Positions 1 to 64,000 of a DNA stretch of 64,000 nucleotides are shown here, piece after piece (positions within the stretch are counted from its first letter, which is position 1; each line of letters starts with the position of its first letter). This DNA comes from Stenotrophomonas sp. 57 (lineage in GTDB: Bacteria > Pseudomonadota > Gammaproteobacteria > Xanthomonadales > Xanthomonadaceae). Both the position numbers and the translations under genes were made by a program. Location: the NCBI RefSeq assembly GCF_030291075.1, contig NZ_CP127407.1, forward strand, positions 3,284,001-3,348,000, given 5' to 3'. The notes beneath the pieces are model-generated. The model was not told the DNA's origin. It searched no databases and saw only the letters and a list, made by a program, of their open reading frames with translations.

Positions 1-1575
1 CCCCGCTCGCCCCTGCGCCATGCCGATGCCGACCCCGGACGCCCGGTCATCTGGACCGTCAGCGTCTCGCGCCTGACCGGCCTGCTCGGCGATGTCATCC
101 CCGAATTCGACCGCCGCGCACGCATCGAGCAGATCAACCTGGGTTTCGAGGAAGCGGTGGATGTGATCGGCCAGCGCCTACGCCGCGAGCACTGCGACGT
201 GGTCATCGCCGGCGGCTCCAATGCCGCCTGGCTGCGCGGGCGGCTGGAACTGCCGCTGGTGCCGATCCAGGCCAACGGCTTCGACCTGATGGAAGCGCTG
301 GCCCGGGCACGACGGATCGCCAGCCGCATCGGCCTGGTCACCCACGCCAGCGACGTACCGGTGTTCAGCAACTTCCAGCAGAGTTTCGGCCTGGACATCG
401 AGCATCGCCGTTTCGTCACCCGCGAGGATGCGCGCGACTGCATCGCTGACCTGCGCGCCAATGGCATCGAAGTGATCGTGGGCACCGGCATGGCCATCGA
501 CCACGCCGAACAGGCCGGCCTGCCCGGCGTGCTGCTGTACTCGGCCGACTCGGTGCGGCAGGCGTTCGAACATGCGCTGGAACTGACGCAGGCGCTGGCC
601 CGCTCCGGCGGCAGCCGACTGGCGCCGCGTCGCCGCGCCACACCGCGCAACGATGCTCACGATCTGCTCGGCGACAGCGACGCGATGGCGCAGGTGCGCG
701 CGCAGATCGCGCTGTACGCGCCGCATGACAGCACCGTACTGGTCACCGGCGAAACCGGCACTGGCAAGGAACTGGTCGCGCGCCAGCTGCATGCCGCAAG
801 TGGTCGTCGTGGGCGCTTCGTCGCGCTGAACTGCGGCGCGATCAGCGAATCGCTGCTGGAAGCCGAGCTGTTCGGCTACAGCGATGGCGCCTTCACCGGT
901 GCCCGCCGTGGCGGACGCGTCGGCCTGGTTGAAGCCGCCGACGGCGGCACCCTGTTCCTGGATGAGATCGGCGAACTACCGCTGCCCCTGCAGACCCGCC
1001 TGCTGCGGGTGCTGGAGGAGCGCGAAGTCCTGCGCGTGGGTGCCACCGAACCGACGCCGGTGGACCTGCGCGTGGTTGCCGCGACACTGCAATCGCTGGA
1101 ACAGCGCGCAGCGGCTGGCAGCTTCCGCCGCGATCTGTATTACCGCCTGGCCGCGCTGCGCATCGCCCTGCCCTCGCTGCGTGCGCGGCGTGGCGACATT
1201 CCAGTGCTGGCACAGCACTTCTTCCGCCAACTGCGCGGTATCGACGCGCCACTGGATGACGCTGCGATGGCAGTGTTGACCGCCGCCGAGTGGCCCGGCA
1301 ACGTGCGCGAACTGCGCAATCTGGTGGATCGCCTGCGCATTCACTGGCAGCCGGCTGAAGGGCCTATTGATGCCGCGCGACTGCTGCAGCTTGCGCCCGA
1401 GCTGACAAGCGAAGGCGCGACAGCACTGCCACTGGAAAGCAACGGCAAGCGCCCGCCACGTGTGCAGCTGGAAACATTGCTGCAGGAACACCGCAATGAC
1501 CGCGAGGGCATGGCGCAGGCACTGGGCGTATCACGCACCACGCTGTGGCGCTGGCTGCGCGCGGAGGGGTTGTAG
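1..1575 (+). CDS. prpR: Propionate catabolism regulator PrpR (5' end outside window)
   Basis: This is a sigma-54 enhancer-binding activator of the PrpR type, which in other bacteria senses 2-methylcitrate and switches on the methylcitrate-cycle operon. The reading frame is open from base 1 with no convincing start, and the first visible residues (RPVIWTVSVSRL) already lie inside the PrpR N-terminal receptor domain, so the gene begins upstream of the window. The receptor domain covers roughly the first 190 visible residues. The AAA+ domain follows with Walker A GETGTGKE and the sigma-54 contact loop GAFTGA. A Fis-type helix-turn-helix (GVSRTTLWRWL) ends the protein. The stop codon TAG lies inside the GTAG end of a SMAG repeat. 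The prp structural genes are not in the window; in relatives they lie divergently upstream of prpR. Confidence 0.9.
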   Translation, partial: PRSPLRHADADPGRPVIWTVSVSRLTGLLGDVIPEFDRRARIEQINLGFEEAVDVIGQRLRREHCDVVIAGGSNAAWLRGRLELPLVPIQANGFDLMEALARARRIASRIGLVTHASDVPVFSNFQQSFGLDIEHRRFVTREDARDCIADLRANGIEVIVGTGMAIDHAEQAGLPGVLLYSADSVRQAFEHALELTQALARSGGSRLAPRRRATPRNDAHDLLGDSDAMAQVRAQIALYAPHDSTVLVTGETGTGKELVARQLHAASGRRGRFVALNCGAISESLLEAELFGYSDGAFTGARRGGRVGLVEAADGGTLFLDEIGELPLPLQTRLLRVLEEREVLRVGATEPTPVDLRVVAATLQSLEQRAAAGSFRRDLYYRLAALRIALPSLRARRGDIPVLAQHFFRQLRGIDAPLDDAAMAVLTAAEWPGNVRELRNLVDRLRIHWQPAEGPIDAARLLQLAPELTSEGATALPLESNGKRPPRVQLETLLQEHRNDREGMAQALGVSRTTLWRWLRAEGL

Positions 1576-1636
1576 AGCCGAGCCCATGCTCGGCTGATGT
1601 TCCCGCGGAAGCAGCCGAGCATGGGCTCGGCTCTAC
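1572..1636. repeat. SMAG (GTAG) inverted dimer
   Basis: Two SMAG units in opposite orientation: GTAGAGCCGAGCCC..., about 17 bases of spacer, then the reverse copy ending ...GGGCTCGGCTCTAC. SMAG elements are REP-like palindromes of Stenotrophomonas, thought to be moved by RAYT-type transposases. This dimer lies between two convergent genes and can fold into a long hairpin, so it may also terminate transcription in both directions. The TAG of each terminal GTAG is the stop codon of a flanking gene. Confidence 0.9.
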
Positions 1637-1992
1637 AACGGCAGCCCGCCGGCCAGCAGCAGCTCGATCTCCTCCACCTGCACCACCGGCACTCGCCACG
1701 GATGATGCGGCACGATGCCCTGCTCCAAGATCCGCTGCAGCCGCTGCGTATCCCGAGGCAGGCAGAACTCCAGGCGCACGCTGTCGACCACTTCGGTGCG
1801 TCCTTCCTCCCCCTGGACGGGCGACGCCCCCACCCGCGGGCGGAACTGCTCGAACCCCGGCGCCGACCACCACATACCGTGCTCGTAGTCGCCGGCCGCC
1901 AGTGCGTCCACTGCGAGGATGCCCTGCTTCACCGCGTCCAGTGCTGCCGGCGGCACGAACACCACCACGCGGTACAGCGGCAGGCGTTGCAT
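1633..1992 (-). CDS. NIF3/YqfO C-terminal-domain-like protein
   Basis: A 119-residue protein resembling the stand-alone CutA-like domain found inserted in NIF3/YqfO metal-binding proteins (annotated elsewhere as NGG1p-interacting factor 3 family). Supporting features are the N-terminal beta strand (YRVVVFVPPAALDAVKQ), a G-D-Y-x-H segment, the F-R-P-x-x-G-A-x-P motif near the middle and a C-terminal helix region with H-P-W. The biochemical role of these short forms is unknown. It starts nine bases after the stop of pdxH on the same strand, so the two are probably co-transcribed. Its TAG stop codon is donated by the SMAG dimer. Confidence 0.7.
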   Translation of the reverse strand: MQRLPLYRVVVFVPPAALDAVKQGILAVDALAAGDYEHGMWWSAPGFEQFRPRVGASPVQGEEGRTEVVDSVRLEFCLPRDTQRLQRILEQGIVPHHPWRVPVVQVEEIELLLAGGLPL

Positions 1993-2001
1993 CGGGTTGC
2001 C

Positions 2002-2601
2002 TTACGGATACAGCAGGCGCTTGCTCCAGTGCCCTTCGGCGCCGGCTTCATAGCACCAGCGTTCGTGCAGGCGGAACTGCGCGCCGTACCAGAACTCGAT
2101 GCGGTCGGGCACCACGCGCAGGCCACTCCAGCCCTGCGGGCGCGGCACGTCCTTGTCTTGGAAGCGCGCTTCGACCTCGGCCACGCGCGCGTCGAATTCC
2201 TCGCGCGTTGCCAGCGTCTTCGACTGCTGCGAAGCCCAGGCGCCGATCTGGCTCATGCGCGGCCGGCTGGCGAAATAGGCGTCGGCCTCAGCATCGGCGA
2301 CCTGCTCGACGCGGCCTTCGATGCGTACCTGGATGCCGGCCTCGCGCAGGCTGCGCCACAGGAACAACAGCGCAGCCTGGGGATTGGCCTGCAGTTCCCG
2401 CCCCTTGTGGCTGTCCAGGTGGGTGTAGAACACGAAGCCACGCTCGTCGAACGCCTTCAGCAGCACGGTGCGCGCCGAGGGACGACCGTGCGTATCGGCG
2501 GTGGCCACGGTCATCGCATTCGGCTCGACCTCGCGGCTCTGTTTGGCCTCGTCGAACAGGGCGGCAAAGGTGGACAGGGCTTCGGCGTACAGGTCGCTCA
2601 T
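2002..2601 (-). CDS. pdxH: Pyridoxamine/pyridoxine 5'-phosphate oxidase PdxH
   Basis: FMN-dependent oxidase that converts pyridoxine- or pyridoxamine-5'-phosphate into the coenzyme pyridoxal-5'-phosphate, in the cytosol. At 199 residues it has the usual length. The FMN-binding split-barrel is visible as the R-T-V-L-L-K segment, [12 protein letters not shown], and the C-terminal Q-x-x-R-L-H-x-R-x-x-Y-like segment seen here as [10 protein letters not shown]. The P-D-R-I-E-F-W substrate/FMN motif is present. It is divergent from the kinase gene at 2642 with about 40 bases between the starts, so both promoters share this space. Confidence 0.95.
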
Positions 2602-2629
2602 GATTGCGTTCTTCTCACACGTATTGGGC

Positions 2630-2635
2630 TATTGT
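2630..2635 (+). promoter_or_regulatory. Candidate -10 box placing transcription start at the kinase ATG
   Basis: TATTGT lies only six bases upstream of the ATG at 2642, and no Shine-Dalgarno sequence is visible between them. If this is the -10 box, the transcript would start at or next to the ATG (leaderless). This is inferred from spacing only. Confidence 0.35.
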
Positions 2636-2641
2636 GGCTTC

Positions 2642-3469
2642 ATGGCCGCTGCTGCGTATATGCCCCAGGTGAAAGGATTCCCGGAAACATTGGCCGACCA
2701 GGCGCTGGACGATGCGCTGGGCAGCGGCGCAGCGGTTCCAGTATTGGCGATCAGCGGCCTGCAGGGGAGCGGCAAATCGACGCTGGCCGCGCAGGTGGTG
2801 GCACGTGCACGGGCGCGCGGCCTGAACGCGGCGACGCTGTCCATCGATGACGTCTACCTGACCCGCGCACAGCGCCAGCGGCTGGCCCGACAGGTGCACC
2901 CGCTGCTGATCACCCGCGGCCCACCCGGCACCCATGACCTGTCGCTGGCCCACAGCGTGCTGGACGCGGTAGCCGCGCGCCACCCCTTCGCATTGCCCCG
3001 TTTCGACAAGCTGGCCGACGAACGACTGCCCGAAGCGCAATGGCCACGTATCGAGCAGCCCCTCGACCTGCTGGTGTTCGAAGGCTGGTTCCTGGGCACG
3101 CCCGCTCAGAACGACGACGCACTGGACAGCCCACTGAACGCGCTGGAACGCGAAGCCGACGCCGACGGCCGCTGGCGTCGCTGGTGCAACCAGGCGCTGG
3201 CCCGTGACTACCCCGCGCTCTGGCAGCGCTGCGACCGCCTGTGGTTCCTGCAGCCGCCGGATTTTTCAGTGGTGCCGCGCTGGCGCTGGCAGCAGGAGCA
3301 GAACCTGCAGGCCGCGCAGCCGGGCCGGCACGGCATGAGCCGGCCACAGCTGGAGCGGTTCGTGCAGTACTACGAGCGGGTCAGCCGCCAGGCGCTGCGT
3401 GCCCTGCCCGCCCTCGCCGACCACGTGGTGATGCTGGACGGACAGCGACAGGTGCAGGCAGTGCGTTGA
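2642..3469 (+). CDS. P-loop kinase, glycerate-3-kinase-like
   Basis: A 275-residue soluble P-loop protein. Walker A is GLQGSGKST near residue 40. It is followed by the S-I-D-D-V-Y-L-T-R segment typical of the GLYK/YggC (D-glycerate 3-kinase-like) and uridine kinase relatives, then T-R-G-P-P-G-T-H-D and F-D-K, and a V-F-E-G-W motif that matches the family's second acidic site. The substrate cannot be read from sequence; glycerate is the best family-level guess. The start at 2642 is the first ATG that leads directly into the conserved domain; the frame is open upstream but overlaps pdxH. Confidence 0.75.
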   Translation: MAAAAYMPQVKGFPETLADQALDDALGSGAAVPVLAISGLQGSGKSTLAAQVVARARARGLNAATLSIDDVYLTRAQRQRLARQVHPLLITRGPPGTHDLSLAHSVLDAVAARHPFALPRFDKLADERLPEAQWPRIEQPLDLLVFEGWFLGTPAQNDDALDSPLNALEREADADGRWRRWCNQALARDYPALWQRCDRLWFLQPPDFSVVPRWRWQQEQNLQAAQPGRHGMSRPQLERFVQYYERVSRQALRALPALADHVVMLDGQRQVQAVR

Positions 3470-3475
3470 GCACGC

Positions 3476-3679
3476 CTACTCCACCAGGAAGGTCACCCGC
3501 AGGTTGACCCGCCATTCGGTGATCTCGCCGCTGCCGTTGGTGACCACCTTGGTCTCGTTCACCCAGGCACCCTGGATGCCCTTGACCGTCTCGGAGACCT
3601 TCTTCAACCCGCTGCGTACCGCGTCCTCTACGCTTTTCGGCGAGGAGGCGGTGATTTCGATGACCTTGGCGACCGTCAT
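3476..3679 (-). CDS. Dodecin flavin-storage protein
   Basis: A 67-residue protein matching dodecins, small dodecameric proteins that bind and buffer free flavins (FMN, riboflavin or lumichrome). The fold signature is visible: an initial strand V-I-E-I-T, an amphipathic helix (S-V-E-D-A-V-R-S-G-L-K-K), the strand with G-A-W-V-N-E holding a tryptophan that can stack on the isoalloxazine ring, and the final strands E-W-R-V-N-L-R-V-T-F. I chose the ATG at 3679 because everything upstream in frame is proline/glycine-rich and not dodecin-like. It converges on the kinase gene with a six-base gap. Confidence 0.9.
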   Translation of the reverse strand: MTVAKVIEITASSPKSVEDAVRSGLKKVSETVKGIQGAWVNETKVVTNGSGEITEWRVNLRVTFLVE

Positions 3680-3777
3680 GGCCTGTACTCCGGCTGGCGC
3701 GGGAAACCCCGCAGGAACGCCCACCCTGACGTGAAGAACGTAAAGGCCGGGGCACGGAGGTGTTAGCATCAGAGGGC

Positions 3778-4320
3778 ATGAATCCCGCTCCGAACCTGAT
3801 CCTGATCGGCCCGATGGGCGCCGGCAAAACCTGCATCGGCCGCCGCCTGGCCGAGCGCTTCACGCTGGACTTCGTCGATGTCGACCAGGCCATCGTCGAT
3901 GCCGCCGGCGCGAGCATTCCGACCATCTTCGAGCACTCCGGCGAAGCCGGCTTCCGCAGCCATGAACGCCAAGCCCTGGCCCAGGTGCTGGCCGGTCGCG
4001 GCCAACTGGTTTCCACCGGTGGCGGCGCGGTGCTGGATGCGGACAACCGGGCGTTGATCGCCCAGCGAGGCTTCGTGGTCTACCTGCGTGTCAGCGTAGC
4101 CGCGCAGCTGGAGCGCCTGGCCCGCGACAAGGGCCGGCCGCTGCTGCAACGCCCGGACCGCGAGCAGGTGCTGCACGACCTGGCCGCACACCGCGACCCG
4201 CTATACCGCGAACTGGCCGACCTCACCCTCGATACCGACCCGTACACGGCTGCCGATGCGACTGCCCAGCTGGTGGTCAAGCTGGCCACGCAATGGCAGC
4301 GCCAGGACCTGACTGCATGA
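3778..4320 (+). CDS. aroK: Shikimate kinase AroK
   Basis: Phosphorylates shikimate at the 3-hydroxyl with ATP, in aromatic amino acid synthesis. At 180 residues it has the family's normal size. Walker A is GPMGAGKT at residues 11-18, a D-V-D-Q motif follows near residue 37, and G-F-R-S-H-E supplies the shikimate-binding arginine. The glycine-rich S-T-G-G-G-A-V loop and the lid R-P-L-L motif are also present. I chose ATG 3778 over the in-frame codon at 3760 because the domain starts at once. It overlaps aroB by four bases (ATGA), so the two are translationally coupled. Confidence 0.95.
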
Positions 4321-5429
4321 CTTCCCCCGCCCTGCTGCAGGTCGCCGTTGGCGGCGACCGCCCCTACACCATCACCATCGGCGCCGGTGCGCAGGCCGAT
4401 GGCGCCGCGCTGGCCGCGCACGTTCGTGGCCGCCATGTGCTGCTGCTCAGCGACAGCGAAGTAGCCACGCGCTATCTGGATGCCGTGAAGCAGACCCTGC
4501 TGGCCGCGCGCCCCGACCTGATCATCGGCGAGCACGTGCTGGCCGCCGGTGAGGCCTCCAAGACGCTGGCCGAATTCGGCCGCGCGATCGAAGCGCTTGC
4601 GGCGCTCGGCGCCACCCGCGACGCCTGCGTGTTCGCCCTTGGCGGCGGCGTGGTTGGCGATCTGGCCGGTTTCGCTGCCGCCTGCTGGATGCGCGGCGTG
4701 GACTGCGTGCAGCTGCCGACCACCCTGCTGGCGATGGTCGATTCGTCGGTGGGCGGCAAGACCGCCGTCGACATCCCGGCCGGCAAGAACCTGGTCGGCG
4801 CCTTCCATCCGCCGCGTGCGGTCATTGCCGATACCCGCGTGCTGGCCACCCTGCCGCCGCGCGAACTGCGTGCAGGCCTGGCCGAAGTGGTGAAGTACGG
4901 TGCGCTGGGCGACGCGGTGTTCTTCGAATGGCTGCAGCAGCATGCCGATGCGCTGGTCGCCGGTGAAGACCACGTGCTTTCCGAAGCCATCGCGCGCAGC
5001 TGCCGGCACAAGGCCGCGATTGTCGAACGCGACCCCTTCGAGAAGGGCGAGCGTGCCCTGCTCAACCTGGGCCACACCTTCGGCCATGCCATCGAAACCG
5101 AACAGGGCTATTCGGCCCCGGGCCGCGATGCACTGAACCATGGTGAAGCCGTGGCGGTGGGCATGGTGCTGGCGGCGAAGCTGTCCACCCACCTGGGCCT
5201 GGCCGAGGATGCCGACCGCCTGCGCCTGCAGGCGCTGCTGGAACGCCTCGGCCTGCCGGTGGCGATCCCGGCCGGACTGGACCCGCAGGCCCTGCTCGGC
5301 CGCATGCGGCTGGACAAGAAGAACGTGGCCGGCCGCCTGCGCCTGGTGCTGTGGCGGGGCATGGGCCGCGCCGAAGTGGTGCCGGACGTGGATGAGGCGG
5401 CGGTGCTGAAGGTGCTGGGCGCGGGCTGA
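4317..5429 (+). CDS. aroB: 3-dehydroquinate synthase AroB
   Basis: Converts DAHP to 3-dehydroquinate, the second step of the shikimate pathway, using NAD and a divalent metal (zinc or cobalt). The 370-residue protein carries the NAD-binding [11 protein letters not shown] loop, the [16 protein letters not shown] signature, and the metal ligands in G-H-T-F-G-H and N-H-G-E-A-V. The start ATG lies within the aroK stop region, giving the familiar aroKB pair. No aroK/aroB-specific regulatory site is evident. Confidence 0.97.
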
Positions 5430-5489
5430 CCTTTCCGCGTTCGGCGGGCATGGCCCGGCGCTAACGGATTGTGCCGCGGCATGAAGCGC

Positions 5490-5513
5490 AGCCGAGCGTG
5501 GGCTCGGCTCTAC
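5490..5513 (-). repeat. Single SMAG unit
   Basis: One SMAG unit in reverse orientation (AGCCGAGCGTGGGCTCGG... then CTCTAC). It lies between the aroB stop and the WGR gene. A lone palindrome without a T-run is at most a weak terminator. Confidence 0.85.
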
Positions 5514-5536
5514 AGGTCCGTGCCGCCCCGGGGCGA

Positions 5537-5542
5537 TACAAT
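5537..5542 (+). promoter_or_regulatory. Candidate -10 box directly before the WGR gene
   Basis: TACAAT is centred about ten bases before the ATG at 5550, and there is no purine-rich ribosome site in between. With a usual 6-7 base spacing, transcription would begin at the start codon itself, suggesting a leaderless mRNA. No clear -35 box is visible. Confidence 0.4.
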
Positions 5543-5549
5543 CGGCGCC

Positions 5550-5789
5550 ATGCACGTCTACCTGCAACATCCCGACGCCGGTGCGCAGGCACCGCGCTTC
5601 CTGCGCCTGAGCCTGCAGCCGGACCTGTTCGGCGGCTGGGAGCTGCTGCGCGAGAGCGGCCGTGTCGGCAGCCGCTCGCAGCTGCGGCGCGAGCTGTTCC
5701 TGCAGGCCGACGAAGCCCGCCATGCCTTCGAGAAAGCCCGCGATGCCGAACTGCATCGCGGCTTCCAGATCCTTTCGCACGGCGACTGA
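5550..5789 (+). CDS. Small WGR-domain protein
   Basis: A 79-residue protein made up almost entirely of a WGR domain. WGR modules are found in PARP enzymes and bacterial MolR-like regulators and are linked to nucleic-acid binding. The module is recognisable by the central [15 protein letters not shown] segment, in which the canonical W-G-R is loosened, and by the following helix rich in E, A, K and R ([19 protein letters not shown]). There is no signal peptide or membrane segment. It lies 35 bases upstream of hemE on the same strand and may share its transcript. Its function in this setting is unknown. Confidence 0.7.
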
Positions 5790-5824
5790 CGCCGCTGCCA
5801 ACTTTCGTCCAAGGAATGCCCATC

Positions 5825-6898
5825 GTGACCAGCCCTCTCCGCAACGATCGCCTGCTGCGCGCCCTGCGCCGCGAACCGGTGGACTGCACCCCCGTCTGGC
5901 TGATGCGCCAGGCCGGCCGCTACCTGCCGGAGTACCGCGCGACCCGGGCCAAGGCCGGCAGCTTCCTGGCCATGGCCAAGAACCCGGAGATCGCCTGTGA
6001 AGTCACCCTGCAGCCGCTGCGCCGCTTCCCGCTGGACGCCGCGATCCTGTTCTCGGACATCCTCACCATTCCCGATGCGATGGGCCTGGAGCTGTACTTC
6101 GTTGAGGGCGAAGGCCCGAAGTTCCGCCACCCGGTGCGCGATGAAGCCGCCATCGCCAGGCTGGCGGTGCCGGACATGGAACAGGACCTGGGCTATGTGA
6201 TGGACGCCGTGCGCCTGATCCGCCGCGAGCTGGACGGCCAGGTACCGTTGATCGGTTTCTCCGGCAGCCCGTGGACGCTGGCCTGCTACATGGTGGAAGG
6301 CGGCGGCAGCAAGGATTTCGCGCGCATCAAGGCGATGGCGCTGAACCACCCGCAGGCCCTGCACCGCCTGCTGGAGGTCACCACCGACGCGGTCATCGCC
6401 TACCTCGGCGCGCAACGCGCAGCTGGCGCGCAGGCCCTGCAGGTGTTCGACACCTGGGGCGGCGTGCTGTCGCCGGCGATGTACCGCGAGTTCTCGTTGC
6501 GCTACCTGCAGCGCATCGCCGAAGGCCTGGAACGCGGCGAAGGCAGCGAGCGCACGCCGCTGATCCTGTTCGGCAAGGGTACCGGCCTGCACCTGGAAGC
6601 GCTGTCGCAGACCGGCGCCGATGCGCTGGGCCTGGACTGGACACTGGACCTGGACGAGGCCATGCGCCGCACCGGTGGTCGCGTCGCCCTGCAGGGCAAC
6701 CTCGACCCGACCACGCTGTACGCATCGCCGGATGCGATCGCCGCCGCTGCCGCGCGCGTGCTCGATACCTATGCCGCGGGCAATGGTGGTTCGCGCGAGG
6801 GCCATGTATTCAACCTCGGCCACGGCATGTCGCCGGACATGGACCCGGCGCACGTGCAGGTGCTGGTCGACGCAGTGCACGCGCACAGCCAGCGCTGA
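5825..6898 (+). CDS. hemE: Uroporphyrinogen decarboxylase HemE
   Basis: Cytosolic enzyme that removes four carboxyl groups from uroporphyrinogen III to give coproporphyrinogen III in heme synthesis. The N-terminal signature [15 protein letters not shown] is intact. G-F-S-G-S-P-W-T-L and the catalytic-region F-D-T-W-G-G follow. I place the start at GTG 5825 (357 residues) because AAGGA at 5811-5815 sits nine bases upstream. The ATG at 5816 directly abuts that sequence with no spacing and is a poor start, though it would add only three residues. Confidence 0.93.
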
Positions 6899-6987
6899 AC
6901 CCCGGCACGGGCCACGGCGCGGCATTGATCGCGCCGTGACCCGCATTGCGCGATCATGGCGCCCCACGCTGCACCGGCCCCCACGCC

Positions 6988-8436
6988 ATGTCCGAACCGT
7001 CGCCCGCAGGCGCGCCCGCACCCGACACCGCCGCATCCGCCGCCGAATACGCCCGTTTCCGCCCGCTTCTCTGGCTGGTTTCGCTGGCGATCTTCATGCA
7101 GATGCTCGATTCGACCATCGTCAACACCGCGCTGCCGGCGATGGCCAAGAGCCTGGGCGAAAGCCCGTTGCAGATGCAGTCGGTGGTGTTCAGCTACGCG
7201 CTGGCGGTCGCCACCTTCATCCCCGCCTCCGGCTGGATCGCCGACCGCTACGGCACCCGCCGCACCTTCCTGGTAGCGATCATCCTGTTCACCCTCGGCT
7301 CGCTGGCCTGCGCGCTGGCCCAGCACCTGCACCAGCTGGTCGGCGCGCGCGTGCTGCAGGGCATCGGTGGCGCGATGCTGCTGCCGGTCGGCCGCTTGGC
7401 GGTGATGCGCTCGGTGCCGCGCGAGGATTTCCTGCGCGCGATGAGCTTCATCGCCATCCCCGCCCTGGTCGGCCCGTTGATCGGCCCCACCCTCGGCGGC
7501 TGGCTGGTGGAAATCGCCTCGTGGCACTGGGTGTTCCTGATCAACCTGCCGATCGGCGTGATCGGTTTCATCGCTGCGATGAAGATCATGCCGGACCACT
7601 ACGCCAGCCATCGCACCCGCTTCGACCTGCGCGGCTACATCATGCTGGCCTTCGCGATGGTGGTGCTGTCGCTGGCACTGGATGGCATCTCCGGACTGGG
7701 CACGCCGCACGCACTGATCATGCTGATGACCGTGGCCGGCCTGGCCGCGCTGGTCGGGTACTGGCTGCATGCGGCCAATTCGACCGCACCGTTGTTCTCG
7801 CTGGCGCTGTTCCGCGTGCCCAGCTACCGCATCGGCATCCTCGGCAACCTGTTCTCGCGCATCGGCAGCAGCGCCATGCCGATGCTGATCCCGCTGCTGC
7901 TGCAGGTCGGCCTGGGCCTGGGCCCGATGAACGCCGGCCTGATGATGGTGCCGGTGGCCGCCGCTGGCATGGTCTCCAAGCAGCTGGCGGTGAAGCTGGT
8001 CGAACGCTTCGGCTACCGCCGCGTGCTGATGGTCAACACCGTGCTGGTGGGCCTTGCGATGGCCAGCTTCATCCTGATGACACCGGGCCAGCACCTGGCC
8101 TGGCGCCTGCTGCAGCTGGCGTTCTTCGGCGCGGTCAATTCGCTGCAGTTCACCGTCATGAACACCGTGACCCTGCGTGATCTGGACCGCGAGTTCGCCA
8201 GCTCCGGCAACAGCCTGCTGTCGATGGTGATGATGCTCGCGGCCGGCTTCGGTGCTGCTGCCGCCGGCAGCCTGCTGGCCGCATTCGGAAATCATCTGGA
8301 CAGCACCGATGCCACAGCGGCGTTGCATGCCACCTTCCTGTGTGTGGGCGCGATCACGCTGACCTCGACGATGATCTTCTGGCAGCTGCCCGATACCAAG
8401 CCTGAGCCACGGCAGGTCGAGCACGTCGCGGAGTGA
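6988..8436 (+). CDS. Drug efflux MFS transporter, DHA2 (EmrB/QacA) type
   Basis: A 482-residue inner-membrane proton antiporter of the 14-helix drug-exporter family. The first helix carries L-D-S-T-I-V-N-T-A-L-P (DHA2 motif D1). The cytoplasmic loop 2-3 carries G-W-I-A-D-R-Y-G-T-R-R (motif A). A G-P-x-x-G-P-x-x-G-G-W motif C occurs in helix 5 (seen as LVGPLIGPTLGGWL). Such proteins usually work with an EmrA-type periplasmic adaptor, but no adaptor gene or regulator is adjacent, so substrate and partner are unknown. The start at 6988 was chosen because the upstream in-frame sequence is short and unconserved. Confidence 0.9.
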   Translation: MSEPSPAGAPAPDTAASAAEYARFRPLLWLVSLAIFMQMLDSTIVNTALPAMAKSLGESPLQMQSVVFSYALAVATFIPASGWIADRYGTRRTFLVAIILFTLGSLACALAQHLHQLVGARVLQGIGGAMLLPVGRLAVMRSVPREDFLRAMSFIAIPALVGPLIGPTLGGWLVEIASWHWVFLINLPIGVIGFIAAMKIMPDHYASHRTRFDLRGYIMLAFAMVVLSLALDGISGLGTPHALIMLMTVAGLAALVGYWLHAANSTAPLFSLALFRVPSYRIGILGNLFSRIGSSAMPMLIPLLLQVGLGLGPMNAGLMMVPVAAAGMVSKQLAVKLVERFGYRRVLMVNTVLVGLAMASFILMTPGQHLAWRLLQLAFFGAVNSLQFTVMNTVTLRDLDREFASSGNSLLSMVMMLAAGFGAAAAGSLLAAFGNHLDSTDATAALHATFLCVGAITLTSTMIFWQLPDTKPEPRQVEHVAE

Positions 8437-8445
8437 GGGGGTTCT

Positions 8446-8464
8446 GCAGGGCGTGCGGCCCTGC
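8446..8464. terminator. Hairpin after the MFS gene
   Basis: GCAGGGC, a five-base loop GTGCG, then GCCCTGC forms a strong stem ten bases after the stop codon. There is no clear T-run, so this is a possible terminator or transcript-stabilising hairpin. Confidence 0.4.
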
Positions 8465-8477
8465 ACCCGCAGAGGCC

Positions 8478-8520
8478 GAAGCAACAGCAACAGCGAGCAT
8501 TCCGTGGGTGGTGGGGCTGC
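8478..8520 (+). repeat. Relic of the composite inverted element
   Basis: The sequence GAAGCAACAGCAACAGC matches the tail of the large composite element at 42694-43256. It is followed at once by GCATTCCG...GGGGCTGC, which matches that element's right end (GCATTCCG at 43222, GGGGCTGC at 43243). The whole hairpin body is missing, as expected of an internal deletion product. It lies between two convergent genes. Confidence 0.55.
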
Positions 8521-8537
8521 AAGTCCTGCAATGAACC

Positions 8538-11500
8538 CTACCGCCCCATCACCCGGGCGATCGCTTCCACCAGCAGCTCACCGGTCACCGGCTTGCGCAG
8601 GAAACCACCGATGCCGGCTGCTTCCACCTGCTGCTGCAGGTCCGGATCGGTCCGCGCCGTCACCGCCAGCAGCGGCAGCATGTAGCCCTGGTTGCGCAGG
8701 TGCTGGGCCAGCTCGAAACCACTCAGGCCCGGCAGGTCCAGATCCAGCAGGCCGACATCGAAATCACCGGCACTGATCTCGCGCAGCGCCGCCAGCGCAT
8801 GCCCCGCATGCACCACCTCATGCCCACGCGCGCTCAGCAGGCCGCGTACCACGTCGGCCACGGTCGCGTCATCCTCGACCAGCAGCACGCGTAGCGGCGG
8901 CATGTTGGCCGCCTCTTCACGGTGCGCCTGGCCGTCTGCTTCAGTACTTGCATCGACCACCAGCGGCAACGGCAGGGTCACGCCAAAACACGTGCCGCGA
9001 CCCAGCTGGCTCTCTACCTGGATACGCCCCTGCATCGCCTGCGCCAGTTCGCGGCAGATCGCCAGGCCCAGGCCGCTGCCGCCGTACTGCGCGGCGGTGC
9101 GGGCGCCGTCGGCCTGTTCGAAGCGGCGGAACAGGCGCTGCTGCTGTTCCTGGCTGATGCCCGGACCGGTATCGCGCACTTCGAAATGCAGCGCGCGCAG
9201 CTCGCCGTCGCTGCGCGCATGCAGGGTGATGGTGCCGCGGCTGGTGAACTTGACCGCGTTGGAGAGCAGGTTGAGCAGGATCTGCCGTACCCGCATTGCA
9301 TCGCCGGTGGCCTGCAGGCCCGGCGGCAGCTGGTTGTCGAGGGTGAAGCGCAGGCCCTTCTGTGCTGCCAGCGGTCCCATCAGGGCGGCAAGATCCTGCA
9401 GCAGGCAGCTCAGCGCGAACGGCCTTGACTGCAGTTCCAGCCGTCCGGACTCGATCCGTGCCAGGTCCAAGGCATCGTTGACCAAGTGAAGCAGGTGTTC
9501 GCCGGCATGCCGGATCGACTGCGTGTAGCCGCGCTGCTGGGGGTCCAGCGGCGAGGCCAGCAGCAGTTCGCTCATGCCGAGCACGCCGGTCATCGGCGTG
9601 CGGATTTCGTGGCCGAGATTGGCCAGGAAGCGGGTCTTGGCCGCCGAGGCCTGTTCGGCCAGTTCCTGTTTGTGCAATGCCAGCTGATAGGCATGGCGCC
9701 GCTGCAGGCGGCGGCGGTACAGCCAGGCAAACCAGCTGGTCAACAGGAGTGCGATCGAAGCCAATACCAGCAGTCCGGACAGGCTGCGCCACCATGGCGG
9801 CTGCACGCGGAATTCCAGGCTCTGCACCCGCGACCAGACGTGGTCGGCCGAGCGCGCCTGTACTTCCAGGCGGTAGCTGCCCGGCGGCAGGCGCGAGAAC
9901 AGGCGCTCACCGGCCGGGCCTACTTCCACCCAATCGGGGTCGTAGCCCGCCAGGCGGTAGCGATAGCTGTTGGACGCCGAATCGGCGAATGACAGCAACC
10001 GCGCGACGATGCGCAGGTCACGATCACCATCGGCAATCTGCAGGGGCGTGTCGTGGGTCAGGTCGAGTACCTGCTCGTTGCGGCGGACTTCAACCCGCTC
10101 GATCACCAGCGGCGCGCGCCGCACCGACGGCCGCACCTGTTCCGGGTCGAACACCACCACGCCGGCCGGGGTACCGGCCACCAGATGGCCATCGCCGGAC
10201 ATCGCCAACGTGTGCTCGCGGAACTCCTGGCTGGGCAGGCCGTCGTGCACGCCGTACAGGCGCACGCTCTGCCCGTCGGCGCCCACCCGGACCAGGCCGC
10301 GCGCACTGGTGGCCCAGGCCACGCCCTGTGCATCGACCACCAGCCCGGAGGCGGAGATCGCCGGGTAGCCCTGCTCCGCGCCGACAACGGCCTGCCGCTC
10401 CAACCGGCCGTGGCTCCAGCGGTAGCGCGACAGGCGGCCGTCCTCCGACAGCCAGACCTGGCCATCGCGGCCCACGTGCAACGCATGGATCGCGGTCGCC
10501 GGCGCACCCGGCACCGGCTGGAAGCGCTCGCTTTCCGGCAGCCACTGCAGCAGGCCACGGCTGCTGGCCAGCCAGATGTGGTCCTGCGGCCCGCATTCCA
10601 CATCCAGGTTGAGCTGGCCCTGCTGCAGGCCGCGCTGGCCGTTTTCCAGCTGGCGGCGCAGGCGACCGTCGAGGTCACGCTGCTGCAGGCCTGCAGGCAA
10701 CATCAACCAGAGACTGTCGCCGTCGCAGGTCATCATCGACTCGATGACCCCTTCCATGGCCGCGTCGGCCCCTGCATCACGGCCCCAGCGACGCAGCTCA
10801 CGTCGCTTCGGGTCATAGCGCAGCAATGCATCGGTCGAGCCGATCCAGACCTGGCCGCGGCGATCCTCGCGTACCGAGGACAGCCAGTACATGCCGTTGA
10901 CCCAGGTGCGGTGCTGCTCGATCCTGCCGGTCCTGGGATCGAACCGGTCCAGCGCGCCGTGGCTGCCGACCGTCCAGATGCCACCATTGCTGGAAGGGCT
11001 GGTGCCCAGCACGAAGGCATTGCGCAGCGAACCGGCGTCATCCTCCAGCCGCGACAGCACCGAGAACTGCCACCAGCGCGGCAGCAGGTGCCACAGGCCG
11101 GCATTGGTACTGGCCAGCCAGATGCCGCCTTCGCGGTCCTCGTAGGCGCCAGTCCAGTTCGGCCGCACCGGCCCGCGCGCAACGGCGCTGTACAGCGGAA
11201 CGGTCTGGTACTGCCCATCCACGGCCCGACCCAGCCCGGTACGGGTATCCAGCCAATGGCCGCCCTGTTCATCGCGCAGCATCATGCCGAGCACCTGCTC
11301 GCCCGACGGTAGTTTCCATGGCGGCGATTCAAAACGCCCGTCGGGGCGACGCACCGTGGCGCCGGCCGTCGTACTGATCCACAGGCTGCCATCGGGTTCG
11401 CTGGTCAATCCATTGATCAGCAGGCTGGGAATGACATCCGTGCCGACCCGCTCGAAGTCGGTGCCGGTCCAGCGCGCCACGCCATGCTTGGTGCCGACCC

Positions 11501-12065
11501 ACAGGCTGCCATCGGCCAGCGTGGCCAGGTACGGCACCGAGGCGGCGGGCAGGCTGCGCGGATTGTTGGCCTCGGGCAGGAAACGCTGCAGGCGGTCCTG
11601 GCTGTCCAGCCGGTACAGGCCACCTTCGTGGGTGCCGAACCAGATCGCACCGTCGGGGGTGGTGGCCAGGCTCCAGACCGTGTTGGTCCCCATCAGTGGC
11701 TGGCTGCTGCGGTCGTAGAAATGCAGCTGGCGGCGGTCGGCCGACATCCGTACCAGGCCCGCGTTCTCGGTCCCGATCCAGAGCTGGTTGCGCGCATCGA
11801 CCAGGACCGTCCAGATGCGGTTGTCGCGCAGGCCATCCTCCGAGCGCCAGATCCGGTAGTTGCGCCCGTCGTAACGAGCCAGACCGTCGTTGGTGGCGAT
11901 CCACAGGTAGCCGTAGCGGTCTTCGGCCATGCGGTTGACGGTATTGGAGGGCAGGCCGTCGAACACCGTCACCTGGCGCGGGCTCGGGGGCACCGGCTGC
12001 GCGGCAGCGGGTGACAGGCAGCACAGGAGGATCAGCAGCAGCATCGCCGCCCGCAGATACGCCAC
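8538..12065 (-). CDS. Hybrid sensor histidine kinase with two-component beta-propeller
   Basis: A 1175-residue inner-membrane sensor. A cleavable signal or first anchor (MLLLILLCCLSPAAAQ) is followed by about 650 periplasmic residues of two-component-propeller repeats (many W-I-G-T-x-x-G-L-x-R units), a Y_Y_Y domain and one transmembrane helix near residue 775. Then come HisKA with phospho-acceptor His in GHEIRTP, a complete HATPase ([20 protein letters not shown]) and a C-terminal receiver with Asp in LLDLDLPG. There is no DNA-binding or HPt domain. The GTG at 12065 was chosen because GAGGAGG (12072-12078) lies six bases upstream. It is downstream of a close paralogue on the same strand, with a 95-base gap. 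The ligand and output partner are unknown. Confidence 0.9.
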   Translation of the reverse strand: MAYLRAAMLLLILLCCLSPAAAQPVPPSPRQVTVFDGLPSNTVNRMAEDRYGYLWIATNDGLARYDGRNYRIWRSEDGLRDNRIWTVLVDARNQLWIGTENAGLVRMSADRRQLHFYDRSSQPLMGTNTVWSLATTPDGAIWFGTHEGGLYRLDSQDRLQRFLPEANNPRSLPAASVPYLATLADGSLWVGTKHGVARWTGTDFERVGTDVIPSLLINGLTSEPDGSLWISTTAGATVRRPDGRFESPPWKLPSGEQVLGMMLRDEQGGHWLDTRTGLGRAVDGQYQTVPLYSAVARGPVRPNWTGAYEDREGGIWLASTNAGLWHLLPRWWQFSVLSRLEDDAGSLRNAFVLGTSPSSNGGIWTVGSHGALDRFDPRTGRIEQHRTWVNGMYWLSSVREDRRGQVWIGSTDALLRYDPKRRELRRWGRDAGADAAMEGVIESMMTCDGDSLWLMLPAGLQQRDLDGRLRRQLENGQRGLQQGQLNLDVECGPQDHIWLASSRGLLQWLPESERFQPVPGAPATAIHALHVGRDGQVWLSEDGRLSRYRWSHGRLERQAVVGAEQGYPAISASGLVVDAQGVAWATSARGLVRVGADGQSVRLYGVHDGLPSQEFREHTLAMSGDGHLVAGTPAGVVVFDPEQVRPSVRRAPLVIERVEVRRNEQVLDLTHDTPLQIADGDRDLRIVARLLSFADSASNSYRYRLAGYDPDWVEVGPAGERLFSRLPPGSYRLEVQARSADHVWSRVQSLEFRVQPPWWRSLSGLLVLASIALLLTSWFAWLYRRRLQRRHAYQLALHKQELAEQASAAKTRFLANLGHEIRTPMTGVLGMSELLLASPLDPQQRGYTQSIRHAGEHLLHLVNDALDLARIESGRLELQSRPFALSCLLQDLAALMGPLAAQKGLRFTLDNQLPPGLQATGDAMRVRQILLNLLSNAVKFTSRGTITLHARSDGELRALHFEVRDTGPGISQEQQQRLFRRFEQADGARTAAQYGGSGLGLAICRELAQAMQGRIQVESQLGRGTCFGVTLPLPLVVDASTEADGQAHREEAANMPPLRVLLVEDDATVADVVRGLLSARGHEVVHAGHALAALREISAGDFDVGLLDLDLPGLSGFELAQHLRNQGYMLPLLAVTARTDPDLQQQVEAAGIGGFLRKPVTGELLVEAIARVMGR

Positions 12066-12160
12066 CGATTGCCTCCTCACGCTGCCCTGATGATTCCCGC
12101 GCTGCGGGCGTCGGCATGGTAAACCGAAAGTCGCGCCGTTCACGCCCGGCGCCGACGTTT

Positions 12161-15100
12161 TCAAGTCGTGGTCTGTCGTTTAGTGCGCGCCTGGATGATC
12201 GCTGTCACCAGCATGTCGCCGGTGACCGGCTTGCGCAGGAAGCCATCGAAACCGGCAGCGAGCACCTGCGATTCAGCATAGGCATCGGAGCGTGCGGTGA
12301 CCGCCACCAGTGGCAGCTCGTAGCCCAGAGTGCGCAGCTGGCGTGCAATCGCAGTACCGTCCAGCGCCGGCAGGTCGAGGTCGAGCAGGCCGACATCGAA
12401 GCCGTCGGTCGCGATCTCCGACAAGGCTCCCAGGCCGTGCAGCACATGCACCACGTCATGGCCACGGCTACGCAGCAGGCCTGCGATGACCTCGGCTACG
12501 GTGGCATCGTCCTCCACCAGCAGGATGCGCAATGGCGGCAGCACCAGCGGCGCCGTCGCTTCGCCTGCAGCGGCCGCTGCCTGCCGGGTCCACGGCAGCG
12601 GCAACCGCACCCGGAAGCGCGCGCCCTTGCCTGGCTGGCTGTCCACTTCGATGCCCCCACCCATCGCCACGGCCAGCTCCTGGCAGATCGCCAGGCCCAG
12701 CCCGCTGCCGCCATAACGCGATGCCGTGCGCGGACCATCGGCCTGTTCGAAGCGATGGAACAGGCGATCCTGCTGCTCGGCACTGATGCCCGGGCCACTG
12801 TCATGCACTTCGAAACAGAGCCCGCCGCCGTTCGCTTCCAGGTGCACGGCCAGGCCGACATGACCGCGCTCGGTGAACTTGATCGCATTGCCCAGCAGGT
12901 TGAGCAGGATCTGCCGCACACGCATCTCGTCGCCACTGACGCTGATCGGGCCAGGCGGATCGTCGCCACGCTGGAAATCCAGCCTGCGCTGCCTCGCCAT
13001 GGGCTGCATCAGCGCCTGCACCTGGTCGAGCAGGCCGGCCAGGTCGAACGGGCGCAGATCCAGCTCCAGCCGGCCCGCCTCGATGCGCGCGAGGTCCAAC
13101 GCATCGTTGACCAACCGCAGCAGATGGCTGCCGGCCTGCTGGATCGAGCCGGCATAGCTGCGCTGCACCGGGTCCAGCGGTGTGGCCAGCAGCAGCTCGC
13201 TCATGCCGAGCACGCCGGTCATCGGCGTGCGCACTTCGTGCCCCAGCGTGGCCAGGAACCGGCTCTTGGCCTGCGAGGCCTGTTCGGCAAGCTCCTGCTT
13301 GTGCACGGTCAACTGCCATTGCTGGCGACGGCGCAGGCGCGCACGGATCGACCAGACCAGGATGAGCAGCAGCAGCGAACCGATCAGGATGTAGCCGAAG
13401 ATCGCCATGCCGCTGCGCCACCACGGTGGCAGCACCTTCACCTGCAGCTGCTGCGAAGGCGTCCACGCACCATTGGCGGTGGCCGCCTGCACTTCGATGA
13501 CGTAGCTGCCGGTGGGCAGTCTCGATAGTGTGCGCTGACCGTCGCCGCCCTGCTCCACCCAGTTCTGGTCATACCCGCGTACCCGGAAGCGGTAGCGGTT
13601 GCCCTGGGGGTTGGCATACGACAGCAGCCGCGCATCGATCTGCAGATCGCGATCATCCGGTCCCAGCAGCAGGGTGCCGGTGTTCGGCAGCGGCTGCCAG
13701 CCGCGCGCGTCGTCGCGGCGCACGCGCACCTCGGCAATCACCAGCGACGACCCGGGCAGCACGACGTCGTCGGCATTCACGTCGAAAGCGACCAGGCCGG
13801 TCTGGGCCACGGCCAGCACGCGGCCATCGGCATTCACCGCCGGCGGACGGCTGGTGAACTCGGCATCGGACAGGCCGTCGCGTTCGTTGAACAACTGCAG
13901 GCGCCGTGCTTTCGGATCCCAGCGCAGCAGGCCGCGCGGCGTGGTTGCCCACACCCGGCCATTGTCGGCCAATGCAAGGCCGCCCATGCTGACCGGCGGC
14001 ACTCCGGCGCTTCCATCAATGCGCTGGATCAGGCGCAGGCTCATGCCATCCCACTGGTAGCGCTCCAGCGCGCCCTGGCGGGCCAGCCACAACTGTTGCG
14101 GATCCACCCACACCAGGTCGTAGATCAGACCACGCGAGACACCCGGCACCGCTTCGAAGCGTCCGGCCTGCTCGCGCCAGATACCCATGTCGCCCATCAC
14201 CCACGCCTTGCCATGGGCATCAAAGCGGATCTGCTCGATGGGTGAATCGGCCGCCTTGCGGAAATCATCGAGTGGATAGCTGCGCAGCACCCGGCCATCC
14301 GCACTGCGCTGCTGCAGGCCCAGATTCATCACCGACAGCCAGACCGTGCCATCGGGTGCCTGCCGCATCAGGTCGATGCGCTGGCGCAGGTCGGCGCCTC
14401 CATCGATATGCCAATCGTGCAGCGCGCGGGTGGCCGGGTCATACACGCTGATACGGCCGGCACGCCCCAGCCACAGGCGCCCGTCCGGCCGCGGCAGGAC
14501 AGACCACACCGCACCACTGCCAATCTGGCGGTCGCTGGCGAGCAGGCGCAGCGTGCCCTTCGCATCCAGCTGATACACGCCATGCGCCGAACCCACGTAG
14601 TAGTTGTGGCCATCACTGGCCGCGCCCAGCAGGTACTGGCTGTCCAGCGGCTTGCCATCGAGCTGGTTCCAGATCGAGAAGCGGCGCCAGTCCGGCGGCA
14701 GGTAAGCCAGGCCCTGGGTCAACAACGCCACCCAAAGTCCGCCCTCATGGTCCTGCAGCATGTCGAGCACACCGCTCTGTGCAGTGAGGAAACCACTGCC
14801 GCGGTCGCCCTCGAGGCGCCACAGCGCACTGGCGTCGCCGCGCAGCAGGCCGTCGGACGTGCCGGCCCAGTAGCCACCCCGCCGATCGGCCAGCACCAGC
14901 GCCGAGCGCAGGCGGGCGCTGTCGCTCCAGCGCGGACGGCTGACCCGGTCCTGCGCATCGATGCGGTACAGGCCGTCGTTCTGGCTGCCAAGCCAGATCG
15001 AACCGTCCGGATCACGGCTCATCCGCAGCACGCTCAGCGCGCCCAGTTCGTGCGGTGCCACCGGCTCGAAGCCAACGCCGTTCCAGCGCGCGACCCCGGC

Positions 15101-15706
15101 CTCGGTGCCGATCCACAGGCGGCCGCGGGCATCGACCAGGCTGCTGTAGATGGTGTTGCTGGGCAGGCCGTCGGCGCGGGCCGGGTCGTGCTTGAAGAAA
15201 CGCAGGCTGCCGTCCTCGCCGAACCGGCAGATGCCCTGGCTGCTGGTGCCGATCCACAACGCGTCCGCGGCATACGCCAGTGTCCAGAACTGGCTCATGC
15301 AGGGGCCATTGACCGCATCGAAGGTCCTGAAGCGCTCGCGGTCGGCATCCAGGCGGGCCACGCCCTTGCCATTGATGCCCACCCATACCCGGTCCAGCGG
15401 ATCGACCAGCAGGGTCTCGATCTCGTTGCCGGGCAACGAGCCAGGCTGCTCCGGATCGTGCTCCCAGACCCGCAGCGAGCTGCCGTCGTAACGCACCAGG
15501 CCACCATCGGTTGCAGCCCAGATATGGCCCTGGCGGTCCTCGGCCAGCGCCAGCACCATGCGCGACGGCATGCCTTCGGCGGCACCGAAGCGCCGCAGGC
15601 GCGGTGTTTCTGCCATGTCCAGGGCCGCAGCCGCTGTGGCGGACGCCAACAGCAGCAGCCCCGTTCCCGCGATGCCCAGGCACCACAGGCGCCAGCCGCT
15701 CGTCAT
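12161..15706 (-). CDS. Paralogous hybrid sensor histidine kinase with beta-propeller
   Basis: A 1181-residue paralogue of the next gene downstream, with the same domain order: signal sequence, Reg_prop propeller repeats ([11 protein letters not shown] and many similar), a Y_Y_Y domain ([10 protein letters not shown]), one membrane helix ([18 protein letters not shown]), HisKA with GHEVRTP, HATPase ([20 protein letters not shown]), and a receiver with [11 protein letters not shown]. It also ends at the receiver, so an HPt protein or a separate regulator must carry the signal onward. The pair arose by tandem duplication and is likely co-transcribed from a promoter in the 15707-15868 gap, which is shared with the divergent yceI operon. 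Confidence 0.9.
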
Positions 15707-15750
15707 CCTGAACCCCCTGTCCTGGCCCGATTGTCACACAGGCCGGGTCC

Positions 15751-15804
15751 ATGGCTGCAACAGCCTGTTGCCGGCGCAAGGCCACCACGAACTGTTGCAG
15801 CCAT
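15751..15804. promoter_or_regulatory. 13-bp perfect inverted repeat in a divergent promoter region
   Basis: ATGGCTGCAACAG at 15751-15763 is mirrored exactly by CTGTTGCAGCCAT at 15792-15804, with 28 bases between. It lies in the 162-base gap between the sensor-kinase start (minus strand) and the yceI start (plus strand). This is a candidate operator for a dimeric regulator controlling one or both transcripts. No cognate regulator can be assigned. Confidence 0.45.
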
Positions 15805-15868
15805 GCACGCATCCTTGGCAGGGGCCTGTGCGTATGATCACAGCGTCCCTTTCCGGAGCCCGCCATCG

Positions 15869-16501
15869 ATGCGTCCCTGCCTGGCCCTGCTGCCGATGCT
15901 GCTCGCCACCGCCCCTGCCTGGGCGGACGCCGATACCTATCGCATCGATCCGGTGCACACGCGGGTGCTGTTCAGCATCGACCATGCCGGCTATTCGCAG
16001 GCCATGGGGACGGTTTCCGGCAGCGAGGGCCGCTTGCAGTTCGATCCCGACAACTGGCGCGGCGCCACACTGGACGTCAGCGTACCGGTGTCGCGACTGG
16101 ACCTGGGCGATGCAAAGTGGAACGAGGCCACCCTGGCCCGCAGCCTCCTGGACGGCGAGCGCTTCCCCAACGCGCGCTTCGTCTCCAGCCGGGTCGAACC
16201 GATCGATGCCAGGCGCGCGCACGTGATCGGCACGCTGACCCTGCGCGGGGTCAGCCAGGAGGTCACGCTGGAGGTGACCCTCAATGCCATCAAGCGCTAC
16301 CCGCTCCCACCGTTCCGACGCACCGCCGGTTTTTCCGCCAGCACCACGCTGAGCCGGCGCGCGTTCGGCATCACCGCCTGGCCGGGCGTCATCGGTGATG
16401 CAGTACAGCTGAGGATCGAGGCTGAAGCCACCCTCGACCGCAGCGACGCCCCGGGAACTCCCGCTCCCGTTCCGCACTCCGACCCCAAGACGGCCCGCTA
16501 G
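15869..16501 (+). CDS. YceI-family periplasmic protein (first copy)
   Basis: A 210-residue secreted lipocalin-like protein of the YceI family, which binds polyisoprenoid chains such as quinone tails in a hydrophobic barrel. A signal peptide (MRPCLALLPMLLATAPAWA) precedes the typical opening Y-R-I-D-P-V-H-T-R-V-L-F. G-T-L-T-L-R-G-V-S-Q-E-V and a C-terminal strand region follow. It is longer than its sister at 17088 by a C-terminal proline-rich tail. Its stop lies ten bases before the cytochrome b561 gene, so it is the first gene of a three-gene operon. Its physiological role is not established. Confidence 0.88.
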   Translation: MRPCLALLPMLLATAPAWADADTYRIDPVHTRVLFSIDHAGYSQAMGTVSGSEGRLQFDPDNWRGATLDVSVPVSRLDLGDAKWNEATLARSLLDGERFPNARFVSSRVEPIDARRAHVIGTLTLRGVSQEVTLEVTLNAIKRYPLPPFRRTAGFSASTTLSRRAFGITAWPGVIGDAVQLRIEAEATLDRSDAPGTPAPVPHSDPKTAR

Positions 16502-16511
16502 AGGACCCTTC

Positions 16512-17084
16512 ATGACCGCCAAGAACACCCCCGCCGCCTGGGGGAGTGTCAGCCAGATCCTGCATTGGTTGATCGCACTGCTGATCCTCGCCCTGGGCGT
16601 GGTCGGCCTGACCATGGGTGAACTGCCCAAGACCCCGAAGTACTTCTGGGTCTACACCGCCCACAAGTCGATCGGCATCACCGTGCTGGCGCTGGTGCTG
16701 TTCCGCCTCGGCTGGCGCCTGTATGCCGGCGCGCCGAAGCCGGTGCCGGGCGTGCCCAGCTGGCAGGAACGCATCGCCAGTGCCACCCACGTGCTGCTGT
16801 ATGTGCTGATGTTCGCCATCCCGCTGTCGGGCTGGCTGTACGACTCGGCCAGTGGCCTGCGCCCGTTCCGCTGGTTCGGCCTGGTCGACGTGCCCAAGCT
16901 GAGCGGCCCCGATCCGCAGGTGGTGGCGGTATCGCATGCCATCCACGAATACGGCTTCTGGCTGTTGATCGCGGTGGTGCTGGCCCATGCCGGCGCTGCC
17001 TTCTACCACCACCTCTTCCAGCGCGATGCGACGTTGTCCCGCATGTTGCCGCGCGGCTGGCTCGCCTCCCCTCAGAAGGACTGA
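16512..17084 (+). CDS. Cytochrome b561 family protein (YceJ-like)
   Basis: A 190-residue inner-membrane diheme cytochrome b of the prokaryotic b561 family. Four transmembrane helices are visible, with candidate heme-ligand histidines in the first helix (L-H-W-L-I-A-L-L), before the second (A-H-K-S-I-G-I), in the third (T-H-V-L-L-Y-V) and in the fourth (A-H-A-G-A-A). Family members move electrons between quinol and periplasmic acceptors. Its position between two yceI genes echoes the yceJ-yceI pair of enterobacteria and suggests a joint function involving quinones or oxidative stress, which is inference only. Confidence 0.88.
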   Translation: MTAKNTPAAWGSVSQILHWLIALLILALGVVGLTMGELPKTPKYFWVYTAHKSIGITVLALVLFRLGWRLYAGAPKPVPGVPSWQERIASATHVLLYVLMFAIPLSGWLYDSASGLRPFRWFGLVDVPKLSGPDPQVVAVSHAIHEYGFWLLIAVVLAHAGAAFYHHLFQRDATLSRMLPRGWLASPQKD

Positions 17085-17087
17085 CCG

Positions 17088-17660
17088 ATGAACCTGAAAC
17101 TGACCACTCCGGCCGCCGTGGCCGCCGCCCTGTCCGGCATGCTGGCCACCGCCCCGGTGCTCGCCGCCGACTATGCGCAGGCCCCCGGCGCGGGCTCGAT
17201 CCTGGTGTTCGCCACCAAGTACGACGGCGAAGTGTTCACCGGCAGCTTCCCGGGCTTTGCCACCAAGCTCAGCTTCGACCCGGCCAATCCGGCCGCTGGT
17301 TCGTTGGACGTGGTGATCCCGCTTGCAGGCGCCAAGAGCGGCAACAGCGACCGTGACTCGACCTTGCAGGGTGCCGACTTCTTCAACGTCGGCAAGTTCG
17401 CCACCGCGCGTTACACCGCAAAGGGTTTCCGCGCGGTGGGCAATGACCAGTTCGCCGCCGATGGCACCCTGGAACTGCGTGGCGTCAGCAAGCCGGTCAC
17501 CCTCACCTTCACCTGGAAGCCGGGCACCCAGCCGGTGCTGACCGGCAAGGCCACGGTCAAGCGCCTGGACTTCGGCGTCGGCGGCGGCGACTGGGCCGAC
17601 ACCAAGACCATCCCGGACGAAACCGCGATCAGCACGATCGTGAAGTTTGACGCGAAATGA
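17088..17660 (+). CDS. YceI-family periplasmic protein (second copy)
   Basis: A 190-residue secreted YceI-type isoprenoid-binding protein. The signal peptide ends near A-P-V-L-A-A. The mature part contains G-S-I-L-V-F-A-T-K-Y-D-G-E-V-F, A-D-F-F-N-V-G-K-F-A-T-A-R-Y, and G-T-L-E-L-R-G-V-S-K-P-V, the same family signatures as the copy at 15869. The two are clearly paralogous but diverged. It starts three bases after the cytochrome b561 stop and is followed by a GC-rich hairpin and a SMAG unit. Confidence 0.88.
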   Translation: MNLKLTTPAAVAAALSGMLATAPVLAADYAQAPGAGSILVFATKYDGEVFTGSFPGFATKLSFDPANPAAGSLDVVIPLAGAKSGNSDRDSTLQGADFFNVGKFATARYTAKGFRAVGNDQFAADGTLELRGVSKPVTLTFTWKPGTQPVLTGKATVKRLDFGVGGGDWADTKTIPDETAISTIVKFDAK

Positions 17661-17667
17661 GCACTGG

Positions 17668-17688
17668 GCCGGGGCACCGCCCCGGCCG
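17668..17688 (+). terminator. GC-rich hairpin after the yceI operon
   Basis: GGCCGGGGC, a three-base loop, then GCCCCGGCC, eight bases after the last stop codon. It has no T-run, so it is a weak terminator or a protective 3' hairpin. Confidence 0.45.
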
Positions 17689-17694
17689 CATTCT

Positions 17695-17717
17695 GTAGAG
17701 CCGAGCCACGCTCGGCT
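17695..17717 (+). repeat. Single SMAG unit
   Basis: A forward SMAG unit GTAGAGCCGAGCCACGCTCG followed by GCT, lying between the second yceI gene and the convergent glutaredoxin-like gene. Confidence 0.85.
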
Positions 17718-17765
17718 GCTGCGCGCGCCGCGACCGCATCTGCCGCCGGGCCCTGCCCGGCGGAT

Positions 17766-17993
17766 TCAACCCGCGGCCAGCCAGGCCCGCACGCGGGCCG
17801 CGTCGAACGGCCAGTCCAGTTCGCGGCCGCCTGCCTCGTCGCGCAACACCGGCACGCGGGCGCCATAGCGTGCTTCCAGCGCCGGCTGGTCATCCAGGAA
17901 CACCGATTCGAACTCCGGTGCCCGCGCCTTGGCCAGCTCGGCCAGGGCCATGTCACACAGATGGCAGTCGTCGCGCTGGAACAGGGTCAACAC
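17766..17993 (-). CDS. Glutaredoxin-like (DUF836) small thiol protein
   Basis: A 75-residue thioredoxin-fold protein. The start is followed by the beta strand L-T-L-F-Q-R and the redox motif C-H-L-C, then an amphipathic helix, the strand region F-E-S-V-F-L-D-D and the cis-proline loop R-V-P-V-L. This matches the compact glutaredoxin family often found as YruB/DUF836-type proteins. I set the start at GTG 17993 because GAGGGAG lies eight bases upstream; earlier ATG codons would run into the divergent sdaA gene. The substrate is unknown. Confidence 0.75.
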   Translation of the reverse strand: MLTLFQRDDCHLCDMALAELAKARAPEFESVFLDDQPALEARYGARVPVLRDEAGGRELDWPFDAARVRAWLAAG

Positions 17994-18053
17994 CGGTTTG
18001 GCTCCCTCTGCCGAAATGCTGCGCCGCAGCCATGGAAGTGCGGCATGAACCGC

Positions 18054-18059
18054 TAGAAT
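18054..18059 (+). promoter_or_regulatory. Candidate -10 box for sdaA
   Basis: TAGAAT lies about 35 bases upstream of the sdaA ATG in the 100-base gap between divergent genes. No strong -35 hexamer is visible at the usual distance. Confidence 0.35.
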
Positions 18060-18093
18060 AGCGGTCTCTTCCGGTACCCGCAGTACGGCAACC

Positions 18094-19476
18094 ATGGCTG
18101 TCAGCACGTTCGACGTTTTCAAGATCGGCATTGGCCCGAGCTCCTCGCACACCGTCGGGCCGATGAAGGCCGCCGAGCGATTCATCCACCGCTGGCTGCT
18201 CGACCCGGGTCGCCTGTACGAGGTCGCGCGCATCCGCGCCGATGTCTATGGCTCGCTGGCGCTGACCGGCCGCGGCCATGGCACCGACAAGGCGATCCTG
18301 CTGGGCCTGGAAGGCCAGCGGCCCAACCTGATCGACCCGGACATCATCCCGGCCACGCTGGAGCGCATCCGCAGCAGCAAGCGCATCCAGCTGATGGGCC
18401 AGCACGAGATCGCCTTCGACGAGAAGCGCGACCTGGGCATGAACAAGCGCCAGAAGCTGCCGTACCACACCAATGGCATGCGCTTCACCGCGTACAACGC
18501 CGAGGACGAAGTGATCGCCACCCGCGATTACTACTCCGTCGGTGGTGGCTTCGTGGTCAACCAGGACGACGCGGCCGATGACCGCATCGTGCCCGACGAG
18601 ACCCCGCTGCCCTATCCGTTCAAGAGCGGCGACGAGCTGCTGGCGCAGACCGCGCGCAGCGGCCTGAGCATCGCCCAGCTGATGTTCGAGAACGAGAAGT
18701 GCTGGCGCAGCGAAGACGAGATCCGCGCCAACCTGCGCGAGATCTGGAGCGCCATGCAGTCGTGCGTGGCACGGGGCATCCGCGAGGAAGGCGTGCTGCC
18801 GGGTGGCCTGAAGGTGGGCCGCCGCGCGCCGGCGCTGTACCGCGAGCTGTCATCGAAGCCGGAAGCGGCGATGCGCGATCCGCTGACCACGCTGGACTGG
18901 GTCAACCTCTATGCGCTGGCGGTGAACGAGGAAAACGCCGCCGGTGGTCGCGTGGTCACCGCGCCGACCAACGGTGCGGCCGGCGTGCTGCCGGCGGTGC
19001 TGCACTACTTCGATCGCTTCTGCCCGGGTGCGAACGAGCAGCGCGTGTTCGACTTCCTGCTGACCTCGGCAGCGATCGGCATCCTCTACAAGGAGAACGC
19101 CTCGATCTCCGGCGCCGAAGTGGGCTGCCAGGGTGAAGTGGGCGTGGCCTGCTCGATGGCGGCCGGCGGCCTGGTCGCCGCGCTGGGCGGCAACCCCAGC
19201 CAGATCGAGAACGCCGCGGAAATCGGCATGGAGCACAACCTCGGCCTGACCTGCGACCCGATCGGAGGCCTGGTGCAGATTCCGTGCATCGAGCGCAATG
19301 CGATGGGCGCGGTGAAGGCGATCAACGCCTCGCGCATGGCCATGCGTGGCGACGGCAAGCACAAGGTGTCGCTGGACAAGGTGATCAAGACCATGCGCGA
19401 TACCGGCCGTGACATGCAGGACAAGTACAAGGAAACCAGCCGTGGTGGCCTGGCGGTGAACGTCATCGAGTGCTGA
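18094..19476 (+). CDS. sdaA: L-serine ammonia-lyase, iron-sulfur type (SdaA)
   Basis: Deaminates L-serine to pyruvate and ammonia using a labile [4Fe-4S] cluster instead of PLP. The 460-residue length matches single-chain enzymes, in which the beta-type domain ([12 protein letters not shown] near the N-terminus) is fused to the alpha-type domain. Cluster-binding cysteines can be seen in the [10 protein letters not shown] and T-C-D-P-I-G-G segments, with I-P-C near the end. It stands alone, divergent from the glutaredoxin-like gene and followed by a stable hairpin. Confidence 0.96.
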
Positions 19477-19484
19477 GGGTGGCG

Positions 19485-19509
19485 GGCCCCGGCGCAATGG
19501 CGCCGGGCC
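19485..19509 (+). terminator. Hairpin after sdaA
   Basis: GGCCCCGGCGC, AAT loop, GCGCCGGGCC-type complement just downstream of the sdaA stop. No T-run follows, so termination may be inefficient. Confidence 0.45.
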
Positions 19510-19512
19510 GCA

Positions 19513-19600
19513 GATGGAGTCGACCGTGGGTCGACTGCTCTTCCCTCAGGCCGCGAAAATCCCGCGCTGCGCGCGGTAGCCGACTAACAGTCGACGCTAC
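19513..19600. repeat. Degenerate SMAG-like pair
   Basis: Two GTCGAC-type palindromes: GATGGAGTCGACCGTGGGTC (a SMAG-like unit whose GTAG has decayed to GATG) and, at 19576-19600, an element beginning GTAGCCGACT and ending AGTCGACGCTAC. The GTAG/CTAC ends and central palindromes fit a divergent SMAG subfamily. Confidence 0.55.
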
Positions 19601-19679
19601 CCAGTCGCCCTTGCCGGGTCGGACAACACCGTCACTGCGTTCCGGTTAGGCTCGGGGCTCCCCCGCCCCGGATTGCCCC

Positions 19680-20675
19680 ATGCGCGTGATCGCCGCCGCC
19701 CTGCTTGCCTGCCTTCCGCTGTCCGCCCTCGCCGCGCCCACCTATGGGCCACGCCTGGAGGGCTTCGACTACGGCTATCCGGTGAAGACCTTCGCACTGG
19801 AGTCGCAGCGGCAGTCGCTGGAAATGGCCTACCTGGATATCGCGCCGAAAAAGGCACCGGCCGGCGTCGTGGTGCTTCTGCATGGCAAGAACTTCTGTGC
19901 GGCCACCTGGAAGGAATCGATCAAGCCACTGATCGCCGCCGGCTACCGGGTGATTGCCCCGGACCAGGTGGGCTTCTGCAAGTCCAGCAAGCCCGAGCGC
20001 TACCAGTACACGTTCGCGCAGCTGGCCGCCAACACCCATGCGTTGCTGCAGCAGCTGCAGCTGGGTGATGTGCCGGTGCACCTGGTCGGCCACTCGATGG
20101 GCGGCATGCTGGCGGTGCGCTACGCGCTGATGTACCCGCAGGACCTGCGCAGCCTGTCGCTGGTCAACCCGATCGGACTGGAAGACTGGAAAGCGCTGGG
20201 TGTGCCATGGCGCAGCGTGGATACGTGGTATGCCGGCGAGTTGAACATCAGCTATGACAGCATCCGGCGCTACCAGCTGGAGGTGTACTACGATGGCAAA
20301 TGGAAGCCAGCCTACGAGCCGTGGGCACGCATGCAGTCAGGCATGTACGAAGGCCCAGGCAAACAGGCCGTTGCGTGGAGCCAGGCACTGGCCTCGGACA
20401 TGGTGTTCAACCAGCCGGTGGTCTACGAACTCAAGAACGTGCAGGTACCGACCACGTTGTTCATCGGCCAGAAGGACCGCACTGCGATCGGCCGGGACCT
20501 GGCGCCGCCGACGGTGAAGGCGACGCTGGGCAATTACCCGGTGCTCGGCAAGGCCGCAGCGGCCGCCATTCCCGGCGCAACGCTGGTCGAGTTCGCCGAA
20601 CTGGGCCATTCGCCGCAGGTGCAGGACCCGAAGCAGTTCAATGCCGCGTTGCTGAAGGCATTGAAGGCGCATTGA
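19680..20675 (+). CDS. Secreted alpha/beta hydrolase
   Basis: A 331-residue serine hydrolase with an N-terminal signal peptide (MRVIAAALLACLPLSALA), so it is probably periplasmic. The alpha/beta-fold catalytic set is complete: nucleophile elbow G-H-S-M-G-G, acid in G-Q-K-D-R-T, and histidine in E-L-G-H-S-P. The oxyanion strand L-L-H-G-K-N is also present. The closest functional type cannot be decided; related proteins are annotated as generic hydrolases, haloalkane dehalogenase-like enzymes or lactonases. It converges on hom across a SMAG dimer. Confidence 0.85.
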   Translation: MRVIAAALLACLPLSALAAPTYGPRLEGFDYGYPVKTFALESQRQSLEMAYLDIAPKKAPAGVVVLLHGKNFCAATWKESIKPLIAAGYRVIAPDQVGFCKSSKPERYQYTFAQLAANTHALLQQLQLGDVPVHLVGHSMGGMLAVRYALMYPQDLRSLSLVNPIGLEDWKALGVPWRSVDTWYAGELNISYDSIRRYQLEVYYDGKWKPAYEPWARMQSGMYEGPGKQAVAWSQALASDMVFNQPVVYELKNVQVPTTLFIGQKDRTAIGRDLAPPTVKATLGNYPVLGKAAAAAIPGATLVEFAELGHSPQVQDPKQFNAALLKALKAH

Positions 20676-20689
20676 ACGGCAGCCCCCCT

Positions 20690-20768
20690 GTAGAGCCGAG
20701 CCCATGCTCGGCTCATCCGGCAGGAGGGGGATTCTGTCAGGGGCAGCCGAGCATGGGCTCGGCTCTAC
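20690..20768. repeat. SMAG inverted dimer
   Basis: Forward unit GTAGAGCCGAGCCCATGCTC..., about 30 bases of spacer, and a reverse unit ending GGGCTCGGCTCTAC. It lies between the convergent hydrolase and hom genes and is the only obvious candidate for bidirectional termination there. Confidence 0.9.
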
Positions 20769-20781
20769 AGAAGCGGTGCGC

Positions 20782-21849
20782 TCATCCCACGATCCGCAGC
20801 ACGTCATCCAGCAACGCAGCCGCAGTCACCTCAGCGCCCGCACCCGGGCCCTGGATCAACAACGGCTGGCGCTGATAGCGATCACTGTGGATGGCCACGC
20901 GGTTGTCGGTGCCTGCGCCCTGTGCCAGCGGATGATTGGCCGGCAGCTCGCGCAGGCCCACCTGCGCACCCTCGCCATCGACACGACCAACGAAACGCAG
21001 CACGTGGCCGTTGTCGCGCGCCTGCTGCCAACGTGCCTGCAGCGGCGCATCCAGCTGTTCCAGCGCGCCCACCGCTTCCTCCAGCGGCAATGCTGCCAGC
21101 GCCGCGGGTACCAGCGAATCCACCTGCACCTGCGCGGCATCCAGCGCCAGCCCGCTGCTGCGCGCCAGGATCAGCAGCTTGCGCCGCACGTCTTCGCCGG
21201 ACAGGTCCAGGCGCGGATCGGGCTCGGTGTAGCCGGCTGCCAGCGCCTCGCGCACCGCCGCCGAGAACGGCGACTGGCCGTCGTAACGATGGAACAGCCA
21301 TGCCAATGAACCGGACAGCACACCCTCGATGGCATGGATGTGATCGCCCCCGGCCACCAGTGCACGCAGGCTGCTCAACAGCGGCAGGCCCGCGCCCACC
21401 GTCGCGCTGTCGCCATAACGCGCGCCACTGTCGGCGCAACTTTCGGCAATCGCCTGCGCGCGTGCCAGCTGCGCACCACGGCCCAGCTTGTTGGCGGTCA
21501 CCACGTGCACGCCGCGCGCCAGCCACTGCACGTGGCGCGCGGCCACGTCCTCGCTGGCGGTGGCGTCGACCACCACGTCGCCACGCTCCAGTCCTTCGGC
21601 ACTCGCCCACGGCGGCGAACTCTGGCCATCGCGTGGTGCACGCCGTGCCAGCTCCAGCGGCAACGCCAGATCACGATCGATCTCCAGCGCAGTGCGTGAA
21701 TTGGCCAGCCACTGCACGCTGGGCAGTTCCAGCCCGCGCGCCCGCAATGCCTGGTAACGCTGCACGAAGGCCGAGCCGACCGTGCCAGTACCGAGCAGCG
21801 CCAGGCGTCCCACGCCCAGCGCAGGAATGTCAGCGGCGAGCGCGCTCAT
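20782..21849 (-). CDS. hom: Homoserine dehydrogenase
   Basis: Reduces aspartate semialdehyde to homoserine with NAD(P)H. The 355-residue protein is the stand-alone dehydrogenase related to the C-terminal half of ThrA/MetL: Rossmann motif L-L-G-T-G-T-V-G-S-A-F near the start, V-V-T-A-N-K in the middle, and a substrate-domain region with G-V-L-S-G-S and E-P-D-P-R-L-D-L-S-G-E-D. No aspartokinase or ACT domain is attached. Its start overlaps the metB stop by four bases (ATGA), so it is the third gene of a methionine operon. Confidence 0.93.
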   Translation of the reverse strand: MSALAADIPALGVGRLALLGTGTVGSAFVQRYQALRARGLELPSVQWLANSRTALEIDRDLALPLELARRAPRDGQSSPPWASAEGLERGDVVVDATASEDVAARHVQWLARGVHVVTANKLGRGAQLARAQAIAESCADSGARYGDSATVGAGLPLLSSLRALVAGGDHIHAIEGVLSGSLAWLFHRYDGQSPFSAAVREALAAGYTEPDPRLDLSGEDVRRKLLILARSSGLALDAAQVQVDSLVPAALAALPLEEAVGALEQLDAPLQARWQQARDNGHVLRFVGRVDGEGAQVGLRELPANHPLAQGAGTDNRVAIHSDRYQRQPLLIQGPGAGAEVTAAALLDDVLRIVG

Positions 21850-23081
21850 GCATCCACCACCTGTTTGCGGCGCGCAGCCGCATCAATCACCGCTTCGGCG
21901 CGCTGCAGCGCGGCGCCCAGATCGGCCAGCAGGTCACGCTCGGCCTCGATGCCCACCGACAGGCGCAGCAGGCCTTCGCTGATGCCGGCGGCGGCACGCG
22001 CTTCGGCCGTCATCGCCGCATGGGTCATGGTGGCCGGATGCGCGACGAGGCTTTCGACGCCGCCCAGCGATTCGGCCAGGGTGAAACAGCGCAGGCCATC
22101 GACAAAGGCACGCACTGCGGCATACGGATCGTCGCCTTCGCAGTCAGCCAGCTCGAACGACAGCATCGCGCCGAAACCACTCTGCTGGCGGGCAGCGATG
22201 GCGTGGCCCGGGTGATCGACCAGACCCGGATAATGGACGCGGCCGACCGCCGGATGCTGGTCCAGCAACGCAACGATCGACGCGGTGTTCTCCTGGTGCA
22301 CGCGCAGGCGCGCATCCAGCGTGCGCAGGCCGCGCAGGGTCAGGAAGGCATCGAACGGCGAACCCGTCAGGCCCAGCGCGTTGCCCCACCACACCAGCTG
22401 CTCGTGCACTGCCGGATCGCGCGCGACTACCGCGCCGCCCACCACATCGCTGTGGCCGTTGATGTACTTGGTGGTGGAATGCAGCACCAGATCCGCACCG
22501 AACGACAGCGGTTGCTGCAGGGCCGGCGACAGGAAGGTGTTGTCGACCACCACCAGGGCACCGGCCTTGTGCGCGGCATCGATGACAAAGCGCAGGTCGG
22601 TGATGCGCAGCAGCGGGTTGGACGGGGTTTCCACCAGCACCAGCTTCGGCTGGGTGGCCAGCGCCTGCGCCAGCGCGCGCGGATCGGTCAGGTCGGCGGT
22701 GACCAGTTCGAAGTGGCCCTTCTTTGCCAGCGCATTGAACAGGCGCCAGCTGCCACCATAGGCATCGTGCGGCACCACCAGGGTATCGCCCGGTTGCAGC
22801 AGTGCGTTCAGCACCAGGTTGATCGCACCCATGCCGGTGGCGGTGATCACGCCACCCGCGCCGCCTTCCAGCTCGGCCAGCGCTTCACCCAGCAGGTCGC
22901 GGGTAGGGTTGCCACTGCGTGTGTAGTCGTACTGGCGCTTGTTGCCGAAGCCTGCGAAGCTGAAGTTCGACGACAGCACGATCGGCGGCGTGACCGCGCC
23001 ATGCGCGGTGTCGCGATCGATGCCGGCACGGACGGCGGCAGTGGTGCGGCTACAGGACGGCTCGTTGGCGTGCAGGCTCAT
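21846..23081 (-). CDS. metB: Cystathionine gamma-synthase MetB
   Basis: PLP enzyme of the Cys/Met metabolism family that joins an acyl-homoserine with cysteine to make cystathionine. At 411 residues it has family-like length. The segments Y-T-R-S-G-N-P-T-R, A-T-G-M-G-A-I-N, V-V-D-N-T-F-L-S-P and S-T-T-K-Y-I-N-G-H (which holds the PLP lysine) are intact, as is S-L-G-G-V-E-S-L near the C-terminus. Overlaps of four bases with both metX and hom indicate translational coupling. An O-acylhomoserine sulfhydrylase activity cannot be excluded from sequence alone. Confidence 0.93.
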   Translation of the reverse strand: MSLHANEPSCSRTTAAVRAGIDRDTAHGAVTPPIVLSSNFSFAGFGNKRQYDYTRSGNPTRDLLGEALAELEGGAGGVITATGMGAINLVLNALLQPGDTLVVPHDAYGGSWRLFNALAKKGHFELVTADLTDPRALAQALATQPKLVLVETPSNPLLRITDLRFVIDAAHKAGALVVVDNTFLSPALQQPLSFGADLVLHSTTKYINGHSDVVGGAVVARDPAVHEQLVWWGNALGLTGSPFDAFLTLRGLRTLDARLRVHQENTASIVALLDQHPAVGRVHYPGLVDHPGHAIAARQQSGFGAMLSFELADCEGDDPYAAVRAFVDGLRCFTLAESLGGVESLVAHPATMTHAAMTAEARAAAGISEGLLRLSVGIEAERDLLADLGAALQRAEAVIDAAARRKQVVDA

Positions 23082-24109
23082 GCGGACTCTCCAGAGGTGC
23101 GGAAGGCGGTGGCCAGGATCGCGTCGATGCGATCGGCTTCTTTGAGGAAGGCGTCGTGGCCGTAGGGCGAACGCAGCACGCGCAGGCTGCCGCGCGGTCC
23201 CAGCCCCTCGACCAGGCCGACCAGGTCGGCCAGCGGCACCAGGCGGTCACCTTCCACGGCCACCACCACGGTCGGCGGCAGGATGGCGGCGGGGTCGACG
23301 CGGTGCAGGTCGATCGATTCGGACAGGCGAAGGTAGGCGGTCACCGGTGTGCGCGCCACGTACTGCGCGCCGGCGGCGTCGAGATAGTCTTCGGCGGCCA
23401 CGCGCACGCGGCCGTTGATCACTTCCGGCGCGGCGTCGAAGCGCTCGCCGAACTCTTCCGGAGTGCGGTAGCTGAGCATGGCGAACTGCCGGGCCAGCGC
23501 CAGGCCATGGTCTTCACCGCACTGCAGCTGGCCCAGCGCGACGGCGCGGCGCTGCAGGGCGCGCCAGGCGGCGGCATACGGGTGCGGTCGGTGTGCACCG
23601 CTGGCCAGCACCAGCTGGCGCACGCGGGCACGATGACGGATCGCGAACTGCTGGCCGACCAGGGCGCCATACGAATAGCCGACGAAGGCCTTCAGCGTGC
23701 GGATGCCCAGATGATCCAGCAGCAGTGCCAGCGCATCGGCCTGGTCGGCGGTATCGATCGGCACGTCCAGCGCACCGTCGGCGCCGATGAAATCGAACGC
23801 CAGCACGCGCAGCTGCTGCGGATCCAGCGTGCGGCCACTGCCGACCAGCTCTTCGGCCCAGCCCTTCTCGCTGAACTGTGCGTTGGAGGCCACATGGCGA
23901 TGCGCGGAGATGCCGCCGGCCAGCACCACCACCGGCGCGTTGGCCGGGCCGACCCACTCATAGCGCAGGCGCACCGGGCTGGGGCCGGCATGACGCATCG
24001 ACAGCACCGCGGCGAACTCACCGCGCTCGGCATGCACACGGTCTTCGACCGGCACGCTGACGGGGACAAAGGGTTCGGGGCGAACGGCAGTACTGGCGGC
24101 GAAGCTCAT
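23078..24109 (-). CDS. metX: MetX-family homoserine O-acyltransferase
   Basis: A 343-residue alpha/beta-hydrolase-fold acyltransferase that activates homoserine at the first committed step of methionine synthesis. The nucleophile is in G-Y-S-Y-G-A, the acid in V-E-G-D-R-L, and the histidine in P-Y-G-H-D. The segment V-V-L-A-G-G-I-S-A-H-R-H replaces the G-G-N-A-H-V seen in classical MetX. Whether the donor is acetyl-CoA or succinyl-CoA cannot be settled here; MetX relatives in xanthomonads often prefer succinyl-CoA. It is first in the metX-metB-hom operon, directly after a SAM-I riboswitch, and its stop overlaps the metB start. Confidence 0.85.
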   Translation of the reverse strand: MSFAASTAVRPEPFVPVSVPVEDRVHAERGEFAAVLSMRHAGPSPVRLRYEWVGPANAPVVVLAGGISAHRHVASNAQFSEKGWAEELVGSGRTLDPQQLRVLAFDFIGADGALDVPIDTADQADALALLLDHLGIRTLKAFVGYSYGALVGQQFAIRHRARVRQLVLASGAHRPHPYAAAWRALQRRAVALGQLQCGEDHGLALARQFAMLSYRTPEEFGERFDAAPEVINGRVRVAAEDYLDAAGAQYVARTPVTAYLRLSESIDLHRVDPAAILPPTVVVAVEGDRLVPLADLVGLVEGLGPRGSLRVLRSPYGHDAFLKEADRIDAILATAFRTSGESA

Positions 24110-24186
24110 GGCGGGATCCGGTTGGGGAATCGGCCATCGAGCCTTCGCGGGGCCCGCGTTCGAGATGCACGTGTGGTGCATGGTTC

Positions 24187-24306
24187 GAACCATCTTTCGG
24201 TGGACGCCACGGTCCCCGCAGGATTTGGCACCTACGCGGACGCTTGCGCATCCGCGGGCTGCCCCGGCTTCAAAGGGCCTGTCCCTCTGCCGGTCTCGAT
24301 GGTGAG
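24187..24306 (-). promoter_or_regulatory. SAM-I (S-box) riboswitch of the metX-metB-hom operon
   Basis: On the minus strand the leader has all S-box landmarks in order: P1 strand CACCATC, then CCGGC-AGAGGGACAGGCCC with GAAGCCGG closing P2, GGGCAGCCC, the P3 stem CGCGGATGC-GCAA-GCGTCCGCG, the conserved GGTGCCAAATCCTGC, P4 GGGGAC/GTCC, and the returning P1 strand GATGGTT. SAM binding to this class normally shuts down expression of methionine genes. It ends about 80 bases before the metX ATG. A small hairpin (ATGCACCACACGTGCAT) follows P1 and may be part of the expression platform. Confidence 0.9.
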
Positions 24307-24453
24307 GCCACGATGCCAGCCCTTCCGGGCACTGTCAATCCCTTCATGCGGATAAAGCGATGAATATTTTCATCCCAGGTATGCGAGGGGCGTCGCGGTC
24401 GTTCCGTTCAGGATCCGGTACAGTCCCGGCGGTCCCTGCCGCTGGAACCGCCG

Positions 24454-25338
24454 ATGCCACGCCTGCCCCTGACCTGCCTGCTGCTGCCCCTGCTGGCGAG
24501 TGCGACGGCCAGCGCCGGCGACTGGCGACAGGGCTGGGGACTGGTGCCTCCTCCTGCTTCTGCCGCCCGCGCAGGCGATTCCGAGGCTGCCGCACCGATG
24601 GCCCACCTGCGCCTGCAGCCGATCGGCGAGCAATGGCAGGCCCGCGTGGACAACACCCTGGCCGGCCCGTTGCAGGTCGAGCTGCGCGCGGCCCCCGGGC
24701 ACCCGGTCGACGGCCTGCCGGTGCAGACGCTGATCCAGGGTGACGGCAGCCTGGTGGTCGGCCACCTGCCCGCGCCGGTCAACGGCCGGATGCTGGACCT
24801 GCGCCTGCAGTCGGTGCCGGGCAACCCTGCCGCACAGGCCGAGGACGTGGCCTATCGCCTGCCCTTCGATGATGCGCGCCCGCGCGTAGACCAGGCCCCG
24901 CAAGGCCGGTTCAGCCACGATGACGAAGAGAACCGCGACGCGGTCGACTTCGCGCTGCCTGAAGGCACGTTGGTGATGGCCGCACGCGAGGGCACGGTGA
25001 TGCAGATCCAGGATGGCTTCCGTGGCAACGGCCAGGACCGCGAACGCGATGGCGCCCGTGCCAATTTCATCCGCGTGCTGCACAGCGACGGCAGCATGGC
25101 CCTGTACGGCCACCTGCAGGCGGGCGGCATGCGCGTGCGCCGTGGCCAGGCGGTGGGAGCCGGGCAACCCCTCGGCCTGTCCGGCAACAGTGGCTACAGC
25201 AGCGCCCCACACCTGCACTTCGTGGTACAGGTCAACCGCGGCATGGGCCTGCGCTCGGTGCCGGCGCGCATCTTCACCGAACAGGGCCAGCTGCAGTTCG
25301 CCCGCCAGGGCGAGGCCGACGGTGGCACCGGGCGCTGA
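24454..25338 (+). CDS. Secreted M23-family peptidase (LytM-like)
   Basis: A 294-residue periplasmic protein with a signal peptide (cleavage after A-T-A-S-A). The C-terminal half is an M23 (lysostaphin/LytM) domain. The first metal ligands lie in F-S-H-D-D-E-E-N-R-D-A-V-D-F, with the expected H and D. Y-G-H-L and the final H-L-H-F supply the remaining catalytic and metal residues. The set is therefore complete and a peptidoglycan endopeptidase activity is plausible. The N-terminal 130 residues form an immunoglobulin-like beta region without a recognised name. Confidence 0.85.
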   Translation: MPRLPLTCLLLPLLASATASAGDWRQGWGLVPPPASAARAGDSEAAAPMAHLRLQPIGEQWQARVDNTLAGPLQVELRAAPGHPVDGLPVQTLIQGDGSLVVGHLPAPVNGRMLDLRLQSVPGNPAAQAEDVAYRLPFDDARPRVDQAPQGRFSHDDEENRDAVDFALPEGTLVMAAREGTVMQIQDGFRGNGQDRERDGARANFIRVLHSDGSMALYGHLQAGGMRVRRGQAVGAGQPLGLSGNSGYSSAPHLHFVVQVNRGMGLRSVPARIFTEQGQLQFARQGEADGGTGR

Positions 25339-25352
25339 CCGGCCCCGGCCGG

Positions 25353-25358
25353 TATAAT
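25353..25358 (+). promoter_or_regulatory. -10 box of prfC
   Basis: A consensus TATAAT lies 46 bases upstream of the prfC ATG in a short intergenic gap. No clear -35 box precedes it. Confidence 0.5.
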
Positions 25359-25404
25359 CGGGCGCTTATCTCTTTGAAAAGCGCCCCGGGCGGGCGCCAC
25401 TGCC

Positions 25405-27009
25405 ATGTCCGAAGTCGCCAACGAAGCGTCGCGTCGCCGCACCTTCGCCATCATCTCCCACCCTGACGCCGGCAAGACCACGCTGACCGAAAAGCTGCTG
25501 CTGTTCGGAGGCGCGATCCAGATGGCCGGTTCGGTCAAGGGCCGCAAGGCCGCCCGCCATGCAACGTCCGACTGGATGGCGCTGGAAAAGGAACGCGGCA
25601 TCTCGGTCACCTCCTCGGTGATGCAGTTCCCCTACGAAGGCAAGATCGTCAACCTGCTCGACACCCCCGGCCATGCCGACTTCGGCGAGGACACCTACCG
25701 CGTGCTCACTGCGGTGGACTCGGCGCTGATGGTGATCGACGTGGCCAAGGGCGTGGAAGAGCGCACCATCAAGCTGATGGAAGTCTGCCGACTGCGCGAC
25801 ACCCCGATCATGACCTTCATCAACAAGCTCGACCGCGAGGGCAAGGACCCGATCGAGCTGCTGGATGAAGTGGAAACCGTGCTGGGCATCCAGTGCGCCC
25901 CGGTCACCTGGCCGATCGGCATGGGCCAGCGCCTGAAGGGCGTGGTGCATCTGCTCACCGGCGAAGTGCACCTGTATGAACCGGGCCGCAACTTCACCCG
26001 CCAGGACTCGACCATCTTCCCGTCCATCGATGCGCCCGGCCTGGCCGAGAAGATCGGTGCACAGATGCTGGCCGACCTGCGCGACGAACTGGAACTGGTG
26101 CAGGGCGCCAGCCACCCGTTCGACCTGGAGGCCTACCGCGCCGGTAAGCAGACCCCGGTGTTCTTCGGCTCGGGCGTGAACAACTTCGGCGTGCAGCCGC
26201 TGCTGGACTTCTTCGTCGAGCATGCGCCGTCGCCGCAGGCACGCTCCACCACCGGCCGCGAGATTGCCCCGGAAGAGAACAAGCTGACCGGCTTCGTGTT
26301 CAAGATCCAGGCCAACATGGATCCTCAGCACCGTGACCGCGTGGCGTTCATGCGCGTCTGCTCGGGCCGTTTCAGCGCCGGCATGAAGACCTTCCACGTG
26401 CGCACCGGCAAGGAAATGAAGCTGGCCAACGCGCTGACCTTCATGGCCAGCGACCGCGAGATCGCCGCCGAGGCGTGGCCAGGCGATGTGATCGGCATCC
26501 ACAACCACGGGACCATCTCCATCGGCGATACCTTCACCGAAGGCGAAGCGGTCACCTTCACCGGTATTCCGAACTTCGCCCCGGAGCTGTTCCGCCGCGC
26601 ACGCCTGCGCGATCCGCTCAAGCTCAAGCAGCTGCAGAAGGGCCTGGCCCAGCTGTCCGAAGAGGGCGCGACCCAGTTCTTCCGCCCGCTGACCAGCAAC
26701 GACCTGATCCTGGGTGCGGTCGGTGTGCTGCAGTTCGACGTGGCCGCTTACCGCCTGAAGGACGAGTACGGCGTGGAAGCCACCTTCGAGCCGGTCAGCG
26801 TGACCACGGCGCGTTGGGTCCACTGCAGCAACGAGAAGAAGCTGGAAGAGTTCCGCGAGAAGAACGCGCTGAACCTGGCACTGGATGCGGCCGGACACCT
26901 GGTCTATCTCGCACCGACCCGGGTCAACCTGCAGTTGGCGCAGGAACGCTCGCCGGACGTGCGCTTCTCGGCCACCCGCGAAGCGGCGCATACGGCTTCG
27001 GTGGGCTGA
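25405..27009 (+). CDS. prfC: Peptide chain release factor 3
   Basis: Translational GTPase that removes RF1/RF2 from the ribosome after termination. The 534-residue protein carries G1 H-P-D-A-G-K-T-T, switch [10 protein letters not shown] and G4 N-K-L-D-R-E, then the RF3-type domains II and III. Length and motifs agree with RF3 rather than EF-G. The ATG at 25405 gives the standard [13 protein letters not shown]-terminus. A short palindrome begins seven bases after the stop. Confidence 0.97.
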
Positions 27010-27015
27010 TGCCAC

Positions 27016-27054
27016 GGGGTCGGATCCCTTTCCGCAGTAAAGGGCTCTGACCCC
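27016..27054. repeat. GGGGTC...GACCCC palindrome (copy 1)
   Basis: An imperfect 39-base palindrome with arms GGGGTCGGATCCCTTT and AAAGGGCTCTGACCCC just after prfC. A second, more perfect copy is at 43646-43686. It could act as a transcript-end hairpin, but no T-run follows. Confidence 0.65.
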
Positions 27055-27185
27055 AGCACCCGTCGCCGGTTCATCCGTGCGACCCGGGGATTCATCCACG
27101 ATACGGTGACCGGCGTGCACGGGCCGCCCATCGCGGCGATGATAGGGGGGCGCGGGTCCCCCTCCCCGCGAACGATGCCTACGCC

Positions 27186-27824
27186 ATGTCCACGACTTCC
27201 GTTGCTTCGATCCGCGAAGAAATCGCCAGCGCCCTGACCCACGGCCTCGGTGCCGTGCTCGCCCTGGGCGCCGGTGCGGTACTGATCACGCTGGCCGCCA
27301 TCTACGGCGATGGCTGGCAGCTGGCCGGCGCGATCGTATTCGGCATTGCGCTGCTGCTGCTGTACACCGCCTCCACCCTGTACCACGCCATCCAGCACCC
27401 GGTCGCCAAGGGCCGGCTGAAGGTGTTCGACCACTGCGCGATCTACGTATTGATCGCCGGCACCTATACCCCGTTCACCCTGATCGGCCTGCGTGGCCCG
27501 TGGGGCTGGGGCCTGTTCGCCGCGATCTGGACCCTGGCCCTGGCCGGGGTGGTGTTCAAGCTGTTCTACACCGGCCGCTTCAAGGCGCTTTCCACCGGCA
27601 TCTACATCGCCATGGGCTGGTTGGTGATCGTGGCGATCAAGCCGATGCTGGCTTCGATCGACGGCTGGACGCTGGGCTGGCTGCTGGCCGGCGGCCTGTC
27701 GTACACGCTGGGCACCTACTTCTATCACCGCGAATCGATCCCCTATTCGCATGCGATCTGGCACCTGTTCGTGATCGGCGGCAGCGTCTGCCACTTCGTC
27801 GCGGTGACCATGCAGGTGCTGTAA
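27186..27824 (+). CDS. Hemolysin III / PAQR family membrane protein
   Basis: A 212-residue seven-helix inner-membrane protein of the TrhA/YqfA (hemolysin III) family, the bacterial relatives of progestin/adipoQ receptors. Conserved metal-site features are visible: E-E-I-A-S-A-L-T-H-G near the N-terminus, S-T-L-Y-H after the second helix, D-H-C-A-I-Y-V-L-I-A-G-T-Y-T-P-F, and the C-terminal H-A-I-W-H-L-F-V. In some bacteria such proteins influence membrane energetics and lipid composition; haemolysis is not implied. It appears to be a single-gene unit. Confidence 0.9.
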   Translation: MSTTSVASIREEIASALTHGLGAVLALGAGAVLITLAAIYGDGWQLAGAIVFGIALLLLYTASTLYHAIQHPVAKGRLKVFDHCAIYVLIAGTYTPFTLIGLRGPWGWGLFAAIWTLALAGVVFKLFYTGRFKALSTGIYIAMGWLVIVAIKPMLASIDGWTLGWLLAGGLSYTLGTYFYHRESIPYSHAIWHLFVIGGSVCHFVAVTMQVL

Positions 27825-27899
27825 CGGCGCGCGGGTTGTGCACACCGCGCACATGGACGCTTCGCGCCCTGTCCACGATGAAGGGGCAACCATGGCGGC

Positions 27900-29873
27900 G
27901 TGAATGCTGCCGCTTCCCCTGCCACAACGCGCGCTTCCCGTTGGCGCCTCCGCAGACCTGGCCCGCGCGGCCGGCACTGGCTGACGGTCCTGGTCTTCGT
28001 GCTGGCGGTGATCCTGGTGGTGATCGCGCTGTGGGACTGGAACTGGTTCAAGGGTCCGGTCGAGCGCGCGGTGCAGGCACGCACCGGTCGTGCACTGCAC
28101 ATCGGCCACCTGGATGTCGACCTCGGTCGCACCAGCACCATCCGCGCCGATGCGATCACCTTCGCCAACGCCGGTTGGGCGAAGCAGCCGAACATGGCCA
28201 CGGCCGACCGCGTCGAGATCGACGTGCGGGTGTGGCCCCTGCTGCGCGGCAGCGTGCAGCTGCCGGAAGTGCGCCTGACCCGACCGGACGTGCTGCTGGA
28301 AACCGCCCCGCGCAAGGGCGAGCCGGGCAACTGGGATTTCCTGGGTGACGGCAGCGGCGGAACAAGCCCGCAGCTGAAGCGGCTGCGCATCGACGACGGC
28401 CGGCTGCAGTTCCTCGACGCACTCGGCCGCACCGACATCCGCGTGGGCGTGCGCAGCGGCCAACCGAAACAGGCCGATGCCTCGCCGCCGCTGCTGGTGC
28501 AGGGCAAGGGCCACTGGCAAGGCAACCCGTTCACCCTGCAGGGCGGTACCGAATCACCGCTGGAACTGACCGACAGCGATCACCCGTTCCGCATCCACCT
28601 CGACGGCCGCGCCGGTGCCACCCACGCAGTAGCCCGCGGCACGCTGACCAATCCGTTCCAGCTGCGCGTGTTCGACCTGCAGTTCGCGCTCAGCGGCCAG
28701 GATCTGGCCGACCTCTACCCGCTGCTCGGCATCGCCATCCCGCCCTCACCGCCCTATGCGTTGGACGGACGCCTGAAGCGCGACCACAACGTCTGGCGTT
28801 ACGACAGCTTCACCGGCAAGGTTGGCGACAGCGACCTGGGTGGCAACCTGCAGTTCGAGGTGGGACGCGACCGTCCACGACTGACCGCGACGCTGGAGTC
28901 CAAGCGTCTGGACTTCGATGACCTGGCCGGCTTCGTCGGCGCGCCACCGAAGACCGGCAGCGGTGAAACCGCCAATGCCGAACAAAAGGCGCAGGCCGCG
29001 CGTGTCGCCGCCAGCAGCCGGGTATTGCCCGACACGCCCTACAACCTGGGCAAGCTGCGCGCGATGGACGCCGACGTGCGCTGGAAGGCCCACCGTATCA
29101 ACGCACCCTCGTTGCCGCTGGACGACATGGACGCGCACCTGCTGCTGGATGACGGCGTGCTGCGGCTGGACCCGCTGAACTTCGGCGTGGCCGGCGGCGA
29201 TATCCGCAGCACGATCCGCATGGATGCACGCCAGCCGCAGATCCGCACCGCGCTGAAGGCATCCGTGCGCGGCGTGCAGCTGGGCCAGCTGTTCCCCGAT
29301 GCGAAGCTGGCCGAGCAGGCCAAGGGCGGCATCGGCGGTGAAGTGGACCTGAGCGGACGTGGCAACTCGATCGCCGCGATGCTGGGCAGCAGCAGTGGCA
29401 AGGTCGGCCTGGCGATGGGTCGCGGCCACGTCGGCAACCTGGTGATGGAACTGGCCGGGCTGGACATCACCGAGTCGCTGAAATTCCTGGTGACCGGCGA
29501 CAAGCAGATTCCGCTGCGCTGTGCCTTCGCCGACTTCGGCGTGCGCGACGGCCTGATGACCAGCCAGGCACTGGCGGTGGATACCACCGACACGATCCTC
29601 ATCGGTGAAGGCACGGTCAGCCTGCACGACGAGACGCTGGATCTGCTGCTGAAGCCCCGCCCGAAGGACAAGAGCATCCTGGTGCTGCGCTCGCCGCTGC
29701 ACATCACGGGCACGTTCAAGGACCCCTCGTTCCGTCCGGACTTCAAGGCGCTGGGCATTCGAGGCGCCGTGGCATTGGCGCTGGGCAGCATTGCCCCGCC
29801 GGCGGCATTGCTGGCAACGATCGAGCTGGGGCCGGGGAAGGATGCCGACTGCGGTGGGCAGTATGCGAAGTAG
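27900..29873 (+). CDS. AsmA-family envelope protein
   Basis: A 657-residue protein with one N-terminal membrane anchor (W-L-T-V-L-V-F-V-L-A-V-I-L-V-V-I-A-L-W) followed by a long periplasmic beta-rich AsmA domain. Typical family motifs include a P-V-E-R-A-V-Q-A-R-T-G-R-A-L-H-I region just after the anchor and a C-terminal D-L-L-L-K-P-R-P-K-D segment with G-T-F-K-D-P-S-F-R-P-D. AsmA/TamB-like proteins are thought to carry phospholipids between membranes. The start is GTG 27900, the only convincing in-frame codon before the anchor; no strong ribosome site is visible. Confidence 0.85.
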   Translation: MNAAASPATTRASRWRLRRPGPRGRHWLTVLVFVLAVILVVIALWDWNWFKGPVERAVQARTGRALHIGHLDVDLGRTSTIRADAITFANAGWAKQPNMATADRVEIDVRVWPLLRGSVQLPEVRLTRPDVLLETAPRKGEPGNWDFLGDGSGGTSPQLKRLRIDDGRLQFLDALGRTDIRVGVRSGQPKQADASPPLLVQGKGHWQGNPFTLQGGTESPLELTDSDHPFRIHLDGRAGATHAVARGTLTNPFQLRVFDLQFALSGQDLADLYPLLGIAIPPSPPYALDGRLKRDHNVWRYDSFTGKVGDSDLGGNLQFEVGRDRPRLTATLESKRLDFDDLAGFVGAPPKTGSGETANAEQKAQAARVAASSRVLPDTPYNLGKLRAMDADVRWKAHRINAPSLPLDDMDAHLLLDDGVLRLDPLNFGVAGGDIRSTIRMDARQPQIRTALKASVRGVQLGQLFPDAKLAEQAKGGIGGEVDLSGRGNSIAAMLGSSSGKVGLAMGRGHVGNLVMELAGLDITESLKFLVTGDKQIPLRCAFADFGVRDGLMTSQALAVDTTDTILIGEGTVSLHDETLDLLLKPRPKDKSILVLRSPLHITGTFKDPSFRPDFKALGIRGAVALALGSIAPPAALLATIELGPGKDADCGGQYAK

Positions 29874-29913
29874 GGTTACAGCGTTGTTCGCGGCGCCTCT
29901 TTTTCCGCGCATA

Positions 29914-30092
29914 GAGCCGCAGCAAGGCGACAGGCAGGACACGCCGTAAATACGTCCCTGTATGTAGGCTCGGTCGGCGCATCCATGCGCCTCACGGTCC
30001 TGCCTGCCGCCTTGCTCCGGCTCCGGACAGTCTCCCGCGCGCGGAACGAGAGCGGAAATTCAAAGTCAAAAGAAAAAAGCACAGTCAAAAGC
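29914..30092 (+). repeat. Composite element 1, forward unit (hairpin plus A-rich tail)
   Basis: A long hairpin with arms GAGCCGCAGCAAGGCG.../...CGCCTTGCTCCGGCTC (29914-29940 with 29996-30023) surrounds a core ACGCCGTAAATACGTCCC with ATCCATGCGCC. After the stem comes CGGACAGTCTCCCGCG..., then the tail AAAGTCAAAAGAAAAAAGC. This order (stem, core containing ATCCATG, stem, xGACAG segment, AAAAGC tail) is the same as in the unit at 42694. No gene is present. Confidence 0.6.
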
Positions 30093-30169
30093 TGTTACCA
30101 ACCAAGGTTGGCAGCTACCAAGGGCGAGGCACCGCGCATGTACGCACCGCGCTCGCAGAAATGTGTCCA

Positions 30170-30354
30170 GAGGCGGAGGGTGCGGCTGGGCAGGACCGTT
30201 GGCGCCATGGGCCCGAGGCATGCCTCGGGCGGGTTGGGCAGGACGCCCAACCCTGGTCTTGCCGTGTGCGCAGGACAGCGCACACGAGCAAGGCGCCATC
30301 GAGCCCCCATGGATGGGTTTACGGCGTGTCCTGCCCAGCCGCACCCTTCGCCTC
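30170..30354 (-). repeat. Composite element 1, reverse unit (hairpin)
   Basis: Read on the minus strand: arm GAGGCGAAGGGTGCGGCTGG, GCAGGAC, core ACGCCGTAAACCCATCCATG with GGGGGCTCGATGGCGCC, three nested hairpins in the loop (GTGTGCGC/GCGCACAC, GGTTGGGC/GCCCAACC and GCCCGAGGC/GCCTCGGGC), then GGCGCCAACG and the closing arm CCTGCCCAGCCGCACCCTCC. The stem differs in sequence from the forward unit but is fully self-complementary. The two units point toward each other. Confidence 0.6.
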
Positions 30355-30399
30355 CCAACGTATCAGGAAGGCGCTGCTCTCAGCTCTGGCTCTGGCTTC

Positions 30400-30430
30400 A
30401 AAAAGCGGGCCGGCGGGCCGCAGGCCCGCC
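30400..30430 (-). terminator. Terminator of the CBS-domain gene
   Basis: On the minus strand GGCGGGCC, TGC loop, GGCCCGCC, followed shortly by CGCTTTTTG. It begins eleven bases after the stop codon of the CBS-domain gene and has the form of an intrinsic terminator. Confidence 0.7.
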
Positions 30431-30440
30431 AGCGATACCC

Positions 30441-30872
30441 TCACCCGGCGACGATGTACTGCTGCAGCTGATCCAGCTCGCGCCGCTGCGCATCGATCAC
30501 CGACTTCACCAGGTCACCGATCGAGATCACCCCCAGCACCTGCGCGCCCTCCACCACCGGCAGGTGGCGGATGCGGTAGTCGGTCACCAGCTGCAGGCAG
30601 TGCTCCACCTGCTCACCCGGCGACACCGTCACCACCTGCGCCGTCATGATCTCCGCCACCGCCGTATCGCGTGAGGAGCGATCACGCAGCACGATCTTGC
30701 GCGCGTAATCGCGCTCGGACAGGATGCCGACCAACTTCGGCCCGTCCATCACCAGCACCGCACCGATGCCCTTTTCCGCCATCAACCGGATCGCATCGAT
30801 CACCGCCGCATCCGGCGCGACCGCATGCACTTCAGGAGACTTGCCGTCCAACAGTTGCCGTACCGTGGTCAT
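30441..30872 (-). CDS. CBS-domain-pair protein
   Basis: A 143-residue soluble protein made of two CBS motifs forming one Bateman module, which generally binds adenine nucleotides. Motif 1 covers V-I-D-A-I-R-L-M-A-E-K-G-I-G-A-V-L-V; motif 2 covers I-R-H-L-P-V-V-E and L-G-V-I-S-I-G-D-L-V. The conserved G-I-L-S-E-R-D-Y-A-R-K segment links them. There is no catalytic domain, so it is probably a ligand-sensing or regulatory protein. Its first 14 codons overlap the 3' end of the glycosyltransferase gene in another frame. Confidence 0.88.
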   Translation of the reverse strand: MTTVRQLLDGKSPEVHAVAPDAAVIDAIRLMAEKGIGAVLVMDGPKLVGILSERDYARKIVLRDRSSRDTAVAEIMTAQVVTVSPGEQVEHCLQLVTDYRIRHLPVVEGAQVLGVISIGDLVKSVIDAQRRELDQLQQYIVAG

Positions 30873-31851
30873 CCGCCTGCCCTCCGAGGGTGGGTTGCAG
30901 CGCCGAGTCTGCCACGGACGATGCTAGCCACGCGTCAACCAGGTACAACGGCCGCTGCTTGGACTCTTCGTACAGCCGCCCCAGGTACTCGCCGATCAGG
31001 CCCAGCGCGATCAGCTGCACGCCGCCCAGGAACAGGATCACCGCCATCATCGTCGGCCAGCCTGCTACCCGGTCGCCGTAAAGCGCGGCCTTGACGATCA
31101 CCCACACGCCGAACACGAAGGCCACCGCCGCCGTTGCCAGCCCCAGGTAGGTCGCCGCCCGCAGCGGCACGGTGGAGAAGCCGGTAATGCCCTCCAGCGC
31201 GAAGTTCCACAGCCGCCACAAGCTGAACTTGCTGGTGCCGGCCACGCGCGCATGGCGGTGATAGGGCACCGCGATCCGCTTGAAACCCACCCAGCTGAAA
31301 AGCCCCTTCATGAAGCGGTGGCGCTCCCGCATCTCGCGGAGCGCACTCAGCGCGCGTGGCGACAGCAGGCGGAAATCCCCGGTGTCGGCCGGAATCGGCG
31401 TACGCGACAGGCGCCCCATCACCCGGTAGAACATCGCTGCCGTGGCACGCTTCACCCAGGCTTCGCCGTCGCGCGCCATGCGCGTGCCATAGACGTTGTC
31501 ATGGCCCTCGCGCCAGCGCGCGACGAACTGCGGCACCAGTTCGGGCGGATCCTGGCCGTCGGCGTCGAGGATCATCGCCGCACCCTCGCGCACCAGGTCC
31601 AGGCCAGCGGTCAGTGCCGCTTCCTTGCCGAAATTGCGCGACAGCTTCAGTGCGGAAACCCGCGCATCGGACTGGGCCAGGCGGGCGATCACCTCCCAGG
31701 TGCCGTCATGGCTGCCGTCGTCCACGTACAGGATGTGGCCGTCGATGTCGGGCAGCGCATCGAGCACCGCGCACAACCGCGGATGCAGCAACGGCAATGC
31801 CAGGGCCTCGTTGTAGGCGGCGATGACGAAAGTAAGCCGTTCGCGGGTCAT
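30832..31851 (-). CDS. Family 2 glycosyltransferase (ArnC/GtrB/dolichol-phosphate-mannose synthase type)
   Basis: A 339-residue membrane glycosyltransferase. The GT-A domain begins with F-V-I-A-A-Y-N-E and carries Y-V-D-D-G-S-x-D-G-T, then the metal site L-D-A-D-G-Q-D-P-P. Two C-terminal transmembrane helices follow, as in enzymes that load sugars onto undecaprenyl phosphate. The acceptor sugar cannot be read from sequence. The ATG at 31851 is preferred because the conserved domain starts five residues later. It is 46 bases downstream of mtgA on the same strand, and its 3' end overlaps the CBS gene by 41 bases. Confidence 0.88.
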   Translation of the reverse strand: MTRERLTFVIAAYNEALALPLLHPRLCAVLDALPDIDGHILYVDDGSHDGTWEVIARLAQSDARVSALKLSRNFGKEAALTAGLDLVREGAAMILDADGQDPPELVPQFVARWREGHDNVYGTRMARDGEAWVKRATAAMFYRVMGRLSRTPIPADTGDFRLLSPRALSALREMRERHRFMKGLFSWVGFKRIAVPYHRHARVAGTSKFSLWRLWNFALEGITGFSTVPLRAATYLGLATAAVAFVFGVWVIVKAALYGDRVAGWPTMMAVILFLGGVQLIALGLIGEYLGRLYEESKQRPLYLVDAWLASSVADSALQPTLGGQADDHGTATVGRQVS

Positions 31852-31897
31852 GCCCGGATTGTACGTTGCCGCCGCCCGCAGATCAGGCAGCGCGCGC

Positions 31898-32647
31898 TCA
31901 CTCGTCCGACAGGTACGCGGCGCCACCCAGCTGCCACGCCTGGCGCTGGATCCAGGCGGCACGCCGCTGCACGTAAGGCCCGGGCGCGGCCGCGTTGTAG
32001 CGCCGGGGTGCCGGCAGCACCGCCGCCAACCGCGCGCTCTCGGCCGGGCTCAGCCGCGCCGCGTCCTTGCCCCAGAATTTCCGGGCCGCCGCCTGCGCGC
32101 CGTACACCCCGTCGCCGAACTCGGCGATGTTGGCGTACATCTCCAGGATACGCTCCTTCGGCCACAACGCTTCGATCAGCACCGTGTACCAGACTTCCAG
32201 GCCCTTGCGGATCCAGCTGCGGCCCTGCCACAGGAACAGGTTCTTGGCCACCTGCTGGCTGATCGTGCTGGCACCGCGCAGGCGCCCGCCCTTGGCATTG
32301 TGGTCGCGGGCCTTCTCAATGGCCTGCAGGTCGAAACCGTTGTGGTCGGGGAAGCGCTGGTCTTCGGCCGCCACCAGCGAGATCGGCAGGCTCGGCGCCA
32401 TCTGGTCCAGGTCGCGCCACTGGTAATGCAGGCGATAGGACCAATCGGCCTCGCCCAGCGCCTCGCCATAGCGCCACAGCATCACCGTGGACACCGGCGG
32501 GTCGATGAACCGCAGCACCAGGACCTGCAGGCAGCTGAAAGCAGCCAGCAGCACCGGCAGCCACAGCAGCCGTTTCCAGCGCCAGCGCCTGCGGCGTGGG
32601 CCTTCTGCTACGGCTTCCACCTTGTGCTGCTCTCCCCCTGCCCCCAT
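31898..32647 (-). CDS. mtgA: Monofunctional peptidoglycan glycosyltransferase MtgA
   Basis: A 249-residue inner-membrane GT51 enzyme that polymerises lipid II into glycan strands. One transmembrane anchor near residue 30 is followed by the active-site motif [14 protein letters not shown], with the catalytic glutamate in [23 protein letters not shown] and [15 protein letters not shown] are also intact. A GTG eight codons further in is a possible alternative start. It is divergent from hslO with about 77 bases between. Confidence 0.95.
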
Positions 32648-32724
32648 TACTGGTGCATCCTTCTTCTATCTGGTTGTCGGCGCATTATCCGGCAACCGCC
32701 CCCGTTTACGCGCGATGTGAGCCG

Positions 32725-33618
32725 ATGACCGCCAACCCCGATTCCCTGATCCGCTTCCTGCTGCCCGACGCTGGCGTCCGTGGCGTCCACGTGCGCCTGC
32801 AGGCCACCTGGCAGGAAATCCTGTCCCACGCCGCGTACCCGGACACCGCTGCCGAACTGCTCGGCGAGGCCTGTGTTGCCTCGGCGCTGTTCACTGGCCA
32901 TACCAAGATCGATGGGCGCCTGTCGATCCAGCTGCGCAGCAGCACCGCCCTGCGCACCCTGTTCGCCGAATGCACCGCCGCCGGCACCCTGCGCGGCATC
33001 GCCCAGCTCAGCGAGGGCGCCGATGCGCCGCGCGACCTGTCCAGCCTGGGTGATGACGCCCTGCTCGCGATCACCATCGAGAACCCGGGCCTGGACCCGC
33101 GCGAGCCGCAGCGCTACCAGAGCCTGGTCGCGCTGACCGCGCCGGAGCTGGACGAAGCCTTCGAGGACTACTTCCGCCAGTCCGAACAGCTGCCGACCCG
33201 CCTGCTGCTGGCCGCCGACCGCAACGGTGCCGCGGGCCTGCTGCTGCAGAAGCTGCCGGGCGACGAGGGCGACGAGGACGGCTGGGCACGTGCCAGCGCC
33301 CTGTTCGAGACCCTGGCCAAGGCCGAGCTGCTGGCCACCCCGGCCGAGCAGCTGCTGCACCGCCTGTTCCACGAAGAGAAGCCGGAACTGATGGGCGACA
33401 AGCCGCTGTCCTTCGCCTGCTCCTGTTCCCGCGAGCGGGTCGCATCGATGCTGCAGTCGCTGGGCGAGGACGAGGCCCGTGCCGCGGCGCTGGACACCGG
33501 CGCCGTCGAGGTCCGTTGCGAATTCTGCGGGCGGGAGTATCACTTTCCTTTGACGGAGTTCGGCATACTGTTCCACGGTGCCGAGGGGACTGTACCGGCG
33601 CCTGAACGGCTTCAGTAA
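32725..33618 (+). CDS. hslO: Redox-regulated chaperone Hsp33
   Basis: Cytosolic holdase chaperone activated by oxidation of a zinc centre. The 297-residue protein has the Hsp33 fold and, at the C-terminus, the four zinc cysteines as C-S-C (near residue 233) and C-E-F-C (near residue 266), in the expected C-x-C ... C-x-x-C pattern. The ATG at 32725 gives the usual Hsp33 beginning with S-L-I-R-F-L-L-P. It stands alone downstream of the divergent mtgA gene. Confidence 0.95.
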   Translation: MTANPDSLIRFLLPDAGVRGVHVRLQATWQEILSHAAYPDTAAELLGEACVASALFTGHTKIDGRLSIQLRSSTALRTLFAECTAAGTLRGIAQLSEGADAPRDLSSLGDDALLAITIENPGLDPREPQRYQSLVALTAPELDEAFEDYFRQSEQLPTRLLLAADRNGAAGLLLQKLPGDEGDEDGWARASALFETLAKAELLATPAEQLLHRLFHEEKPELMGDKPLSFACSCSRERVASMLQSLGEDEARAAALDTGAVEVRCEFCGREYHFPLTEFGILFHGAEGTVPAPERLQ

Positions 33619-33681
33619 CGGCTTGTCTTGCATCTGGGGGGATCAAGGCTTGTTAAGAATTCATAAACACCCTACGATCAG

Positions 33682-33701
33682 GTTCCCGTTTCTGCGGGAA
33701 C
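33682..33701. terminator. Hairpin between hslO and the next gene
   Basis: GTTCCCG, six-base loop, CGGGAAC in the 115-base gap after hslO. Only a weak T-rich stretch follows. It may be a terminator for hslO or a leader hairpin of the downstream gene. Confidence 0.35.
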
Positions 33702-33733
33702 TTCCGTTGTCCGTCCCTGTCTGAACTGGTCCG

Positions 33734-34582
33734 ATGCGTACCTTCCTGCGTCTACCGCTGGCCCTGATGATCGCCCTTGGCGCGATCACGGGCGTGCACG
33801 CGCAGAGCAAGGACACCCGGACCGTCCTGCCGGTGTGGAACAAGGGCAGCGGCAAGGTCGAGGCCCTGCTGTACCTGGAGCCCACCGGCGAACAGGCCGC
33901 CGGCGCCCGCTGGCACTTCGGCCGCAACTCGCTGGATGCGGCCTTCGGCCTGTCCTCCGGCGATTCGCTGGGCCTGCTCTGCAACAGCAGCAGCGGAACC
34001 AGCATGAGCGGCCTGGCCAGTCATTGCATGCTGGCCAGCCTCGGCGACGACGATGACCTCAACAGCCGCCGCTTCACCGGCACCGCCGCGCTGAACCGTG
34101 GCAACAACCGGCTGGGCATCACCGCTGGCACCGGCCGTGAAACCCTGCCGGCCTGGCTGGCCGGTCCAAACAAGACGCCGGCCCTGCGTGCCGAACAGAA
34201 TGACCTGACGGTTTTCGCGCAGAAGAACATCGGTCGCGAAGGCTTCGTGTCCATTGCCGGCACCTACGCCAAGGCGCGCCTGGTGCCGCTGGCCGATGCT
34301 TCGCCGGCGATCGCTGATCGCTGGGACAGCAAGAGCCTGAGCATCGGCGCCGGCTACGGCAACTTCACCGGCAGCATCATCGGCCGCGTCATCGACGTGC
34401 CCGGCAAGCCCGGCAAATGGGAAGGGCTGGGTATTGGCCTGACCTGGCGCACGCCGTGGTCCGGCCAGTTGACGGTGGGCGCCGAAAACGTGATCAGCCG
34501 CGGCAAGAACCCGTTCTCGCCGCGCAACGAAAGCAACGACGACGGCACCGTGCCGTACGTGCGCTACGAGCAGGATCTGTAA
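33734..34582 (+). CDS. Exported protein of unknown function, beta-rich
   Basis: A 282-residue protein that I cannot assign to a named family. It begins with a clear signal peptide (MRTFLRLPLALMIALGAITGVHA, then Q-S). The mature part is rich in alternating polar and aromatic/hydrophobic residues and glycine, for example A-L-L-Y-L-E-P, S-L-S-I-G-A-G-Y-G-N-F-T-G-S and Q-L-T-V-G-A-E-N-V, a pattern compatible with outer-membrane beta strands. Two cysteines (in L-L-C-N-S-S and H-C-M-L) could form a disulfide. It lies upstream of the TonB receptor gene but separated from it by 377 bases and a hairpin, so it is probably transcribed on its own. Confidence 0.65.
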   Translation: MRTFLRLPLALMIALGAITGVHAQSKDTRTVLPVWNKGSGKVEALLYLEPTGEQAAGARWHFGRNSLDAAFGLSSGDSLGLLCNSSSGTSMSGLASHCMLASLGDDDDLNSRRFTGTAALNRGNNRLGITAGTGRETLPAWLAGPNKTPALRAEQNDLTVFAQKNIGREGFVSIAGTYAKARLVPLADASPAIADRWDSKSLSIGAGYGNFTGSIIGRVIDVPGKPGKWEGLGIGLTWRTPWSGQLTVGAENVISRGKNPFSPRNESNDDGTVPYVRYEQDL

Positions 34583-34619
34583 TCGGGCCATCAGCGCGCA
34601 GCATCACTGCAACCGACGC

Positions 34620-34644
34620 AGGGCGCCTCCGGGCGCCTTTCCTG
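34620..34644 (+). terminator. Terminator-like hairpin after the exported protein
   Basis: GGGCGCC-TCC-GGGCGCC followed by TTTCCTGTTTC, about 40 bases after the stop codon. The T-rich tail supports intrinsic termination. Confidence 0.5.
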
Positions 34645-34680
34645 TTTCTGCAGGTACCGCAGGCGGCGGAATACACCCGA

Positions 34681-34716
34681 TTTGATACATTCCGAAACAC
34701 AGCGAAATGTATCAAA
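34681..34716. promoter_or_regulatory. 11-bp inverted repeat upstream of the TonB receptor
   Basis: TTTGATACATT at 34681-34691 and AATGTATCAAA at 34706-34716 are perfect complements separated by 14 bases. They lie in an AT-rich stretch unlike the surroundings. This is a candidate operator for the receptor gene. A directly repeated TGATCAC (34729-34735 and 34747-34753) follows at once. Confidence 0.5.
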
Positions 34717-34827
34717 AGAAACGAATATGATCACAAAACACGGTCGTGATCACGAAACGGTGCCAAGCAGGCCGTGCAAATCATTGAATCGCAACGATTC
34801 AGTGCGGTGTAAAGATAGTCAACACCC

Positions 34828-34850
34828 AAAATTAACGCAGCTTTAATTTT
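34828..34850. promoter_or_regulatory. AT-rich inverted repeat in the TonB-receptor leader
   Basis: AAAATTAA, seven bases, then TTAATTTT, about 110 bases before the receptor start. It may mark the core promoter or a leader hairpin. A strong purine-rich ribosome site (GGAGAGAGAGAG) directly precedes the ATG. Confidence 0.4.
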
Positions 34851-34959
34851 CCAAGGGGCGCCGTTACTATCGGTTCAGCCTCGCGTTTTTTGGAGCCACT
34901 TTTTTCGCTCCGCACGCAGGCAATCACCCAGCCAAGATTTCCTTGGAGAGAGAGAGCCA

Positions 34960-37857
34960 ATGAATTTGAAGTCCAACACGCTGCGCGATGCAGTTGTCAT
35001 CGCGCTGGTCGCCGGTGCCTCCATCGCGACCGCCCAGGCCCAGGAGGCCGCCTCAGGTGCGACCAACCTGGATCGCATCCAGGTCACCGGTTCGCGCATC
35101 CGCTCGGTCGACCTGGAAACGCAGCAGCCGGTCCTGACCCTGTCCCGCGAAACGATCCAGCAGACCGGCCGTACCAACGTTGCCGAAGTGCTGCAGCAGA
35201 TCGCCACCAACGGTGCAGCCATCAACACCCAGTTCAACAACGGTGGCGACGGCTCGGCCGGTGTCGACCTGCGCAACCTGGGTTCCTCGCGCACCCTGGT
35301 GCTGGTCAACGGCCGTCGTTGGGTCCAGGCCCTGGACGGTACCGTCGATCTGAACACCATCCCGACCGCCATCGTCGAGCGCATTGAAGTGCTGAAGGAC
35401 GGCGCCTCTTCGATCTACGGTTCGGACGCGATCGCCGGCGTGGTGAACATCATCACCCGCGACAACTTCAACGGTGGCGAAGCGCACGTCTACTACGGCC
35501 AGTTCAGCAAGGGTGACGGCGAGCGCCAGGCGCTGGACCTGACCCTGGGCAGCAGCAACGACCGCAGCAGCCTGGTGTTCGGCGCCAGCTACGTGAAGGA
35601 AAAACCCGTCATGGCCGGTGCGCGCAAGATCTCGCGCGATCCGGTGTACGGCCTGGGCGCTTCGCAGTACAGCAGCCAGACCTCTTCCGGCGGCCTGTGG
35701 GACCTGACCATCGATGGCGTCGGCACCGACAATTACGATGCATGGAGCGACCTGGCCGGCAGCGACGACCCGGCTACCGCTGCGCGTGCGGGGCTCAACC
35801 GCCGCGTGATCAATGCGGGTGCCGACGGCACCAATCTGGCCAACTTCCACAACTTCAGCTCGGCCGACTCGTACAACTACGCCAAGGACAACTACCTGCG
35901 CACGCCGCAGGAGCGCAAGTCGATCTACATCCAGGGTCGTTACGACCTGACCGATTCGATCTCCCTGCGCACCGACGCGCTGTACAACCAGCGCCTGTCG
36001 GCCCAGCAGCTGGCTGGTTACCCGCTGAGCGCGGGCAGCTACCTCGGTGGCAACCAGGGCCTGTCGGCCGACAGTTATTACAACCCGACCCGCCTGACCG
36101 ACAATCCGCGCGAACTGAACTGGAACCGTCGTCTGGTCGAACAGGACCGTTACTACGAGCAGGACGTCAAGACCTTCCATTGGTATGGTGGCCTTGAAGG
36201 TTCGTTCGAAGTGGCCGGCCGCTACTTCAACTGGGATGCGGGTGCCGCCTACAACGTGTCCGACCAGGTCGACACCCAGGTTGGCGACGTGAACATGGGC
36301 AACCTGTACCAGGCCACCGGTGCGTCCTTCCTGGATACCGACGGCGTGGTCAAGTGCGGCGCACCGGGTGCTGTCATCGCAGGCTGCGTGCCGTTCAACC
36401 CGTTCACCAGCGCCGGCACCATGCCGCAGGACCAGCTCGACTACATCCTGTTCAACGCCAAGGACAAGTTCCAGAACAAGTCCAAGTCGTTCACCGCCAA
36501 CCTGTCCGGCGACATCGTCGAACTGCCGGGCGGCATGATGGGCTTCGCCGCCGGTGTGGAACGCCGCAAGGAATCGGGCTACGACATGCCCGACGCGTTC
36601 GTGGCGGCCGGTCTGAGCTCGGGCAATGGCCGCAAGCCGACCTCCGGCGCCTACGACCTGACCGACGTCTACCTGGAACTGGCCGTGCCGCTGCTGAAGG
36701 ACCTGCCGGGTGCCAAGTCGCTGGAACTGAGCGCCGCCACCCGTCGTTCGGACTACAGCAACTTCGGTTCGACCCTGAACAGCAAGTTCGGATTCAAGTG
36801 GAAGCCGATCGAAGACCTGATGGTCCGCGGCAACTGGGCCGAGGGCTTCCGTGCCCCGTCCATTTCCAACCTGTTCGGTGGTGCCGGTGAGGCCTACGAC
36901 AGCTACGGCGATCCGTGCTCGATCGGCAGCCCGTACATCAGCAACGCCGCCGTTGCTGCCCGCTGTGCCGCAGCAGGCATTCCGGCCAGCTACCAGCAGC
37001 GCGAGGGCTACGGCGGCCAGACCGCATGGCCGTTCGAGTGGAAGTCGAACCAGGAGCTGAGCCCGGAAACCTCGACCTCCAAGAGCCTGGGCATCGTCTA
37101 CAGCCCAAGCTTCGTGCGCGGCTTCGACGTGTCGCTGGACTGGTGGAAGATCAACATCAAGGACGTGATCAGCCGTCCGACCGCCGACTACATGCTCGAG
37201 CAGTGCTATGTGCAGGGCAACGCCGGCTGGTGCAACGTGCTGGGCAACTCGGGCCTGACCCGTAATGCACTCGGCCAGATCACCTACATGGCCCGCTACC
37301 TGCAGAACCTGGGTGAGCTGGAAGTGGAAGGTTACGACCTGACCATGCGTTACCAGCTGCCGGATACCCGCTATGGCTCGTTCTCGTTCGTGTGGGACAG
37401 CGTCTACATGAGCAACTACCGCCAGAAGGCCACCCCGGACTCGGATTGGGATCCGTCTGAAGTCGGCACCTACACCCGCGACACGCCGGTGTGGCGCATC
37501 CGCTCGAACCTGACCGCCAACTGGACCTACGGTGATTTCGGCGTGAGCTGGACGGTGCGTTACTTCTCGGGCCTGAACGAGAACTGCAAGTTCCCGGGCG
37601 TGGCTGAGCTGTGCAGCAATCCGGACAAGATCGGCCTGGAAGGCCGTGCGGATCCGGAAAACCACCTGGCCGCTACCACCTACCACGACCTGCAGGTGCG
37701 CTATAACCTGCCGTGGAACGGTACCGTCTCGGTCGGTCTGACCAACGTGTTCAACAAGGAACCGCCGGTGGCCACCCAGGCCTTCGCCAACTCCTTCGAC
37801 TACCAGTACGACACCCCGGGGCGCTACATGTACATGGAGTACCGCCAGCGCTTCTGA
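34960..37857 (+). CDS. TonB-dependent outer-membrane receptor
   Basis: A 965-residue active-transport receptor. The signal peptide ends at A-Q-A-Q. The plug domain follows with I-Q-V-T-G-S-R-I (TonB-box-like region near residue 40), S-R-T-L-V-L-V-N-G-R-R and V-L-K-D-G-A-S-S-I-Y-G-S-D-A-I-A-G-V-V-N-I-I. A 22-strand barrel with many alternating aromatic strands ends in Y-R-Q-R-F, the typical terminal phenylalanine. It belongs to the large group without a defined substrate (peptide, carbohydrate and siderophore uptake are all possible). Its long AT-rich upstream region with inverted repeats suggests regulated expression. A strong terminator follows. Confidence 0.93.
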   Translation: MNLKSNTLRDAVVIALVAGASIATAQAQEAASGATNLDRIQVTGSRIRSVDLETQQPVLTLSRETIQQTGRTNVAEVLQQIATNGAAINTQFNNGGDGSAGVDLRNLGSSRTLVLVNGRRWVQALDGTVDLNTIPTAIVERIEVLKDGASSIYGSDAIAGVVNIITRDNFNGGEAHVYYGQFSKGDGERQALDLTLGSSNDRSSLVFGASYVKEKPVMAGARKISRDPVYGLGASQYSSQTSSGGLWDLTIDGVGTDNYDAWSDLAGSDDPATAARAGLNRRVINAGADGTNLANFHNFSSADSYNYAKDNYLRTPQERKSIYIQGRYDLTDSISLRTDALYNQRLSAQQLAGYPLSAGSYLGGNQGLSADSYYNPTRLTDNPRELNWNRRLVEQDRYYEQDVKTFHWYGGLEGSFEVAGRYFNWDAGAAYNVSDQVDTQVGDVNMGNLYQATGASFLDTDGVVKCGAPGAVIAGCVPFNPFTSAGTMPQDQLDYILFNAKDKFQNKSKSFTANLSGDIVELPGGMMGFAAGVERRKESGYDMPDAFVAAGLSSGNGRKPTSGAYDLTDVYLELAVPLLKDLPGAKSLELSAATRRSDYSNFGSTLNSKFGFKWKPIEDLMVRGNWAEGFRAPSISNLFGGAGEAYDSYGDPCSIGSPYISNAAVAARCAAAGIPASYQQREGYGGQTAWPFEWKSNQELSPETSTSKSLGIVYSPSFVRGFDVSLDWWKINIKDVISRPTADYMLEQCYVQGNAGWCNVLGNSGLTRNALGQITYMARYLQNLGELEVEGYDLTMRYQLPDTRYGSFSFVWDSVYMSNYRQKATPDSDWDPSEVGTYTRDTPVWRIRSNLTANWTYGDFGVSWTVRYFSGLNENCKFPGVAELCSNPDKIGLEGRADPENHLAATTYHDLQVRYNLPWNGTVSVGLTNVFNKEPPVATQAFANSFDYQYDTPGRYMYMEYRQRF

Positions 37858-37887
37858 TGGAAGCACGGGTGTAAGCAGCAGAACTGC

Positions 37888-37913
37888 AAACGGGGCCCTT
37901 CGGGGCCCCGTTT
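37888..37913 (+). terminator. Terminator of the TonB receptor gene
   Basis: AAACGGGGCCC, TTCG tetraloop, GGGCCCCGTTT, thirty bases after the stop codon: a classic intrinsic terminator. Confidence 0.9.
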
Positions 37914-37954
37914 CCGTTGTGCGGCCGGCAGCCAGGATCAGCGCAATGCAAAAA

Positions 37955-37985
37955 CAAAAAGGCCGCAGCTGGGCTGCGGCCTTTT
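37955..37985. terminator. Bidirectional terminator
   Basis: AAAAAGGCCGCAG, five-base loop, CTGCGGCCTTTTG lies between the TonB receptor and the convergent TetR gene. A-run and T-run on opposite sides allow termination in both directions. Confidence 0.9.
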
Positions 37986-38006
37986 GCATGTTCCCGTGCG
38001 GCGGCC

Positions 38007-38609
38007 TCAACCGTTCGGAATCAGCGTCTCGATCAGGTGCTCGACGTAGGCTTCGAAATCCTCGCGCGCCTGCTTGGGTTGCTGCAACTGCAGCGACAAC
38101 TGCAGGAAGCCGACATAGGCGGCGTAGGCGAGGCGTGCACGGTGGCGCGCATCGGTCGAGCTGAGCCCGGCCTGGCGGAACGAGGCGATCAGATAGTCGA
38201 GGCGGCGCTGCGACACCCGGTCGATCACCGGGCGCACCATCGGGTGGTCCAGCGCCTTCAGCAGCTCGCTGTAGATGATGTGCGGCTGCACTTCATGCGC
38301 GACCATCTGGAACAGCTGACGCAGGCGCACGCGCGGATCCGGCACATCCTCAAGGCTGCCGAACACCTGCTCCTGTTCGAACAGCTCCCAGCGTTCCAGG
38401 GCCGCCTGCAGCAAGGCATCCCGCGAAGGGAAGTGCCAGTAGAAGCTGCCCTTGGTCACGCCCAGGCGCCGCGCCAACGGTTCCACCGCGACGGCACCCA
38501 CACCTTGTTCAGCAATCAGATCGAGAGCGGCCTGGGCCCAGTCTTCGGCACTCAGGCGGCTGTTGCGGCCGGCGCGCGGTTCGCCGGCGGAAGCGTCAGG
38601 TTGATTCAT
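38007..38609 (-). CDS. TetR-family regulator of the FadE operon
   Basis: A 200-residue repressor. The N-terminal helix-turn-helix is clear (A-L-D-L-I-A-E-Q-G-V-G-A-V-A-V, then R-R-L-G-V-T-K-G-S-F-Y-W-H-F-P-S-R). The C-terminal two thirds form the helical ligand/dimer domain. It is transcribed divergently from the hydrolase-fadE-hotdog operon, and two matching palindromes lie in the shared gap, so an acyl-CoA-responsive repressor of this operon is the likely role (inferred from context). A terminator lies 21 bases after its stop. Confidence 0.9.
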   Translation of the reverse strand: MNQPDASAGEPRAGRNSRLSAEDWAQAALDLIAEQGVGAVAVEPLARRLGVTKGSFYWHFPSRDALLQAALERWELFEQEQVFGSLEDVPDPRVRLRQLFQMVAHEVQPHIIYSELLKALDHPMVRPVIDRVSQRRLDYLIASFRQAGLSSTDARHRARLAYAAYVGFLQLSLQLQQPKQAREDFEAYVEHLIETLIPNG

Positions 38610-38701
38610 GCGCTGATTTAACCATACGCAGGGGTTCGTTGCAGTACGCGGTTACGGCCGAAACCGTCGCGCCCCCTGCCGACCGCCTGCCGCATTGCAC
38701 C

Positions 38702-38753
38702 ATACCGTACAGTATTGACTTCCCCTTCAAGCAATCCATACTATCAAGTATGG
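38702..38753. promoter_or_regulatory. Paired TetR operator-like palindromes
   Basis: Two sites share the form ATAC-N6-GTAT: ATACCGTACAGTAT at 38702-38715 and CCATACTATCAAGTATGG at 38736-38753, the second extended to 6-bp arms. Their centres are 36 bases apart. The second covers the ATG at 38750, so a bound repressor would block both promoter and start. Confidence 0.6.
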
Positions 38754-39667
38754 TTACGTCCCCTACTCCCGCTGCGTTCCATGATCTGCGCCTGGACGCC
38801 GCCCATGGCGCGCGCCTGGCCGCGACCGTCAGCGACCATGGCCGACGTGGCCGGGTGCTGTTCGCGCACGGCTTCGGCCAGACCCGCCACGCATGGAATG
38901 CCACTGCGCGCGCACTGAACGCCGCTGGGCTGCAGACCCTGGCGTACGACGCCCGCGGCCACGGCGATTCCGACTGGAATGCCGCCGAACTGCCCTATCA
39001 CGGCGAACAGTTCGCTGATGACCTGATCGTGCTGGCCGGGGAACAGCCGCGTCCGCCGGTGCTGGTCGCAGCCTCGATGGGCGGCCTGTTCGGCCTGCTG
39101 GCCGAATCGCGCTGGCCGGGCCTGTTCTCGGCAATGGTGCTGGTGGACATCACCCCGCGCTGGGATACCGCCGGCGTCGAGCGCATCCTCGCCTTCATGA
39201 CCGCCCATCCCGATGGCTTTGCCTCGCTGGCCCAGGCCGCCGATGTCATCTCCGCGTACATGCCGCACCGCCCGCGCAAGTCCGAGCAGTCGCTGCGTGC
39301 ACTGCTGCACGAGGATGGCCACGGCCGCTGGCGCTGGCACTGGGATCCGCGCCTGGTGGCCGAACTGGCCCGCGACAGCGAGCAGCACCAGGACGCGCTG
39401 GCCGAGGCCGCACGGCAGGTGAAGTGCCCGCTGCTGCTGGTCAGTGGTGGCCGCAGCGATCTGGTCACCCCGCAGACCGTCGCCGAATTCCTGGCATTGG
39501 CGCCGCACGCGCGCCACGTACAGTTGCCGCAGGCCACGCACATGGTCGCAGGCGATGACAACGACGCCTTTACCGCTACTGTGTTGGACTATCTGGACGT
39601 GTTGCCCGCAGCGGATGCTGCAGCTTCGTCCGCCACAAACGAGCACGTCACCGGAGCACGCTCATGA
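38750..39667 (+). CDS. Alpha/beta hydrolase, first gene of the FadE operon
   Basis: A 305-residue cytosolic serine hydrolase without signal peptide. The oxyanion region F-A-H-G-F-G-Q-T is followed by Y-D-A-R-G-H-G-D-S-D. The nucleophile elbow is A-A-S-M-G-G-L (Ala replaces the first Gly of G-x-S-x-G), the acid lies in G-G-R-S-D-L-V-T, and the histidine in Q-A-T-H-M-V-A-G-D. Its stop overlaps the fadE start by four bases. An esterase or thioesterase acting on fatty acyl substrates is plausible from context. The ATG at 38750 sits inside a palindromic operator. Confidence 0.85.
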   Translation: MVTSPTPAAFHDLRLDAAHGARLAATVSDHGRRGRVLFAHGFGQTRHAWNATARALNAAGLQTLAYDARGHGDSDWNAAELPYHGEQFADDLIVLAGEQPRPPVLVAASMGGLFGLLAESRWPGLFSAMVLVDITPRWDTAGVERILAFMTAHPDGFASLAQAADVISAYMPHRPRKSEQSLRALLHEDGHGRWRWHWDPRLVAELARDSEQHQDALAEAARQVKCPLLLVSGGRSDLVTPQTVAEFLALAPHARHVQLPQATHMVAGDDNDAFTATVLDYLDVLPAADAAASSATNEHVTGARS

Positions 39668-42141
39668 GCATCGTTCTTCCCTTCCTCGCCCTGCTGCTGG
39701 CAGGCGCGTTCGTCGCCTACCACCGCATGCGCCTGCTGACCTGGACGCTGATCAGCCTGGCCCTGCTGGCCGTCTGCTGGTTCGTGCCCTACGTCAACCA
39801 GACCGCCACGATCGTTGCGGCCGCCGTGCTGGCGGTCATCGCCGTGCCGCTGCTGCTGCCGTTCATCCGCAAGCCGCTGCTGACCGGTCCGATGATGAAG
39901 GTGTTCCGCAAGGTGCTGCCGCCGCTGTCGCAGACCGAGCGCATCGCGCTGGAAACCGGCTCGGTCGGTTTCGAAGGCGAGCTGTTCACCGGTGACCCGG
40001 ACTGGAACATCCTGCTGAATTACCCCAAGCCGCAGCTGACCGCTGAAGAGCAGGCCTTCCTCGATGGCCCGGTCGAAGAGCTGTGCGCGATGGTCAACGA
40101 CTGGGAAATCACCCACGTCCATGCCGACCTGCCGCCGGAGCTGTGGGCCTTCATCAAGAAGAACAAGTTCTTCGGCATGATCATCCCGAAGGAATACGGC
40201 GGCCTCGGCTTCTCCGCGCTGGCCCACCACAAGGTCATCCAGAAGCTGGCCTCGGTGTCCTCGGTGGTCAGCTCCACCGTCGGCGTGCCGAACTCGCTGG
40301 GCCCGGGTGAACTGCTGGTGCACTACGGCACCCAGGAACAGAAGGACCAGTACCTGCCGCGCCTGGCCGATGGCCGCGAAGTGCCGTGCTTCGGCCTGAC
40401 CGGTCCGTTCGCCGGTTCCGACGCCACCTCCATTCCGGACTACGGCATCGTCTGCAAGGGCGAGTGGCACGGCGAGCAGGTGCTCGGCGTCAAGCTGACC
40501 TTCGACAAGCGCTACATCACCCTGGCCCCGGTCGCTTCGCTGATCGGCCTGGCCTTCCGCATGTACGATCCGGACGGCCTGATCGGCGATACCCGCGACA
40601 TCGGCATCACCCTGGGCCTGCTGCCGCGTGACACTGCCGGCGTTGAGATCGGCCGTCGCCACTTCCCGCTGAACTCGACGTTCCAGAACGGCCCGATCCG
40701 CGGCAAGGACGTGTTCATTCCGCTGACCCAGCTGATCGGTGGCGCAGCCATGGCCGGCAAGGGCTGGAACATGCTCAACGAGTGCCTGGCCGTGGGCCGT
40801 TCGATCACCCTGCCCTCCACCGCCAGCGGCGGTGCCAAGGCCGGTGCTGCCGTGACCGGCGCCTACGCACGCATCCGCAAGCAGTTCGGCCTGTCGGTCG
40901 GCCGCTTCGAAGGCGTGGAAGAAGCGCTGGCCCGCATCGGCGGCAAGGCCTACAAGATCAGCGCGCTGTCGCAGGCCACCGCTGCAGCGGTCGACCGTGG
41001 CGACGTGCCGTCGGTGCCCTCGGCGATCGCCAAGTACCACTGCACCAGCATGAGCCGCGAAGTGATCTCGGACATGATGGACGTGATCGGCGGCAAGGGC
41101 ATCATCCTGGGGCCGCGCAACTTCGCTGGCCGCAGCTGGCAGGCCGCGCCGATCGCGATCACCGTGGAAGGCGCCAACATCATGACCCGCAGCCTGCTGA
41201 TCTTCGGCCAGGGTGCGATCCTCTGCCACCCGTGGGTGCTGAAGGAAATGAAGGCCGCGCAGGATCCGGACACCCGTGCCGGCCTGCAGGACTTCGACCG
41301 CAGCCTGTTCGGCCACATCCGCTATGGCATCTCCAATGCGGTGCGTTCGTTCTGGTTCGGCCTGACCGGTGCGCGCTTCGGTGCCGCCCCGGGCGACGCC
41401 TACACCCGCCGCTACTTCCGCAAGCTGGACCGCTACTCGGCCAACCTGGCGCTGATGGCCGACATCTCGATGATGACCCTCGGCGGCAAGCTGAAGTTCA
41501 AGGAATCGCTGTCCGGGCGCCTGGGCGACGTGCTGAGCCATGTCTACATGACCAGCGCCATGCTCAAGCGCTACCACGACGAAGGCGCACCGCAGGCCGA
41601 CCAGCCGCTGCTGGCCTGGGCGTTCCATGACAGCGTGCACAAGATCGAAGAGTCGCTGTCGGCGGCGCTGCGCAACTTCCCGATCCGTCCGATCGGCTGG
41701 CTGATGTGGGCGCTGATCTTCCCGCTGGGCCGTCGTGCCGAAGCCCCGGGCGACCGCCTGAGCCGCCGCGTCGCCGCCCTGCTGATGGCGCCGAACGAAG
41801 CCCGCGACCGCCTGGCCAGTGGCGTGTTCCTGACCCCGTGCGAGAACAACCCGGGTGGCCGCATCAACAGCTACCTGAGCAAGGCGATCATGGCCGAGCC
41901 GGTGGAGCGCAAGTTCCTGAAGGCGCTGAAGAGCAAGGGCATCGAAGCGCTGGACTTCAAGGCGCAGCTGGACGAGGCCGTGGCTGAAGGCGTGATCACC
42001 CAGGACGAGCGCAGCCTGCTGGAAGAGCTGCGCACGCTGACCCTGGACACCATCACCGTGGACGACTTCGACACCCACGAACTGCGCGCGGCCAGCTACT
42101 ACGACCGCCAGCACAAGGACCCGCATTCGCAGGCGGCCTGA
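39664..42141 (+). CDS. fadE: Acyl-CoA dehydrogenase FadE
   Basis: FAD-dependent first enzyme of fatty-acid beta-oxidation. At 825 residues it is the large membrane-associated FadE type (about 814 in Escherichia coli), not the common 380-residue soluble form. Two to three N-terminal hydrophobic helices precede the dehydrogenase core, which includes I-I-P-K-E-Y-G-G-L-G-F, C-F-G-L-T-G-P-F-A-G-S-D-A-T and the G-G-K-G-I-I-L-G-P-R-N-F segment. A FadE-specific C-terminal domain of about 250 residues follows. It is coupled to the hydrolase gene by an ATGA overlap. Confidence 0.95.
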   Translation: MSIVLPFLALLLAGAFVAYHRMRLLTWTLISLALLAVCWFVPYVNQTATIVAAAVLAVIAVPLLLPFIRKPLLTGPMMKVFRKVLPPLSQTERIALETGSVGFEGELFTGDPDWNILLNYPKPQLTAEEQAFLDGPVEELCAMVNDWEITHVHADLPPELWAFIKKNKFFGMIIPKEYGGLGFSALAHHKVIQKLASVSSVVSSTVGVPNSLGPGELLVHYGTQEQKDQYLPRLADGREVPCFGLTGPFAGSDATSIPDYGIVCKGEWHGEQVLGVKLTFDKRYITLAPVASLIGLAFRMYDPDGLIGDTRDIGITLGLLPRDTAGVEIGRRHFPLNSTFQNGPIRGKDVFIPLTQLIGGAAMAGKGWNMLNECLAVGRSITLPSTASGGAKAGAAVTGAYARIRKQFGLSVGRFEGVEEALARIGGKAYKISALSQATAAAVDRGDVPSVPSAIAKYHCTSMSREVISDMMDVIGGKGIILGPRNFAGRSWQAAPIAITVEGANIMTRSLLIFGQGAILCHPWVLKEMKAAQDPDTRAGLQDFDRSLFGHIRYGISNAVRSFWFGLTGARFGAAPGDAYTRRYFRKLDRYSANLALMADISMMTLGGKLKFKESLSGRLGDVLSHVYMTSAMLKRYHDEGAPQADQPLLAWAFHDSVHKIEESLSAALRNFPIRPIGWLMWALIFPLGRRAEAPGDRLSRRVAALLMAPNEARDRLASGVFLTPCENNPGGRINSYLSKAIMAEPVERKFLKALKSKGIEALDFKAQLDEAVAEGVITQDERSLLEELRTLTLDTITVDDFDTHELRAASYYDRQHKDPHSQAA

Positions 42142-42216
42142 TCGCCCGCGACACGCGTTGCCTTCGACGGCGGGCCTCGGCCCGCCGTCGTTCTATCCGC
42201 CGACCGGAAACCGATC

Positions 42217-42684
42217 ATGTCCACGCCCCTGCTTTCGCTTTATCACCGCCTGCAGCGCTGGCCCGCTGGCCCCTGGCTGTTCTCGCGCGCGGTGTGTTTC
42301 AAGGCGCCCTACTTCGCCAGCATCGCGCCACGCATCACCCGCCTGGAACACGGCCGCTGCGAAGGCACGCTGGCCGACCGCCGCAAGGTGCGCAACCACA
42401 TCGGCACGGTGCACGCGATCGCGATGTGCAACCTGGCCGAGCTGACCGCCGGGCTGATGGTGGATGCATCGCTGCCGAAGGGCATGCGCTGGATTCCGAA
42501 GGGGATGCAGGTGCAGTACCTGGCGAAGGCACGTGGCACGCTGCAGGCGGTGGCGTTGCCGGCACAACCGATTGTCGTCGCGGCCGAGGGCTATGCGCTG
42601 CCGGTGACGGTGAGCGTGCGCGACCGCGCGGAGACGGAAGTGTTCAGCGCGGTCATCGACATGTGGATGTCGCCGGCGAAGTAA
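42217..42684 (+). CDS. Hotdog-fold DUF4442 protein
   Basis: A 155-residue protein with a thioesterase-like hotdog fold of the DUF4442 type. The long hotdog helix region N-H-I-G-T-V-H-A-I-A-M-C-N-L-A-E-L-T-A-G is recognisable and is followed by K-G-M-Q-V-Q-Y-L-A-K-A-R-G and the strand-rich C-terminal half ending E-V-F-S-A-V-I-D-M-W. No catalytic aspartate or glutamate can be assigned with confidence, though the glutamate in A-E-L-T-A-G is well placed. It lies 75 bases after fadE in the same direction; acyl-CoA clean-up is a reasonable guess. Confidence 0.8.
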   Translation: MSTPLLSLYHRLQRWPAGPWLFSRAVCFKAPYFASIAPRITRLEHGRCEGTLADRRKVRNHIGTVHAIAMCNLAELTAGLMVDASLPKGMRWIPKGMQVQYLAKARGTLQAVALPAQPIVVAAEGYALPVTVSVRDRAETEVFSAVIDMWMSPAK

Positions 42685-42693
42685 GTTCCCGCG

Positions 42694-43256
42694 AACGGCG
42701 CAGCCCCTCGTGGGTGGACGGCGAAAGCGGTTTATCGGTTGGGCCGGAGGGGTGGGGCCATGCGGGGACGCCGCAAGTACCCCTCCGGGGCCCGGCCCAG
42801 CCGCTGGCGGCTGTGCGTTCGGTCGCTTGCGAAGCAATGCTTCGCAAGCAAAGCGCCCTCACCCCTGTAGGCTTAGCCGCGCCATCCATGGCGCGGATAC
42901 CCCGCCCGGCCCCACCCCTCCGACCTCTGACAGATCTCTGTGGCGTCCACCCACGCAAGAGAAAAAAGAAGAGCAAAAGCAAAAGCAAAAGCGGCCCACC
43001 GGCCGCTTTTTCATGCGCGCAGAACCCACGAGCGCAGCGATCCGCTGTTGCTGTTGCTCTTCTTTTTCTTCTCCGTGGGCTGGCCGCACGCGGAACCTGT
43101 CAGGGGTGTGGCGGGTGGGCCGTGCAGGGGCGTTGGCGCCATGGATGGCGCCATCGAGCTTAAAGGGACGTACTTGCAGCGTCCCCTGCACGGCCCATCC
43201 GCCACACCCAACCCATGACCCGCATTCCGCGACCACCCACGAGGGGCTGCGCCGTT
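42694..43256. repeat. Composite element 2 with 24-bp perfect terminal inverted repeats
   Basis: The ends 42694-42717 (AACGGCGCAGCCCCTCGTGG, then GTGG) and 43233-43256 are exact reverse complements. Inside lie two inverted units. The left hairpin (42745-42922) has arms CGGAGGGGTGGGGCC/GGCCCCACCCCTCCG; the right one (43105-43208) has arms GGTGTGGCGGGTGGGCC/GGCCCATCCGCCACACC. Each has a core with CATCCATGGCGC on one strand, then a CTGACAG segment, then a purine tail (AGAAGAGCAAAAGCAAAAGC on the left). The tails meet at the centre around a terminator. No ORF here has believable codon use or homology. It lies next to the hotdog gene stop (42684) and the convergent DUF1304 gene. Confidence 0.75.
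42991..43011 (+). terminator. Terminator at the centre of composite element 2
   Basis: GCGGCC, CACC loop, GGCCGC followed by TTTTT. It would stop transcripts coming from the fadE operon after they have crossed the left half of the element. Confidence 0.75.
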
Positions 43257-43265
43257 GGCTGGAAA

Positions 43266-43616
43266 CTACGCCACCGCGCGAAGAACCAGCGCCAGGATCG
43301 CCGGCAGCGCCTGGATCATGAAAATGCGGCGGCTTACGCTGTACGCGCCGTAACACCCGGCCACCACCACGCACGCCAGCGAGAACGTCACCAGCACCGG
43401 CTGGTCGATCACCAGTCCCACCACGATGCCCGCCGCCAGGAAGCCGTTGTACAGCCCTTGGTTGGCCGCCAGCACGCGCGTGATCTCGGCCTTCTCCGCT
43501 GTGTTGCGGAACGTCTTCAGGCCCAGCGGGCGGGTCCACAGGAACATCTCCAGCACCAGGAAATAGACGTGCAGCAGTGCGACCAGCAAGGTCAGGGCGA
43601 GTGCGATCCAGTACAT
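43266..43616 (-). CDS. DUF1304 membrane protein
   Basis: A 116-residue inner-membrane protein of the DUF1304 family with four predicted helices. Family features include A-L-L-H-V-Y-F-L-V-L-E-M-F-L-W at the start, A-A-N-Q-G-L-Y-N-G-F-L-A-A-G in the middle and a last helix with Q-A-L-P-A-I-L-A-L. The function of the family is unknown. Its 3' end lies ten bases from the right boundary of the composite repeat element, and a GGGGTC palindrome lies just upstream. Confidence 0.85.
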   Translation of the reverse strand: MYWIALALTLLVALLHVYFLVLEMFLWTRPLGLKTFRNTAEKAEITRVLAANQGLYNGFLAAGIVVGLVIDQPVLVTFSLACVVVAGCYGAYSVSRRIFMIQALPAILALVLRAVA

Positions 43617-43645
43617 GGGCGGTTCCTTGGACGGGGAAGAAGAAT

Positions 43646-43686
43646 GGGGTCAGATCCCTTTCCCCGCGGGAAAGGGATCTGACCCC
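43646..43686. repeat. GGGGTC...GACCCC palindrome (copy 2)
   Basis: A 41-base near-perfect palindrome: GGGGTCAGATCCCTTTCC, five bases, GGAAAGGGATCTGACCCC. It is the same family as 27016-27054. It lies between the stop of the carrier gene and the start of DUF1304 on the same strand and may function as a terminator of the upstream gene. Confidence 0.75.
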
Positions 43687-43692
43687 GGAAAA

Positions 43693-45021
43693 TCAGCGGT
43701 CGCGTGGCAGTTTCTTTTCTTCGCGCAGCACGCCAAACGCGGCGGCGGTCATGCACGCGGCCACCAGCATGCCGCCGATGAACACTACGTGCGAGCCGAA
43801 CAATGACAGGCCCTTGTGCACCCAGGCAAAGCTCAGGTCCGCACCGCGGTAGACCACGGTGTCGATCGCCGCACCGGCCTTGTAGCGCCACTGGCGGTCC
43901 ACGCGGGTGTAGATCGTCTCGCGTGCCGGCTTGGCCAGGGCGAACTCGCTGGCGCGGGTCATCACCTGCACCACCGCCACCAGCAAGGGCATCGGCGAAG
44001 CGGCCAGCACCGAGAAGCCGATCAGGATCGCGAAGCCGGGAATCAGCAGCGCCGGTGCAATGCCATGGCGCGACAGCAGCCAGCGGGTCAGCCCCAGCTG
44101 CATCAACAGCGCCAGCGCGTTCACGGCCAGGTCGATGCGCGAGAAGAACGCGGTGGCGGCGCCTGCATCATTGAATGAGGCACGCACGATCGTGGCCTGC
44201 TGGTTGTACAGGAGGGTGCCAATGCCCACACCGAACAGCACCATGATCGCCAGCCAGCGCAGCAGGGGTTCGCGAACGATCAGCTTGAGGCCATCGAGCA
44301 CACTACCGCCCATCGGCTTTTCTCCCGACATCAGCCGCTGCTCACGCTCGCGCAGCACCGCCCAGTGCCGCAGGCGCCAGATGCAGAACAGGCAGACCAT
44401 CAGGAATCCGGTGGATACCAGCATCAGGTTGGCAATACCCACCCGCTGCACCAGCACGCTGGTGATGAACGGACCGAGGAAGGCACCGATCGTGCCCGCT
44501 GCGCCGATGTAGCCGTAATAGGCCCGTGCCTGCGCATTGGAGAACACATCGGCCATGAAGCTCCAGAACACGGCCACCGCGAACAGGTTGAAGACGCTGA
44601 TCCAGAAGAAGAACGCCATGCCTCGCCCCGGCACGTCGCTATCAAACAACGCGTAGAAACCCAGCAGGGTGACGATGAAGAAGCCGTACACCGCCGGCAG
44701 GAACACCCGCCGCGGGAAGCGGCTGACCAACCAGCCATAGACCGGCTGCAGCACCAGCATGATCACGAACACGCAGGTGAACAGGAACTGCAGCACGAAG
44801 TCCTTCAGTGCGATGCCATGGCTTCCGAACCAGGCGATCAGCAGCGGTGGGAACACCGTCTCCAGGTCGGCCGATGCGGCCATTGCCTCGCGCACCGGGC
44901 GCAGCACGTAGTAGCCGCTGAGCAGGCAGAAGAAATACAGGAACGACCACCACAGCGCCGGTGACTCGCGCAGTGCCGCCATCAGCCCACGCAGCGGCCC
45001 CTTGCCCTTCACCGCGCTCAC
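43693..45021 (-). CDS. Membrane carrier of the NTP/NDP translocase-like family
   Basis: A 442-residue protein with about 12 transmembrane helices. The segment S-G-Y-Y-V-L-R-P-V-R-E-A-M in the first helix region resembles the signature of ATP/ADP translocase (Tlc/NTT) relatives found in intracellular bacteria and plastids. Homologues in free-living proteobacteria are usually annotated as MFS transporters or as NTP/NDP exchange transporter family, and their substrate is unknown. A-R-E-T-I-Y-T-R-V-D-R-Q-W-R-Y-K and D-T-V-V-Y-R-G-A-D near the C-terminus are strongly family-like. The start is GTG 45021 with GAGGG upstream. Confidence 0.75.
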   Translation of the reverse strand: MSAVKGKGPLRGLMAALRESPALWWSFLYFFCLLSGYYVLRPVREAMAASADLETVFPPLLIAWFGSHGIALKDFVLQFLFTCVFVIMLVLQPVYGWLVSRFPRRVFLPAVYGFFIVTLLGFYALFDSDVPGRGMAFFFWISVFNLFAVAVFWSFMADVFSNAQARAYYGYIGAAGTIGAFLGPFITSVLVQRVGIANLMLVSTGFLMVCLFCIWRLRHWAVLREREQRLMSGEKPMGGSVLDGLKLIVREPLLRWLAIMVLFGVGIGTLLYNQQATIVRASFNDAGAATAFFSRIDLAVNALALLMQLGLTRWLLSRHGIAPALLIPGFAILIGFSVLAASPMPLLVAVVQVMTRASEFALAKPARETIYTRVDRQWRYKAGAAIDTVVYRGADLSFAWVHKGLSLFGSHVVFIGGMLVAACMTAAAFGVLREEKKLPRDR

Positions 45022-45270
45022 GCGGTGTCCCTCGCCAGAAGACGGCGGTTGGACAGCGGCATGGCAGGCTCCGGGGGCGGTGAAGCGCGTACGTTATCCA
45101 ATGCACTGCAACATCGCCAGCAGGTGGCCGTCTGAAGGCTGCAACGCAGTGTCATGACCGGGCCCGGATGACACGTTCCGACACACGCTTCCGGAGCGTC
45201 AAAATTCCAACTTTTTCAACGAGATGCGCATTCATCTTCGCTTTGTTTGTGCATAGAGGAAAAGCGGCGC

Positions 45271-45276
45271 TAGAAT
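45271..45276 (+). promoter_or_regulatory. Candidate -10 box for the serine hydrolase
   Basis: TAGAAT 32 bases upstream of the ATG. The rest of the 286-base gap holds no other clear signal besides AT-rich tracts (AAAATTCCAACTTTTTC). Confidence 0.4.
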
Positions 45277-45307
45277 CGCCATAAGCAGTCGCGCACGGGT
45301 CCAACCG

Positions 45308-46708
45308 ATGAAAAAGAACAGCCTGCGTCGTCCGATCCGTTCGGCGGCCACCGGTTTGCTGGGCATGTTGATGCCTGTTGCCTTGTCCACCACCGCGCAG
45401 ACCCCGCCGCCGTTGCCGCCGATGCCGGCCAACATCGAGTCCGCTGCCGCCACCGCCGTTGCCCACACCCAGCCCGCGGCCTACCGCACCGGCCTGGTAC
45501 CGCAGGTGCAGGCGCCGGCTGCCGGCTTCAACGTCGCCAACATCGAGTCGATGGCGCAGCAGCTCACCTATGGCGAGCGCGTGCCGGGCATGGCGGTGGC
45601 GATCGTGCAGGGCGGCCGCATTCTCAGCGCGCGCGGCTATGGCGTTACCGACGTCAACAATCCGCTGCCGGTCGATGCGCACACCGTGTTCCGCCTGGCG
45701 TCGCTGTCCAAGGCCTTCGCCGGCACCATGGCCGGCCTGCTGGTCAACGACGGCACCCTGCGCTGGGACAGCAAGGTCACCGACTACGTACCGGGCTTCC
45801 GCCTGAACTCGCCCGAAGCCACCGACCGCCTGACGGTGGCCGATGTGCTCAGCCACCGCGTCGGCCTGCCCTACAACGCCTACGACCGCGACATCGAAGG
45901 CAACGCCGAGTACTACTCGCTGACCCAGAAGCTGGCCAACACCAGCCTGAAATGCCTGCCGGGCGACTGCTACGCCTACCAGAACGTGGCCTTCAGCCTG
46001 ATCGGCGACGTTGTCTACGCCGCTTCCGGCAGCTTCTACGAGCAGTCGGTCGAGCGCCGCATCTTCAAGCCGCTGGGCATGAACGACGCCAGCCTCGGCC
46101 TGGCTGGCATCCAGGCCAGCTCGCGCTGGGCGCGTCCGCACGTGCGCAGCCGCAACGGTTGGGTGTCGCTGACGCCGAAGCCGACCTACTACCGCGTCGC
46201 CCCGGCGGCCGGCGTCAATGCCAGCGCCAGCGACATGGCGCAGTGGCTGCTCGCCCACACCGGGCACCGCCCTGACGTGCTGCCGGCGCCGCTGCTGGCC
46301 ACCCTGCACTCCAGCCTGATCAACACTCCCGGCGAGATGCGTTCGGGCTGGCGCCGCGAGCGCCTGCACTCGGCCGGCTACGCACTGGGCTGGCGCACCT
46401 TCGACTACGCCGGCCACGACGTGGTGTTCCATGCCGGTGCCGTGCAGGGCTACCGCGGCCTGGTGGCACTGGTGCCGGAACGCGATCTCGGCATCGCCAT
46501 CCTGTGGAACGGCGAAAGCGGCCTGCCCAGCGGCCTGCTGCCGACCGTGCTCGATTCCGCGCTCGGCCTGCCGGCGCAGCGCTGGCTGGATGTGGACACC
46601 GACTTCGGCAGCGACAACCTGATGGCCGAAGGCGCAACCCCGGCGCAGCAGGACAAGCGCAAGGGCAAGGGTGCCTCGAGCAACCGCGCGGTGGCGTCCC
46701 CGCGCTGA
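45308..46708 (+). CDS. Serine beta-lactamase-like hydrolase (class C / PBP-like)
   Basis: A 466-residue exported protein of the beta-lactamase/penicillin-binding family (ABH/AmpC-like serine hydrolase). The N-terminus is a signal sequence that starts with M-K-K-N and contains many alanines. The S-x-x-K motif is S-L-S-K at residues 132-135. The Y-x-N-like motif is Y-A-Y-Q-N near residue 220, and the third box is H-A-G-A-V-Q-G-Y. A proline-rich linker precedes the domain and the C-terminus is basic. Such proteins include D-aminopeptidases, esterases and LACTB-type enzymes; true beta-lactamase activity cannot be assumed. A strong terminator follows. Confidence 0.88.
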   Translation: MKKNSLRRPIRSAATGLLGMLMPVALSTTAQTPPPLPPMPANIESAAATAVAHTQPAAYRTGLVPQVQAPAAGFNVANIESMAQQLTYGERVPGMAVAIVQGGRILSARGYGVTDVNNPLPVDAHTVFRLASLSKAFAGTMAGLLVNDGTLRWDSKVTDYVPGFRLNSPEATDRLTVADVLSHRVGLPYNAYDRDIEGNAEYYSLTQKLANTSLKCLPGDCYAYQNVAFSLIGDVVYAASGSFYEQSVERRIFKPLGMNDASLGLAGIQASSRWARPHVRSRNGWVSLTPKPTYYRVAPAAGVNASASDMAQWLLAHTGHRPDVLPAPLLATLHSSLINTPGEMRSGWRRERLHSAGYALGWRTFDYAGHDVVFHAGAVQGYRGLVALVPERDLGIAILWNGESGLPSGLLPTVLDSALGLPAQRWLDVDTDFGSDNLMAEGATPAQQDKRKGKGASSNRAVASPR

Positions 46709-46735
46709 TCAGGCGGGCTCGACCGTAAGCATGAA

Positions 46736-46760
46736 GGGCGGCCCATGGGCCGCCCTTTTT
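46736..46760 (+). terminator. Terminator of the serine hydrolase gene
   Basis: GGGCGGCCCATGGGCCGCCC followed by TTTTT: a canonical intrinsic terminator 28 bases after the stop. Confidence 0.9.
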
Positions 46761-46768
46761 GTTGTTGT

Positions 46769-46837
46769 GTAGAGCCGAGCCGTGCTCGGCTGAGCGGAAT
46801 TCTGGCGCAAGGCAGCCGAGCATGGGCTCGGCTCTAC
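46769..46837. repeat. SMAG inverted dimer
   Basis: Forward unit GTAGAGCCGAGCCGTGCTCG..., spacer, and reverse unit ending GGGCTCGGCTCTAC, between the convergent serine-hydrolase and SDR genes. It directly follows an intrinsic terminator. Confidence 0.9.
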
Positions 46838-46849
46838 AGCTCCGCAGGG

Positions 46850-47608
46850 CTAGTGCGCGAAGTAGTGCATGCCGCCGTCCACCGGAATCACCGCACCGGT
46901 GATGTAGCCGGCCAGCGGCGAAGCCAGGAAGGCCACCAGCGGCGCCACTTCATCCGGCTCGCCGAAGCGCCCGATCGGAATGTTGCGCGCAATGAATTCG
47001 CGCCGGCTGTCCTCGGTGGGATGCAGGCGATCAAGAATCTGCGGGCTGTTGATCCGTCCTGGCGCGATTGCGTTCACCGTGATGCCCTGCCCGGCCACCT
47101 CGGACGACAGACCCTTGCTCCACAGATGCAGTGCCGCCTTGGCCGCCGTGGCCGCGTTCACTGCGCGCGGCTCCATCGAGCCACTGAAGTTGATCACCCG
47201 CCCCCATCCCTGCGCCTGCATCGCCGGCAGCAGTGCCTGGGTCAGCCGTCGTGCGGCAGAGAAGTTCAGCGCCATTGCCTCCTCCCAGATCATGTCGGCG
47301 GCATCGACGGTTGTTGGCCGCGAGCCACCAGCTGCGTTGACCAGGACGTCCACCCGCTGCAACGCTGCCAGCGCGGCGTCGGCGATGCGGCGCACGTCCC
47401 CGGCGTCGGTGACATCGCCCAGCAGGATGATCGGCGCGGGTGCGCCCGTCGCTTCGATCTCTGCCGCCAGCGCCTGCAGCGGTGGCTGCCGCCGTGACGA
47501 GAGGGCGACACGCACGCCCTGTGCGGCCAGTTGCCTGGCGACAGCGGCACCGATGCCGCTGCCCGCCCCGGTGACCAGTGCAGTACGTCCCTCAAGTTTC
47601 AGATCCAT
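46850..47608 (-). CDS. Short-chain dehydrogenase-like protein lacking the catalytic tyrosine
   Basis: A 252-residue classical SDR by fold. T-G-A-G-S-G-I-G binds the cofactor near residue 14, N-A-A-G-G lies near residue 91, and V-D-G-G-M is at the C-terminus. The active-site serine is present in N-F-S-G-S. The usual Y-x-x-x-K is A-T-A-A-K here: the DNA reads GCC ACG GCG GCC AAG, so tyrosine is replaced by alanine. Unless another residue takes over, classical oxidoreductase chemistry is doubtful. It is divergent from a LysR gene that probably controls it. Confidence 0.85.
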
Positions 47609-47722
47609 GGTGCTCTCCTGTCAGCACGGCCGGTGCCTCCGGCCCGTGCGATGCATGCTGTTTGATCACCCCTGATTGATAAACTCCGCACAGGTTCCAG
47701 CATTCAACACCTGGGGTGTCAG

Positions 47723-48616
47723 ATGAACCTGCTGGAAAGCATGCAGGTCTACGTGCTGATCGTGGACAAGGGCAGTCTCAGCGCTGCGGCAGCAGCACTG
47801 GACATCTCCGCGACGATGGCCGGCAAACACCTGCGTGCATTGGAGGCGCGGCTCGGCATGCAGTTGCTCAGTCGTACCACCCGGCGCCAGCACATGACGC
47901 CGTTCGGCGAGGACTACTACGCCCGCTGCCGGGAGATCCTGCGGCTGGTGGAGGAAACCGATGCGCAGGCCCAGCACCAGCACCTGGCACCGGCAGGCAC
48001 GCTGCGCATCAGCGCACCGGTGATCTTCGGCACGCATGCGCTGGTACCGGCATTGGCCGATTACATGGCGCGCCATCCCGACGTGCGTGTCGACGCGGAG
48101 CTGACCGACCGCGTCGTCGACCTCGCCGAGGAAGGTTTCGAAGCCGCCCTGCGAATCGGCACGTTGGCCGACAGCAGCGCGCTGGTCGCACGTGCGCTGA
48201 CGCCGTATCGATTGATGATGTGCGCCTCGCCCGGATACCTCGCCCGGCACGGTACGCCTTCCGACCTGCAGGCACTTTCCCGGCATCAATGCCTGTCCTT
48301 CGAACCCAGCGCGTTGGCGCAGTGGTTGCGCGCCGATGCTGGCGGGCTCGACCATGTGCCCTCGGGTCGCCTGCGGATCAACAACGGCGAAGCGCTGCGC
48401 TCAGCGGCGTTGCGTGACATGGGCATCGTCCTGCAGTCGGCGCTGCTCCTGGCCGAGGACGTCGGTGCCGGGCGTCTGGTGCAGCTGTTCCCGGAGCACG
48501 GCCAGGCTGGGCGGCCGATGCACGTGGTCTACGCCCATGACCGCTATCGCTCGACCCGCCTGCGCAGCTTCATCGATTTCCTGGTTGAGCGCTTTCCACC
48601 GGTGCCGCACCGCTAG
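47723..48616 (+). CDS. LysR-type transcriptional regulator
   Basis: A 297-residue LTTR. The winged helix-turn-helix occupies the first 60 residues (L-L-E-S-M-Q-V-Y-V-L-I, then A-A-A-A-L-D-I-S-A-T-M-A-G-K-H-L, E-A-R-L-G-M-Q-L-L-S-R-T-T-R). The C-terminal effector-binding domain begins near residue 90. It most resembles the CrgA/AaeR-like subgroup that commonly controls an adjacent divergent oxidoreductase. It lies 114 bases from the divergent SDR gene, and autoregulation with control of that gene is the usual arrangement. The effector is unknown. Confidence 0.9.
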   Translation: MNLLESMQVYVLIVDKGSLSAAAAALDISATMAGKHLRALEARLGMQLLSRTTRRQHMTPFGEDYYARCREILRLVEETDAQAQHQHLAPAGTLRISAPVIFGTHALVPALADYMARHPDVRVDAELTDRVVDLAEEGFEAALRIGTLADSSALVARALTPYRLMMCASPGYLARHGTPSDLQALSRHQCLSFEPSALAQWLRADAGGLDHVPSGRLRINNGEALRSAALRDMGIVLQSALLLAEDVGAGRLVQLFPEHGQAGRPMHVVYAHDRYRSTRLRSFIDFLVERFPPVPHR

Positions 48617-48636
48617 CGTCAATCATCAGAAAGGCC

Positions 48637-48653
48637 GTCGAGCATGGCTCGAC
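48637..48653. repeat. Short SMAG-like palindrome
   Basis: GTCGAGCATGGCTCGAC, a lone palindrome resembling the centre of a SMAG unit (GTCGAC subfamily) without intact GTAG ends. Confidence 0.45.
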
Positions 48654-48670
48654 GCCAGAAATCACCCCAT

Positions 48671-48711
48671 AAAAAAACCCCCTCCCCGCTGGGCAGCCAG
48701 GGAAGGGGGTT
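48671..48711 (-). terminator. Terminator of the histone-like gene
   Basis: On the minus strand a stem of CCCCCTTCCC with GGGGAGGGGG is followed by TTTTTTT. It is a strong intrinsic terminator 26 bases after the stop codon. Confidence 0.9.
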
Positions 48712-48736
48712 TCAGGATGCGGCTATCGGGAAGTAC

Positions 48737-49255
48737 TTAGATCAGCGGCGCCGGGGTTGCCGGCAGAGCGACCGGAGCGGCCTTCTTCTTGCGGGCGGCC
48801 GGCTTGCGCTTGGCAACCTTCTTCGCTGCCTTCTTCGGGGCAGCCTTCTTGGTGGCCTTCTTCGCGGTCTTCTTGACTGCCTTCTTGGCGGTCTTCTTGA
48901 CGGCCTTCTTGGCAGTGGCCTTCTTGGCGACCTTCTTTGCCGGCTTGCGGGCCGTTGCCTTCTTGGCAGTCTTCTTGGTGGCCTTCTTGGCTACCTTCTT
49001 GGCGGCCTTCTTCGCGGTCTTCTTGACGGCCTTCTTGGCAGTGGACTTCTTGGCTACCTTCTTTGCCGCCTTCTTCACTGCCTTCTTCGCAGTGGTCTTC
49101 TTGGCGACCTTCTTCGCAGCCTTCTTCACTGCCTTCTTGGCGGTCGCCTTCTTCGCGACCTTCTTCACTGCCTTCTTGGCAGCGGCCTTCTTCGCGACCT
49201 TCTTCACCGCTTTCTTGGCGGCGGGCTTCTTCTTCGCAGCTTTCTTGGTTGCCAT
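48737..49255 (-). CDS. Lysine-rich histone H1-like DNA-binding protein
   Basis: A 172-residue protein that is almost entirely lysine, alanine, valine and threonine, arranged as imperfect tandem repeats of A-K-K-A-V-K-K-x-A-K-K. It resembles the C-terminal tail of eukaryotic histone H1 and bacterial HctB/AlgP-type proteins. The last 20 residues become proline-rich (P-A-T-P-A-P-L-I). It is expected to bind and condense DNA without sequence preference. The DNA is highly repetitive (AAGAAG-rich), so repeat number may vary between strains. The ATG at 49255 starts M-A-T-K-K-A-A-K; the in-frame sequence upstream lacks lysine and is unlike the repeats. Confidence 0.88.
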   Translation of the reverse strand: MATKKAAKKKPAAKKAVKKVAKKAAAKKAVKKVAKKATAKKAVKKAAKKVAKKTTAKKAVKKAAKKVAKKSTAKKAVKKTAKKAAKKVAKKATKKTAKKATARKPAKKVAKKATAKKAVKKTAKKAVKKTAKKATKKAAPKKAAKKVAKRKPAARKKKAAPVALPATPAPLI

Positions 49256-49540
49256 GGGATGGCTCCTCGTCAGTGATAGGGAGTTGAAACGCCCAGGTGG
49301 ATCAAACCCGCGGATGCTGCGTGCGGGGACCGCCGGCGCGTCAGGCGCGCCGTTACGGATACGGCAATGCCCGCCTCGATCGGCGGAGCGGGCATCGGAA
49401 CGGAAGGTGCCTTGCATTTCTCCGGGGGAAGCGGGGCCATGTCCACCGTCATCTGGGTCGCGGTGGTCTTGAAGGGGCTGCTTCGCATCGGACGATTGAT
49501 TCTGCGCACTCGGTTGGGCAGGCAAGGTCTGCTGAGGCGA

Positions 49541-49569
49541 AACCTAATCACGGTTTTTTTTACTGTCAA
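49541..49569 (-). promoter_or_regulatory. Sigma-70 type promoter of the histone-like gene
   Basis: On the minus strand TTGACA (49564-49569) and TAGGTT (49541-49546) are separated by 17 bases that contain an eight-A tract. Start of transcription near 49534 would leave about 280 bases of untranslated leader before the ATG at 49255. Confidence 0.55.
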
Positions 49570-49982
49570 CAACCCCCGCGAAAAATTTTCACATCCGCGC
49601 CATCCACGGTGGTGCCCGCACGGTCGCCACGCTCCGCGTTCGACGACCAGCAAAGCGCCACGCACGCACGTTGCCTGCAACAACAACAACGCACGCGTTG
49701 AACAAAAAGCACTTGAAATAAGCACTCCGCGCAGATGCATGCATGTTGGCAGCCACTGCATGCACGCATCGCCAGCAGCGGTCGCCGCCCGCACCAACGC
49801 CAGCACAACGGCACCGCAACGGGGGGCGGAAAGTTTTCACATCCGGACGCGCCGGCGCGGGGTGGAAACGCGGATTTGCGCAAAACTGCGCACATTCCTC
49901 GGTACCGTTCGCGGGTCTGCTGATGCCGCGTCGAGGGCGCGCAGCAAACCCTGCGTCATGAGTCCAACGTACTCGCCAAAAC
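49570..49982. other. Gene-free region upstream of the histone-like gene
   Basis: About 400 bases without a believable gene. The motif TTTTCACATCC occurs twice (49586-49596 and 49834-49844) in similar GC contexts. TGCATGCATG and ACTGCATGCACGCA lie between. Composition alternates between GC-rich and CAACAA tracts. It may hold upstream control sites for the histone-like gene or an unrecognised small RNA. Confidence 0.4.
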
Positions 49983-50008
49983 AAAAACGGCCACCCGATG
50001 GTGGCCGT
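49983..50008 (-). terminator. Terminator of gcvH
   Basis: On the minus strand ACGGCCACC, a four-base loop, GGTGGCCGT followed by TTTTTGTTTT, about 22 bases after the gcvH stop. Confidence 0.9.
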
Positions 50009-50030
50009 TGCAGAACCCGGAAACGACGAC

Positions 50031-50426
50031 TCAGTGGTCGTCGTTCTCCAGGGCTTCGGCGTACGCGTCCGGATCCAGCAGCTCGTTGACCTCTTCGGCG
50101 TTGGTCAGTTCGACCACGAACATCCAGCCTTCGCCGTAGGCATCTTCGTTGATGGTTTCCGGCTTGTCGGACAGGGCCGAGTTGACCTCGACAACCTTGC
50201 CGCTGACCGGGCTGTAGACGTCCGAGGCGGCCTTCACCGACTCGACGACGGCGATCTGTTCGCCGGCCTTGGCGTCGGCGCCGACTTCCGGCAGTTCGAC
50301 GTAGACCAGGTCACCCAGCAGGCCCTGGGCGTGGTCGGAAATACCGACGGTGACGCGGCCATTGCCTTCGACACGGGCCCACTCATGGGACTTGAGGAAC
50401 TTGAGGTCGCCGGGGATCTCGCTCAT
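50031..50426 (-). CDS. gcvH: Glycine cleavage system H protein
   Basis: Lipoyl carrier protein (131 residues) that shuttles the aminomethyl group between the P, T and L proteins. The lipoylated lysine lies in V-E-S-V-K-A-A-S near residue 65. [20 protein letters not shown] and the C-terminal [10 protein letters not shown] are typical. It lies 93 bases downstream of gcvT on the same strand, with a terminator after it. gcvP is not adjacent. Confidence 0.97.
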
Positions 50427-50519
50427 GGGACTGCTCCAGAGATATGCAGGGGTGGAAAAAACGGGGCTAGTGTAACCAACCGGCCGTCACTGCTGTCAGT
50501 GACGACCGGCATGTTCGGA

Positions 50520-51632
50520 TCAGGCGTCGGCGAGCACGCCGGGCTGGGCCTGGCCTTCGCGCACGAACGGGAACTTGACCACGCGCACCGGCACCTGCCG
50601 GCCGCGGATGTCGACGGTGACTTCGCCGAGTTCACCGGCCGGTACGCGGGCGAAAGCGATGCCCTTGGCCAGGGTCGGCGAGAAGGTGCCGGACAGGATC
50701 TCGCCCTGGCCGCCCGCGGTGGTCACCGCCTGGCCGTGGCGCAGCACGCCCTTCTCGTCCATCACCAGGCCGATCATCTGGCGCGCGGTGCCGGCGGCTT
50801 TCTGCACTTCCAGCACGTCGCGGCCGATGAAGTCGCGGCCTTCGTCCAGCGACACGGTCCAGGCCAGCGCCGCTTCGTACGGGCTGATCTCTTCGTCCAT
50901 GTCCTGGCCGTACAGGTTCATGCCGGCTTCCAGGCGCAGGGTGTCGCGCGCACCGAGGCCGGCCGGCTTCACGCCCGCTGCCAGCAGGCGGTTCCAGAAC
51001 GCGACCACGGCATCCTGCGGCAGCAGGATCTCGAAACCGTCCTCGCCGGTGTAGCCGGTGCGGGCAACGAACAGCTCGATGCCGTCGTCGGACTGCACCT
51101 GCAGGGCAGCGAAGCGGCCCAGCTTGGTCAGCGCCTCGCGCTCGGATTCGCGGGCCAGGCCGATCACGATGTCGCGCGCCTGCGGGCCCTGCACGGCCAG
51201 GATGGCCAGGTCCGGGCGCTGCTCGACGCTGACGCCGAACGGCGCGGCCTGCTCACGCAGCCAGGCCAGGTCCTTTTCGCGGGTGGAGGCGTTGACCACC
51301 ATGCGGAAGAAATCGTCGCCCAGGTAGTAGACGATCAGGTCGTCGATGACGCCGCCGCGCGGATTCAGCATGCACGAGTACAGCGCCTTGCCCGGCACCT
51401 TCAGCTTGTCGATCGAGTTGGCCAGCAGGCGGCGCAGGAACGGCTTGACCTGGTCACCGCGCAGGTCGACCACGGTCATGTGGCTGACGTCGAACACACC
51501 CGCCTCGCGACGCACCAGGTGGTGCTCGTCCAGCTGCGAGCCGTAGTGGATGGGCATGTCCCAACCCCCGAAATCGACCATCTTGGCGCCGAGGGCGCGG
51601 TGGGTATCGTTGAGCAGCGTCTTCTGGGTCAT
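50520..51632 (-). CDS. gcvT: Glycine cleavage system T protein (aminomethyltransferase)
   Basis: Transfers the methylene group from the lipoyl-bound aminomethyl group of GcvH to tetrahydrofolate, releasing ammonia. The 370-residue protein has the expected [13 protein letters not shown] start region, H-M-T-V-V-D in the folate site, and [10 protein letters not shown] and [10 protein letters not shown] in the middle. The ATG at 51632 (M-T-Q-K-T) is favoured over an in-frame codon nine residues upstream. The gap upstream contains a SMAG dimer and no glycine-riboswitch-like motif. Confidence 0.96.
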
Positions 51633-51718
51633 GACCGGGTCCGGCAGCAGAGGAAACAAGAATCCCCATTATCCCAGATCGGTCGGCCGCAGGCGTGCCG
51701 CAGCGCAGCGCCGGCGCT

Positions 51719-51780
51719 GTAGAGCCGAGCCCATGCCCGGCTGCTTTTCGTGGGGGAGCCGAGCGTGGGCTCGGCTCTAC
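51719..51780. repeat. SMAG inverted dimer
   Basis: Forward unit GTAGAGCCGAGCCCATGCCC..., short spacer and reverse unit ending GGGCTCGGCTCTAC. It lies downstream of nfeD and upstream of gcvT on the minus strand. Its CTAC end contains the complement of the nfeD stop codon (TAG at 51777-51779). Confidence 0.9.
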
Positions 51781-52220
51781 AGGGGGCGGCCTGCGTCCTC
51801 GACCACCAGCACCGTGCCCTGCACCGCCACCACCCGCACCAGGCTGCCGGCCTGCAGTTCCGGGCCGCTGACCAGCCAGTACGCATCATCGATGCTGACC
51901 CGGCCCAGCCCATCGACGATGCCCTGCTGCAAGGGCACCACCCGGCCGACCAGCTGCTCGGCACGGCGGTTGAGCAAGGGCGCATCGCTGGGCCGCGCCC
52001 TTGCCTTGCCCCAGCGCCGATAGCACTGGATCGCGACCACGCTCAGCACGACGAAGGCAACGACCTGCCACAGCAATGGAATGCCGCTGAACACCGCCAC
52101 CAGCACGAACACCGCCGCCGCGCCGATGCCGATCCACAGCATGAACGCACCCGGCGCCAGCGCCTCGGCGGCGAACAGCAGCAGTGCCAGCGCGCCCCAG
52201 CCTACGACCTCCCAGCGCAT
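51777..52220 (-). CDS. NfeD-family membrane protein
   Basis: A 147-residue protein with three N-terminal transmembrane helices (for example A-L-A-L-L-L-F-A-A-E-A-L-A and I-P-L-L-W-Q-V-V-A-F-V-V-L) and a C-terminal OB-fold domain (L-V-G-R-V-V-P-L, then G-R-V-S-I-D-D-A-Y-W). This is the short NfeD form that pairs with an SPFH protein. It begins one base after the stop of the QmcA-like gene. Its stop codon is part of the neighbouring SMAG repeat. Its role in membrane-microdomain organisation is a family-level inference. Confidence 0.88.
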   Translation of the reverse strand: MRWEVVGWGALALLLFAAEALAPGAFMLWIGIGAAAVFVLVAVFSGIPLLWQVVAFVVLSVVAIQCYRRWGKARARPSDAPLLNRRAEQLVGRVVPLQQGIVDGLGRVSIDDAYWLVSGPELQAGSLVRVVAVQGTVLVVEDAGRPL

Positions 52221-52221
52221 G

Positions 52222-53181
52222 TCAGCCTCCGATCGGCGGCGGTCGCTTGCCCGCGGCCTTGTTGTTCTGGTCGCCCAGTGCCTGCTTGGCCAGTTCGGCC
52301 ACGCCGGCGATCGAACCGATCACACCGCTGGCCTCCATCGGCATCAGCACCAGCTTCTGGTTCGGCGAACTGGCCAGCTCCTTGAATGCTTCCACATACT
52401 TCTGGGCCACGAAGTAGTTGATCGCCTGCACGTCGCCTTCGGCAATTGCCGCCGACACCATCTGGGTTGCCTTGGCTTCGGCCTCGGCCAGGCGCTCGCG
52501 GGCCTCGGCATCGCGGAACGCAGCCTCGCGGCGGCCTTCGGCTTCCAGCACGGTGGCCTGCTTCTCGCCATCGGCGCGCAGGATTTCCGACTGCCGCGAG
52601 CCTTCGGCTTCCAGGATCTGCGCGCGCTTCTCGCGTTCGGCCTTCATCTGCCGCGCCATCGCATCCAGCAGGTCGCGCGGCGGCTGGATATCACGGATCT
52701 CGATGCGGTTGACCTTCACGCCCCACGGGTTGGTGGCATGGTCGACCACGCTCAGCAGCTGGGCGTTGATCACCTCGCGCTGGCTGAGCGATTCGTCCAG
52801 GTCCATCGAGCCGATCACGGTACGGATATTGGTCTGCACCAGGGCGATCATCGCCACTTCCAGGTTGGCCACCTCATAGGCCGCCTTGGCAGCATCCAGG
52901 ACCTGGAAGAACACCACGCCATCCACGCGCACGGCGGCATTGTCCTTGGTGATCACTTCCTGGCTGGGTACATCCAGCACCTGTTCCATCATGTTCACCT
53001 TGCGTCCCACCCCGTACACGATCGGGATCAGGAAGTGCAGGCCGGGGGTCATGGTGTGCGTGTAGCGCCCGAAGCGCTCGACGGTCCATTCGTACCCCTG
53101 CGGCACCATCCGCACCGCCTTGAACAGGATCACCACGGCCACGAAGGCCAGTACCACGGTAAAGAACATGGTCGGGAACAT
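52222..53181 (-). CDS. SPFH/Band-7 protein (QmcA/stomatin-like)
   Basis: A 319-residue prohibitin-like protein with one N-terminal membrane anchor (V-L-A-F-V-A-V-V-I-L) followed by the Band-7 domain (V-P-Q-G-Y-E-W-T-V-E-R-F-G-R-Y, then R-V-D-G-V-V-F-F-Q-V-L-D). The last third is a charged coiled-coil region (E-R-E-K-R-A-Q-I-L-E-A-E-G-S-R) and a proline-rich tail. It forms the common SPFH-NfeD operon with the next gene. Such proteins assemble into membrane-associated cages that recruit proteases and shape lipid domains. Confidence 0.93.
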   Translation of the reverse strand: MFPTMFFTVVLAFVAVVILFKAVRMVPQGYEWTVERFGRYTHTMTPGLHFLIPIVYGVGRKVNMMEQVLDVPSQEVITKDNAAVRVDGVVFFQVLDAAKAAYEVANLEVAMIALVQTNIRTVIGSMDLDESLSQREVINAQLLSVVDHATNPWGVKVNRIEIRDIQPPRDLLDAMARQMKAEREKRAQILEAEGSRQSEILRADGEKQATVLEAEGRREAAFRDAEARERLAEAEAKATQMVSAAIAEGDVQAINYFVAQKYVEAFKELASSPNQKLVLMPMEASGVIGSIAGVAELAKQALGDQNNKAAGKRPPPIGG

Positions 53182-53247
53182 CGCGCTTTCCTTATCTATG
53201 TCGCCCAGTCCCCAGCATAGCGCGTGAAGCCGGCAGGTACAGCGACG

Positions 53248-53550
53248 CTACCAGGGCACCCGCCCGCGCAGGATGTCGGTGAACATCACCCAGTCGCCCA
53301 TGAACGAGTACAGGGGATGCTGGAAGGTCGCCGGACGGTTCTTCTCGAAAAAGAGATGACCGACCCAGGCGAAGCCGTAACCGCAGAACAGGGCGGCAAG
53401 CACGAGGATGGGTTGCCCGCGCAGGATCGCCGCCGCAACCAGCAGCAGCGCCCCGCAGCTGCCGACGAAGTGCAGCCGGCGCGACACCGGATGACGGTGC
53501 TCGCTGAGGTAGAACGGATAGAACTCGCGGAAGCTGGCGAAGCTGGACAT
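53248..53550 (-). CDS. DUF962 / Mpo1-like membrane protein
   Basis: A 100-residue inner-membrane protein of the DUF962 family, related to yeast Mpo1, an Fe(II)-dependent dioxygenase of fatty-acid alpha-oxidation. Family histidines are in S-E-H-R-H-P-V-S-R-R-L-H-F-V-G, W-V-G-H-L-F-F-E-K-N-R-P-A-T-F and H-P-L-Y-S-F-M-G-D. Two to three hydrophobic helices separate these. Whether the bacterial protein shares the yeast activity is unproven. A SMAG pair lies downstream. Confidence 0.88.
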   Translation of the reverse strand: MSSFASFREFYPFYLSEHRHPVSRRLHFVGSCGALLLVAAAILRGQPILVLAALFCGYGFAWVGHLFFEKNRPATFQHPLYSFMGDWVMFTDILRGRVPW

Positions 53551-53613
53551 GCGCGTGCTCCGGGGCCATGGTCGGGCCCATCATGCGCCTTTCGGGGGGC
53601 GCTGCGCTGCCTT

Positions 53614-53691
53614 GCAGCACCGAGCCATGCTCGGCTTGCGCGTGCCAGCGTGGTCGGAAGCAAGCGCAGCCGAGCGTGGGCTCGGCTCTAC
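53614..53691. repeat. SMAG pair, one unit degenerate
   Basis: A decayed forward unit GCAGCACCGAGCCATGCTCG (GTAG lost), then a complete reverse unit (53668-53691, AGCCGAGCGTGGGCTCGG then CTCTAC). It lies between DUF962 and ynfA on the minus strand. Confidence 0.8.
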
Positions 53692-53710
53692 AGAACCGCC
53701 AAGCCCGGCC

Positions 53711-54040
53711 CTACACCGATGAGGTGCGCGGCCCGAACATGATCACTGCCATGCCGGCCAGGCACAGCGCCGCACCCAGCATGTCCCAGCGGCTGGGCCG
53801 GATGCCATCGACCAGCCACAACCAGAACAGCGCGGTGCCGATGTAAACGCCACCGTAGGCGGCATAGACGCGGCCACTGGCGGTGGGATGCAGGGTCAGC
53901 AGCCAGGCGAACAGCGCCAGGCTGGCGGCCGCCGGCAGCAGCAACCCGATGCTGCCGCCCTTGCGCAGCCACAGCCACGGCAGGTAGCAGCCGACGATCT
54001 CGGCCAGCGCGGTCAGCAGGAACAGGCCGAGTGTCTTCAC
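53711..54040 (-). CDS. ynfA: YnfA-family (UPF0060) membrane protein
   Basis: A 109-residue inner-membrane protein with four helices of the YnfA family, relatives of small multidrug-resistance transporters. Family features are [29 protein letters not shown] and a last helix with G-A-A-L-C-L-A-G-M. The start is GTG 54040 with GGAGAAGG upstream; it overlaps the mazG stop by four bases. It is last in the nudE-cysQ-mazG-ynfA operon. Confidence 0.9.
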
Positions 54041-54876
54041 GCCTTCTCCGCTGCCTTGGCGTGCTGCCACAGCGCTTCCTGCGCCTCCAGGTCCATCGCG
54101 GCCAACGCCTCACCCTGCGCGTCGGCCTGCGCTTCCATCGCACGGAAGCGGCGTTCGAACTTGTGGTTGGCACCGCGCAGCGCCGCGCCCAGGTCGATGT
54201 CGGCATGGCGGGCCAGGTTGGCGCAGACGAACAGCAGGTCACCCAGCTCCTCCTGCAGGCGCGCCTTGTTGCCGGCGATGTCGCCGCGCTCGAACTCCTC
54301 GCGCAGCTCCTGCAGTTCCTCGGCTGCCTTGTCCAGCACCGGCAGCGGGCCCGGCCAGTCGAACCCGACCTTGGCCGCGCGCGACTGCAGCTTCACCGCC
54401 CGCTGCCATTCAGGCAGGCCACGCGAGATGCCGGCCAGCGCGGAGGTGTCCTGCTCGCCCTTGGCGGCACGCTCGGCGCGCTTGATCGCCTCCCAGTTGC
54501 GCATCACCCCGTCGGCATCATCGACGCTGACCTCGGCGAACACGTGCGGGTGGCGGCGTTGCATCTTGTCGCTGATCGCGCGGGCCACGTCTGCGAAGGC
54601 GAAGCTGCCCTGCTCTTCGGCCATGCGCGCATGGAACACCACCTGCAGCAACAGGTCGCCCAGTTCGTCGCACAGGTCGTCGAGGTCGCCGCGGTCGATC
54701 GCATCGGCCACCTCGTAGGCTTCCTCGATGGTGTACGGCGCGATGGTCGCGAAGTTCTGCTCCAGATCCCACGGGCAGCCGCCCTGCGGGTCGCGCAGGC
54801 GCGCCATGATCGCCAGCAGGCGCTCCAGTTCGCTGCTTGCGGCACTGCCGGTGATGGGGGTGTCGTGCGCGCTCAT
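54037..54876 (-). CDS. mazG: Nucleoside triphosphate pyrophosphohydrolase MazG
   Basis: Hydrolyses nucleoside triphosphates to monophosphates and pyrophosphate. At 279 residues it has the two MazG repeats of the full-length enzyme. The first contains [10 protein letters not shown] and [13 protein letters not shown] (metal-binding E-E-x-x-E and E-x-x-D). The second contains E-E-L-Q-E-L-R-E-E and E-E-L-G-D-L-L-F. The N-terminus reads M-S-A-H-D with the conserved C-P-W-D-L-E-Q near residue 35. It lies 13 bases after cysQ. Confidence 0.95.
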
Positions 54877-54889
54877 GCGGCCTCCAGGG

Positions 54890-55693
54890 TCAATCGGACA
54901 ACCAGTCGCGCCACGGCAGGCTGGTGTCGCCGAGGGCAATGAAATCGCCGTTCAACAGGGTTTCGCGGCGGTTGTAGCGGAACGGCTTGCCGGTCGCGGC
55001 AGACAGCACCGCGCCGCCGGCGGCATGCAGCACGCACTGGCCGGCGGCGGTATCCCATTCGGAGGTCGGGCCCAAGCGCGGGTAGACATCCAGGCCGCCT
55101 TCGGCGATCCGGCAGAACTTCAATGACGAGCCCTGCGCGATGGTCTCGATGCGGCCCATGCGCGCCAGCAGCGCCTCGGTTTCCGGCGAGCGGTGCGAGC
55201 GGCTGGCAGCGACGCGCAGCGGGGCGGTGGCCGGCGTACGGGTGCGCAGCACGGTGTCGTGCAGGCCCTGCCGTCGATAGGCCAGCTCGCCACGCATGGC
55301 ATGCCAGACGATGCCGGTGACGGGTGCCAACACTACGCCGAAGGCCGGTGCGCCCTGGTAGATCAAGGCAATGTTGACGCTGAACTCGCCATTGCGCTTG
55401 ACGAACTCGCGGGTGCCGTCGAGCGGATCGACCAGCCAGTAGGCGCCCCAGTGACGGCGCTGCTCCCACGGCACTTGCACCGATTCCTCGGACAGGATCG
55501 GCAGGTCCGGGGTCAGCTGTTGCAGACCCTGTTCGATGACCTGGTTGGCGGCCAGGTCGGCGGCCGTGACCGGGCTGTTGTCACCCTTGATCTGCACCTC
55601 GAAGCCATCGGCATAGACCTGCATGATGGCCTGTCCGGCTTCCTGGGCGATGGCGATGGCGGTCTCGCGCAGGTCCGTGGTCAGTTTGATCAT
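54890..55693 (-). CDS. cysQ: 3'(2'),5'-bisphosphate nucleotidase CysQ
   Basis: Removes the 3'-phosphate from PAP, a by-product of sulfate assimilation, in an inositol-monophosphatase-type fold. The 267-residue protein shows S-E-E-S, the metal-binding V-D-P-L-D-G-T-R-E-F and the C-terminal E-W-D-T-A-A-G-Q, in the order expected. The ATG at 55693 overlaps the nudE stop by four bases. Confidence 0.94.
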   Translation of the reverse strand: MIKLTTDLRETAIAIAQEAGQAIMQVYADGFEVQIKGDNSPVTAADLAANQVIEQGLQQLTPDLPILSEESVQVPWEQRRHWGAYWLVDPLDGTREFVKRNGEFSVNIALIYQGAPAFGVVLAPVTGIVWHAMRGELAYRRQGLHDTVLRTRTPATAPLRVAASRSHRSPETEALLARMGRIETIAQGSSLKFCRIAEGGLDVYPRLGPTSEWDTAAGQCVLHAAGGAVLSAATGKPFRYNRRETLLNGDFIALGDTSLPWRDWLSD

Positions 55694-56253
55694 CGCGTTC
55701 CCTGCAGCCACTGGCGAGCAATGAACAGCGCCGCCAGCGAGCGTCCCTCGGAGAAGTCCTCGCGCAGCATCAGCTGGTCCAGGTCGGCCAGCTTCCACGG
55801 CACCACTTCCAGTTCCTCCGGCTCATCGCCGGCCAGCTTTTCCGGGTACAGATCGCGTGCCACCACCAGCCACGACTGATGGCTCATGTAGGTGGGGGCC
55901 AGGGTCATCGCACGCAGCACGTCGATCCGGCGCGCGCCATAACCGGCCTCTTCCTTCAGTTCGCGGTCGGCGGCCTGCTCGGGGCTCTCGCCGGCGTCGA
56001 TCCGGCCCTTCACCAGGCCCAGTTCGTAACGGTGCATGCCGGCGGCGTATTCACGTACCAGCAGCACGGTCTCGTCGTCGAGCATCGGTACCACCACCAC
56101 CGCGCCATGGCCACGGCTGACCAGACGTTCGAAGCGGCGGCGTTCGCCGTTGGAGAACTCCAGGTCCAGGTGCTGGCGCTGGAAGGGGCCGTTTTCCTCA
56201 TCGGTGATCCGATGGATGATCGGCAAGCGACGGCCGGCACGGTCATCGTTCAT
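55690..56253 (-). CDS. nudE: Nudix hydrolase NudE (ADP compounds)
   Basis: A 187-residue Nudix enzyme that probably hydrolyses ADP-ribose, NADH or diadenosine compounds. The Nudix box is complete: G-R-I-D-A-G-E-S-P-E-Q, then R-E-L-K-E-E-A-G-Y-G. A 3'-flanking A-P-T-Y-M-S-H-Q motif further supports the NudE assignment. It is the first gene of the four-gene operon with cysQ, mazG and ynfA, all of which deal with nucleotide-type by-products or small-molecule export. Confidence 0.92.
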   Translation of the reverse strand: MNDDRAGRRLPIIHRITDEENGPFQRQHLDLEFSNGERRRFERLVSRGHGAVVVVPMLDDETVLLVREYAAGMHRYELGLVKGRIDAGESPEQAADRELKEEAGYGARRIDVLRAMTLAPTYMSHQSWLVVARDLYPEKLAGDEPEELEVVPWKLADLDQLMLREDFSEGRSLAALFIARQWLQGTR

Positions 56254-56293
56254 GCGGAATCTCCGCGGCGGCCGGCGCCAGCGCCGGGGCCGA

Positions 56294-56299
56294 TAGAAT
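56294..56299 (+). promoter_or_regulatory. Candidate -10 box for bioA
   Basis: TAGAAT 31 bases upstream of the bioA ATG in the gap shared with divergent nudE. No clear BirA-type operator palindrome is visible. Confidence 0.35.
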
Positions 56300-56330
56300 G
56301 TGCAGGCAGCAACATGTTCATGAGCCCGAA

Positions 56331-57722
56331 ATGCTAGCAGACCCAACCCCCTCCCCGCTGGCCCAGCACTGGCGGCAACGCGACCTGCAGGTGCTGTGGC
56401 ACCCGTGCACGCAGATGCGCGAGCACCCGCACACCTTGCCGCTGGTACCGATCGCCCGTGGTGAAGGCGCATGGCTGATCGACCACGACGGCAACCGCTA
56501 CCTGGACGCCGTCAGCAGCTGGTGGACCAACCTGTTCGGCCATGCCGAGCCGCGCATCGGCGGCGCCATCGCGGCGCAGGCCGGGCAGCTGGAACAGGTG
56601 ATGCTGGCGGGCTTCGGCCACGAGCCGGCGATCACCCTGGCCGAGCGCCTGCTGGCGCTGGCGCCACGCCAGCCCGGCCGCGCGCCGTTGGCCAAGGTGT
56701 TCTACGCCGACAACGGCTCGGCCGGCGTGGAAGTCGCGCTGAAGATGGCCTTCCAGTATTTCCAGAACCGTGGCGAACCCCGGCGCACCCGCTTCGTCGC
56801 GCTGGAGAACGGCTACCACGGCGAGACCCTGGGTGCGCTGGCGATGGCGGACATCCCGTTGTACCGCCGCGTCTACGCACCGCTGCTGGCCGAGAGCCTG
56901 TTCGCACCCTCGCCCGATGCCTACCTGGCCGAGCCGGGCCAGAGTGCGGCTGATCGTGCACGCCAGGCCGCCGATGGCCTGGCGACCCTGTTCGACCAGC
57001 ATCCGGGCGAGATCTGCGCGGTGATCCTGGAACCGCGCCTTCAGTGCGCCGGTGGCATGCGCATGCACGACCCGGTGTACCTGCAGCGGGTGCGCGAGCT
57101 GTGTGACGCACACGGCGCATTCATGATCGCCGACGAGATCGCCACCGGCTTCGGCCGTACCGGCACGCTGTTCGCCTGCGAGCAGGCTGGCGTGATGCCG
57201 GACCTGATGTGCCTGTCCAAGGGTCTGACCGGCGGCTTCCTGCCGCTGGCCGCCGTACTGGCCACGCAGGCACTGTACGACGCCTTCCTTGACGATTCGC
57301 GCGAGCGCGCCTTCCTGCATTCGCACAGCTACACCGGCAATCCGCTGGCCTGTGCGGCTGCGCTGGCGACGCTGGACATCTTCCGTGACGACGATGTGAT
57401 CGCCCGCAACCGTGGCATCGCCTCGGTGATGGGCACGCTGGCAGCGCCATTCAGCGACCATCCGCATGTGGCCGATGTGCGCCAGGCCGGCATGGTGGTG
57501 GCCTTCGAGCTGTCGCGTGGTGGCAACAAGCGCACCCCGTTCGACCCGGCGCTGCGACTGGGCCTACACGCCTACAAGGCCGCGCTGAAGCGTGGCGTGG
57601 TACTGCGCCCGCTGGGCGACGTGCTGTATTGGATGCCACCTTACTGCGTGGATGACGAACAACTGGAGCTGCTGGCACATACCACGCTGGCAGCCATCGA
57701 CGAGGCGATTGCATGCGCGTGA
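56331..57722 (+). CDS. bioA: Adenosylmethionine-8-amino-7-oxononanoate aminotransferase BioA
   Basis: PLP-dependent class III aminotransferase that makes 7,8-diaminopelargonate in biotin synthesis with SAM as the amino donor. The 463-residue protein has H-P-C-T-Q-M at its start, [11 protein letters not shown], the cofactor-phosphate loop [28 protein letters not shown] and the PLP lysine in L-S-K-G-L-T-G-G. The ATG at 56331 follows directly after the divergent promoter. The stop overlaps rsmE by ten bases. No other bio gene is nearby. Confidence 0.96.
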
Positions 57723-58450
57723 CCCGCTGCCCCATCGACCTGGCGCTGCACAGCGGCCAGACCGTGACCCTGCCGGAAGAGACCGCCAACCATCTGGTGC
57801 GGGTGATGCGCCTGCGCGAAGGCGATACCTGCGTGCTGTTCAACGGCGACGGCAACGACTACAGCGCCACGCTGACCGTAGCCGGCAAGCGTGAGGTACA
57901 GGTGCGCATCGCCGCCGTGCAGGTTGTGGGCAACGAATCGCCGCTGGCGATCACCCTGCTGCAGGGCATCGCGCGCGGCGAGAAGATGGACCTGATCCTG
58001 CAGAAGGCCACCGAACTGGGCGTGGCCGCGATCATTCCGGTCAACGCCGAGCGAACCGAAGTGAAGCTGGATGCCGCGCGCGCGGAGAAACGCGTGGCGC
58101 ACTGGAACAACGTGGTGACCTCGGCCTGCGGCCAGTCCGGTCGCGCGCGCATTCCGCAGGTGGGATCGCCGTTGTCACTGGCGCAGGCAGCGGCGGTACT
58201 GCCGGCCGACACGTTGCGGCTGACGCTGGACCCGCTCGGTGCCCATCGCCTGTCGACGCTGGACGCGGCGCCGGCAGGCGGCATCGTGATCGCGATCGGC
58301 TCGGAAGGCGGCTGGTCGCCGCGCGACCGTGATCAGCTGGCGGCAGCAGGCTTCCAGGGCCTGCAACTCGGCCCGCGCATCCTGCGTACGGAGACGGCAG
58401 GCCTGGCTGCAATCGCGGCGTTGCAGGCGCGGTTGGGAGATCTGGGATAA
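57713..58450 (+). CDS. rsmE: 16S rRNA m3U1498 methyltransferase RsmE
   Basis: Methylates U1498 of 16S rRNA in the decoding centre. The 245-residue protein has an N-terminal PUA-like domain (A-N-H-L-V-R-V-M-R-L-R-E-G-D) and a C-terminal SPOUT knot (A-I-G-S-E-G-G-W-S-P-R-D, then L-G-P-R-I-L-R-T-E-T-A). The ATG lies within the 3' end of bioA, so the two are translationally coupled. A cluster of SMAG units follows. Confidence 0.96.
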   Translation: MRVTRCPIDLALHSGQTVTLPEETANHLVRVMRLREGDTCVLFNGDGNDYSATLTVAGKREVQVRIAAVQVVGNESPLAITLLQGIARGEKMDLILQKATELGVAAIIPVNAERTEVKLDAARAEKRVAHWNNVVTSACGQSGRARIPQVGSPLSLAQAAAVLPADTLRLTLDPLGAHRLSTLDAAPAGGIVIAIGSEGGWSPRDRDQLAAAGFQGLQLGPRILRTETAGLAAIAALQARLGDLG

Positions 58451-58466
58451 GGCTGATTCGTGGTGG

Positions 58467-58614
58467 TGCCGGCCGCTGGCCGGCACTACCGCGACGAGCG
58501 CGTCCAGGGCAGCAGCCGAGCCTAGGCTCGGCTCTACAGGGCCCGCGCCAGATTGCAGTTTCCTTGTAGAGCCGAGCCATGCTCGGCTCGGTGCCGGTCG
58601 GCAGCCGGCACTAC
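58467..58614. repeat. Cluster of four SMAG units of two subfamilies
   Basis: In order: 58467-58489 (TGCCGGCCGCTGGCCGGCAC, TAC; reverse), 58514-58537 (AGCCGAGCCTAGGCTCGG, CTCTAC; reverse), 58566-58588 (GTAGAGCCGAGCCATGCTCG, GCT; forward) and 58592-58614 (TGCCGGTCGGCAGCCGGCAC, TAC; reverse). The first and last belong to the GTAGTGCCGGC subfamily, the middle two to the GTAGAGCCGAGC one. They fill the gap between convergent rsmE and the CheW-like gene. Confidence 0.85.
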
Positions 58615-58625
58615 CGTTTGGTAGA

Positions 58626-59090
58626 TCAGGCCGCCAGCGAATCCAGTGCGGCTTCCAGCGCGTCCAGGTTCGGCAGCAGCGCGCTCTGCTCACCCAGCAG
58701 CACGCGCATGTGCACGATCTGCGGCAGGGTTTCCTCGGAGGCATCAGCCAGCAGGCCATCGCGCGGCACCGAGATCAACTGCGGGAAGTTCTGCGTCAGC
58801 AGCGCGTAGTACGGGCGCTGCGCGTTGCCGCTGAGCGCCTTCAGCACCACCACCTTGTTGTGACCGCCTGCCGCTTCCTCACCCAGTCCGGACAGGCGCG
58901 CGAACGACACCAACGGCACCTGCCAGCCATGCCAGCCGATCTCGCCGACCAGCCAGCGCGGCGCATCGGCGACCGGCTGCACCGGCACGCGCGACATCAT
59001 TTCGGCCACGGTGGCATTGGGCAGCAGCACGCGCTCGTTGCCGGCCTGGATCAGGACGCCGCGGATTTCGTCATTGCTGGCATAGCTCAT
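58626..59090 (-). CDS. chpC: CheW-like protein of the Chp system
   Basis: A 154-residue CheW-domain protein without other modules. Recognisable are the strands V-L-I-Q-A-G-N-E-R-V-L-L-P-N-A-T-V-A-E-M, a loop W-L-V-G-E-I-G-W-H-G-W-Q-V-P-L-V-S-F and the C-terminal region with V-V-V-L-K-A-L. CheW proteins link receptor arrays to a CheA kinase. Its start overlaps the chpB-like stop by four bases, and in Pseudomonas the same order (chpA, chpB, chpC) occurs in the type IV pilus chemosensory cluster. The symbol is given on context. Confidence 0.75.
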   Translation of the reverse strand: MSYASNDEIRGVLIQAGNERVLLPNATVAEMMSRVPVQPVADAPRWLVGEIGWHGWQVPLVSFARLSGLGEEAAGGHNKVVVLKALSGNAQRPYYALLTQNFPQLISVPRDGLLADASEETLPQIVHMRVLLGEQSALLPNLDALEAALDSLAA

Positions 59091-60415
59091 GGTGCGTCTC
59101 CGTTGTCGTCCTGCTCGCCCCAGCGCGCGGCGATGGCCTGCGCCAGGTCCTGCGGTTCGCCGGCCACCATGCCGGCAGCCACCACGGCCGTCGCCGCGGC
59201 GGGGTCGTAGCAGCCTTCCCCGACCTGGCCGGCCACCCAGGCACCGGCCGCCGCAAGGTCCAGTGCCGGCCCGACATGGGCCAGGTCGGCGCCGCTGAGC
59301 AGCACCAGTGCCGTGTGTTCGGCAGGCAGCGCGGCAAGCGAGATGCCCTGTGCATCGGTGAGGAAATGCAGGCCATCGCTGGCCACGCTGACGCCGATGT
59401 CGTCGGCCAGCACATGTACCTCGCCGGGAACCGCACGCTGGCCGGCTTCGGCCAGCTGCACCGGCAGCGGCGACACGCGGGCCATCTGCTTGACCAGGTT
59501 GCCGTAGCGGCCGCCATCCAGGCGCATGTGCACCAGCACCGGCACGCTCAGCGACGACGGCAGCGCACCGAGCAGGCGACGCAGCGCATCCGGGCCACCA
59601 ATACCTGCCAACACCAGCAGCGATCCTGCGCGTGCACCGGCAGGCGCGGCGGCATCCAGATCGACCAGGCTCAGGTGATCGGTATCGAACGACGGCAGCG
59701 GTGCTTCCATCGCCGCGATATGGGCGGCGGGCGCCGGCGCATCGGCAGCGTCCTCGACCAGCGACCACGCGGTGTGATCGAAAGAGACCGGCGGTGCCGG
59801 AGCGGTTTCGGGCGGCATGGGCCGCGGCGCGGCCTCCAGCGGCTCGGGCACGACCGGCTGCAGTGCGGCCAACGCCTGCTCCAGGGCAATCGGTTCGTGC
59901 AGCTGCGCCGGCGGCGCGTACAGGCCGTCCGCCGGCACCTCGTCAGCCCAGCTCAATGCCTGGTCCAGATGCGGCCGCAGCGCTTCTTCCTGCGGGGCCG
60001 GCGGTGGTGCCGGGTGCCCCGGTTCCAGCTGCAGGGCGGGTTCGTCTTCGGCACCCGGCGGCAGCACCTGCTGGTGACCATGCAGCTTGGCGGCCAGATG
60101 ACGGCCCCAGCGCTGCGCCTCCCAGCCATCACGGCGGGCCGCCAGTTCGGCTTCGTCGAAGACCAGGGTCAGGCCTGGCGCGGACAGCACGGTCTCAAGC
60201 CGTTCCAGCGCGTCTTCGATGGCCGCCTCCAGCGCGATCACCACGATCTGCGGCTGGGCGTCCTGCAGCAGCTGCGGCTCCAGCCCGTTCGGGTCATCTT
60301 CCAGCACCAGCTGCACATCTGCATGCGACAGCGCTTCGCGCAGTCGCTCGCGCGCTGCACCGGGGCGGGCCAGCAGGGCGACGGCCGGGGCCGGATGGGT
60401 TTCACTCACGGACAC
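59087..60415 (-). CDS. chpB: ChpB-like protein with degenerate CheB methylesterase domain
   Basis: A 442-residue protein. The first 120 residues are receiver-like but lack a clear phospho-acceptor aspartate. A long proline/alanine-rich acidic linker follows. The C-terminal domain aligns with CheB methylesterase, but V-L-A-G-I-G-G-P-D-A-L stands where I-G-A-S-T-G-G-P-E-A-L is usual, so the catalytic serine is glycine. L-L-S-G-A-D-L-A-H replaces L-T-G-M-G-x-D-G, so the catalytic aspartate is lost, while the histidine (L-V-H-M) remains. It is probably catalytically inactive. The GTG start overlaps the chpA 3' end. Confidence 0.75.
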   Translation of the reverse strand: MSVSETHPAPAVALLARPGAARERLREALSHADVQLVLEDDPNGLEPQLLQDAQPQIVVIALEAAIEDALERLETVLSAPGLTLVFDEAELAARRDGWEAQRWGRHLAAKLHGHQQVLPPGAEDEPALQLEPGHPAPPPAPQEEALRPHLDQALSWADEVPADGLYAPPAQLHEPIALEQALAALQPVVPEPLEAAPRPMPPETAPAPPVSFDHTAWSLVEDAADAPAPAAHIAAMEAPLPSFDTDHLSLVDLDAAAPAGARAGSLLVLAGIGGPDALRRLLGALPSSLSVPVLVHMRLDGGRYGNLVKQMARVSPLPVQLAEAGQRAVPGEVHVLADDIGVSVASDGLHFLTDAQGISLAALPAEHTALVLLSGADLAHVGPALDLAAAGAWVAGQVGEGCYDPAAATAVVAAGMVAGEPQDLAQAIAARWGEQDDNGDAP

Positions 60416-63400
60416 GGGCGATCCCCAGCAGGTCGTACACGTTACGCATCAGGTCCAGTTCCTGGTACGGCTTGCCCAGGTAACGCTGGACACCGATCTC
60501 GAAGGCGCGCTGGCGGTGCTTGTCGCCGCTGCGCGAAGTAATCATCACGATCGGCACATCCTTGTAGCGCGGGTCGGCACGCATTGCGGTGGCCAGCTCG
60601 TAGCCATCCATGCGCGGCATCTCGATATCCAGCAGCATCAGATCCGGTACGCGCTCTTCCAGACGCTCAAGTGCTTCCACGCCATCGCGGGCGACACTGA
60701 CCTCGAAGTTGTGGCGTTCGAGGATGCGGCCGGTGACCTTGCGCATGGTCAGCGAGTCGTCGACCACCATCACCAGCGGCACCTGGCGCTCCTGGCGCGG
60801 CGTGCTGGCCAGCACCGGCAGTGTCGGGTTGGCCAGGAAGCGACGCACCAGCGGTGCCACGTCCAGGATCACCACCACGCGGCCATCGCCGGTGATGGTC
60901 GCACCATAGATGCCCGGCACCGAGGCGATCTGCAGGCCGACCGGCTTGACCACGATTTCGCGGTTGCCCAGCACCTGGTCGATCGCCACGGCGGCGCGCA
61001 GGTCACCGGCGCGGACCAGCAGCAGCGGCACCTGGTCCTGGCCATCGGCACGGGCGGGCGCCTGCCCGACCAGACTGCCGAGGTCGTACAGCGGATAGTC
61101 CTCGCCACTGTAGCGATAGCTGCTGTCGGCGGCTTCGAAACGTTCGCGCGACAGGCGGCCGATACCACTGACCGAGGCCACCGGCACCGCGAACGTGGTT
61201 TCGCCGATCTGCACGAACACCGCCTGGGTGACGGCCAGCGTCTGCGGCAGGCGCAGGGTGAAGCGCACGCCCTGGCCACGCACCGACTGGATGTCGACCG
61301 AACCACCGAGCTGGCGCACTTCGTTGCGCACCACGTCCATGCCCACGCCGCGGCCGGCCAGCTGGCTGACCTGGTCGGCGGTGGAGAAACCGGAGGCGAA
61401 GATCAGGTTGTCCAGTTCCTGCTCGCCCGGCTGTGCATCGGCCGCCAGCAGGCCACGGTCGATGGCGCGGCGACGGATCGCTTCGCGGTCCAGGCCGGCA
61501 CCGTCGTCGGCCACTTCCAGCACGATTTCCGAGCCTTCGCGGTGCAGGCGGATGGCAATCTCGCCTTCCTCCGGCTTGCCGGCGGCACGGCGCTGTTCCG
61601 GCGCTTCCAGGCCATGAGCCACCGAGTTGCGCAGCATGTGTTCCAGCGGCGCGACCATGCGGTCGAGCACATTGCGGTCCAGTTCCCCGTGAGTGCCTTC
61701 CAGGGTCAGGTGCACCTGCTTCCCGGTATCCATGCCGGATTGGCGGACCACGCGGCGCAGGCGGGGCACCAGGCCATCGAACGGCACCATGCGCGCGCGC
61801 ATCAGGCCGTCCTGCAGTTCCGAGCTGACGCGCGACTGCTGCTGCAGCAGGGAGTCGTACTGGCGCGACAGATCGTCCAGCACGCCCTGCAGGCCGCCAA
61901 GGTCGGCGGCGGACTCGTTCAGCGCGCGGCTGAGCTGCTGCAGGGTGGAGAAACGGTCCAGCTCCAGCGGGTCGAACTTCTGGTCAGCCTGGTCCTGCTC
62001 GCGCTGGTAGCGGGCGACAATCTGCGCTTCGGTTTCCAGGTCGAGGCGGCGCAGCTGGTCGCGCAGTCGCGCATTGGTGCGCTCCAGTTCGCCCATCGCG
62101 CCGCGGAATGCGCCGAGCTGCTGTTCCAGGCGCGAGCGGTAGATCGCCACTTCACCGGCATGGTTGACCAGGCGATCCAGCAGGTCGGCGCGCACGCGCA
62201 CCTGCTCCTGCTGCGGACGGGCGAGCGGGTCTTCTTCGACCGCACCTTCGGCCGGCAACGGCGCCGACAACGGTGCGTCGGCCACGGCGAGCGGCGGCGG
62301 CGCGGCGGCCTGCACCGGCGCCACGTCAGCCGCGCCGGTCGCCGCCCTGGCTGCAACCGCGATATCGGTGGCGGTGCGTACCTCGAAGGCCTCCACCAGA
62401 TCCTGCGCCGGTTCAACCACGCGGTGCGCACCGGTGCGCGTCAGCAGCTGGTGCAGGCGATCGAAACCGCGCTCCAGCAGCTGCACATCGCGGCGTTCGA
62501 TTTCGGTGCGCCCGGCGGCCACCGCTTCCAGCAGCGATTCGATGCTGTGGCCCAGATCGCCGATGGCGTTGATGCCGGCCATGCGTGCGCCACCCTTCAG
62601 GGTATGCAGGTCACGCTGCAGGCCGGCAAGTACTTCGCGATCCTGCGGCGCATCGCGCAGCTCGCTGATCAGGCCATCGCAGTGGTCGAGCAGGTCCTTG
62701 CCTTCCTCGACGAAGATGTCGACCAGCTCGCGGTCGTACACGCTGAAGTCGAGCGCATCGGCACCGTCCGCGCTGTCTTCCAGAGCGCCGGCTTCATCGT
62801 GGGTCGGCGCGTTGGCGGCGGCTTCGGGCTCGATGGGCGCTGCATCGGCATGCGCCGTGCCCTGCCCCGGTGCGTCTTCGAGTTCGAAGAAGCGCATCGG
62901 CTCATTGGAGGCCTGCGGCGCGTCCGCAGCGATCTCCTCATCCACCGTCGCCGGGGACGGCTGGCCAGCGCTCTCTCCTTCGCCGACCGCCGCCTCCCCG
63001 CCGACGTCCGCATCCATGGCGAAGGCTTCCGCCTCGCCCGGCGCGAGTTCGCTGGCCTGCAGGCCGAGCACGGGCCATTGCCCGTCGTCGGCCGGGGCCT
63101 GCTCTTCGTCGATCACGTGCAGGCCGGCCTCGAGCGCGGCTGCCAGCGTGACCGGTTCTGCAAAGCCCGGCGCAGCCATTTCATCCTGCAGGCTCGACAG
63201 CCCGCTGTCGAGTGGCAGTGCAGCAGCGTCGTCGAAGACGTTGCCGTCGGCATCGTCCAGGTCCAAGGGCTGCAGCGTATTCAGGTCGATCGCGTCAAAC
63301 TCCGCGGATACCGGCATCTCATCCGCGTCGCGGTCGTCCACCGGCAGCGCGCTGGCATCGAGGTACGGCGACAGGTCGTCAGCCACGGTCAGATCGGCGC

Positions 63401-64000
63401 TGTCGAGCACCGCGCTCGACGGCTCAGCAGCACCGTCGTCCGCTGCGACACCCGGCGCGCGCTCGTCCGGCTGGATCGATTCAACCGATCCGGTATCCGG
63501 CGTCGAGGGTTCGCCCTCGCCCGGCACCAACGGCCATCCGGCATCGAAGTAGCGCGAAAGATCATCGCTGGCGGTCAGCTCACCCACATCACGCCCGGCG
63601 TCGGTCGCCTCCGGTACCCGGACCTCGGCCGCGCGCAGCTCTGGCTCCGGCTCCGGCCCAATAAATCCGGTCACTGCATCGTCGGGTGCCGGTGACAGGG
63701 CATCGGTTGCGTCGGGCGCAGCGTCGAACGCGGGTTCGGCTTCCAGCGCCAGATCCTCTTCGTCCTCTTCCAGCCCGACCATCGGCCAGCGCGCTTCCGG
63801 CAGTTCCCCGGCCAGCGCCTGCAGGCGCTGAACCAGTGCTTCCTGCGGCGCGATCCGCGGCTGCTCGGCCTGCAGTGCTTCCATGGTCGCGGTGATCGCC
63901 TGCGCGGTCGCGTCCAGTGCAGCCACGCCCTCGTCACCAGGCACCACATCGGCGGCCAGCGCACGCTTGATGTAGGACTCGGCACCGCCGGTGACCGCGG
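60402..64000 (-). CDS. chpA: CheA-type hybrid kinase ChpA/PilL (5' end outside window)
   Basis: A large CheA-like kinase of the type IV pilus chemosensory system; at least 1199 residues are visible and the frame stays open to the window edge. From the visible N-terminus: an acidic low-complexity region with D-D-L-S-x-Y-x-D-A repeats, an HPt domain with H-T-L-K-G-G-A-R, a dimerisation helix, the HATPase (R-N-S-V-A-H-G-L-E, D-D-G-A-G-L-D, G-R-G-V-G-M-D-V-V), a CheW domain, and a C-terminal receiver with Asp in M-L-L-D-I-E-M-P. Further HPt domains are expected upstream in this family. Confidence 0.9.
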   Translation of the reverse strand, partial: AVTGGAESYIKRALAADVVPGDEGVAALDATAQAITATMEALQAEQPRIAPQEALVQRLQALAGELPEARWPMVGLEEDEEDLALEAEPAFDAAPDATDALSPAPDDAVTGFIGPEPEPELRAAEVRVPEATDAGRDVGELTASDDLSRYFDAGWPLVPGEGEPSTPDTGSVESIQPDERAPGVAADDGAAEPSSAVLDSADLTVADDLSPYLDASALPVDDRDADEMPVSAEFDAIDLNTLQPLDLDDADGNVFDDAAALPLDSGLSSLQDEMAAPGFAEPVTLAAALEAGLHVIDEEQAPADDGQWPVLGLQASELAPGEAEAFAMDADVGGEAAVGEGESAGQPSPATVDEEIAADAPQASNEPMRFFELEDAPGQGTAHADAAPIEPEAAANAPTHDEAGALEDSADGADALDFSVYDRELVDIFVEEGKDLLDHCDGLISELRDAPQDREVLAGLQRDLHTLKGGARMAGINAIGDLGHSIESLLEAVAAGRTEIERRDVQLLERGFDRLHQLLTRTGAHRVVEPAQDLVEAFEVRTATDIAVAARAATGAADVAPVQAAAPPPLAVADAPLSAPLPAEGAVEEDPLARPQQEQVRVRADLLDRLVNHAGEVAIYRSRLEQQLGAFRGAMGELERTNARLRDQLRRLDLETEAQIVARYQREQDQADQKFDPLELDRFSTLQQLSRALNESAADLGGLQGVLDDLSRQYDSLLQQQSRVSSELQDGLMRARMVPFDGLVPRLRRVVRQSGMDTGKQVHLTLEGTHGELDRNVLDRMVAPLEHMLRNSVAHGLEAPEQRRAAGKPEEGEIAIRLHREGSEIVLEVADDGAGLDREAIRRRAIDRGLLAADAQPGEQELDNLIFASGFSTADQVSQLAGRGVGMDVVRNEVRQLGGSVDIQSVRGQGVRFTLRLPQTLAVTQAVFVQIGETTFAVPVASVSGIGRLSRERFEAADSSYRYSGEDYPLYDLGSLVGQAPARADGQDQVPLLLVRAGDLRAAVAIDQVLGNREIVVKPVGLQIASVPGIYGATITGDGRVVVILDVAPLVRRFLANPTLPVLASTPRQERQVPLVMVVDDSLTMRKVTGRILERHNFEVSVARDGVEALERLEERVPDLMLLDIEMPRMDGYELATAMRADPRYKDVPIVMITSRSGDKHRQRAFEIGVQRYLGKPYQELDLMRNVYDLLGIARVRE

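Follow-up and report, generated by a model that had tools for sequence, protein, structure and literature searches.

The 563-base element at 42694..43256 of the window (the whole stretch of 64,000 nucleotides analysed) consists of two copies of a folded cassette. The family to which they belong is widespread and has a known relative among the enterobacteria, the YPAL/RU-2 repeat of Yersinia pestis. These cassettes are exchanged and lost at fixed sites and are probably also inserted, and selection at the RNA level on one of their strands, here named the GGA strand, is well supported. With a confidence evenly divided between acceptance and doubt, we read them as mobile, gene-converting structured-RNA cassettes whose loops probably bind CsrA/RsmA. 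The initial annotation of this DNA had proposed that the element is a structured RNA pair or a mobile element of the non-autonomous type, and not coding DNA in decay; to this we add the kinship with YPAL, the variability of the stems and the CsrA-type loops.

The element lies between two convergent genes (42217-42684 on the + strand and 43266-43616 on the - strand), and the codon-usage gene caller made no call between 42684 and 43266, which confirms its description as gene-free. Comparison of the ends with each other also bore out the perfect terminal inverted repeats, the outer 24 bases on the left (42694..42717) and on the right (43233..43256) being exact reverse complements. As had been claimed, two inverted units are arranged around a terminator: they can be aligned with each other from the terminal block through stem, core and CTGACAG to the purine tail. 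Besides terminal block, CTGACAG and tail, each has an outer stem (P1), a pair of inner hairpins (P2 and P3) and a closing arm, and the two are separated in the centre by a terminator-like hairpin called by the terminator scan at 42987..43010 on the - strand. Shuffled sequences yield 0.7 (sd 1.0) terminator-like sites and the region itself 4, and a consensus scan found no sigma-70-type promoter within 42600-43400. The folding energy of the 563 nucleotides is -378.8 kcal/mol, compared with -249.8 (sd 7.2) for 100 shuffles (z = -18.0).

Unit 1, delimited by sequence and fold, is a hairpin at 42745..42922 (outer-stem arms 42745-42767 and 42900-42922), with - as its putative RNA strand. Its P2 loop holds an additional 82-bp module (42781..42862) that relatives lack at this place, a module of similar kind being present in unit 2 of genome G374, and its P3 hairpin (42877..42896, - strand) has the loop ATGGAT, of the form ANGGAY. 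According to the unit alignment, unit 1 is closed by CTGACAG at 42927..42933 (+), the purine tail with AAAAGC repeats extends over 42959..42993 (+), and the CTGACAG of unit 2 is found on the - strand at 43097..43103 (CTGTCAG on +). Unit 2, delimited by the covariance-model match and the fold, occupies 43105..43208 (arms 43105-43130 and 43183-43208), with + as its putative RNA strand; its P3 hairpin (43135..43152, +) carries the hexaloop ATGGAT at 43141-43146, and its P2 region (43158..43183, +), recognised from sequence and relatives, contains AGGGAC at 43164-43169. Two features of these units count against CsrA binding: the P2 loop of unit 1 is broken by the module, and the base before the P2 loop of unit 2 is A where relatives have C. 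The initial annotation had stated that each stem pairs perfectly, and had suggested from this that the folded structure is maintained. The suggestion stands, given the strong covariation and strand-polar wobble described below; the statement on pairing does not quite hold for unit 2, in which one pair is G-U on the + strand and A.C on the other, and this unit folds better on the + strand (-86.9, against -80.3 on the other).

Several further features of the window were recorded. A palindrome of about 41 bp, GGGGTCAGATCC..GGATCTGACCCC, adjoins the element at 43646-43686, and similar palindromes recur elsewhere between paired units, as in loci L037, L038, L047 and L048. A second facing pair of units lies at 29909-30030 and 30220-30351; in L172, an orthologue of window positions 24809-32876 (about 91-92%), some 82 bases are missing near 30210-30293, as at unit 1 of the 563-base element. 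The sole window match above Rfam gathering scores was a SAM riboswitch (RF00162) at 24187-24305 on the - strand. Matches to microRNA families stayed below their own cut-offs and were taken as chance matches to long stems.

Further copies, which the initial annotation had proposed to search for, were found in the organism's own genome and in related genomes, so that a unique element is ruled out. BLAST returned 92 matches in the own genome, grouped into 40 clusters, and covariance model R1, built from 44 own-genome units (alignment A1), detected at least 131 units at E <= 0.001, a lower bound because 150 of the 6,002 candidates were scored. The alignment had comprised 56 own-genome units, of which 12 truncated or extended ones were left out of A1, with six more without the end motif. 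Among the 131 units, 38 pairs less than 600 bp apart were counted, all 38 facing the same way, together with 55 singles; unit 1 of the window is missed by R1 because of its 82-bp module, and the window pair is thus counted as a single. Loci of Stenotrophomonas maltophilia strains E301 and D5.1 match own-genome loci at 93% and 90%, and the genome is close to that species.

When 185 genomes sampled from the class Gammaproteobacteria were searched with R1, at least 32 had matches. R2, a class-wide model built from alignment A2 (72 units with arms mutually less than 60% identical, five of 77 units, namely L095, two of L100, L159 and L173, being left out), matched at least 77 of 369 gammaproteobacterial genomes, including at least 64 of 314 high-quality ones. 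Copy numbers and positives in these class searches are lower bounds because only 19 (R1) or 11 (R2) candidates per genome were scored. All 20 positives among 299 genomes sampled from the phylum, whose split between class and non-class genomes is not given, belonged to that class. A pattern scan of named genomes yielded at least 120 stretches; the 80 with names displayed were all gammaproteobacterial by our own reading of their titles, and the matches listed include Xanthomonas, Marinobacter, Rheinheimera, Shewanella, Microbulbifer and Yersinia.

None of 206 units lies within a called gene, and many are found within about 110 bp of a stop codon. An earlier, cruder caller had placed 48 of 128, 36 of 49 and 5 of 15 units in ORFs, and was superseded after having mis-called the known + strand gene at 39664-42141. 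The searches made revealed no homology to a degraded gene; with no called gene in the gap and no unit inside called genes, a decayed gene is ruled out, in agreement with the initial annotation.

Each unit folds as a three-way junction made of the long outer stem P1 and a core with hairpins P2 and P3, and the conserved part is limited to this core of about 52 nt. The outer stem, of 20-31 bp, often changes in sequence from copy to copy while its self-pairing is kept. For copies at different loci (3,000 sampled pairs), arm identity and pairing across copies are both 34%; within copies, pairing reaches 94-98% in the three genome groups examined, where arms are 38-67% identical to each other. Arms are not private to each copy everywhere: by eye they look shared between copies in Xanthomonas and Rheinheimera, and own-genome arms are partly shared. 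In A2, standard pairs fill 95.1% of the structure cells, against 56.6 (sd 0.7) in shuffles. Stem covariation is strong, with a score of 0.946 against 0.202 in shuffles and at most 0.16 in slid registers, over which the structure is favoured by having been derived from the A2 sequences themselves.

The strand on which this structure acts was addressed through the polarity of wobble pairs, a test by which RNA repeats can be told apart from DNA palindromes and the strand identified. In 137 units, the 3,713 outer-stem pairs, written as they read on the R1-modelled strand, comprise 3,486 Watson-Crick, 24 G.T, 127 A.C and 76 other pairs. An A.C pair on the R1-modelled strand is G-U on the opposite strand, giving a polarity of 127:24, from which one RNA strand appears to be selected. 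The arm finder handled all non-Watson-Crick pairs alike, and R1 models the opposite strand, so that its bias would favour the other wobble direction. Among 87 non-redundant units the counts are 85 A.C versus 18 G.T (44 versus 9 loci); the polarity is 22:3 for 46 units of the own genome, and 7:2, which is not significant, for 21 units from Stenotrophomonas orthologues. Counted by gene context, the G.T:A.C ratios are 4:12, 2:11, 7:35, 6:31 and, with no context, 5:38. Since the direction is the same throughout, transcription of neighbouring genes does not explain the polarity. Selection on the GGA strand at the RNA level is therefore well supported, with the reservation that a mutation asymmetry linked to the element could mimic such a polarity; the GGA strand would then be the functional RNA. 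Together with the covariation, this supports the proposal of a structured RNA pair.

Mobility was examined at orthologous sites. At the locus of the window element, the ends, CTGACAG and the tails are all retained in nine further genomes of the genus (G398 being broken at a contig end), and the 24-bp ends are common to these nine orthologous elements where covered. Between the ends, unit 1 or unit 2 is independently replaced by a different whole hairpin, optional modules occur in the P2 or P3 loop, and in G392 the element is inverted. Further relatives are without the element in this gap, where their sequence is too different for a target duplication to be read. Elsewhere, among the matches listed, a unit is missing in 3 of 6 relatives at L046 and in 3 of 4 at L044, and at L031 relatives have lost single units or both, or have them fused into a hybrid. 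Two of the relatives without the unit at L046 join exactly; ACCT is present twice in the filled site and once in these two unfilled ones, which fits either an insertion with a 4-bp duplication or a deletion between repeats. Whole-hairpin swaps and losses at fixed sites indicate cassettes that are exchanged, lost and probably inserted, and with at least 131 units, presence/absence and inversion at orthologous sites they support the proposed non-autonomous mobile element. Units may nest inside terminators between genes. In L281 (G405), the orthologue of L031 without both units, the outer tails come together in CAAAAGCGGGC..GCCCGCTTTTG, a hairpin resembling a bidirectional terminator.

On the strand favoured by the wobble pairs, both inner hairpins present a C[ANGGAY]G hexaloop which matches the CsrA/RsmA consensus, the SELEX consensus of CsrA being RUACARGGAUGU and the bound loop ANGGAN (excerpts of PMC7652899). 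The P3 loop reads A(N)GGA in 65 of the 72 A2 units without the scan having required this; for L091-L210 the scan pattern itself prescribed the P2 loop, as a regular expression did for some own-genome loops. In 14 correctly anchored, model-found loci, P2 reads ANGGA in all 14, and P3 shows GGA in 12 and the fuller A(N)GGA in 10; the four loci without A(N)GGA in P3 count against CsrA. These loci come from 19 tried with the anchoring script, of which one had no anchor and four of the other 18 were mis-anchored, the raw tally over 18 (P2 14, P3 10, P3 GGA 12) counting those as misses. The two GGA motifs are spaced by 19-22 nt in 71 of 72 units, that is, wherever both motifs were found. One CsrA dimer is described as bridging sites 10-63 nt apart, best above 18, and SELEX as favouring stems of at most 4 pairs (same excerpts); the P3 stems are longer than this, which is a point against CsrA. 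In five extended units, the loops of the extra hairpins are of GGA type in three units and of UCC type in the other two, and with this mixed result the optional modules were dropped as support for CsrA. Three stacked hairpins form a P3-loop module that is seen repeatedly, in L035, L041, L040 and G374 (L267), with AGGA loops on the GGA strand, two in L041 and one in L035.

A CsrA gene was found in 72 of the 77 genomes with the element. For high-quality genomes, the gene is present in 63 of 64 with the element versus 217 of 250 without it (Fisher p 0.003), the single exception being G196, an assembly of about 270 contigs; this co-occurrence may come partly from small genomes that have neither. 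In the own genome, no match to the CsrB model (RF00018) exceeded the cut-off (best 26.1 of 71 bits), in line with a BLAST search which reported no CsrB-type RNA in Xanthomonas (excerpts of PMC7694677). RF00018 was also absent from the Rfam matches of the window, the scope within which other sponge families were checked. No bias of orientation towards neighbouring genes appeared among pattern-found and own-genome loci: both neighbours run in the direction of the GGA strand for 33 of 142 pattern-found units and against it for 36, the remainder lying between convergent (36) or divergent (13) genes or at edges (24), and 49 own-genome units comprised 14 co-directional, 11 antisense, 15 convergent and 9 divergent. 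This lack of bias speaks against the CsrA reading, as do the negative promoter scan around the element and the modelling of Rfam's Ysr224 on the opposite strand.

Putative CsrA binding is the best mechanistic interpretation of these loops, and we judge it about as probable as its contrary. One CsrA/RsmA dimer would bridge both loops of the GGA strand, and the more than one hundred units at gene ends would form a dispersed CsrA/RsmA sink, or marks on the transcripts carrying them. Because the loops match the CsrA binding site, the element may act as a scattered sponge. We propose more tentatively that, in xanthomonads and many other gammaproteobacteria, such a sponge scattered over the genome replaces or supplements a single CsrB-type sponge, that free CsrA is tuned through the number of copies and the exchange of cassettes, and that the outer stem may have any sequence provided that it is paired. 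If CsrA does bind, the family becomes a candidate titrator of RsmA in xanthomonads and ties mobile repeats to global regulation.

Other explanations account for part of these observations. The units could be a YPAL-like miniature insertion whose RNA hairpin, situated at transcript ends, retards mRNA decay or assists termination, the loops serving a role unrelated to CsrA, for instance for a mobilising enzyme. The position of units near stop codons and outside called genes and the terminator between the window units agree with this, as does the proposal that YPAL affects the stability of upstream transcripts and inserts at or beside dyad symmetry (excerpts of PMC2229807). Invariant GGA loops, a free N at the free position of CsrA and a constant spacing are not predicted by it, and termination alone needs no two conserved loops; we hold this explanation to be possible, with considerable doubt.

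A palindromic repeat of MITE or REP type acting at the DNA level, with no RNA role, would owe its pairing to replication-slippage repair between arms or to the spread of perfect copies. One-sided changes are few in the own-genome alignment, inverted pairs all have one orientation, whole hairpins are replaced and inverted, and orientation to genes is unbiased, all as such a repeat would have it. The wobble polarity, maintained in every gene context, is unexpected of a strand-symmetric palindrome (unless by the mutation asymmetry mentioned above) and weakens this reading, which we consider unlikely. Selection on an RNA strand and presence/absence at orthologous sites would equally suit a SINE-like selfish RNA, copied via an RNA intermediate and selected for structure only during copying; divergence of arms between copies with pairing kept suggests selection in place, and we hold this origin to be very improbable. 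We retain structured-RNA cassettes, with putative CsrA binding, as the preferred reading.

Compared with known systems, the window element shares terminal inverted repeats with MITEs (here 24 bp and perfect), and the family resembles the REP/SMAG (GTAG) sequences of Stenotrophomonas in being high-copy, intergenic, palindromic and often inverted. REPs, however, measure 20-40 bp (excerpts of PMC3733652), whereas the unit is about 118 nt long (118 model positions), with a branched core and two inner hairpins. The sponge RNAs CsrB, CsrC and RsmX/Y/Z also expose GGA motifs in hairpin loops, but are dedicated sRNA genes, few in number and each with many motifs (GGA occurs 22 times in E. coli CsrB; excerpts of PMC7652899), in contrast with two motifs per unit and over a hundred dispersed units. 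RsmU of Xanthomonas campestris, an RsmA-binding xanthomonad RNA from an mRNA 3' end, is set apart by its description as one locus, not dispersed and more than 90% conserved in Xanthomonas only (excerpts of PMC7694677).

The closest relative is YPAL/RU-2, whose published sequence, compared by eye, has the same core (PMC2759123 Table 1b, seen in part). YPAL is likewise intergenic, hairpin-forming and strain-variable (excerpts of PMC2229807), and shares the location just downstream of stop codons. For the target duplications of 3-26 bp ascribed to YPAL, the ACCT at L046 would fit, as it would fit a deletion between repeats. In Yersinia the repeat measures about 168 bp, and its ends and arms are shared, while the family described here has differing arms and ends and paired units. 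The Rfam model RF02770 (sRNA family Ysr224) scored 126.5 bits on a Yersinia similis locus (L161) and 82.9 on a Sodalis locus (L155), and 32.5 on unit 2 of the window for a cut-off of 70, so that by this model the element is a relative of YPAL and not a member. From L161 and L155, Ysr224 was seen to be a fragment of the YPAL repeat, modelled on the strand opposite to the RNA strand proposed here, and its Rfam matches may therefore be repeats instead of one sRNA gene. In the portions of the open-licence literature available, where YPAL is known from reviews and not from the primary paper, there was no account of the family outside Yersinia and Erwinia and no paper combining YPAL and CsrA. The repeat known from these two genera becomes a single branch of a family that extends over the class and in which the core is conserved and the stems vary and covary.
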